DNA of 33,245 nucleotides from Salinivirgaceae bacterium. Lineage in GTDB: Bacteria; Bacteroidota; Bacteroidia; Bacteroidales; Salinivirgaceae. The notes beneath the pieces were generated by a model that searched no databases, had not been told where the DNA came from, and was given only the letters and a program-made list of their open reading frames with translations. Made by a program: the position numbers and the translations under genes. Positions within the stretch are counted from its first letter, which is position 1, and each line of letters opens with the position of its first letter. The stretch is taken from the NCBI GenBank assembly GCA_028709085.1, contig JAQVXQ010000006.1, positions 1 to 33,245 on the forward strand. The letters run 5' to 3'. Positions 1-33,245 of the stretch are shown piece after piece.

Positions 1-99
1 AATGTAACGTTGAATCATGAGCGGAGTGACGGGAGGATTGATGATGTTGTAAAGCAGTGATAGGGCCGCAACAATGCCCCAGAACCATAAATGAGCATC
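1..99 (-). pseudogene. MtgA-like transglycosylase N-terminal fragment, start lost
   Basis: In the frame next to the plug-protein frame, bases 99 to 1 encode a hydrophobic helix (FWGIVAALSLLYNII) followed by NPPVTPLMIQRY. That is the membrane anchor plus the Asn-Pro-Pro-x-Thr-Pro-Leu-Met signature I associate with Bacteroidota monofunctional peptidoglycan transglycosylases (MtgA). Two consecutive TAG codons precede it at 105-100, and there is no ATG, GTG or TTG in frame before the Met inside the signature. A nearby ATG at 98-96 is in a third frame and would need a one-base insertion to reach this frame. The gene has therefore lost its start by a rearrangement or indel, or the assembly is wrong at this point. 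Only about 33 codons are visible, so the family call is tentative. Confidence 0.4.
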
Positions 100-799
100 C
101 TACTATTCCCCCGTCTTCAGTTATCTTAGTAATAACGTTAACAACAGCACTGTAGGATGCAAATCTTGCAGGAGGCATATCGTAATGCTCAATTTTAGCT
201 ATGTCTTCAGAACATAAAGCAATAAGTTCTCTTTCTGAGGCATTCATCCCATTTAATAGTAACTTAATCTGTTTACCTCCTGTTGATGAAATCGTATTAT
301 TTACATTATCGATATTAATTGATGGGATTATATTTAAGAGATCTAGCGAATTTCGAGTTGTTTTGCTATCTTCATCAGTGACTATATAAGTCACTTTATC
401 AATACTTCTTTGAATGCGTGTTGCAATAATGTCAACACCTTCAAGCTTGTTTATTACATTAGGTAACTCAATGTTCAAACCTAAAATATCGGTACCCCCT
501 ACCTTTATTTTTTCAGAAAAGGGTTTAAATCCTATGCATGAAACATTTATAGAATAATACCCATTAGGAATTTTATCTAACTCGTAATTCCCTGCAAGGT
601 CGGATACTGTCGCTGTTTTAATTTGGGTAGTGTCCTTTATATCAAACAACCAAATATTTGCAAAAGGAACAGATTCTTCTATGGAATCTGAATTAGTATA
701 TACCTTGCCTGTTATTTTATTTTGAGAATATGTCACAAAGACTGTAAATTGCGATAAAAATAAAACCAGCAAAAAGTTGTGTTTTATTATTATTTTCAT
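1..799 (-). CDS. Secreted carboxypeptidase-regulatory + TonB-plug protein, truncated, runs off window
   Basis: The frame is open from the ATG at 799 to the window edge. It begins with a signal peptide (MKIIIKHNFLLVLFL...), then a CarboxypepD_reg-like beta-sandwich (about residues 28-110, with PFANIWLF, SDLAGNYELDKIPNGYY and SCIGFKPF), then a TonB-plug-like segment (about 115-225) with LLNIIPSINID, IKLLLNGMNASERE, IAKIEHYDMPPARF and VVNVITK. These are the domains found before the barrel in outer-membrane beta-barrel family receptors. No barrel follows. After EDGGIVG (near base 99) the reading becomes compositionally odd, and the adjacent frame instead matches an MtgA-like N-terminus, so the gene is probably broken there. 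It starts 8 nt after the preceding plug-like gene and looks like the last gene of the radical-SAM peptide operon. Domain calls are from sequence pattern only. Confidence 0.6.
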   Translation of the reverse strand, partial: MKIIIKHNFLLVLFLSQFTVFVTYSQNKITGKVYTNSDSIEESVPFANIWLFDIKDTTQIKTATVSDLAGNYELDKIPNGYYSINVSCIGFKPFSEKIKVGGTDILGLNIELPNVINKLEGVDIIATRIQRSIDKVTYIVTDEDSKTTRNSLDLLNIIPSINIDNVNNTISSTGGKQIKLLLNGMNASERELIALCSEDIAKIEHYDMPPARFASYSAVVNVITKITEDGGIVGCSFMVLGHCCGPITALQHHQSSRHSAHDSTLH

Positions 800-807
800 T
801 TTTATTT

Positions 808-1437
808 TTATTTTACATTTAAATTTAGTATACAAGAGTACATATGTGGAGTGCATAAATTAGAAATATCATAAATATCGATACTCTGAATATTTCTAAT
901 ATTTATTTTATCAATTTCATTTTTTTTAAGGTACAAACCATTCAAAAACAAGATTACTTTTCTATTTTTATGAGTAAGTATTTTGTTTTCAAAATCATAC
1001 AGTACTTCTGGGATATGGCTCTGAATTAAAACAAAAATGTTTGTTGTGTTACTACTATTTATTGAAACTGGAATGTTGGAACTTCGATATGGAATTGTTT
1101 TGATTGTAATTTTGTTACTAAAATTACTAATAAACGGTGCTCCATCCGATTCCGGTATTACATTATAGCCTTTTGCTACCAATTCACCATTGTATTTAGC
1201 ATTTACATAATATTTTTTAGGTATCAATGATTCAAAGTAGTACATTCCTTTAAAATCAGAGAACGTAACAAATTTTGTGTTTGCTGAATCTTCAATGTCT
1301 GAAAATTCAATCTTGCTTAGAGGTAAAGGAGGATTTCCTTTTGCTAAATTAAATATCCTCCCTGAAACTTCAGTTTGTGCATATTGTACGCAAATTAGGC
1401 ACATTGCAATTATAAATAAAAAAAAATGGTTTTTCAT
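808..1437 (-). CDS. Secreted carboxypeptidase-regulatory / plug-like protein without barrel
   Basis: This is a 209-residue protein with a clear signal peptide (MKNHFFLFIIAMCLICVQYAQ). A carboxypeptidase-regulatory-like domain follows (about 24-105: VSGRIFNLAKGNPPLPLSK, FSDFKGMYYFESLIPKKYY). The C-terminal segment resembles the end of a TonB plug: RKVILFLNGLYLKKNEID, then NIQSIDIYDI, which corresponds to the usual lINGi...eI.kIevyd pattern. It stops where a receptor would enter its barrel, so it is either a stand-alone plug-type protein or an old truncation. It lies 51 nt after the radical SAM gene and 8 nt before a second protein of the same design, so all three are probably co-transcribed. 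A role in the outer membrane or periplasm, such as handling or export of the modified peptide, is inference. The exact function is not recognised. Confidence 0.6.
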   Translation of the reverse strand: MKNHFFLFIIAMCLICVQYAQTEVSGRIFNLAKGNPPLPLSKIEFSDIEDSANTKFVTFSDFKGMYYFESLIPKKYYVNAKYNGELVAKGYNVIPESDGAPFISNFSNKITIKTIPYRSSNIPVSINSSNTTNIFVLIQSHIPEVLYDFENKILTHKNRKVILFLNGLYLKKNEIDKINIRNIQSIDIYDISNLCTPHMYSCILNLNVK

Positions 1438-1488
1438 GAGTACGAATGTTATTTGAGGACGATGTTAACTTGTAGTTCAGCTTGTAAA

Positions 1489-2784
1489 TCAAATTTTTAC
1501 TAATTTGTTTTCAAGGGCAAATCTATTGAAATTGTATGTAATGTGATCATCTAAAGACAAGTTAGTGTCTAAAATGCATTTTACATTTTCCCCATCCTCC
1601 AATATCTTCTGTGAACAAATTCCCGGACATGATGGTAGTAATTTGCAATCTTTACAAATTTGAGAAATGTTTGTCGCCAATCTACGAGATAAACGATCGA
1701 TATCCCAGTTAATAACACCATTGTCCATTAAAACTCCATCTGGTTTAACTTTAGCGAAATTTCGTGCAGTACATTTGTGCACATTCCCATCATAATTGAC
1801 CACTACTTCATTGAGGCAATCAGCATAACAAACACTTGATTTGGGAGTCAAAGATAAAAAATTTACAATGAATCCTTTCTCTTGAGCATAATTTGTGAAT
1901 TTAAAAATATCCGGCCAACTTATTTCAATTTGGTTTACTTGCCATATACGCATTAGGCTAAATCTCAGAAACCTTTTATCTGCAAAAGCCAAATCATCGA
2001 TAACTGAATATAGTCCTTCAAGTGCCTTTTGATGATAGTTTATTCTAACAGAAATACCATAATTTTTTAAAACAGATTGTATTTTGTTAATATTATTTAT
2101 GATTAGTTTATAAGTCGGTTTATTTGTATTTTTAAAACAACGGCTGCTATCGTGCATTATTTCATTTCCATCAAGCGTTATTTGAAAGTTAACATTAAAC
2201 CTTTTAAGCACATTTAGCAATTCATCCGAAATTAGGGTTGCATTAGTTGTAAATGCGACCGATATTTTAATTTTTTTGTCCTTAGTGAATTTTTCAATCT
2301 GGTTTAATATCGTGATAACAATATTTGTTTTTAGCAAAGGTTCTCCTCCAAAAAAACTTAACCATAATTCAGAGAATTGTTCTTCTTTGTATTTTAATTT
2401 GATGTGGTTTAGCAGTTTTTTAATAATTGTATCATCCATTTCTGAATCAGGAACGTGATCTTCATAGCAATACCAACACCCCAAATTACAGTCAAGTGTT
2501 GGATTTATTATTACTTGGTAAATTTTTGAAGTGAACCTTCTATTAAACAGCAGATTCAAATAATATGATTTTTCATCAAAAGCTCTCGGTATTATAAACC
2601 CGTTTTCCTTTAGTGTGTTATATAATTTAGGGTTTGACGTGTATAATTCTTCGAGATTCTCTTCTTTCGCCCGAAATTCATTAAACAAGTCTTGGTTTAA
2701 AATTAAATATGCATCTGCCAAAGCATTATAAAGCATAATAGCCTTTCCCTCTGGTACATAATGATTATAAAAGCTACTTTTCAT
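1489..2784 (-). CDS. Radical SAM/SPASM peptide maturase
   Basis: This is a 431-residue radical SAM enzyme. The [4Fe-4S]-SAM motif is CNLGCWYC (Cys99, Cys103, Cys106), followed by the SAM-contacting FFGGEPL at 144-150. The C-terminal SPASM domain is complete: Cys319, Cys323, a Gly-x4-Cys at 333-338, the C-x2-C-x5-C-x3-C signature at 377-390, and a final Cys403. It should therefore bind two auxiliary iron-sulfur clusters. Residues 1-90 resemble a leader-binding extension, but I cannot assign an RRE with certainty. SPASM enzymes of this layout install thioether or carbon-carbon crosslinks on ribosomal peptides. The gene for a GG-leader, cysteine-rich peptide lies 162 nt upstream on the same strand, the expected substrate. 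The ATG at 2784 is followed immediately by the conserved N-terminus. The bond it forms cannot be read from sequence. Confidence 0.9.
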   Translation of the reverse strand: MKSSFYNHYVPEGKAIMLYNALADAYLILNQDLFNEFRAKEENLEELYTSNPKLYNTLKENGFIIPRAFDEKSYYLNLLFNRRFTSKIYQVIINPTLDCNLGCWYCYEDHVPDSEMDDTIIKKLLNHIKLKYKEEQFSELWLSFFGGEPLLKTNIVITILNQIEKFTKDKKIKISVAFTTNATLISDELLNVLKRFNVNFQITLDGNEIMHDSSRCFKNTNKPTYKLIINNINKIQSVLKNYGISVRINYHQKALEGLYSVIDDLAFADKRFLRFSLMRIWQVNQIEISWPDIFKFTNYAQEKGFIVNFLSLTPKSSVCYADCLNEVVVNYDGNVHKCTARNFAKVKPDGVLMDNGVINWDIDRLSRRLATNISQICKDCKLLPSCPGICSQKILEDGENVKCILDTNLSLDDHITYNFNRFALENKLVKI

Positions 2785-2907
2785 CTTTTTTTAATATTGC
2801 ATTATGATTTTTTGTAATACACATGAATTCAGCATAGTAAATAAAAGTACTATGGAATTAGTAGTTACTTCTGGTTGTCTAATAACTGCGCATGTTTTGG
2901 ATTAAGA

Positions 2908-2936
2908 AAGAAGGACACATGAAATGCATCCTTCTT
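2908..2936 (-). terminator. Hairpin after precursor gene, possible attenuator
   Basis: An 8-bp perfect stem (AAGAAGGA at 2908-2915 with TCCTTCTT at 2929-2936) sits 11 nt beyond the stop codon of the peptide precursor. On the minus strand it is followed by a T-rich but not uninterrupted tract. Position and weak tail suggest partial termination, which would give more precursor than maturase mRNA. This is inference from structure. Confidence 0.45.
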
Positions 2937-2946
2937 ATTGAAAATA

Positions 2947-3135
2947 CTAGCTGCAAGGACAGTTTGAACCACAATTATTCGTACATTGACATTGAAAAAC
3001 GTTAATTTCATCAAGTTTGCCTAAAAGCCAACTCCAAAGTCCACCACCCTTAATCATTAACATTTCTTCGTCGTTTTCGAAACGCTCAATAATTTGTGGG
3101 TTAAGCTTAACCAATCTTTTTTCTTGTTGTTCCAT
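2947..3135 (-). CDS. GG-leader, five-cysteine RiPP precursor peptide
   Basis: This 62-residue peptide has a charged leader (about residues 1-31) ending in MIKGG, matching the double-glycine leaders of Bacteroidota radical-SAM natural-product precursors. The predicted 31-residue core starts GLWSWLLGKLDE, an amphipathic stretch. It ends in a cysteine cluster with Cys at 49, 51, 55, 59 and 61, giving the near-symmetric pattern CxC-x3-C-x3-CxC with Asn, Gly and Ser spacers. The gene lies directly before a radical SAM/SPASM gene on the same strand and 139 nt after a LytTR regulator gene, which supports it being a real coding sequence despite its size. Cleavage after Gly31 would require a C39-type peptidase or transporter, and none is in this window. 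Product structure and activity are unknown. Confidence 0.8.
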   Translation of the reverse strand: MEQQEKRLVKLNPQIIERFENDEEMLMIKGGGLWSWLLGKLDEINVFQCQCTNNCGSNCPCS

Positions 3136-3144
3136 AATAAATAA

Positions 3145-3196
3145 GTTTTAGTTTTGTCGTAGAGTACATTATGTATTCCGCATGCAAAACTAAAAC
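3145..3196. promoter_or_regulatory. 12-bp inverted repeat upstream of precursor, candidate operator
   Basis: GTTTTAGTTTTG at 3145-3156 is repeated as the perfect complement CAAAACTAAAAC at 3185-3196, with 28 bp between the arms. The right-hand arm is about 50 bp and the left-hand arm about 10 bp upstream of the precursor ATG at 3135. A promoter would have to sit between or over the arms. The centre-to-centre distance of 40 bp is close to four helical turns, which suits a dimeric or looped regulator. The LytTR protein encoded next door is the obvious candidate. No clear -7 box is visible between the arms. Confidence 0.5.
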
Positions 3197-3274
3197 CTTT
3201 TATTGTAACTTGCTCTATGTGGTTGACTTATCCTCTGAGTGGTTAAAATTTGTGTATAAACGGAAATATTTCGC

Positions 3275-3646
3275 TCATGGACGGTTTTGTTCGTTGTGGA
3301 AAAATTCAAGTAATTCAGAACATCGTCTTCTCGAAACTTTAAGAATGGTATTTTCGCGGAGCATAATTTGGCGCTTCTTGCAATCGAAAGAGGTTACGTT
3401 TTTGAGATTTATTATACAATTGCGATCGATGCGCATGAATTGCACATCCAACAAAGCATGTTCGAACGATTTTAAGCTTCTTGAGACTGTAATGGGATTT
3501 TCTTTATCAATGAGTTTAATAAATGAAAGATAGCCTTCGCAGTAGATATGAGAAATATTTTCGATCTCTACTTGGGTGTATTTGCCTTTTTCGCTGAGTA
3601 TAATTTTCTGTTGATTCTGACAATTAAAATCTTTTTTCATATGCAT
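3275..3646 (-). CDS. Stand-alone LytTR DNA-binding regulator
   Basis: The 123-residue protein is essentially one LytTR domain (about residues 14-118). It has the typical strand pattern and signature residues: IYCEGYLSFIKL, the SRSLKSFE helix entry, FMRIDRNCIINLKNV (the conserved R-x-h-r-S-x-lvNl region) and ILKVSRRR. There is no receiver or membrane domain, and a TGA lies 7 codons upstream of the first ATG in frame, so it is not a longer response regulator. ATGs at 3646 and 3640 are both possible starts. LytTR proteins bind paired repeats through a beta fold and often control peptide or bacteriocin production. Here the gene precedes the peptide precursor on the same strand and probably controls it (inference). 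Confidence 0.85.
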   Translation of the reverse strand: MHMKKDFNCQNQQKIILSEKGKYTQVEIENISHIYCEGYLSFIKLIDKENPITVSRSLKSFEHALLDVQFMRIDRNCIINLKNVTSFDCKKRQIMLRENTILKVSRRRCSELLEFFHNEQNRP

Positions 3647-3738
3647 GGCGGGTTTAACTTTGATTCATTTTGTATTGCTTTTCTTCATTGTAATGTTACT
3701 ATTTTCTGATAATAACTTAAAGACGGACACCAACAATG

Positions 3739-3763
3739 TATATATATATATATATATATATAT
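3739..3763. repeat. TA dinucleotide microsatellite, about 12.5 units
   Basis: An uninterrupted alternating TA run lies 93-117 bp upstream of the LytTR start codon. If the -7 box at 3799-3806 is used, the run lies in the 5' leader of that transcript. Such tracts can change length by slippage. Confidence 0.9.
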
Positions 3764-3798
3764 CAGTTTTATAACTAACTTGGAGTTTTTAAACAATG

Positions 3799-3806
3799 CA
3801 AATATA
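3799..3806 (-). promoter_or_regulatory. Candidate -7 box for LytTR gene
   Basis: On the minus strand this reads TATATTTG, a full match to the Bacteroidota -7 consensus TAnnTTTG. No good -33 TTG is seen at the standard spacing, so the call rests on the -7 box and its position ahead of the LytTR gene. Confidence 0.4.
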
Positions 3807-3975
3807 AGATCATTATTTAACAAATTAATATCTCTGACAAATTAAAGCCAAATTATTTTTAAGCAACGCTTATTCTAGCATGAAGTGCTGTTGTTATACA
3901 ACGAAGCAAAAATCGTCTCTGTTATGGAAATGAATTTTGATTTAACTACAAGAAGATGTATAATTTGCAGGAAGA

Positions 3976-4091
3976 GTCGCTTCGCGCACACTATTTCTAA
4001 ATGTAACAGTGTTGCGACAGGGGTCTTGGGAGTTGTTGGAATACATGAAACACAATCGCAAGGTCAGGAGAGACCAATTTTCTTGTATTCC
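3976..4091. other. Gene-free stretch with two imperfect hairpins
   Basis: No convincing gene lies between 3807 and 4504. This part holds one hairpin at 3976-4018 (GTCGC with GCGAC, inner CACT with AGTG) and a second at 4038-4091 (GGAATACA with TGTATTCC, inner GGTC with GACC at 4062-4075). They could belong to a structured RNA or be remains of an inserted element. Nothing identifies them further. Confidence 0.3.
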
Positions 4092-4110
4092 TAGGAGACT
4101 CGAAGTTTTT

Positions 4111-4440
4111 TGGTTCTTCGCTTAAACTAGTGGATTTTAAAAAAGTATTCATTATTGTACAGAGAATTCCAAATAATGATTACGAGATTCTTCACTCCAC
4201 TACGTTACGTTCAGAATGACAGGTGCTTTCGAGGAAAAAAAGAGGAAGAGAAGGCGGCGAAGCCGCCTTCTCTTCCTCCCTCATCTGTCCGACAGGAATG
4301 TCATCCTGAGCGTAGCGAAGGATCTCTAAAACTTCATTTTAACTAAACGACATTGATTTAGAAATGTGAGAAATTTCAGCGTGATGGTAAATTTTGGAAG
4401 AGCCTAATTGACCAAATCCACTAGTTTTGGCGAAGAGCCA
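4111..4440. mobile_element. MITE-like element with 27-bp terminal inverted repeats
   Basis: Bases 4111-4137 and the complement of 4414-4440 match at 24 of 27 positions, including a shared ACTAGTGGATTT inner end. Both ends are bordered by the same short string GTTTTT (4105-4110 and 4441-4446), which could be a target-site duplication but is low-complexity. There is no transposase. The hairpin-cored repeat at 4183-4326 lies inside. A 68-codon open frame covering the right half (with KTSGFGQLGSSK) looks like repeat sequence, not a gene. Confidence 0.45.
4183..4326. repeat. Hairpin-cored dispersed repeat, copy A
   Basis: The left arm (4183-4221, CGAGATTCTTCACT...TCAGAATGACA) and right arm (4299-4326, TGTCATCCTGAGCG...GGATCTC) are imperfect inverted copies of each other. 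The middle holds a 17-bp perfect stem, GAGGAAGAGAAGGCGGC at 4242-4258 pairing with 4262-4278, around a GAA loop. The arms match the widespread bacterial tGTCATcCTGAGCG...GAaGGATCT interspersed motif. The central stem sequence is unique to this copy. Confidence 0.75.
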
Positions 4441-4504
4441 GTTTTTTCTATTGCTAGGTATTTTTATAAGCAGGGAGACTGCTTTTTTTTCCGATGCTAA
4501 TTGT

Positions 4505-4876
4505 TTAATGTCCACAACCTGAACAAGAGTGGCAACCGGAGTCATCGCATCCGCTATCGACGTTGTATTGTAATGGCAATTGTTCGTGATTCCAGTTTTT
4601 CATTCCTCCCAATAGATATACCACATTGATATAGCCATTCTGCTTCAGCATTTGTGTAGCGTTGGGCGATAAACTTTCGTCGAAATCGGCAATAATTAAT
4701 CGTTTTGCAACTTCATATTTGTGCATTGCATCGGTTAATTTCCGTAAAGGAACATTGACCACATTTTCAACGTCGAACGTCACAAATTCGAAATCCATGG
4801 GTTCGCGAATATCTAACATTAGAGCTTTTCCGGTTTCTAGCTCAAATTGGGCGTCTTTGGGTGTTATTGAGTTCAT
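4505..4876 (-). CDS. Rhodanese-fold protein lacking catalytic Cys, Cys-rich tail
   Basis: This is a 123-residue rhodanese-like domain: LDIREPMDFE, NVPLRKL, and GYINVVYLLGGMKNW near the end are standard landmarks. The active-site loop that normally holds the persulfide cysteine reads IIADFDESLSPNA, so Cys is replaced (Asp64 or nearby) and sulfurtransfer by that residue is not expected. The C-terminal tail instead carries Cys110, 115, 118 and 121 plus two His, a possible metal or iron-sulfur site. I chose the ATG at 4876, not the in-frame ATG at 5011, for two reasons: a perfect TATATTTG -7 box lies between them, and the upstream part encodes only hydrophobic sequence that overlaps a repeat arm. 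The gene is bracketed by two copies of a dispersed repeat. Confidence 0.75.
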   Translation of the reverse strand: MNSITPKDAQFELETGKALMLDIREPMDFEFVTFDVENVVNVPLRKLTDAMHKYEVAKRLIIADFDESLSPNATQMLKQNGYINVVYLLGGMKNWNHEQLPLQYNVDSGCDDSGCHSCSGCGH

Positions 4877-4901
4877 ATCAGTTGGGTTGTTTATGGGGTT
4901 G

Positions 4902-4909
4902 CAAATATA
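4902..4909 (-). promoter_or_regulatory. -7 box of the rhodanese-like gene
   Basis: The minus strand reads TATATTTG, a full match to TAnnTTTG, 26 bp before the ATG at 4876. The predicted transcript would start near 4895, which excludes the longer open frame starting at 5011. Confidence 0.5.
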
Positions 4910-4998
4910 AATGTTTGTTTCTGTAATGAAAAATAGAGAAGCGATTGTTTGAAATATTTTTATTTGTAAGATGATAGTCAAAATTAATATAATGATTA

Positions 4999-5151
4999 CG
5001 AGATCCTTCATTTCACTGCGTTACATTCAGGATGACACTGTTTTTGCTGTTCGGATGTGGGAGGTCGGTGGCGGCACTGCCGCCACCGACCCCCACATCT
5101 CTAATTGCGATTTGCAGACTTTGACATCCTGAGTGTTAGCGAAGGATCTCG
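4999..5151. repeat. Hairpin-cored dispersed repeat, copy B
   Basis: The left arm at 4999-5037 (CGAGATCCTTCATTTCACTG...GGATGACA) and the right arm at 5122-5151 (TGACATCCTGAGTG...GGATCTCG) are the same inverted arms as copy A. The core is a long stem at 5054-5099 of about 20 bp with one bulged A and an ACT loop, GC-rich (GGTCGGTGGCGGC). Its sequence is unrelated to the core of copy A. It ends 19 bp from the stop codon of the LuxE-family gene. Confidence 0.75.
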
Positions 5152-5169
5152 TAGAGCATATTGGTTATT

Positions 5170-6141
5170 CTAATATACAAGCAAATTACATCCTCGAACA
5201 TCGCTGTAGTCGAACCGGCCTAATATTTCAAAACTGTTTGCGCCGTTCTTTTTTCCAATATCGTTGGTTTGAATAAATGCACACGAAAATTGGTTTGCTA
5301 AATCGATAATATTCACTCCTCCTGTGTTATTCTCGCTGGGCTTAAGTGGGTTATAAGGGTCATACAGCGACACTTGCATCCATGGTGGAGTTTCAAAAAC
5401 CCCATTGCCTTTTGAGTATGCTTGGCTCAACAGTTCGGTCATTCCATATTCACTATGGATATGCGACACGCCCAGCGATTTGCAAAGTATGGTATGTAGT
5501 TCTTCTCTGGGTACTTCAGCTCTGCGCCCTTTCATGCCGCCAGTTTCCATCACAATGGTCGATTTTAGTTGCATCGAAAATTGCTCGGCAAAATCCAACA
5601 AGGCAAACGAAACGCCCATTAAAATGGTTGGAATACTATTTTGTTCATTAACAATTAGTTGCTTATGCAAATCGTCGATGTTATTTAAGTAGAATCCACT
5701 TTCGGAATATCGGCTCATTTGAATCATCGACTCGGCCATATAAATTAGGGACGAACCTTCTCGTTCGAGGTACGAAGGCAATAGAAATAGAAAGCAAAAA
5801 TCCGCCGGATCGCCATAAAAATGGCGGAATGCATTTATAAAGCTTTGTTCATAGAGCTTTAGGTCGGCCACGGCATGGGTCGATTGTCCGGTTCCTGTTG
5901 TGGAGCTTGATTTGAAAAGAATTTCAGGTTTGTTTGCTCCTCGATAAATAGAGTGCGATTTAAAAAATTCCACCGGTAAAAATGGGATTTCGTTGAGTTT
6001 TGAAACTTTATTGGGGTCTATATTTAGATTCTCGATAAATTGCTTGTACAGTTCTACTTCGTTTGCCTGCGTCTTAAAAAGGGAAATAGCATGGTCTTGA
6101 AAGTCGTTCCTGTTGTTTTTCGTTCGATTGAAAATGTCCAT
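5170..6141 (-). CDS. LuxE-family acyl-protein synthetase / acyltransferase
   Basis: This 323-residue protein has the LuxE (acyl-protein synthetase) layout: FFKSHSIYRG near the N-terminus, the phosphate-loop-like KSSSTTGTGQS (about 78-88), METGGMKGRR in the middle, SEYGMTELLSQ (the acyl-adenylate motif, about 232-242) and GRFDYSDVRGCNLL at the C-terminus. The length is near the family norm of 320-370. LuxE proteins activate a carboxylic acid as an acyl-AMP and pass it to an enzyme cysteine. Bacteroidota carry many copies without lux genes, often near cell-surface or lipid genes. No luxC, luxD or acyl carrier protein gene adjoins it here, so the substrate is unknown. The start at 6141 is the only sensible ATG. 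The gene ends just before repeat copy B. Confidence 0.85.
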   Translation of the reverse strand: MDIFNRTKNNRNDFQDHAISLFKTQANEVELYKQFIENLNIDPNKVSKLNEIPFLPVEFFKSHSIYRGANKPEILFKSSSTTGTGQSTHAVADLKLYEQSFINAFRHFYGDPADFCFLFLLPSYLEREGSSLIYMAESMIQMSRYSESGFYLNNIDDLHKQLIVNEQNSIPTILMGVSFALLDFAEQFSMQLKSTIVMETGGMKGRRAEVPREELHTILCKSLGVSHIHSEYGMTELLSQAYSKGNGVFETPPWMQVSLYDPYNPLKPSENNTGGVNIIDLANQFSCAFIQTNDIGKKNGANSFEILGRFDYSDVRGCNLLVY

Positions 6142-6240
6142 AATTAGATACTTTATGGCACTCCTAACAATTTTGAAGCCATAATGTTATCCATCAGGAG
6201 AGATAGAGTGACAGTAAATTGTATTTCGGGGGAGATTTTA

Positions 6241-6272
6241 TAAAAAAAAGCCGATTATTAACCGGCTTTTTT
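6241..6272 (-). terminator. Rho-independent terminator after tRNA-Val
   Basis: An AAGCCG/CGGCTT stem flanked by runs of A and T forms a symmetric hairpin with at least 7 T on the minus strand. It starts 2 nt beyond the tRNA 3' end and may also act on plus-strand transcripts. Confidence 0.85.
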
Positions 6273-6274
6273 TG

Positions 6275-6349
6275 TGGGTCGTACTGGATTCGAACCAGTG
6301 ACTTCTACCCTGTCAAGGTAGCACTCTAAACCAACTGAGCTAACGACCC
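6275..6349 (-). tRNA. tRNA-Val(GAC)
   Basis: On the minus strand GGGTCGT pairs with ACGACCC in the acceptor stem, with discriminator A. The D arm reads GCTCAGTTGG. The anticodon stem CTACC/GGTAG holds the loop TTGACAG, giving anticodon GAC (Val). The T arm contains GGTTCGAATCC. The CCA end is not encoded. A consensus -7 box lies just upstream and a terminator follows directly, so it is a single-gene transcript. Confidence 0.95.
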
Positions 6350-6359
6350 AAAGGGAGCA

Positions 6360-6367
6360 CAAAGATA
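6360..6367 (-). promoter_or_regulatory. -7 box of tRNA-Val
   Basis: The minus strand reads TATCTTTG, matching TAnnTTTG exactly, 10 bp before the mature tRNA 5' end, the distance expected for a tRNA promoter. The 330 bp from 6368 to 6697 show no gene. Confidence 0.6.
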
Positions 6368-6697
6368 TAAAAATTCTTAAATGAAGCGGCTAATTGATGT
6401 GCTTTTGATAAATTCTTTTTTTTGAGGGGGTTAAAATAGAATCTATAAAATAGGAAAACTAAAGAGATATTTGTTGTGTTATGTTTTCGAAAAATGAATA
6501 AGGTATGAAACCTCGTTTTTTTTTGCATATGCACTTTGTGTGACAACTATTTGTTGAATTATCGGTAAGGAATAAATTTAGTTTCGTCGCCTTTTATTTT
6601 AGTAATGATTATTTCCTTTGTTTTTGCAAAGTGTTTTGTTTAAATGGATCGTTTTTATTTCTTGTAATTGGACAACAAACGGTTAATCTTGTTCTTC

Positions 6698-8749
6698 TTA
6701 AAACTTCATTTTTTGAATTCTTATTGCATTTAAAATTGCCAATAAGGCAACACCAACATCTGCAAAAACTGCTTCCCACATGGTAGCCAAACCTCCTGCG
6801 CCGAGGGCTAAAACAATACCTTTTATTAAAAATGCCATAGTAATATTTTGCCAAACAATCCTTTTTGTTTGTTTCCCGATTTTTATTGCCATTGGAATTT
6901 TACTTGGCATGTCGTCTTGTATTACCACGTCTGCTGTCTCTATCGTGGCATCACTTCCAAGACCACCCATTGCAATACCAACACTGCTCAATGCCACTAC
7001 TGGTGCGTCATTTACGCCATCGCCTACAAAGGCTACGGAGCCGCTTTTTGCCATTATTTCTCTCACTTTATTTACTTTGTCCTCGGGCAATAAATCGCCA
7101 AAAGCATGAGCAATTCCAAGTTGTTGAGCCACAAATTGAACAACCGTATTTTTGTCTCCACTCAACATTGTGGTTTTTACTCCCAGTGCTTTTAGTTTGT
7201 TTATAGTAATTTGGGCATCTTCTTTTATGGAATCTGCAATGGTCAAAAACCCTACAAATTTCTGATCGTAAGCAATGGCAATTAATGTATAAACTATTGT
7301 TGTTGGATCGATGTTGTATTCAATGGAAAACATATCCATTAGCTTTAAATTCCCGACCAATAATTCTTTCCCATTAATGTGCGCTTTTAATCCATGACCT
7401 GGAAATTCCTCCACGTTTTTAAGTTCAATTGTATTGTCAACTTCACCTACAAAATTGTGAATGGCGGTTGCAATTGGATGAGTACTTTGGTTTTCTAAAG
7501 CATTTGCCATTTGTAACATTTCCGTTTTATTGAACTCCGGTTTCAGGTTCACTTCTTGGACTTTGAAAACGCCTTCAGTCATTGTGCCTGTTTTGTCCAT
7601 CACCACATTTTTAATTGTTGCAATAATGTCTAAAAAGTTGCCTCCTTTGAATAAAATCCCATTTTTACTGGCAGCTCCAATCCCTCCAAAATAGCCCAAC
7701 GGAATACTAATTACCAAGGCGCAAGGACACGAGATAACTAAGAAAACTAACGCTCTATAAAGCCACTGACTGAAAATATAACTATCTACAAAAAAATAAG
7801 GAATGATACATATGAGCGTTGCTAAAAGGACCACAAATGGGGTGTAAATTTTTGCAAATTTTCTAATGAATAATTCGGTGGGTGCTTTTTGGGATGTTGC
7901 ATCTTGCACCAGTTGTAAAATTTTACTTAACTTACTATCGGTGTATGCGGTTGTAACTGTTACTTCTGAAATTTTGTTTAGGTTTATCATGCCTGCCAAA
8001 ACTGTTTCACCTTTCAATTTCGTGTCAGGCTTGCTTTCGCCAGTAAGTGCTGAGCTGTTGAATGTAGCATTTTCGGAAATTAACGTTCCGTCAAGACCTA
8101 GTTTTTCTCCTGCTTTGAGTTGAATGATGTCACCAATGTTTGCATCTTCAGCTTTTATGGTTTTGGTTTGGTTGTTCAGTAGTATAGTTACTTCGTCTGG
8201 TCGCAGATCAAGTAAGGTTTTGATATTCGCCTTTGCTTTTGTTACTGCAAGTGTCTGGAACACTTCACCAATGGTATAAAACAACATTACTGCTACGCCC
8301 TCAGGATATTCGCCAATGGCAAATGCTCCGATGGTAGCAATCGACATTAATAAGAATTCGGAGAATACTTCGCCTTTGCTAATGCTCCCAATTGCTTCTT
8401 TTAAAACTGGAAAACCAACGGGTAAATAGGCTAAAATATACCAACTAATTCTTACCCAATCTGTAAACCAAGTTTGCGGAAAAAAGTGATCGAAATTAAT
8501 GGCAAGCCCCAATAGAACAAAAGAAATAACAGCCGGTAAAAACACTTTAAACATATTGTCGTCACCAATGGAATGGTCGTGGTCGTCTCCGTGGGTCTTT
8601 ACATTTTTAAAAATAGGTTCATTTGTGGCACAACAACCAGCTTCTTTGTTTCCTTTTTTTAGGTTTTTGTTTGCAACGGAGTTTATTTTCTCTTCTAAAG
8701 TGCAACACAGTTGCTTGCCACTTTTGTCATATATATGTTTATGTTCCAT
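6698..8749 (-). CDS. P1B-type heavy-metal efflux ATPase (Zn/Cd/Pb type)
   Basis: This is a 683-residue P-type ATPase. Membrane segments 1-4 precede the actuator motif SALTGESKP (about 233-241). The metal-site motif in the sixth helix is SCPCALV (340-346), the phosphorylation site DKTGTMTEG starts at Asp385, the nucleotide-domain STHPIATAI is near 420-430, and the hinge GDGVNDAPVVALSSVGIAMG is near 600. The SCPC form with the following helix pattern fits ZntA/CadA-type exporters of Zn2+, Cd2+ and Pb2+. The N-terminus lacks a classical HMA domain (no GMxCxxC). It has two CC pairs (15-16, 39-40) and a His/Asp-rich stretch (HGDDHDHS, 53-60), presumably metal-binding. No ArsR or MerR regulator adjoins it. 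The substrate is inferred from family motifs. Confidence 0.92.
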   Translation of the reverse strand: MEHKHIYDKSGKQLCCTLEEKINSVANKNLKKGNKEAGCCATNEPIFKNVKTHGDDHDHSIGDDNMFKVFLPAVISFVLLGLAINFDHFFPQTWFTDWVRISWYILAYLPVGFPVLKEAIGSISKGEVFSEFLLMSIATIGAFAIGEYPEGVAVMLFYTIGEVFQTLAVTKAKANIKTLLDLRPDEVTILLNNQTKTIKAEDANIGDIIQLKAGEKLGLDGTLISENATFNSSALTGESKPDTKLKGETVLAGMINLNKISEVTVTTAYTDSKLSKILQLVQDATSQKAPTELFIRKFAKIYTPFVVLLATLICIIPYFFVDSYIFSQWLYRALVFLVISCPCALVISIPLGYFGGIGAASKNGILFKGGNFLDIIATIKNVVMDKTGTMTEGVFKVQEVNLKPEFNKTEMLQMANALENQSTHPIATAIHNFVGEVDNTIELKNVEEFPGHGLKAHINGKELLVGNLKLMDMFSIEYNIDPTTIVYTLIAIAYDQKFVGFLTIADSIKEDAQITINKLKALGVKTTMLSGDKNTVVQFVAQQLGIAHAFGDLLPEDKVNKVREIMAKSGSVAFVGDGVNDAPVVALSSVGIAMGGLGSDATIETADVVIQDDMPSKIPMAIKIGKQTKRIVWQNITMAFLIKGIVLALGAGGLATMWEAVFADVGVALLAILNAIRIQKMKF

Positions 8750-8957
8750 ATCTTACAGATTGTTTATTAAGTTGTGGAATAACAATGAAAACTCTTTCTA
8801 CAATTTGAAATCCACATTTGTTGACACACAATGTCGTTAATTCACTATAATTAATTTTAACACAGCATTTTTCGTGCTATGTTTTGCGTCTGATGAGTTA
8901 GTTGTGCGAAATCCCCCATCTGCTTATGTTTGAGGAGAATTGCTACTACTAAGGTGG

Positions 8958-9806
8958 TTATGTTGTTCCAAATATTTTATGTTTACTTCTGAGTTTTGGA
9001 GCAACTTCTTCAAAATCTTGTTCTTTTTCAAATTCGATCATCAAATTGCTTCCAACTAAAATTTTCGGATTTATGGCGATTCTGAAAACTTCGCCATAAA
9101 TTGCTTTCTTTTCTCTCATTTCGTAATCTTTATTTTTTCTTAAATTTTTTGTATATGATATACAATTGGAAATAAGTATAAATGGATAAAATATAGGCAA
9201 TAGTAGTAGAGAAGTTGACTTTATTCCTGTATAATGATATTTTTTAATTCTAAATCCGGATAATTTTGCCAAAACCCTTAGCTTTTGTATTCCAATTAGG
9301 AACACATGTCCGAAATATATTTCACTTGTGATTTCTTGTTTCGACATCCAAATACTGTCAAGTTCATTGGGGGGCATCGTTGAATTAAATCGCTCACATT
9401 CAGATAACAAGTAGCTTAATTTTGCACGAAGATTCGAATAGTTTGGCGTAGTTATCAATAATATCCCATTGGGTTTTAGTACTCTATTGAATTCTTTTAA
9501 AGCTAGATATTGGTCGCTAAAGTGCTCAATACCTTCTTGACAAATCAATGCATCAACCGACTTCTTTTCAATTGGTAATCCATCTTTTATATTGGCTCTT
9601 TTACAATCGATCCCTTCGATTTCAAAATATTCGGGAAATAAATCCATCGGTATTGGAAAAGCATCTATATCGTTTAAAATTCTTGATGTTATGCCATTCC
9701 CGGCAGGGAAATCAACAACCTTTTTGCCCTTAAATAAATCAATGTTTTCAATCAAATATTTTTTTACATAATATTTAATACTTTTTGGATCGTCTTCGTA
9801 TTTCAT
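8958..9806 (-). CDS. Class I SAM-dependent methyltransferase
   Basis: This 282-residue protein has the Rossmann methyltransferase signature: VVDFPAGNGITSRIL (motif I, about 30-44), an acidic end of strand 2 near 56-63, GLPIEKKSVDALICQEGIEHF (motif IV/V region) and FNRVLKPNGILLITTPN (motif VI). This resembles the Methyltransf_11/UbiE class that acts on small molecules or lipid and sugar intermediates. A hydrophobic stretch near 205-225 (LLLLPIFYPFILI) may associate with the membrane. There are no neighbouring pathway genes that fix the substrate: upstream on the same strand is an intergenic region, and 208 bp downstream the heavy-metal ATPase begins. Confidence 0.85.
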   Translation of the reverse strand: MKYEDDPKSIKYYVKKYLIENIDLFKGKKVVDFPAGNGITSRILNDIDAFPIPMDLFPEYFEIEGIDCKRANIKDGLPIEKKSVDALICQEGIEHFSDQYLALKEFNRVLKPNGILLITTPNYSNLRAKLSYLLSECERFNSTMPPNELDSIWMSKQEITSEIYFGHVFLIGIQKLRVLAKLSGFRIKKYHYTGIKSTSLLLLPIFYPFILISNCISYTKNLRKNKDYEMREKKAIYGEVFRIAINPKILVGSNLMIEFEKEQDFEEVAPKLRSKHKIFGTT

Positions 9807-10349
9807 CTTTTATTTTTTATTCTTATTTTGTGTGGTGTGTATTAAATGCAAAGTACTGGATTTATGAAGACAAGCTTTTCTGCCAACGTTGATTTGTATT
9901 TTGGGCTAAAGACCTCATATTTAGAATGCAATCCACATTAAAGTGAATCTATTGTGATGGTTTAGACAGGTCAGAATAAGTTCCAAAAATACAAAATATT
10001 ATTAACAGACCGTGTAATGAGTGTCTGTTTGTTTTCAGAGAATTTGTTATTTCGATACTGGGACAAATTTTGAGAAACTTCGCCATTAAAGTAGGTTGGT
10101 GCTTGCTGTTAAAATGCCTAGGATTATAATGATCTCTCCTTTACCTGTTGCATTTAGGTTGTTTGTTTTAAATTGGGGTTATTATCAAAGCCATAAAAAA
10201 ACGCACAGAGTAAGGTTTCCTTCTCGGAGAGGTATTTATATACACGAGTAGATTGCCTTAAACGCATGTTCAAAAAAGCATTAAAAGAAGGCTTTGTTCA
10301 AGGATTGAGGCACTTTTTTATGTATTTTTGGGAAAAAGAGAACGATTTC
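9807..10349. other. Intergenic region between divergent genes, no gene seen
   Basis: The 543 bp between the methyltransferase and the peptidase start show no credible gene. On the minus strand TATTTTTG at 9991-9984 matches the -7 consensus and could serve the methyltransferase with a leader of about 170 nt. An open frame reaches back from the peptidase to 10266, but it lacks signal-peptide character and is taken as non-coding. Confidence 0.4.
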
Positions 10350-12416
10350 ATGAAAACAAAATTACAACTTGCTTTGCTGGTAATGCTTATGAGTTTTTGC
10401 CAGCTCTATGCTCAGAATTTTAATATTGAATATAAAAAGTTTGACTCACTATCAAATATTTCTAAACTGGTGCATCAAGTTGCCATTGTTCCCAAGTGGA
10501 CTGATAGTGTGAGTTTTACGTATGAGATAAGAGAGGAGGGTGCATTAAAAAACTATAGTGTTAATATACTAAAGAGGTCAAAAGTCTTGATTGACAAAGA
10601 GTTAATGAGTGCTAAATCCGACTCCACATTTTTAAAAAGAGATCATCCAAAGGTTATTGTATCGCCTGATGGTAAATGGGAGGCCTATGTTACGGATTTT
10701 AATATCTGGTTACGAGCAACGGGGGATAAAAACGAAAGCGATTTAACATCTAAAAAAGAGATACAACTTAGTTTTGACGGTACAGAAAACCTCTTTTATT
10801 CGCAAATCAACTGGTCTCCAGATTCAAAAAAAATTGCTGCCATACAAACCTTAGAGGCCAAAAGGCATAGGATTCCTCTTCTGGAGTCGGCACCAACAGA
10901 TCAGAAACAGCCAAAACTTCAATGGCGGGACTACTATAAACCAGGAGATGTTATACCGGTTAATCGTCCGACTTTGTTCAATATTGAGCAAAAAACGAAA
11001 ATAGAAATAGACACAAAAGAGTTTGCAAATCCGTACCAACTTTTTTTTAGAAAATGGTCGAATGATTCAGGTTGGTTCAGTTTTGATTTTAATCAAAGAG
11101 GTCATCAAACGTATCAGATTGTAAACGTTGATGCTCAGAATGGAAGCGTCAGCATTGTTGTAAATGAGCATTTTAATACCTTTGTTCATTATGGAAGGAA
11201 TTTTATATACTATACCGAGGATACCAAAAATATTATATGGTCTTCTGAGAGAGATGGGTGGAGACATCTGTATCAAATTGATGCGGTAAGTGGAACGATA
11301 AAAAGAGCGTTAACAAAAGGCAAGTGGGTAGTAAGAGAGGTTGTTAAAGTAAACGAAAAGGATGATTATATAATTTTTTCTGCAAATGGGAAAAACAAGG
11401 GGGAGGATCCTTACAATTTGCACTACTATCGTATGAATATGGATGGAAGCCGTTTGACAGAATTGACCCCTGAAAATGCAAATCACAAAGCGACTTTCTC
11501 TCCCGATAATAAATATTTTATAGACGTTTATTCGCGTCCAGATTTGGAGCCTATATCTGTAGTTCGCTCTGCCGAAGATGGAAGTGTATTGATGGAGTTA
11601 GGGAGAGCTGATATTTCTGAATTGTTGACATTTGGTTGGTGCAGACCAGAGGTGTTTTCTGCTCGGGGAAGAGATGGAGTTACCGATATTTGGGGGACCA
11701 TATACAGACCATCAACATTTGACCCATCCCAAAAATATCCCGTAGTAGAGTACATTTATGCAGGCCCGCACGATGCTCACGTTACCAAAGATTTTGCAGC
11801 TTATATGCGATTCTCCAAATTGATGGAGATGGGCTTTATTGTGGTTACGATTGACGGAATGGGCACCGCTAACCGGTCAAAAACTTTTCACGATGTATGT
11901 TGGAGAGACCTTAAAGATGCTGGATTTCCAGACAGAATCCTCTGGATTAAAACAGTGTCGGCAAAATATCCTTCAGTGGATGTAAATCGGGGAGTGGGCA
12001 TATACGGATACTCTGCAGGGGGGCAGAATGCAATGTCGGCACTACTTTTTCAGGGCGATTTTTATAAAACTGCGGTCTCTCTGTGTGGCTGTCACGATAA
12101 CAGAATGGATAAGATTTGGTGGAACGAGCAGTGGATGGGGTATCCTATTGGTCCGTGGTATTCAGCTTCCTCAAATGTTGACAATGCGCACTTGTTGGAT
12201 GGAGATCTATTACTGATTAATGGAGAACTTGATGATAATGTAGATCCTGCTTCTACTCTACAAGTGGTGGATGCACTTGTTAAAGCCGGAAAAGATTTCG
12301 AACAACTCTACTTGCCAGGACACGGACACTCACTGGGGTCTGATTATATAACCAAACGTGTGTTTGAATTTTTCTGGAGAAAGATGCAAATCAACCATAA
12401 TGGGAGCGTAAAATAA
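10350..12416 (+). CDS. Secreted S9-family (DPP IV-like) prolyl peptidase
   Basis: From the ATG at 10350 the product is 688 residues with a clean signal peptide (MKTKLQLALLVMLMSFCQLYAQ). A further 28 codons are open upstream, but they are charged and would bury the signal. The N-terminal half shows beta-propeller repeats (VSPDGKWEAYVTDFN, INWSPDSKKIA, FSPDNKYFIDVY), as in DPPIV_N. The C-terminal alpha/beta hydrolase has the nucleophile in GYSAGG (Ser555), an acid in NGELDDNVDP (about 628) and the His in GHGHSLG. These are the S9B dipeptidyl-peptidase landmarks, so it should cleave dipeptides, often after Pro, in the periplasm or at the surface. The typical family length is 700-740. It is a stand-alone gene with no obvious partner. 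Confidence 0.9.
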   Translation: MKTKLQLALLVMLMSFCQLYAQNFNIEYKKFDSLSNISKLVHQVAIVPKWTDSVSFTYEIREEGALKNYSVNILKRSKVLIDKELMSAKSDSTFLKRDHPKVIVSPDGKWEAYVTDFNIWLRATGDKNESDLTSKKEIQLSFDGTENLFYSQINWSPDSKKIAAIQTLEAKRHRIPLLESAPTDQKQPKLQWRDYYKPGDVIPVNRPTLFNIEQKTKIEIDTKEFANPYQLFFRKWSNDSGWFSFDFNQRGHQTYQIVNVDAQNGSVSIVVNEHFNTFVHYGRNFIYYTEDTKNIIWSSERDGWRHLYQIDAVSGTIKRALTKGKWVVREVVKVNEKDDYIIFSANGKNKGEDPYNLHYYRMNMDGSRLTELTPENANHKATFSPDNKYFIDVYSRPDLEPISVVRSAEDGSVLMELGRADISELLTFGWCRPEVFSARGRDGVTDIWGTIYRPSTFDPSQKYPVVEYIYAGPHDAHVTKDFAAYMRFSKLMEMGFIVVTIDGMGTANRSKTFHDVCWRDLKDAGFPDRILWIKTVSAKYPSVDVNRGVGIYGYSAGGQNAMSALLFQGDFYKTAVSLCGCHDNRMDKIWWNEQWMGYPIGPWYSASSNVDNAHLLDGDLLLINGELDDNVDPASTLQVVDALVKAGKDFEQLYLPGHGHSLGSDYITKRVFEFFWRKMQINHNGSVK

Positions 12417-12534
12417 ACGTCTTAACTCGACATAAAAAAGATAGTGATAGGGTTGTTTTTTTTGCTTGCACCTCTGGTAGAGTAGCGTTTTGAACAAACT
12501 CGACCAGGGCGCAAAACCGTTGATGGCCATATTT

Positions 12535-13323
12535 TTATTCAATCCAAAAGTTTCCAATCGAATATGTTTTTGCTTGTCCACTGATTATCACACGACTCCC
12601 TTTGTCTTCACAATAAAGTTTTCCTGTTCGCTCTGATACTTGAAGGGCATAAAGTTCTTTTTTATTAAGTCGGGCTGCCCAAAAGGGGATTAATGAACAA
12701 TGAGCCGAACCCGTTACTGGATCTTCCAGAATGGAGGCTTGAGGTGTAAAAAATCGGGAAACAAAATCGCACTTATCACCAATTGCAGTCACAATAACTC
12801 CACCAGGGTCTAGGTTGATTTGATCAAACAATTGTCGATCAATTTTAATATTCCTAATCTCTGTTTCGGTTTTATACACTAATACATAGTCCCTAGCCTT
12901 TAAAACTTCGTTCGGTTTTATGTTTAACGATTCTAAAATCGTCTCGGGCAAATGGTCTGCAGTCGGCATTCTTGAAGGAAAAATCATTTTGTAAATACCG
13001 TTCTCTACTAAAACGTTCAAATCTCCACTTAACGTCTCAAAAACAATGTTATCGCTTTTGTATTTAAGTATTGTTTTCAAACAATGTGCCGCTGCAAGAG
13101 TGGCATGACCACACAGATCCATTTCAATTTCGGGCGTAAACCAACGTAAATGGATTTTATCCCCTTTGTTTACAAAAAAAGCGGTTTCAGCAACCGAGTT
13201 TTCCTTCGCTATTTGCAGCATGATATCCTTCGTCAGCCATTTGTCAAGCGGAACTATACAGGCTGGATTTCCGCCAAATACTTTGTCTGTAAATGCGTCA
13301 ATTTGATAAAGAGTATATTTCAT
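12535..13323 (-). CDS. PhzF-family isomerase/epimerase
   Basis: This 262-residue protein begins MKYTLYQIDAFTDKVFGGNP, the standard PhzF opening. The catalytic Glu is in NSVAETAFF (Glu46), followed by RWFTPEIEMDLCGHATLAAA (about 60-79). The second lobe repeats the fold, with RFFTPQASILEDPVTGSAHC near 190-210. PhzF proteins are two-lobed, diaminopimelate-epimerase-like enzymes. The phenazine member isomerises a dihydroanthranilate, but most bacterial homologues have no known substrate. There are no phenazine genes here, so phenazine synthesis should not be inferred. It is a single-gene unit with a candidate promoter at 13408-13415, convergent with the peptidase gene. Confidence 0.88.
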   Translation of the reverse strand: MKYTLYQIDAFTDKVFGGNPACIVPLDKWLTKDIMLQIAKENSVAETAFFVNKGDKIHLRWFTPEIEMDLCGHATLAAAHCLKTILKYKSDNIVFETLSGDLNVLVENGIYKMIFPSRMPTADHLPETILESLNIKPNEVLKARDYVLVYKTETEIRNIKIDRQLFDQINLDPGGVIVTAIGDKCDFVSRFFTPQASILEDPVTGSAHCSLIPFWAARLNKKELYALQVSERTGKLYCEDKGSRVIISGQAKTYSIGNFWIE

Positions 13324-13407
13324 TGTGTCGAATTTTTAAATTTGTTTATGAACGTGTGTGTTACTGCGTTCGAGTGATATTTTTGTTTCATATTTTATTT
13401 AGTCAAA

Positions 13408-13415
13408 CAAATATA
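13408..13415 (-). promoter_or_regulatory. Candidate -7 box of the phzF-like gene
   Basis: The minus strand reads TATATTTG, matching TAnnTTTG, about 85 bp before the ATG at 13323. No TTG lies at the usual -33 spacing. A strong palindrome sits just upstream. Confidence 0.45.
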
Positions 13416-13438
13416 ATAAAACAAGTTTTCATTTTGGG

Positions 13439-13464
13439 TGCTTCCTACAATAATGTAGGAAGCA
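13439..13464. promoter_or_regulatory. 11-bp perfect palindrome, operator or hairpin
   Basis: TGCTTCCTACA (13439-13449) pairs perfectly with TGTAGGAAGCA (13454-13464) around an ATAA loop. It lies 24 bp upstream of the candidate phzF -7 box, in the gene-free stretch 13324-13708. There is no T tract on either side, so an operator is more likely than a terminator. Confidence 0.5.
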
Positions 13465-13708
13465 TTACATTTAGTACGTATAAAAACATCAAAATGAACA
13501 ATTCAAAACCTCTATTTTACGAAAATAAAAATTGACTTCGAATCGCGAAGCAAATATTTAAAACATGTTATCTTAATCTGACTTGACAGTTGTTTTATTC
13601 CTATATACATTTCATTAACAGACATGGAATCGACCTTTATTTTCTTGTTTGCTACTATCGTTCTTTTCACGTACATTTGTTATCCTTGCACTTAAATGGA
13701 AATGGAAT

Positions 13709-15721
13709 ATGAGCATTACACCACAAATTATTAATAACGATCCTCTTTTGGTCCCGTACACAAATACCATAAAAAAACGATATCATCGTGTTCTCGATAA
13801 GGCAATTGAGTTGTGTGGTTCTGAAATCGAACTGCATAATTTTGCCAATGGACATCACTATTACGGTTTGCATTGCGATAAAGCTCTTTGGTATTTGCGC
13901 GAGTATGCTCCAAATGCAACGGCTATTTTTATGGTGGGCGACTTTAATAACTGGACAGAAAGTCCTGATTATGAGTTGGTTCGAATAAACGAGCGGGGCG
14001 ATTGGCAACGTACCTTTACGCTCGATAAAATACAGCATGGTCAAAAATATAAACTTTCGATTCATTGGCAGGGAGGGAAAGGATTACGAATCCCTTCGTA
14101 TGCAACTGTTGCCATTCAGGACGACATCACAAAAGCGTTTTCCGCGCAGGTGTGGAATCCCGAAAAGGCGTATGAGTGGAAAATCCCGGAAGCACCATTG
14201 ATTAAATATCCTTTGGTGTACGAAGCCCACGTTGGAATGGCTACCGAAGATGAACGGGTGGGAACTTTCCGCGAATTTGCTGATCTGCGAATCCCCGAAA
14301 TTGCGAAAGCTGGCTACAATACCATTCGACTCATGGCCATACAAGAGCATCCATATTACGGCTCATTCGGATATCATGTTTCAAACTATTTTGCGGTATC
14401 ATCGCGTTTTGGAACCCCTGACGATTTAAAGTATCTAATTGATAAGGCACACCAAAGAGGAATTGCGGTTATTATGGATTTGGTTCATTCGCACAGTGTT
14501 AAGAACTCAGAAGAGGGATTGGGCGAGTTTGATGGAACCAAACATCTCTATTTTCACGAGGGATCGCGCCGTGAACACGAGGCTTGGGATTCCCTATGTT
14601 TCAACTATGAGAAAAACTCGGTACTGCATTTCCTGCTTTCAAATTGTAAATTTTGGCTCGAAGAATACAACTTTGACGGCTTCCGATTCGATGGTATCAC
14701 CAGCATGCTCTATTACGATCATGGATTGGGTGCCAATTTTGTCGATTATAGCATGTATTACGATGGAAATCAGGACGAAGACGCCATTACTTACCTTACG
14801 CTCGCCAATATATTGATACACCAAGTGCGCCCCTTGGCCATTACCGTTGCCGAAGATATGAGTGGAATGCCCGGTTTGGCAACTCCATTTGTTGAGTGCG
14901 GCATGGGTTTCGATTATCGATTAGCCATGGGAGGACCCGATTATTGGATCAAAATTATTAAAACTCTAGCCGACGAAAATTGGCAGGTTGGCGAAATATT
15001 CTATCAACTAACCAATAAACGGCAAGAGGAGAAAACCATCAATTATGCTGAGTCGCACGACCAGGCCTTGGTTGGCGATCAAACACTTATTTTTAGGCTC
15101 ATTAAAGAGGCAATGTACAATAAAATGGACAAGGCTTCGGAATCCTTTGAGGTGGATCGTGGAATGGCATTGCATAAAATAATTCGGTTGATAACCATTG
15201 GCTGCTCCACCGGCGGATATCTCAATTTCATGGGAAACGAATTTGGTCATCCTGAGTGGATTGACTTCCCACGTTTGGGAAATAATTGGTCCTATTGGTA
15301 TGCTCGACGACAATGGTCGTTGCGCGATAACGACGCATTGAAATATCACTACTTGTCTGATTTTGATAGAGATATGATTAAGATACTTTCCATGAATTTG
15401 GCTTTGGATGGTTACGATGCACAAAAAATTCATGAAAACAGAAGCAACCAGATTTTGGCATTTATGCGAAAGAATCTTGTTTTTGTTTTCAACTTCAGCC
15501 CTACAAACTCGGTTGTCGATTATGCCATTGAAATCGATGGGGGAGCATATGAATTGATTCTAAATACGGATGCTGAAAAATATGGTGGATTTGGTCATCT
15601 AACCGAATCACAAACCTATTTCACCATTCCGGCAACCTTTGATTATAAACGCGAATCGTTGGCCTTAAAACTATATCTTCCGGCACGTACAGCAATTGTC
15701 TTGAAACGAAAAGGAGGTTGA
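13709..15721 (+). CDS. glgB: 1,4-alpha-glucan branching enzyme (GH13_8 type)
   Basis: From the ATG at 13709 the product is 670 residues. The upstream open extension to 13649 has no homologous character and is excluded. An N-terminal CBM48-like domain (about 60-160) contains ATAIFMVGDFNNW. The catalytic GH13 barrel has VYEAHVGMATEDERVGTF, VIMDLVHSHSVKN, the nucleophile Asp328 in FDGFRFDGITSM, the acid Glu382 in ITVAEDMSGMPG, and NYAESHDQAL. DGFRFDGITSMLYYDHG is the hallmark of the eukaryote-like branching enzyme subtype common in Bacteroidota. It makes alpha-1,6 branches in glycogen, so the organism should store glycogen. No other glycogen gene is adjacent. Confidence 0.93.
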   Translation: MSITPQIINNDPLLVPYTNTIKKRYHRVLDKAIELCGSEIELHNFANGHHYYGLHCDKALWYLREYAPNATAIFMVGDFNNWTESPDYELVRINERGDWQRTFTLDKIQHGQKYKLSIHWQGGKGLRIPSYATVAIQDDITKAFSAQVWNPEKAYEWKIPEAPLIKYPLVYEAHVGMATEDERVGTFREFADLRIPEIAKAGYNTIRLMAIQEHPYYGSFGYHVSNYFAVSSRFGTPDDLKYLIDKAHQRGIAVIMDLVHSHSVKNSEEGLGEFDGTKHLYFHEGSRREHEAWDSLCFNYEKNSVLHFLLSNCKFWLEEYNFDGFRFDGITSMLYYDHGLGANFVDYSMYYDGNQDEDAITYLTLANILIHQVRPLAITVAEDMSGMPGLATPFVECGMGFDYRLAMGGPDYWIKIIKTLADENWQVGEIFYQLTNKRQEEKTINYAESHDQALVGDQTLIFRLIKEAMYNKMDKASESFEVDRGMALHKIIRLITIGCSTGGYLNFMGNEFGHPEWIDFPRLGNNWSYWYARRQWSLRDNDALKYHYLSDFDRDMIKILSMNLALDGYDAQKIHENRSNQILAFMRKNLVFVFNFSPTNSVVDYAIEIDGGAYELILNTDAEKYGGFGHLTESQTYFTIPATFDYKRESLALKLYLPARTAIVLKRKGG

Positions 15722-15758
15722 TCGAGAGTTGTTGTGCCCCTGAAACAATATGGAACTG

Positions 15759-16298
15759 TCAATTGGAACGTTTTAGGTTGAGTTGGGTTAATATTTTCCA
15801 TCCTCGACTTTTGAAAGCAGGTTTACCCGTTTCAATCTCATTTTCAATAATTCCACGGAGTTCGTTTTGTAGATCGGGATGTTTGCTCGTCAGGTTATAG
15901 ACAATTTGCATGCAATTGACCCTTAGCGCAATGGGCAGTGCTTTATTGGTTAACCGATCAAAAGCCGCATTTAAAACCTTTGCCTCCTCTTTTTCGGGAA
16001 TTGGTTTTAGCATCAATAGTTTTGATAAAATACGCATCACCGATTCATTATTAGTTTTTGGGAAACTGATCGCTATCGCTTCAATATACGACCAGTACAA
16101 GACTTCGTTGTTGGTGCAGAGATACTCAAAAACCCAGGCAGCACGAGCATTAATGGGGTAGGGTTTGGTTGCAATTAAGCTCCACAAAAAAGGGATTGAT
16201 TTCGGGGTTTCGACAACAAACTGCGCCAATCTATGCTTCATCGCATTTCCCATAGTTGCCTGTAATGATTCGGTAATTATAGTTTCGTATGTTTCCAT
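15759..16298 (-). CDS. Conserved-type helical (HEAT-like) protein, function unknown
   Basis: This 179-residue soluble protein is built of paired helices. Recurring ARAAWVFEYL, VMRILSKLLMLKPIPE, LPIALRVNCMQIVYNL and SRGWKILTQL segments resemble HEAT or ARM repeats. There is no signal peptide, catalytic motif or metal ligand cluster. I do not recognise a named family. Similar small alpha-helical proteins occur in many Bacteroidota genomes next to housekeeping genes. It is convergent with the branching enzyme (37 bp apart) and downstream of the pyrophosphatase on the same strand, separated from it by a hairpin repeat. The ATG at 16298 is the first reasonable start. Confidence 0.7.
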   Translation of the reverse strand: METYETIITESLQATMGNAMKHRLAQFVVETPKSIPFLWSLIATKPYPINARAAWVFEYLCTNNEVLYWSYIEAIAISFPKTNNESVMRILSKLLMLKPIPEKEEAKVLNAAFDRLTNKALPIALRVNCMQIVYNLTSKHPDLQNELRGIIENEIETGKPAFKSRGWKILTQLNLKRSN

Positions 16299-16512
16299 TG
16301 AAAACAGTTGTTATAATTATGGAACTATTCATAATCTTGATAAAGAAACCCTTGCAAATGGACTTGTTCGATTTTGGATTGCTGTTTTCTTGTCAATATT
16401 GAGTCTTTAAGTCCTGACTTTCAATGACATGCAAGATATATCATGGATAGAGTAGCGAATGTTCTTTAAAATTTCACCCTTACTAATCGAAATTGGCATG
16501 TTAGATATAAAG

Positions 16513-16603
16513 AGAGGGGGTTTGCTGGTGGCTTCGTAGCCAGCAAACCCCCTCTTGTAATGCTCGTTATAACCCTGTCATTCTGCGCGTTAGCGAAGTA
16601 TCT
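16513..16603. repeat. Hairpin-cored dispersed repeat, copy C (one arm)
   Basis: A 16-bp perfect stem (AGAGGGGGTTTGCTGG at 16513-16528 with 16540-16555) is followed at 16576-16603 by the same right arm as copies A and B (TGTCATTCTGCG...GAAGTATCT). No left arm is recognisable. The stem sequence differs from the other copies. It lies in the 336-bp gap after the pyrophosphatase gene, which holds no gene, and could also stop transcription there. Confidence 0.65.
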
Positions 16604-16634
16604 ATACGGATTTACCGAGCACTAATGAATCTTT

Positions 16635-18839
16635 TTATAAAAGAGCGTATTTAATTGCAATACCCACCGTTACAACCGATGCCATTACCATTAATTTTAT
16701 CAAGATATTGATACTTGGACCCGATGTGTCTTTAAATGGATCGCCAACAGTGTCGCCAATAATGGCTGCTTTATGGTTCTCCGATCCTTTTCCACCAAAG
16801 TTTCCTTCTTCAATATATTTCTTTGCATTGTCCCACGCTCCACCAGCGTTAGCCATAAAAATTGCTAGAGCGAAACCGGAGGTGATTGTTCCAACCAATA
16901 GACCTACTACTCCAGAAACTCCGAAAATCAGTCCTACTCCTACAGGAATAAATAGGGCTACAAACGAAGGAATCATCATTTCTTGTTGAGCTGCTTTTGT
17001 TGAAATAGCAACACAACGAGCGTAGTCAGGTTCAGCGGTACCTTGCATAATGCCTTTGATTTCGCGGAATTGACGGCGAACTTCGTCAACCATCTTTTGG
17101 GCTGCTCGGCCTACTGCATTCATGGTCATTCCACTAAATAGGAAGGTTGCCATTACACCAATAAAAGCACCCACGATAACTCTTGGATTCATAAGTGTAA
17201 TTTCGTAGTGATATATAAAGTCCATAAAAGTAGCATCTTTAGCAGCGATATTCCCTGCTACACCATTGAGGATAAAATTGGGCATGCCTAAATATTCCAC
17301 AAACATCATTTTCACCTCTTCAATATAGGCAGCCAAAAGAGCAAGCGCTGTTAGGGCTGCGCTTCCAATAGCAAATCCTTTTCCGGTTGCAGCAGTAGTG
17401 TTTCCAAGTGAATCAAGAGCGTCGGTACGTTTGCGTACTTCGGGTTCAAGATGACTCATTTCGGCGTTTCCACCCGCATTGTCAGCAATAGGTCCATAAG
17501 CGTCGGTTGCCAATGTAATTCCCAAAGTAGCAAGCATTCCAACCGCTGCAATACCAATTCCATATAAACCTTTGCTAATATGTACAATGTCGAAACTAAA
17601 TCCGGCAGCAAATAGATACGATAATGTTATGGCAGTGGCAACAATTAGCATTGGGAAGGTTACCGAAACAAATCCAGTTCCAATTCCGCTAATAATAACT
17701 GTAGCAGGACCTGTTTTTGTTGATTCAGCAATACGCTGTGTTGGTTTAAACGACGAAGAGGTATAGTATTCCGTGGATTGACCAATGGCTATACCTGCAA
17801 TTAGACCCGTTACAATGGATCCCCAAATGCCTAAATAGTTAGGAATTTCTAAAACATAAAGGATTCCCAATGAGGCAAGTACAATTAAGAATGCACTAAC
17901 ATTCACACCACGTCCCAAAGAACTTAAAAGTTGTTTTTGGGTAGCACCCTCTTTGGTTCTTACTAAGAAAATTCCAATTATGGATAAGATAATTCCTAAA
18001 GCGGCAATAAGTAGTGGCGCAAGTACAGCATTTAGCGCAACACCAGTACCTTCTACTGCAAATGCTGCTGCTCCGAGAGCCGCTGTTGCTAAAATTGAAC
18101 CACAATAGGATTCATACAAGTCGGCACCCATTCCAGCAACATCGCCTACGTTGTCTCCAACATTGTCGGCAATGGTAGCGGGGTTTCGTGGATCGTCTTC
18201 CGGAATTCCAGCTTCTACTTTACCTACTAAGTCCGCTCCTACGTCGGCTGCTTTGGTGAAAATACCCCCACCAACACGGGCAAATAGTGCTTGGGTTGAT
18301 GCTCCCATACCAAAGGTAAGCATGGTTGTTGTAATCACTAATAGATTTGTAGTTTCAGCAGCATATGGATAGATATAATTCAAAACTAAAAGCCATGCTG
18401 AAATGTCTAATAGGCCTAATCCTACCACCACCAAGCCCATTACAGCACCACTGCGAAATGCTACTCTAAGACCGGCATCGAGCGAATGACGAGCTGCATT
18501 AGCTGCTCTTGCCGATGCATATGTGGCTGTTTTCATTCCGAAAAATCCAGCCAATGCTGAAAAGAATCCTCCCGTTAAAAATGCGAAAGGGACCCATGGA
18601 TTTTGTACCTTAAGAACATAGGCTAAAATGACGAAAATTAAAGTTATAATCATAAAAACAATGAAAACAACTTTGTATTGTTGCTTCAAATAAGCGCTAG
18701 CACCATCTCTTACGTGCTTCGCAATTTTTTTCATGATGTCCGTACCTTCATCAAGTTTTAACATGTTCTTGTAAAAGTAATAGGCAAAGCCCAAAGCTAA
18801 CAACGAGCTAAATGGGGCTAACCAAAAGATTACAGGCAT
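16635..18839 (-). CDS. hppA: Membrane-bound ion-pumping pyrophosphatase, K+-dependent type
   Basis: This 734-residue protein has about 16 membrane helices and all the catalytic loops: KAADVGADLVGKVEAG (PPi binding), NPATIADNVGDNVGDVAGMG, DAYGPIADNAGGNAEM, GGAWDNAKKYIE and DTVGDPFKDTSGPSINI. The motif GNTTAATGKG has Ala where K+-independent enzymes have Lys, placing it in the K+-dependent class, whose members pump Na+ or both Na+ and H+. It couples cytosolic PPi hydrolysis to ion export and saves energy in anaerobes or stressed cells. Upstream of the ATG is a strong AAAAAGGAG Shine-Dalgarno site 8 nt away, rare for this phylum and suggestive of high expression. The ion actually pumped is inference. 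A sodium symporter nearby (20791) would use a Na+ gradient. Confidence 0.95.
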   Translation of the reverse strand: MPVIFWLAPFSSLLALGFAYYFYKNMLKLDEGTDIMKKIAKHVRDGASAYLKQQYKVVFIVFMIITLIFVILAYVLKVQNPWVPFAFLTGGFFSALAGFFGMKTATYASARAANAARHSLDAGLRVAFRSGAVMGLVVVGLGLLDISAWLLVLNYIYPYAAETTNLLVITTTMLTFGMGASTQALFARVGGGIFTKAADVGADLVGKVEAGIPEDDPRNPATIADNVGDNVGDVAGMGADLYESYCGSILATAALGAAAFAVEGTGVALNAVLAPLLIAALGIILSIIGIFLVRTKEGATQKQLLSSLGRGVNVSAFLIVLASLGILYVLEIPNYLGIWGSIVTGLIAGIAIGQSTEYYTSSSFKPTQRIAESTKTGPATVIISGIGTGFVSVTFPMLIVATAITLSYLFAAGFSFDIVHISKGLYGIGIAAVGMLATLGITLATDAYGPIADNAGGNAEMSHLEPEVRKRTDALDSLGNTTAATGKGFAIGSAALTALALLAAYIEEVKMMFVEYLGMPNFILNGVAGNIAAKDATFMDFIYHYEITLMNPRVIVGAFIGVMATFLFSGMTMNAVGRAAQKMVDEVRRQFREIKGIMQGTAEPDYARCVAISTKAAQQEMMIPSFVALFIPVGVGLIFGVSGVVGLLVGTITSGFALAIFMANAGGAWDNAKKYIEEGNFGGKGSENHKAAIIGDTVGDPFKDTSGPSINILIKLMVMASVVTVGIAIKYALL

Positions 18840-19166
18840 AATTGTTTCTCCTTTTTGTTAGTTGATAAATTTGGTGTAGTTAGATTATTTATTAATCTTT
18901 TATTAATCTATATGCGTAATGGTTATGTATCTTTCAGATTGCGAAAGTCGGGAAAATTAACCAAAATGGAAAGCATTTTTTTGTTTTTTTTTTAAACTTC
19001 AACATATCAAATCCCTAAAACATCGGAAAACTCTATTATCTACGTTTTTAGTACAATTTGTTTTGATTAAGTATGAGCGTACAGTTTATAAAACTTACAG
19101 CGTGTTATTTTGCATATCGACAACAAAATCGATATATTTCAACAAATCAATATAAATACGATAACT
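18840..19166. other. Divergent intergenic region between hppA and the ElbB-like gene
   Basis: 327 bp with no gene. It must hold both promoters, but I find no full TAnnTTTG match on either strand. The best site for the plus strand is TTATTTTG near 19107, one base off. The hppA Shine-Dalgarno (AAAAAGGAG) is the clearest signal here. Confidence 0.4.
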
Positions 19167-19820
19167 ATGAAAAAGAAATCATTTGCAATTGTTTTGTCGG
19201 GATGCGGTGTTTATGATGGCGCCGAAATTCACGAAGCTGTATTTACAATGCTTGCCATAGATCAACAAGGAGCCGATTATCAATTATTTGCTCCCAATAT
19301 TTCACAAATGCATGTCGTTGACCATCTGTCTGGAAACCCAACAAAGGAGTCTCGAAATGTATTGGTTGAGGCTGCACGAATTGCACGGGGTAAAATCACG
19401 TCGCTTGCCGAATATAAAGCTCAATCATACGATGGACTGATTTTTCCTGGTGGATTTGGAGTGGCGAAAAACTTATGCACATTTGCACTAGAGGGAACCA
19501 ATTGCGCTGTTGATCCCATTGTTGAACAAGCAATTACAGAAACACACAAAGCATCAAAACCCATTGGAGCATTGTGTATTTCGCCGGTGTTGATTGCTAA
19601 AGTTTTGCAGAAGGTTGATGTTACGATAGGGACGGATAAAGAGACAGCGGAGGCGATTTTAGCCTTTGGAGCCACCCATTCCAAAACTAACCATGGCGAG
19701 GTGGTGGTGGATCGTAAAAATAAAATTGTTACAACGCCATGTTATATGCTCGATTCCACCATCAAACAAATTTACGACGGAGCATTTAACCTTGTCGAGA
19801 AAGTTATGGAACTATCTTAG
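19167..19820 (+). CDS. elbB: ElbB-like DJ-1/PfpI superfamily protein
   Basis: From the ATG at 19167 the protein has 217 residues and begins MKKKSFAIVLSGCGVYDGAE, the standard ElbB start. Nineteen further open codons upstream are not conserved in style and are left out. FAPNISQMHVVDHL, LIFPGGFGVAKNL and the nucleophile elbow GALCISP (Cys137) follow, as in the class I glutamine amidotransferase-like DJ-1 superfamily. E. coli ElbB (first described as affecting lycopene yield) has glyoxalase activity, converting glyoxals to hydroxy acids. Length and motifs match the family well. The gene is monocistronic, divergent from hppA, and ends before a bidirectional terminator. Confidence 0.88.
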   Translation: MKKKSFAIVLSGCGVYDGAEIHEAVFTMLAIDQQGADYQLFAPNISQMHVVDHLSGNPTKESRNVLVEAARIARGKITSLAEYKAQSYDGLIFPGGFGVAKNLCTFALEGTNCAVDPIVEQAITETHKASKPIGALCISPVLIAKVLQKVDVTIGTDKETAEAILAFGATHSKTNHGEVVVDRKNKIVTTPCYMLDSTIKQIYDGAFNLVEKVMELS

Positions 19821-19906
19821 TTTCCCTTCCCATTTTGTCTTGGGTTACGTCATTTTTCATTAATTAGTTAACCTATTTCAGAACAATACAAATTGGATAT
19901 TTTAAA

Positions 19907-19938
19907 AAAGGCATCACTTAATTTTAAGTGATGCCTTT
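19907..19938 (-). terminator. Strong hairpin terminator between convergent genes
   Basis: AAAGGCATCACTTA pairs perfectly with TAAGTGATGCCTTT (14 bp) around an ATTT loop. On the minus strand a run of six T follows, so it mainly terminates the lipoprotein gene at 20037. It can also stop the ElbB-like transcript. Confidence 0.85.
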
Positions 19939-20036
19939 CGTAACTTTGGACTTGGTTGTAAACAAGGTTGACTTCTGGAAACCCGTATTCTCGAATATAT
20001 GTTTTTTTATATAAGGGTTTTTCAATGCTCGATATG

Positions 20037-20456
20037 CTATTGTTTCTTAATCCAACGTTTTGTTTTCGGTTTATACGAAATTAACATGTATGCATTAAAT
20101 ATGTTATCCTCATCTTGCTCTATGGCCTTTTTTTCGATGGTTATATCCGTAAGCGTAATATCTACATTTGCTTTGTTTTCTTTCTCGTGGCTCTCTTTTT
20201 TAGTGCTCTTTTTTTCCTCTTTCGAAGAAACTTCAGTGGGACCCACTAGCATTGCCATTTCAGCAAAGGCGTTTAGTCTTGATTTGTCAATGGCAACCGT
20301 TTCGTTGCGCGACTGTCCAAATCCAACAGCATACAGTGTATGTTTCGATTTTGGAGGATTACTCACCCAGTCGGGAGGAAAGGTCTCTTCGGATTGCGTA
20401 AATGCACAATTTGAAAATATAAAGAGACTTAGGAGTAGTAGGCAGAGTTGTTTCAT
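20037..20456 (-). CDS. LPP20-like lipoprotein
   Basis: This 139-residue protein begins with a lipoprotein-type signal (MKQLCLLLLSLFIFSNCAFT), with Cys17 as the probable lipidated residue. The -1 position is Asn, not the usual Gly, Ala or Ser. PPDWVSNPPKSKHTLYAVGFG and the following helix with RLNAFAEMAMLVG match the start of LPP20-family domains. The middle is highly charged and Lys/Glu-rich (about 83-103), and the end (NIFNAYMLISYKPK) looks like a final strand. LPP20 proteins are surface-facing or periplasmic lipoproteins without known enzymatic activity. Role unknown here. Confidence 0.65.
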   Translation of the reverse strand: MKQLCLLLLSLFIFSNCAFTQSEETFPPDWVSNPPKSKHTLYAVGFGQSRNETVAIDKSRLNAFAEMAMLVGPTEVSSKEEKKSTKKESHEKENKANVDITLTDITIEKKAIEQDEDNIFNAYMLISYKPKTKRWIKKQ

Positions 20457-20656
20457 AACTTTTGATTTTATTTTATAGGAATCACTATTGTAATCATATA
20501 ATTTCCGAGTGCAAGATAGGTCATTTCGGCATGGTTTTTTTTTCTAAATTCCTAACCAGATGTTAATTATTTGAATGAGTTTTTTTTAAATAGACGGTAT
20601 TCCCCGTTTAATTTAGGCGTAATTTCACTTTTTTAATGACATAATGCCTTCTGAAA

Positions 20657-20689
20657 TTGAACGTTTCACATAATAAAGCCTTACTTTTG
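20657..20689 (+). promoter_or_regulatory. Candidate promoter of the sodium symporter gene
   Basis: TTG at 20657-20659, a 22-bp spacer and TACTTTTG at 20682-20689 fit the Bacteroidota TTG-n17-23-TAnnTTTG layout, about 100 bp before the ATG at 20791. The remainder of the 334-bp gap from 20457 holds no gene. Confidence 0.5.
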
Positions 20690-20790
20690 TCCGCTATTTT
20701 CAAGCACTATTGAGTTGCTTCAGACTATAAATATGGAAGAGGTTGTTTGATAAGCGCTCTGTTTACATCGGAATTTAATACTCTTGTTTT

Positions 20791-22254
20791 ATGAAACCCG
20801 AATATATTATTATTCTATTGGTGTTCTATTTTGGGATGCTTTATTTAACATCTTGGATTACATCGCGACGTTCCAATAATCAATCATTTTATTTGGGAGG
20901 ACGAAAGTCACCATGGTACATTGTGGCGGTAGGAATGTTAGGGGCTTCGTTGAGTGGCGTAACCTTTATTTCAGTTCCTGGATGGGTGCTGACAAGCAAC
21001 TTCAGTTATTTACAACTCGTAATTGGATATATTTTTGGCTATATAGTCATTGCTTATGTCTTATTACCAATCTATTATAAACTAAATCTCACCTCCATAT
21101 ACACCTATCTTGAGCAACGTTTTGGACTTTCGGCCTATAAAACCGGGGCAATTTTATTTCTAATAAGTAGAACGATCGGTGCTTCTTTTCGACTGTTTAT
21201 TGTTGGTACTGTATTGCAAATTGCTGTTTTTGACCATTTTGGAGTTCCGTTTTATGTAACCGTATTTATCACCATTGTCCTAATATGGTTATACACCGCA
21301 AAGGGTGGAATAGGTACCATTATTTGGACCGATTTTATACAAACGATTGTGCTGTTGCTAGCTGTTGTTTTGACTGTAGTTCAAATATGTTTACAACTCG
21401 ACTTTAGTTTTACGGAGATGGTTTCCCAAATTTATGCAAGCCCACTTAGCGATACCTTTAATTTTAGCGACTGGCGTTCAGAGACCTATTTCTTTAAATA
21501 TTTTTTTAGTGGGATGTTTATTACCATTGTAATGACAGGGCTAGATCAAGACATGATGCAGAAAAATTTGAGTTGTCGTAATTTGAAAGATGCCCAGAAG
21601 AATGTAATTACCTATGGAGTAGCCTTTGTTCCAATCAATTTGCTTTTTATGGGATTGGGGGTTTTGCTTGTTATATTCGCCAATACCAATGGAATTGCAA
21701 TTCCGGAGGCCACCGATCAATTATATCCAACCATTGCTACCGGAGGCTACCTCCATCCCGTAGTTACATTCGCCTTTATTATTGGATTAATTGCCGCAGC
21801 ATACTCCTCTGCCGATTCAGCATTAACGGCATTAACCACATCCTTTACGGTCGATATTTTGGGCTACAATCATGAAAAACTCGACTCTCCTGATTCGGTA
21901 AAAGTCCGCCGATGGGTTCATCTGGGAGTGTCAGCAGTTATGATGATTGTTATAATTGTTTTTGATGCCATCTCTGATCAAAGTGTAATTAGTGCAATAT
22001 TTCGCGTAGCCGGCTATACGTATGGTCCGCTGCTTGGAATGTTTGCATTTGGATTGTTTACCAAGTATCAAGTTCGTCCCGTGGCTATTCCCATTATTGG
22101 AATTTTATCACCACTCTTCTGTTATTTTCTTCAGATGTATGCAGAATCAGTGTTCGACGGCTACAAAGTAGGGTATGAGTTGCTCATGATTAATGGCGCA
22201 GTAACCTTTATTGCGCTCTATTTTTCCAAAATTGGGAGAAACTTCTCAAAGTGA
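20791..22254 (+). CDS. Sodium:solute symporter (SSS family)
   Basis: This is a 487-residue inner-membrane protein with about 13 hydrophobic helices. The opening (SRRSNNQSFYLGGRKSPWY then VGMLGASLSGVTFISVPGWV) is the typical first helix and re-entrant loop of the SSS/SSF family. GGIGTIIWTDFIQTIVLL and the AAAYSSADSALTALTTSF segment, which carries the Ser/Thr residues that form the Na2 site in this family, are also present. Transport of a solute with Na+ is expected. The substrate (sugar, sialic acid, amino acid or carboxylate) cannot be told from sequence or neighbours. The nearby Na+-type pyrophosphatase could supply the gradient (inference). Confidence 0.9.
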   Translation: MKPEYIIILLVFYFGMLYLTSWITSRRSNNQSFYLGGRKSPWYIVAVGMLGASLSGVTFISVPGWVLTSNFSYLQLVIGYIFGYIVIAYVLLPIYYKLNLTSIYTYLEQRFGLSAYKTGAILFLISRTIGASFRLFIVGTVLQIAVFDHFGVPFYVTVFITIVLIWLYTAKGGIGTIIWTDFIQTIVLLLAVVLTVVQICLQLDFSFTEMVSQIYASPLSDTFNFSDWRSETYFFKYFFSGMFITIVMTGLDQDMMQKNLSCRNLKDAQKNVITYGVAFVPINLLFMGLGVLLVIFANTNGIAIPEATDQLYPTIATGGYLHPVVTFAFIIGLIAAAYSSADSALTALTTSFTVDILGYNHEKLDSPDSVKVRRWVHLGVSAVMMIVIIVFDAISDQSVISAIFRVAGYTYGPLLGMFAFGLFTKYQVRPVAIPIIGILSPLFCYFLQMYAESVFDGYKVGYELLMINGAVTFIALYFSKIGRNFSK

Positions 22255-22373
22255 ATCGTATAGGCGCTGATATGTGTATGTTTACGTGTGCTTAAATTAT
22301 TGACATACAAGATCTTGTTTCTGTTGGCATATATGTTGATATTTCTTTGGTTGACTAAAAAGAATAGCACACT

Positions 22374-22913
22374 ATGGAATCCAACCTATCAATTACGCTC
22401 CGAAATTCAATTGATGCTTTACGATGCGATGTGACCGAAAATTTAAAGATTATTCGGAGCAACGAAAAAATTGTGCATCAAATCATGAAGCAAGGAAGGC
22501 ATAATGAAGAGATGGAATTAATAAAAGTATTGCATGAAAAAAATCGTATATTACTAAATCAGAATAAAGAGGCCATAAATATTCAATTGAAAATGATTAA
22601 CTTTTTAAATAGTTATAAAGTCCCTGTGCCTCAAGATAAAAATGAATCCGAATCCGACACTGATAGTACTCTAATGAATGTGGAGTCGGAAGAAACGCCG
22701 TTTTTTCCATCCAATTTAACACAAATGAACAACAGAGAAATAGGAATCTCGGAGATTAATGCCGATGATTATTTTATACTTACTACTGAAAATAAAATAG
22801 TTTTTAATAGAAATCATCCCTATTATGAAGATGATGAGTTTTATGGTAAGCTGCTTCGTTTCTATAAAAAAGAGGAGAATTATGAAATGTGTGCACGAAT
22901 CGTTCGCAAATAA
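22374..22913 (+). CDS. Unrecognised acidic protein with N-terminal coiled coil
   Basis: This 179-residue protein is of no family I recognise. Residues 1-80 are helical with heptad-like hydrophobics (ENLKIIRSNEKIVHQIM, LLNQNKEAINIQLKMINFL) and probably coil. A Ser/Asp/Glu-rich linker follows (about 87-110), then a compact C-terminal segment rich in Tyr, Glu and Asp (NRNHPYYEDDEFYGKLLRFY). There is no signal peptide or membrane helix. Codon use looks like its neighbours. It follows the symporter by 120 bp on the same strand and is closed by a terminator, so it may be co-transcribed with the symporter. Confidence 0.65.
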   Translation: MESNLSITLRNSIDALRCDVTENLKIIRSNEKIVHQIMKQGRHNEEMELIKVLHEKNRILLNQNKEAINIQLKMINFLNSYKVPVPQDKNESESDTDSTLMNVESEETPFFPSNLTQMNNREIGISEINADDYFILTTENKIVFNRNHPYYEDDEFYGKLLRFYKKEENYEMCARIVRK

Positions 22914-22980
22914 CGAGTGCCTATAGGAAGAAAATTATTAGTTTTTTCATACATATTTTGATTTTTGGTTAGTGATCCTT

Positions 22981-23016
22981 AAGAGTTTTGCATTTATTTG
23001 CAAAACTCTTTTGTAT
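22981..23016 (+). terminator. Hairpin terminator between convergent genes
   Basis: AAGAGTTTTGCA (22981-22992) pairs perfectly with TGCAAAACTCTT (22999-23010), and a T-rich tail (TTGTATTTT) follows on the plus strand. It separates the orphan coiled-coil gene from truA and may act in both directions. Confidence 0.8.
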
Positions 23017-23037
23017 TTTAAGTGTAATATTAAGAAT

Positions 23038-23826
23038 CTATCTTTTACTTAAGATATTCATTAGCCAGATGGGCTCGAGATCTACTTTATCGCCCGGATA
23101 ATACACATGCTCTAGGAAAAGTCCATTGGCAGGAGCAGTGTGGCGAGCAGGAAAGTCCGATTTTTGTGTAAGGAATAGCCCCATCTCATCGGCCAATATT
23201 TTTTCTTTGCCAACTTCCACCAACGTACCTACAATGCGGCGAACCATTTTCCATAAAAAATGAGAACCTACAAGATGGATAATTATAGAGTCGTCAATTT
23301 CAAATATCTTTAATACCTCCAGATTAACCAGCGTCGATTTTTCCTCCTTATCGGCAACGCCAAACGAGCTAAAATCCTTCATTCCAATTAAATGGACTGT
23401 AGCATCTGCCATGGCTTTTACGTTGAGTGGACTCTGTACCCACCATGAAAAATTACGACCAAAAGCACTCCTTCGTTTCGAAATGTGATAGACATAACTT
23501 CGTAATATAGCATTGTGCCGCGCATGGAATTTTGGCTCCATTTTACTTATGTTTAAGATATTAATCGACGAGGGCAGTTTTTCGTTAATTCGAACCAAAG
23601 CAATATACGGCGGCATTGCTGTATTTATCTGTAAGTGGGCAACTTGTCCCAGAGCATGTACACCTGCATCGGTTCTGCCAGAACCATAGAGTTCAAAATC
23701 ATCGGTTTTAAAAACCTCTTGAATGGCTTCCTGAAGTTTTCCCATTATTGTGGGAACATCTCGTTGGTATTGCCATCCGTGGAAACGAGTACCATTATAT
23801 TCTATTGTTAACTTGAAACGTGGCAT
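23038..23826 (-). CDS. truA: tRNA pseudouridine synthase A
   Basis: This 262-residue protein begins MPRFKLTIEYNGTRFHGWQY, the canonical TruA opening. The catalytic Asp is Asp53 in GSGRTDAGVHALGQ. RSYVYHI, the FSSF motif in MKDFSSFG and FLWKMVRRIVGTLVEVG near the C-terminus complete the family signature. It converts U38-U40 in the anticodon arm of many tRNAs to pseudouridine. It is a single gene at normal length, convergent with the upstream orphan gene. A TAAATTTG -7-like box at 23957-23950 on the minus strand could be its promoter. Confidence 0.95.
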   Translation of the reverse strand: MPRFKLTIEYNGTRFHGWQYQRDVPTIMGKLQEAIQEVFKTDDFELYGSGRTDAGVHALGQVAHLQINTAMPPYIALVRINEKLPSSINILNISKMEPKFHARHNAILRSYVYHISKRRSAFGRNFSWWVQSPLNVKAMADATVHLIGMKDFSSFGVADKEEKSTLVNLEVLKIFEIDDSIIIHLVGSHFLWKMVRRIVGTLVEVGKEKILADEMGLFLTQKSDFPARHTAPANGLFLEHVYYPGDKVDLEPIWLMNILSKR

Positions 23827-24302
23827 ATATTATTTGTTTTGTAACTGATTTAATACCAGATTTATACAGTATGCTTTATGGATAAATTGTTGCTTTTTAG
23901 CCATAACTCGATTTCTATAAATGAATACCATTGGGTTATTTATCGTACACAAATTTAGGTTTTATTTTGCGGATTAATCCTGATTTTATTTTTATCATTT
24001 TCGAACAATTCAGTAATTTCAAATAAATTGATGCGATTTGTTGCTATTCTTTTAACAGATTAATGTGAGTAGAGTTCAATCAATAATATGTTTTGCATGT
24101 TATTGAAAAGCCAACATTTACTGACCAAAGTCAAATCGGGTAAACTGGAAATAACTCTATCCTTGCGGCAGAGAACATCGATTGCTACTGGAGTTCGAGT
24201 TTTGGTCTAAAACTCCTTTTTATTATTACCCATTGGGAGTTTGTTCGAAATTTTCAAACAATCAATGGAAGTTTTTTTCAAATAATCTTGCCTCAGTAAA
24301 TC
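23827..24302. other. Long intergenic region between truA and pfkA, no gene seen
   Basis: About 480 bp of AT-rich sequence between divergent genes. I see no open frame with protein character, no tRNA and no strong hairpin. A possible truA -7 box lies at 23950-23957, and the pfkA promoter follows at 24303. Confidence 0.4.
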
Positions 24303-24331
24303 TTGATTTAAATAAAATTTCCGTATCTTTG
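24303..24331 (+). promoter_or_regulatory. Consensus Bacteroidota promoter of pfkA
   Basis: TTG at 24303-24305, an 18-bp spacer and TATCTTTG at 24324-24331 match the TTG/TAnnTTTG consensus fully. Transcription would start near 24338, giving a leader of about 35 nt before the ATG at 24373. This is the best promoter in the window. Confidence 0.75.
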
Positions 24332-24372
24332 TTGGCTTTTCTTTAAGCAAAAAAATCAATAAATATTAAGAG

Positions 24373-25467
24373 ATGAAAAGAGTTTTAGTTTTAACCGGAG
24401 GCGGAGATTGCCCAGGGTTAAATGCCGTAATTCGAGCAATTGTTAAGCGTGCGTCTAAAGAGCGCGACTGGGAAGTAGTGGGGAGTATCGAGTCCTTTAA
24501 CGGTATATTGCGTGAACCTACTGAAATCAGAATACTTGATGAGAAAGCCGTTGCCGGAATTCACATTCAAGGAGGTACCATAATCGAAACAACCAATAAA
24601 GGAGGTCCCTTTGCATGGCCTGTTAAAAACACCGATGGTACTTGGTCAGCGGTGGATCGAAGCGACGAAATGATTCGGAAACTGCAATATTTGGGCATCG
24701 ATGCTGTAATCAGTATCGGTGGCGATGGATCGCAACATATTGCACATAAGTTGTTCGAGAAGGGGTTAAACATTATTGGGGTTCCCAAAACCATTGATAA
24801 CGATTTAATGGCCACCGACTTTACGTTTGGATTTCAAACCGCTGTTCAAGTGGCAACTGAAGCAGTCGATAAACTTGTAACCACCGCCACCAGCCATAAT
24901 CGGGTGTTGATTTTGGAGGTTATGGGACGTTTTACAGGATGGATTGCCCTACATGCAGCCATTGCTGGAGGAGCTGAGGTTTGTTTAATTCCTGAAATTC
25001 CCTACGACGTAAATAAAATTGTTGAGCGTCTGCAAAAACGATACTCAAGAGGTAAAGGTCATGCCATTATTGTTGTTGCCGAAGGAGCGACCCCGATTAA
25101 CGGTACCGTATCTGCTAAGAAAAACGAAGAAGTAGGATATGCAAACCTTCAGTTGGGTGGCGTTTCGTCAACCCTTGCGCTCCAATTAAAAGAGGCTGGT
25201 TTTGAAGGCGATATACGTCAAACAATCCTTGGTCACCTGCAACGTGGTGGAATACCCATTGCTTATGATCGAATATTGGCTGCCCAATATGGAGTAAAGG
25301 CGTTTGAAATGGTTCTTGCAAAGCGTTTTGGGGAGATGGTTGCATATCGTCATCCCGATATTATTTCAGTGCCATTAACCGAAGCCGTAAACAGACCTAA
25401 TTTGGTTGATGCGACGTGCAATATGGTTCAAACAGCACGCGGACTCGGGATCTCATTTGGGGATTAA
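24373..25467 (+). CDS. pfkA: 6-phosphofructokinase
   Basis: This 364-residue protein has the phosphofructokinase core: VLTGGGDCPGLNAVIRAIVK, ISIGGDGSQHIA, VPKTIDNDLMATDFTFGF (catalytic Asp in TIDND), LEVMGRFTGWIALHAAI and LGHLQRGGIP. In E. coli numbering the residue at 104 is Gly (GGDGS), as in ATP enzymes, while the residue at 124 is Lys (PKTIDND), as in PPi enzymes. This mixed pair is known from ATP-using group III enzymes, such as the trypanosomatid type. ATP use is therefore likely but not certain. Phosphorylation of fructose 6-phosphate is the committed glycolytic step. The gene has a consensus promoter and a terminator of its own. Confidence 0.93.
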   Translation: MKRVLVLTGGGDCPGLNAVIRAIVKRASKERDWEVVGSIESFNGILREPTEIRILDEKAVAGIHIQGGTIIETTNKGGPFAWPVKNTDGTWSAVDRSDEMIRKLQYLGIDAVISIGGDGSQHIAHKLFEKGLNIIGVPKTIDNDLMATDFTFGFQTAVQVATEAVDKLVTTATSHNRVLILEVMGRFTGWIALHAAIAGGAEVCLIPEIPYDVNKIVERLQKRYSRGKGHAIIVVAEGATPINGTVSAKKNEEVGYANLQLGGVSSTLALQLKEAGFEGDIRQTILGHLQRGGIPIAYDRILAAQYGVKAFEMVLAKRFGEMVAYRHPDIISVPLTEAVNRPNLVDATCNMVQTARGLGISFGD

Positions 25468-25491
25468 AAATTAGTGTATAGAATATTTTTC

Positions 25492-25540
25492 ATCCGTTCT
25501 GAAATTCTGTTCTTGGAATTTTCAGTAACGGATTTTTTTA
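25492..25540 (+). terminator. pfkA terminator
   Basis: ATCCGTT and AACGGAT form the base of an imperfect stem whose upper part pairs CTGAAA with TTTTCAG. A run of seven T follows, 25 nt after the pfkA stop. Confidence 0.85.
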
Positions 25541-25581
25541 TTCTACATGACTTAATTGTATTTTACATGTTAATGGTTGGC

Positions 25582-27125
25582 TTATCTTTTGTTTTTACGG
25601 ATTGTGAAAAATGTTACCAGTTCAATCAAAGCCTGTGATTGATTTGTAAGTTCTTCGGCACTTGATGCTAACTCCTCACTCATGGTTGCATTCTGCTGCG
25701 TGATTGAACTGAGTTGCATTAAAGCGTTGTTTACTTGATTTGTCCCATTGTTTTGCTCTATATTCGATGCTGTTATTTCCTGTACTAAACTTGCTGTACG
25801 TGCAATTTCGGGTTGTAATTTTTCAAGTAGTTTTGCAGCTTCGTTGGTTACAGAAACACTTTTATCGCTTAAAGCAATAATTTCGTCGGCTGCTATTTTG
25901 CTACGCTCAGCAAGTTTGCGAACTTCGGCAGCAACTACCGCAAATCCCTTTCCATGATCACCTGCCCGGGCAGCCTCAACAGCTGCGTTTAGTGCCAAGA
26001 TGTTTGTTTGGAAAGCAATATCGTTAATGATGGTAATTTTCTGTGATATTACGTTTATCGAGTCTAGGCTTTGTTTTGACGAGTTTCCAACTTTTTCAAT
26101 TCCATGGAACGATAATTCCGCTATCTTTTCGGTTTGTTTCGCATTGTCTGTACTTTGAGAAATATTAGCTGCAATTTCCTCCATTGTTGATGATACCTCC
26201 TCAACAGATGATGCTTGTTCGGATGCTGCTTCAGAAAGTTGTTGTGATGTTTTGCTTAATTCAACACTAGCTTGGGCTATTTGATTTGAGTTTCCAACGA
26301 TGGTTTCCACAATATTTGTTATGTTATCGACCATAACTGACAAACTTTTCATTAGCGTGCCAACTTCATCCCGACGATTTCCAAGTTCTTCGGATACAAC
26401 AATTGTAAGGTCACCGTTTGACATTTTATTGAGTAGCCCAACAGCCTCAAAAAGTGGTGCAGTAATACTTCGGGTTAAGACAAGAGCGCCAATCACTATT
26501 AATATTATTACAAGAGTCAAAATAATGATGCTATTAACCATAATGTTACGACTTAACTCTCCACTTGCTTTATAGGCAGCATCGGCTTCAATTTGCGTGA
26601 GATCAGTAAATTCATCCATTGCCCCACGCATTATTTCAAATTGCTCGTTGTATCGACTAAGGTATATTGTTTCTGCCTCTTCTAACTTGTTTTCGTTAAT
26701 TAGACTTATTAATTCGTTGGTTATTAACTTAATTTGGTCATGGGCTGTATGGAAATTTTTCGATAGAAGGGCATTTTCAGGCCTATTATCGAGTCCGGAT
26801 GTTTTTTCAAATATTCCGTATCGATCCTTAGTTTGGGTTAGATTTTCGATTATATCTTTTCGCAATTTTCCCATTTGATTTTCGTTGTTATTATCTCTGA
26901 CGAGCATCAAATGAGCTATACTAATACTTGATTGATAGGCATCACGGTCGGCTTGCAGCAAATAATCGATGCTTACAAGATGCACGCCGTAAATGTTATT
27001 GATCTGTTCATTGATTACTCGAGTTTGGTATAAAGCATAAACAAAACCAAAGGTAGTTACCAAAAAAAAATGATAAAAAACAGGGTCAACCGAGCTCCGA
27101 TTTTTAAATTATTTATTGCATTCAT
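25582..27125 (-). CDS. Methyl-accepting chemotaxis protein, frameshifted in first TM helix
   Basis: The true start is the ATG at 27125, which overlaps the porin stop (ATGA) and is preceded by an AAGGAG Shine-Dalgarno site. It reads [20 protein letters not shown] and then hits TAA because of a run of nine T (bases 27070-27062). Adding one T, or removing two, joins it to the long downstream frame, giving 514 residues if one T is added. The rest is a normal chemoreceptor: a four-helix-bundle sensor (about 35-190), a second TM helix ([20 protein letters not shown]), a HAMP domain, and a signalling hairpin with [20 protein letters not shown]. It should signal to CheA/CheW, and no che gene is in view. 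Either a sequencing error or a slippage-controlled switch would explain the shift. Confidence 0.85.
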
Positions 27126-28480
27126 TTTGGGGTCTCCTTATTTATTGATCTAAATAGTTCAGGTTTGAAAATTACAGCGACAAATAGCCAGTTTTGTACT
27201 CCTTTTGAGCTGCCTATTTTTATAAGTTCCATTGATTTTTGAGCCATCATTGCTGAATAACCCACGGTTAATGTCGAATTTGGATAAAATTTATATGCTA
27301 ACACAGCATCAAGTTCAATGCCAAGTTGTTTTTTTGCTGCAACAGGGTTTATTGGTGTTGAACCGACATCTAGAATATTATTTGTCAGTCTAAAATTATG
27401 TATTGCCCCTGTTAATGATAGTTTTGGCGATAGTTTATAGTCGGCTTGAAGATATATGTCGTTAAGTCCGCCTCTATTGGTGTGTGTGGGAATATTTGTG
27501 AAATAATCCATATAGCCGTAAAAGCCATGTCCATCGCCAAACACGGTCGAAAATGCATTGTCTTTATTGTTGTTGTCAAGTGCATTGTCTCCCGATAAAT
27601 AATCGATTCCTAATCCAATTTTTAGATTTTCGTTGACCATGAAAGTGGGCTTTACATGGAAAAAATAGGACGAGATTTTTATGCCAGCTTTTGATTTACC
27701 ATATTGGTAATACCCCATTGCATCGATCATAAAATTATCAATGTTGATTTCTGCAAAAATTCCCGATGTTCCCCGTGCGTAAACCTTTTTGTAGTTTCCT
27801 ATGGCTTGGTTGCCGTCTATTATTGTTAGAAACGACAGGTTGAGTTCTTCGCTAAATTTATTGTATAAACGCAATACGGTTAGATATTTATACATATCAA
27901 CGGCGTAGTTTGATTCGTAGATTTTGTCCGAATCGTTGTTGTACGCCAATACTAAATCGGCTTTGGTTTGATCTTCGTTATTGAATTGGAGTATCGCTGC
28001 ATCGTGTACAATTGGAACGTTCCCCCAGTTCTTTATTCCCATAAGCCTATTTCTGTCGTAAATAATCTCTTGTCGCCCTAGTTTTACGGCTAATTGTTCT
28101 GAAATCGAGTATTTTATGAACGCCTGATGAATACCAATACCCGGATCTTCGGTTCCCCATTTATTTTCGCCCCAAATACGAGCGTCTTGCACCGATATAT
28201 AAGCATGAATTTTATCATGCTTGTAGTCAAAATTGAGGCGTGTACGTTGAAATGTGATCAATGCTGGGGATAAAGAGTCTATGGAGAGTGATTTGTAGCC
28301 ATCGCGCAATTCGCTGCGTAACCGATATTCAGCGTCAATAATTAATTGTCCGTAACTGAGGGACCCAATTAAAAAGAAAAGGAACAATAGTGAGCTGTTT
28401 TTCAGCAACATGGGAATACGGAAATTAAATCCTAGCCAAATGTTTTTCAAGTGAAAATTCTCAAATGTTGTTGTTTTCAT
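27122..28480 (-). CDS. Outer-membrane porin, alginate-export-like beta barrel
   Basis: From the ATG at 28480 the product is 452 residues. An alternative start at 28411 gives a tighter signal peptide (MLLKNSSLLFLFFLIGSLSY), and an ATG at 28561 is also open. The mature part has the pattern of alternating strands of an alginate_exp-type barrel: DAEYRLRSELRDGYKSL, FQRTRLNFDYKHDKIHAYIS, VQDARIWGENKWG, LAVKLGRQEIIYDRNRLMG. It ends with aromatic-rich strands. Such porins admit organic solutes, and the exact ligand is unknown. The TGA stop overlaps the chemoreceptor ATG by 4 bases, so the two are translationally coupled. The coupling suggests that solute uptake and sensing are linked (inference). Confidence 0.75.
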   Translation of the reverse strand: MKTTTFENFHLKNIWLGFNFRIPMLLKNSSLLFLFFLIGSLSYGQLIIDAEYRLRSELRDGYKSLSIDSLSPALITFQRTRLNFDYKHDKIHAYISVQDARIWGENKWGTEDPGIGIHQAFIKYSISEQLAVKLGRQEIIYDRNRLMGIKNWGNVPIVHDAAILQFNNEDQTKADLVLAYNNDSDKIYESNYAVDMYKYLTVLRLYNKFSEELNLSFLTIIDGNQAIGNYKKVYARGTSGIFAEINIDNFMIDAMGYYQYGKSKAGIKISSYFFHVKPTFMVNENLKIGLGIDYLSGDNALDNNNKDNAFSTVFGDGHGFYGYMDYFTNIPTHTNRGGLNDIYLQADYKLSPKLSLTGAIHNFRLTNNILDVGSTPINPVAAKKQLGIELDAVLAYKFYPNSTLTVGYSAMMAQKSMELIKIGSSKGVQNWLFVAVIFKPELFRSINKETPK

Positions 28481-28779
28481 AAGCGTTAGTTTATTTGTTA
28501 GATGTAACCTATCAATTTGATAAATAAGGATATGGGAAAAATCGGTGAACGTATATCTCAAGTTCTACCACTCATTGAGCTAAGATATAACAAATTCATT
28601 TCATATTATGTTTTGCTGAAGCTTTATTATACGATCTTTATCTCATGGATTGAATTGTTAAAAAGGCACTTTAAATCTTCAAAAGAGCGTTCTTTGTTCT
28701 GTTACCAACAGTGCAACAACTTCAAACTATTTGTCCTATAAACAAGAATTTGGAAATACAACCGTTATCGATAGTTGAT

Positions 28780-28787
28780 TACCTTTG
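28780..28787 (+). promoter_or_regulatory. Candidate -7 box for the 1148-residue OM protein gene
   Basis: TACCTTTG matches TAnnTTTG, 21 bp before the ATG at 28809. No TTG sits at the normal -33 distance. The remainder of 28481-28808 shows no gene. Confidence 0.45.
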
Positions 28788-28808
28788 TGAGGTTCAAATA
28801 ACATTTCA

Positions 28809-31800
28809 ATGAGTTCAAGACATATACATCTCGTTCTAGTTTTCGCCCTGGTTGTTGGTCTTGTACTCGATGGTTGGTCGCAAACACAGAGCAATAAAAG
28901 ATGTTTCGAACTCTCTGCGCGCCAAACATACTCCTTCGATACCGTTGCCATAAATCCAAACACGTTCGTGTTGACTCAACATGGCGACACCATTCCTAAT
29001 TCTCAGTATAGCTACGACCATGAAACACAATCGTTACGTGTTAACATTGAGGATACTACCGGGGTTTTAAACATCTGTTTTCGGACATTACCGACACAAT
29101 TAACGCGCACCTATTTTTTACTTAAAAAGCCGGAGGCAATTGCTTCACGCGCTGCGTATGAGTTCGAATATCAGGCCTCAACCATTCCAGACTTGCAATC
29201 CACATATACTCAATTGGATAAAAGTGGAAGCGTAAGTCGTGGAATTAGTGTTGGAAACGGACGAGATGTTTCATTAACCGGAGGGCTTAATTTACAAATG
29301 TCGGGGAAAATTACGCCTAATCTGTGGCTCGCAGCGTCGCTAACCGACGCTAATATCCCCATTCAGCCTGAAGGAAATACGGCGCAGTTGAGCGAGTTTG
29401 ACAAAATATTTATTCAGGTTTATAACGATAAAACCAGTACAACCTTGGGCGATTATCAACTAAGTTTACGTAATTCTAGGTTCATGCAACTGAATCGAAA
29501 ACAGCAGGGATTCTTGTTCGAAGTAAAAGAACAAGAGCCCAATAGCGCATCATTTTCGTATAGTGGAACAACGTCAGCATCGGTTAGTAAAGGGAAATAC
29601 CATCGGCAAACTTTATTAACAATGGAAGGAAAACAGGGGCCATATCGACTACAAGGAGCAAATAATGAGCGATATATAATGGTTTTGTCGGGCTCCGAAA
29701 GGGTCTATATTAATGGGGTGTTGATGGAGCGGGGCGAAAATTCCGATTACGTAATCGATTATAATGCGGCCGAAGTGATATTTACTCCTCGAAAACCCAT
29801 TAGTAGAGAGAGTAGGGTTGTGGTTGAGTTTGAATATACCGATCGAACCTATGCACGCTTTTTGACGGCCCACACAAGTACCTGGAAAAACAAGCAGAGC
29901 CGATTTTCATTCTCCATAGCTTCGGAAAGCGACGCAAAAAATCAAACCATCGACATCGACTATAAAGATGAGTGGATCGATTTGTTGTCCGAAATAGGCG
30001 ACAATGTCGATTCTGCCATTGTTGAAAATGCGCAGGAAGTATTGTTTGATTTAGAGGCCGTTCGTTATGCGCGCATCGATACGTCGTATCAAGGGGTTGA
30101 TTATCAGATTTATAAATATTCAATAAACCCGGACAGTGCAAAATACAGTGTTGGATTTTCCTATATGGGACAAGGTGGAGGTGACTACATTTCGTTAACC
30201 GGATTGGTTAATGGCCGTGTATATGGTTGGGTTGCTCCTGTAAACGGTGCAAAACAGGGCGACTATGCACCTGTAACTGTTTTAGTTCCGCCAAAAAGCA
30301 AACAGAATATCGTTTTGAATGGGGAACATCGGTTTTTAAACAACGCTTGTGTTTATTCCGAAGTTGCCTACTCCCACTCTGATTTGAATACGTTTTCGAA
30401 ACTGGATAACGATGATAATCATGGAATTGCCTTTTTATCGGGTGTAAATGTTGGAACTGACTCATCGTTGTGGTCCTTATTGGGTGAATATCAGTATGTT
30501 CACCGATACTTTGATACGTTTCAACGGTTCCGATCTTCGGAGTTTGAACGCGATTGGAATATCTCTTCCATGACCGAGCGATTCAATGAGCATTATGCAA
30601 AAGTGGGTGCCGGATTGTATAAGAAAAATAGGGGGAAATTGAATTATTTGACGGAGTTGTTTTCGCAAGAGTTAAATTACAAGGGAGTTAGAAATAATTT
30701 GTCGGGTGTTTTAACGTTAAATAATTTCACCATCGAAACATCCGGATCAATTGTAAATGCTATGGCTGACACTACTAAATCTCAATTTATTTCATCATTA
30801 AACAGTGTTGGGTATGCCTTAGATCGCTTTAAAATTGGAGCACGATTCCAAATTGAAGATAATCGTAAAACACTCCACGACTCTATCTTAGATATTGGGG
30901 CATTCTCTTTTTATGATATATCGGCCTATGCCGAAAGGGTGGGCGAGGGAAAGTTAACGGGAAAGTTTTCCGTTGGAATTCGCGACGATCAAAAGACCGC
31001 AAACAATCAACTTACGCCGTTTACAAATGCTAAATATATTCAGTCGGAGGGCGATTTTGCATTTTCCCCATCTCATAAATGGGGTTATCTGTTTAATTAT
31101 AAGAACATTGAAGTTCGAAACGCAGAGAATTGGGAGAATGTAAATTCCGATAATATCGTCAGTGGACGAATTACCAATCGGTTTGCACTTTTCAAAAGGA
31201 TGTTTACATCGTCTAGTTTTTACGAAATTGGATCGGGCTTAGAATCAAAAAAGGAATACGCCTATTTGCGCACAGCACCGGGCGAGGGAACTCATATATG
31301 GCGCGATTTGAATGGAAACGGCATTCGTGAGATCTCAGAATTTGAACAAGCCTCCATTCCTGCTGAGGCCGATTTTATCCGCATATTTATTCCCACCGGC
31401 GAATATATGAGTGCGTATTATTGCCGGTTTAGAATAAATACAAATTTGAATTTTGATCGCTGGAAGTCAAATAAAAATGTTCTATTAAGGGGGATTTCAC
31501 AAATCTCTAACCAAACAAATTTTCAAGTGAATCAGAAAATTACCGACAATACTTTTGGATCCTATGCAAATCCGTTTTTTAATGTATCGTCGGATACGGT
31601 GTTGCTCTCCAACCAATTGTCGTTTCGCTCCGTATTTAGTTATGGTCGATCCAATCCCAAGTGGGGCATCGATTATACGATTGGGAACAACGAAAATCGT
31701 CACGTTTTGGCAAGTGGATTTGAAACCAGAGCATCCGATAATCAATCGGTAGTATTGCGATTCAATCCGCTACTTTTCCTTACTTTTTTGAATGAAAGCG

Positions 31801-32255
31801 CAATGGTAAATTCAAACTACGAGTCGCAAGCATTTTCTCAAAAAAACTACACCATTGAAGCCCGTTCAAATCAAACAAAGTTTCTTATCAATCTTGGAGC
31901 AGCTACTCGATTCGAAGCCATATATAAATATGCTGAAAAAGAGAATAGTTTGAGCCAAAATAGGGTTGAGGCTCATGAGTTTACAGTGGGTTTCAATTAT
32001 TCAAAAGCTCGAAAAGGAAATTTTAACGGTTCCATTGGTTACATTTTGAATAAATTTATGGGTGAAAACGAGAACGATCCGGCAAACTACGAACTTTTAG
32101 AAGGATATCAGATAGGGAAAAACCTTACATGGCAATTGGGTTCAATCATTAATTTAGCTAAAAAATTTCAACTTACACTGCAATATCACGGGCGTTCGGC
32201 ACCAGAAATGAAAACAATCCATACGGGATCGGTGCTCGTTAAAGCATTTTTTTAA
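28809..32255 (+). CDS. Large Bacteroidota outer-membrane protein, function unknown
   Basis: This 1148-residue protein starts with a signal peptide (HLVLVFALVVGLVLDGWSQ). An N-terminal region (about 100-330) carries GSVSRGISVGNGRDVSLTGG, ASLTDANIPIQPEGNTAQL, GPYRLQGANNERYIMVLSGS and YVIDYNAAEVIFTPRKPI. I recall this set from a conserved family of about 1100-residue Bacteroidota surface proteins, distantly similar in style to SprA-type proteins. The rest (about 340-1148) is beta-rich, with many repeated aromatic strands and a C-terminal strand ending in Phe-Phe, as in outer-membrane barrels. A link to gliding or type IX secretion is only a possibility. It is a single-gene transcript, divergent from the porin gene. 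No enzymatic motif was found. Confidence 0.75.
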   Translation: MSSRHIHLVLVFALVVGLVLDGWSQTQSNKRCFELSARQTYSFDTVAINPNTFVLTQHGDTIPNSQYSYDHETQSLRVNIEDTTGVLNICFRTLPTQLTRTYFLLKKPEAIASRAAYEFEYQASTIPDLQSTYTQLDKSGSVSRGISVGNGRDVSLTGGLNLQMSGKITPNLWLAASLTDANIPIQPEGNTAQLSEFDKIFIQVYNDKTSTTLGDYQLSLRNSRFMQLNRKQQGFLFEVKEQEPNSASFSYSGTTSASVSKGKYHRQTLLTMEGKQGPYRLQGANNERYIMVLSGSERVYINGVLMERGENSDYVIDYNAAEVIFTPRKPISRESRVVVEFEYTDRTYARFLTAHTSTWKNKQSRFSFSIASESDAKNQTIDIDYKDEWIDLLSEIGDNVDSAIVENAQEVLFDLEAVRYARIDTSYQGVDYQIYKYSINPDSAKYSVGFSYMGQGGGDYISLTGLVNGRVYGWVAPVNGAKQGDYAPVTVLVPPKSKQNIVLNGEHRFLNNACVYSEVAYSHSDLNTFSKLDNDDNHGIAFLSGVNVGTDSSLWSLLGEYQYVHRYFDTFQRFRSSEFERDWNISSMTERFNEHYAKVGAGLYKKNRGKLNYLTELFSQELNYKGVRNNLSGVLTLNNFTIETSGSIVNAMADTTKSQFISSLNSVGYALDRFKIGARFQIEDNRKTLHDSILDIGAFSFYDISAYAERVGEGKLTGKFSVGIRDDQKTANNQLTPFTNAKYIQSEGDFAFSPSHKWGYLFNYKNIEVRNAENWENVNSDNIVSGRITNRFALFKRMFTSSSFYEIGSGLESKKEYAYLRTAPGEGTHIWRDLNGNGIREISEFEQASIPAEADFIRIFIPTGEYMSAYYCRFRINTNLNFDRWKSNKNVLLRGISQISNQTNFQVNQKITDNTFGSYANPFFNVSSDTVLLSNQLSFRSVFSYGRSNPKWGIDYTIGNNENRHVLASGFETRASDNQSVVLRFNPLLFLTFLNESAMVNSNYESQAFSQKNYTIEARSNQTKFLINLGAATRFEAIYKYAEKENSLSQNRVEAHEFTVGFNYSKARKGNFNGSIGYILNKFMGENENDPANYELLEGYQIGKNLTWQLGSIINLAKKFQLTLQYHGRSAPEMKTIHTGSVLVKAFF

Positions 32256-32470
32256 ATGATTAAATTGCAGAGTACGTTTTTGATAAAATAGGATCAATAC
32301 AATACTCAATCTTTCCGAAGCCTATCTAAAGAAGGTAAATCTCAACTTTAATCTGCCAATTATCACCACAACATCTCAACATATCAACAACACAACGACT
32401 TAACTTTAACACAGCAATTGAAAAAAAAGCCAAATAGAACGAATTTTTAGTTTCCCCATAAAAACATTCT

Positions 32471-32478
32471 TATTTTTG
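32471..32478 (+). promoter_or_regulatory. -7 box of the response regulator gene
   Basis: TATTTTTG matches TAnnTTTG, 28 bp before the ATG at 32506. An earlier in-frame ATG at 32476 lies inside this box and so cannot be the start. The -33 region is T-rich but not a clear TTG. Confidence 0.55.
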
Positions 32479-32505
32479 CAAACAGCTACAAGCAAAACCA
32501 ACATC

Positions 32506-33147
32506 ATGACTGAAAAAAAATATAAAGTAATGGTAGTGGACGATCACTCCATTTTTCGACAAGGTTTAATTATGTTGCTAAGTACAATTGATCATATACG
32601 CGTTGTTGGTGAAGCAGAGAATGGTAATATTCTCTTAATGAAACTGCCCATTTTAGAGCCTGATATAATTTTTTTGGACATTAAAATGCCTGAAATGGAT
32701 GGTATGGTTGCGGCAGCAAAAGCATTAAAAATTAATAAGAATCTGAAAATCATTGTGATGACAATGTTTGAGGAGAAAGCTTATTTTACTAAAATGGTGG
32801 AGATTGGGGTTTCTGGGTTTTTATTAAAAACAGCCGATCATTTTGAAGTGGAGCGTGCCTTGAATCGAATTATTGACGGTGATTCCTATTTCTCAGCTTC
32901 AATGTTGAAAAATAATAATGCGTTTGAATCCTCTCGAATGCTTGCCGATCGGTTAACGGCACGCGAAATTGAAGTTTTAAAGGAGATTTGCAAAGGATTC
33001 TCCAACCATGAAATATCCGATCGTTTATGCATAAGCCGAAGAACAGTAGATGGACATAGAGCCAGTTTGCTCGATAAAACAGCATCTAAAAATACGGTTG
33101 GACTTGTAATTTACGCCATTAAACATGGGTTATTTAACGTTGATTAG
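32506..33147 (+). CDS. NarL/FixJ-family response regulator
   Basis: From the ATG at 32506 the product is 213 residues. The receiver domain (about 5-120) has the acidic pocket VVDDHS (Asp12, Asp13), the phosphoacceptor Asp58 in IIFLDIKMPEMDG, and the conserved Lys in GFLLKTAD. The C-terminal LuxR-type helix-turn-helix (about 148-205) reads LTAREIEVLKEICKGFSNHE followed by ISRRTVDGHRASL. It is a phosphorylation-controlled transcription factor. No histidine kinase gene is visible, but the window ends 98 bp later. Targets are unknown. The final 98 bp of the window hold no identified gene. Confidence 0.92.
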   Translation: MTEKKYKVMVVDDHSIFRQGLIMLLSTIDHIRVVGEAENGNILLMKLPILEPDIIFLDIKMPEMDGMVAAAKALKINKNLKIIVMTMFEEKAYFTKMVEIGVSGFLLKTADHFEVERALNRIIDGDSYFSASMLKNNNAFESSRMLADRLTAREIEVLKEICKGFSNHEISDRLCISRRTVDGHRASLLDKTASKNTVGLVIYAIKHGLFNVD

Positions 33148-33245
33148 AATAAACGTGATAATTGTTATCAAGCTAGGGCAGTTTTTATTACCGATCCTAG
33201 AACTATAATGTCGTTTTTAGTGTTAGAATAAGAGTGTATATGTTG

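What the first reader, a model, noticed from the sequence alone, without database searches (positions are those of the whole stretch)
2947..3135. Near-symmetric CxC-x3-C-x3-CxC core with an amphipathic start
The five Cys (49, 51, 55, 59, 61) are mirror-like in spacing and separated by Asn, Gly and Ser, while the first part of the predicted core (GLWSWLLGKL) is amphipathic with two Trp. This differs from the six-Cys SCIFF/ranthipeptide pattern I know. An odd number of Cys suggests thioether links with one free or metal-bound Cys, or alpha-carbon acceptors at Asn, Ser or Gly.
Basis: partly seen in the sequence, partly recalled or inferred. Interest (0 to 1): 0.6.

Follow-up and report, generated by a model that had tools for sequence, protein, structure and literature searches.

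The report
Bacteroidota Cys-rich radical-SAM peptide precursor
This is the gene for a small cysteine-rich peptide that a neighbouring radical-SAM enzyme most likely cross-links before it is cut and exported; it belongs to a scattered Bacteroidota family whose cysteine patterns vary widely, so the mirror-like pattern seen here is not a fixed signature.

Summary
The 62-aa ORF and its five Cys (49, 51, 55, 59, 61) are real. It is very probably a RiPP precursor. A GG leader is followed by a Cys-rich tail, a 13-bp intercistronic hairpin and an intact radical-SAM/SPASM maturase. Next come a short TBDT-like protein and the start of an Oar-type outer-membrane TBDT, cut at the contig end. Contig C175 of the same genome carries the rest of that TBDT and a C39-peptidase ABC exporter; the two contig ends share 103 bp at 98% identity. 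About 49 Bacteroidota loci show the same precursor-maturase-(TBDT)-(exporter) layout.

The pattern is not conserved. In one precursor from each of 31 loci, Cys number ranges from 2 to 11 (up to 12 in a second paralogue) and spacing varies. The nearest relative keeps only C-x3-C-x3-C; the next keeps only the two outer CxC pairs. Family-level rules do exist: no adjacent Cys, an excess of CxC and C-x5-C, and odd and even counts equally common. Odd counts argue against simple disulfide pairing. The 'amphipathic' start is merely hydrophobic.

The best reading is thioether cross-linking of the ranthipeptide type (inferred), then GG cleavage and export. It is a new variant of a known kind.

The parts
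2947..3135 (-). Precursor peptide gene, 62 aa, GG leader and Cys-rich core
   Evidence: Single copy in its genome; leader homologous to the G052 precursor, E 6.8e-4; lies directly before the maturase gene as in most relatives
3043..3135 (-). Leader, residues 1-31, ending ...EEMLMIKGG; predicted C39 cleavage after G31 (I at -4, M at -7)
   Evidence: Sequence; compare ...DEMLLVKGG in G052; C39-PCAT present in the genome
2953..2991 (-). Cys cluster CQCTNNCGSNCPC, residues 49-61
   Evidence: Sequence
2908..2936 (-). Intercistronic RNA hairpin (13-bp stem) between the precursor stop and the maturase start; probably sets the precursor:maturase ratio
   Evidence: -15.0 kcal/mol, z -4.7; hairpins of unrelated sequence lie in the same place in G052, L003, L027, L031, L044 and others
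1489..2784 (-). Radical-SAM/SPASM peptide maturase, 431 aa, with N-terminal RRE-like domain (residues about 1-65)
   Evidence: Pfam Radical_SAM; best NCBIfam TIGR04463 148 bits, under its cut-off of 525; CX3CX2C and seven SPASM Cys invariant or nearly so in 32 homologues; AlphaFold pLDDT 90.9, N-terminal strand-strand-strand-helix-helix-helix; Foldseek top hit CteB 5why/5wgg
808..1437 (-). 209-aa protein: signal peptide, CarboxypepD_reg-like and plug-like region, no barrel
   Evidence: Aligns over its whole length with residues 26-241 of the neighbouring TBDT ORF, E 1e-11
2..856 (-). N-terminal part of an Oar-type TonB-dependent-receptor-like outer-membrane protein, cut by the contig end (the likely start ATG lies slightly inside this ORF)
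   Evidence: CarbopepD_reg_2, E 1.2e-12; 35% identity to G052 TBDT residues 13-231; remainder at G000:C175:150-1868
3275..3646 (-). Stand-alone LytTR DNA-binding protein, possible local regulator
   Evidence: Pfam LytTR, E 8.9e-13; a homologue lies upstream of the precursor in L037 too, E 3e-6, but in no other locus fetched

Best explanation
The ORF is the precursor of a ribosomally made, post-translationally modified peptide. The leader (residues 1-31) is bound by the RRE-like N-terminal domain of the adjacent radical-SAM/SPASM maturase. The maturase links core Cys sulfurs to carbons of nearby non-Cys residues, most likely side-chain carbons as in ranthipeptides, giving several small thioether rings at the C-terminus. 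A C39-peptidase ABC transporter then cuts after GG and exports the roughly 31-residue product, and the co-encoded Oar-type TBDT deals with the outer membrane as exit, receptor or immunity partner. Shown here: the gene, the leader homology, the intact maturase, the conserved gene set, the exporter in the same genome, and the variability of the Cys pattern. Inferred: that modification occurs, that it is thioether, which residues accept, that the leader binds the RRE, and the biological role (probably an antagonistic or signalling secreted peptide).
For: Maturase next door with all radical-SAM and SPASM Cys and a confident fold closest to CteB, a thioether-forming maturase. Sequence similarity to the Cys-rich, CefB and PapB maturase families. 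In about 30 homologous maturase loci a Cys-bearing leader peptide was recognised next to the maturase. TBDT in 27 loci and ABC transporter in 26 loci despite short flanks. In this genome a PCAT 67% identical to that of G052 lies behind the missing half of the TBDT on contig C175, whose end overlaps the window end. Odd Cys counts in 16 of 31 precursors and no adjacent Cys at all (0 against 21.8 expected) fit one acceptor per Cys rather than Cys-Cys pairing.
Against: No characterised product is known to me for this subfamily, and the maturase scores far below the NCBIfam cut-offs listed (148 against 525 bits for the best), so chemistry cannot be transferred with confidence. No fixed acceptor residue is visible: Asn is enriched 3-4 residues before Cys family-wide (z 4.6 and 3.7), but this peptide fits that only partly. 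The link between C27 and C175 rests on a 103-bp overlap at 98% with divergent ends. The CxC motifs could equally suit metal binding.
Confidence: 0.72

Rival explanations
1. The peptide is a sactipeptide: the maturase links Cys to alpha carbons (for instance of Asn, Ser or Gly), as the first reader also allowed.
For: SPASM maturases make both types; Asn, Gly and Ser dominate the Cys region family-wide (15.8, 11.9 and 9.2% of residues).
Against: The closest solved structure is CteB, a gamma-thioether maturase (link type from PMC10352776). PapB and QhpD models score better than the sactisynthase models listed (PapB 1e-29, QhpD 6e-22, RumMC 2e-13), though radical-SAM family models overlap broadly.
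Confidence: 0.14
2. A secreted Cys-rich metal-binding peptide or metallophore: CxC pairs bind Cu(I), Zn or Fe and the TBDT takes the loaded peptide back up.
For: CxC is over-represented (32 against 18.5 expected); L027 has metallothionein-like CGC runs; a TBDT is co-encoded in many loci.
Against: All loci carry a radical-SAM maturase (by construction, as the search was built on it). Other members have only 2-3 Cys or widely spaced Cys. No metal genes recur among the neighbour families found; the P-type ATPase at 6698-8749 in the window is separated by unrelated genes.
Confidence: 0.08
3. An unmodified class II bacteriocin-like peptide with disulfides, exported by the PCAT; the maturase neighbour is incidental.
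For: GG leader and C39 exporter; weak NCBIfam hit to lactococcin G-beta (E 0.007, 16.6 bits against a cut-off of 37), over the leader end and the LWSWL stretch.
Against: Precursor-maturase adjacency recurs in about 30 diverged loci. Half of the peptides have odd Cys numbers.
Confidence: 0.05

Closest known systems
TIGR04463 (rSAM_vs_C_rich) and NF038107 (CefB, Cys-every-fifth) radical-SAM/SPASM maturases
   Same: Best-scoring NCBIfam models for this maturase; all 32 relatives match both at E 1e-20 or better; by name their targets are Cys-rich peptides
   Different: 148 and 141 bits against cut-offs of 525 and 600; the window Cys spacing is 1,3,3,1, not every fifth
Ranthipeptides / SCIFF (CteB-CteA, thermocellin; PapB-PapA, freyrasin)
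   Same: RRE-like domain plus radical SAM plus SPASM; CteB is the closest solved structure; Cys-rich C-terminal core
   Different: Not six Cys in 45; no Cys-x3-Asp motif; GG leader with PCAT and TBDT; linkages unknown
Bacteroidales radical-SAM RiPP clusters with GG leader and PCAT (PMC10352776)
   Same: Radical-SAM maturase, GG-motif precursor, C39 PCAT, outer-membrane protein in some clusters
   Different: The word TonB does not occur in that survey, and this peptide type was not described in the passages read
Oar of Myxococcus xanthus (PMC6434023)
   Same: CarboxypepD_reg domain in front of a TBDT barrel; [quoted passage not shown]
   Different: Oar carries a recognised Plug domain and TonB box; the proteins here hit OMP_b-brl_3 and no Plug model; no export role has been tested for them

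Membership tests
Radical-SAM/SPASM-dependent RiPP | Radical-SAM maturase with CX3CX2C and SPASM Cys next to a short leader-bearing peptide gene | tested here: met
   C99, C103, C106 plus SPASM C319, C338, C377, C380, C386, C390 invariant in 32 sequences, C403 nearly so; precursor adjacent
Radical-SAM/SPASM-dependent RiPP | RRE (PqqD-like) leader-binding domain | tested here: inconclusive
   N-terminal three strands then three helices, pLDDT about 95, consistent with an RRE; no RRE model was hit and binding was not tested
Ranthipeptide | Cys to beta- or gamma-carbon thioether links | not testable with these tools
   Needs mass spectrometry or NMR
SCIFF (six Cys in forty-five) | Six conserved Cys and TIGR03974 maturase above cut-off | tested here: not met
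   Five Cys; TIGR03974 61 bits against 425
TIGR04463 maturase family | Score above curated cut-off of 525 bits | tested here: not met
   148 bits
CefA/CefB Cys-every-fifth | CefB above cut-off of 600 bits and regularly spaced Cys in the precursor | tested here: not met
   141 bits; spacing 1,3,3,1
PapB-type ranthipeptide | PapB model above 340 bits and Cys-x3-Asp motifs | tested here: not met
   103.5 bits; no Asp in the Cys region
PCAT-exported GG-leader peptide | GG leader and a C39-peptidase ABC transporter in the cluster | tested here: met
   ...MIKGG; PCAT homologous to the Peptidase_C39 transporter of G052 at G000:C175:1881-4085, next to the missing half of the TBDT; on a separate contig, joined by inference
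Lactococcin G-beta class IIb bacteriocin | NF038034 above cut-off of 37 bits | tested here: not met
   16.6 bits

The most novel reading that the evidence does not exclude
A Bacteroidota family of hypervariable Cys-rich RiPPs made by an unnamed SPASM maturase family that tolerates almost any Cys arrangement (no CC, favouring CxC and C-x5-C), installing an uncharacterised thioether topology such as tightly spaced CxC rings, with a dedicated Oar-type TBDT serving as the outer-membrane exit of the C39 exporter.
Probability: 0.2. Interest if true: 0.62.

Novelty: new variant of a known kind. Interest (0 to 1): 0.36.

Why it matters
The clusters pair a Cys-rich precursor, a SPASM maturase, a C39 exporter and an Oar-type TBDT. 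None of the precursors scanned matches a precursor model in NCBIfam, and the maturase falls below the cut-off of every NCBIfam family listed. One maturase family acting on cores with 2 to 12 Cys in very different spacings would be a natural test of substrate tolerance and of what sets acceptor choice. The recurring TBDT makes it testable whether such receptors act in export or in self-recognition of RiPPs in Bacteroidota.

Tried and rejected
Closer precursors: same family and genus give none, and one order-wide search of 393 genomes gives only G052 as a convincing match, the other two weak hits lying in long unrelated frames. Families of G052 and G337 give no further maturases. Amphipathic-helix idea: rejected by hydrophobic moment. 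Mirror spacing as a conserved motif: rejected. NCBIfam precursor models: no relevant hit for nine precursors of relatives. LytTR regulator as a conserved partner: seen in only two loci, so not claimed. A P-type metal ATPase nearby was considered as support for metal binding and set aside, since it does not recur. Library papers: TIGR04463 with radical SAM is not mentioned in any held paper.

Full report
Observation. The ORF at 2947-3135(-) is real and reads MEQQEKRLVKLNPQIIERFENDEEMLMIKGGGLWSWLLGKLDEINVFQCQCTNNCGSNCPCS. Cys are at 49, 51, 55, 59 and 61, spacing 1,3,3,1. The peptide occurs once in its genome. It sits directly upstream, on the same strand, of a 431-aa radical-SAM/SPASM protein (1489-2784), itself the only match of its kind found in the genome.

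Is the small ORF a gene? The strongest evidence comes from a different genome. A search of 393 genomes of the same order with the 62-aa peptide finds G052:C112:538-693 (E 6.8e-4, 41% identity). Independently, the best relative of the maturase in that set is G052:C112:771-2051 (40%, E 1.6e-98), immediately downstream. The G052 precursor is MKEKNLKIKLSPKMMEKFEKDEMLLVKGGVTTSSPYTDTYNGVCFGTCNIYCPKTPTK: the leader and GG site correspond, and the tail is Cys-bearing.

Family. The maturase was used to gather 20 loci from named genomes (Tenacibaculum, Aureivirga, Bacteroides, Alistipes, Muribaculaceae and others) and further loci from order and class searches, about 49 loci in all. In about 30 of them one or more short leader peptides with Cys were recognised next to the maturase; in some loci none was found, mostly where flanks were short. 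All-against-all comparison of neighbouring ORFs gives two recurring partners: a roughly 785-aa outer-membrane barrel protein in 27 loci and an ABC transporter in 26 loci. Pfam names them CarbopepD_reg_2 plus OMP_b-brl_3, and Peptidase_C39 plus ABC_membrane plus ABC_tran. These are lower bounds, since flanks were short.

The rest of the cluster. In the window, downstream of the maturase, are a 209-aa protein (808-1437) and the first part of the barrel protein (2-856), which runs off the contig. The missing part was found on contig C175 of the same genome: barrel residues from about 166 onward, then a C39 transporter 67% identical to that of G052, then a 175-aa protein. C27 and C175 overlap at their ends by 103 bp at 98% identity, beyond which both ends diverge. 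I take this as an assembly break within one operon; the join is inferred. The 175-aa protein has homologues behind the transporter in G052 and G337 and resembles part of a 432-aa ORF in the same place in L022. From general knowledge these look like short membrane-fusion (HlyD-type) proteins, but no Pfam model was hit for the G052 one.

Cys pattern. Curated precursors show 2 to 12 Cys with very different spacings. The maturase tree places the window with G052 and then G337 (supports 99/96 for both forks). Their cores are CQCTNNCGSNCPC, CFGTCNIYC and CGC-x11-CDC. So even the closest clade keeps only part of the pattern: the inner C-x3-C-x3-C with G052, the outer CxC pairs with G337. There are, however, family-wide rules: adjacent Cys never occur (0 against 21.8 expected), spacing 2 is avoided (2 against 15.5), spacing 1 (32 against 18.5) and spacing 5 (31 against 9.0) are favoured, and symmetric or periodic arrays are commoner than chance (10 of 28 against 1.2). 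CxC presence changes at least seven times on the tree. Sixteen of 31 precursors have an odd number of Cys, which argues against plain disulfide pairing. Asn is enriched 3-4 residues before Cys; this is a hint at acceptors, not a demonstration. The shuffles treat loci as independent, and relatedness among them, as well as repeats within one peptide, inflates significance somewhat.

Amphipathic start. The hydrophobic moment of GLWSWLLGKL is ordinary for its composition (59% of shuffles reach it), and the two sister peptides have more polar stretches there instead. The segment is hydrophobic, with two Trp, and specific to this peptide.

Maturase. All radical-SAM Cys and six SPASM Cys are invariant across 32 homologues and the seventh SPASM Cys (C403) is nearly so. 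AlphaFold gives pLDDT 90.9 with an N-terminal three-strand, three-helix unit consistent with an RRE. By profile and by fold the closest solved structure is CteB, whose ranthipeptide links are gamma-thioethers (PMC10352776). NCBIfam places it nearest TIGR04463 and CefB, far below their cut-offs; all 32 members match TIGR04463, CefB, Clo7bot and geopeptide models at E 1e-20 or better. By NCBI's own cut-offs it is not a member of any of the named maturase families listed.

Regulation. A 13-bp hairpin (2908-2936; z -4.7) lies just after the precursor stop. Strong hairpins of unrelated sequence occupy the same place in G052, L003, L027, L031, L044 and others. A partial terminator or stabiliser that yields more precursor than enzyme is the likely role; this is inferred.

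Mechanism. Leader binding, thioether formation on several Cys, GG cleavage and export by the PCAT, with the Oar-type TBDT at the outer membrane. A TBDT of similar N-terminal architecture is required for protein secretion in Myxococcus (PMC6434023), which makes an exit role possible; receptor or immunity roles are equally open.

Verdict. A genuine, probably functional RiPP precursor in an under-described Bacteroidota family. The specific symmetric Cys pattern is one of many and carries no special significance on present evidence.

Noticed in passing
window 808-1437(-): 209-aa protein with signal peptide that aligns over its full length with the CarboxypepD_reg and plug-like part of the neighbouring TBDT (E 1e-11) but stops where the barrel would begin: a barrel-less TBDT-like protein, or a decayed duplicate.
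   Followed up: partly
window 1-98 and L069:1-126: The ends of contigs C27 and C175 share 103 bp (98%) inside the TBDT gene and then diverge; both ends look chimeric. The start of C175 reads on the other strand like a DnaB helicase fragment (by eye).
   Followed up: partly
L052:535-13285 (G052 contig C112): Two tandem units: precursor-maturase-TBDT-truncated C39 protein, then a broken radical-SAM/SPASM gene (4923-6440), a 245-aa protein that looks like a sulfatase-modifying (FGE-like) domain by eye, a second TBDT, a full PCAT and a short fusion-protein-like ORF.
   Followed up: no
window 4170-4340 and 4990-5160: Two copies of an inverted-repeat element (ATTACGAGATCCTTC...CACTGCGTTAC...TGACA and its complement around a GC-rich palindrome), resembling short interspersed repeats.
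   Followed up: no
window 4505-5011(-): Rhodanese-domain protein with a Cys/His-rich tail (DSGCDDSGCHSCSGCGH), not part of the RiPP cluster.
   Followed up: no
L008, L015, L016 precursors: Cys about every sixth residue with Asn-rich hexapeptides; L008 weakly matches left-handed beta-helix acyltransferase models (E 0.006), so these cores may be hexapeptide-repeat-like.
   Followed up: no
window 3738-3764: TA dinucleotide run upstream of the LytTR gene.
   Followed up: no
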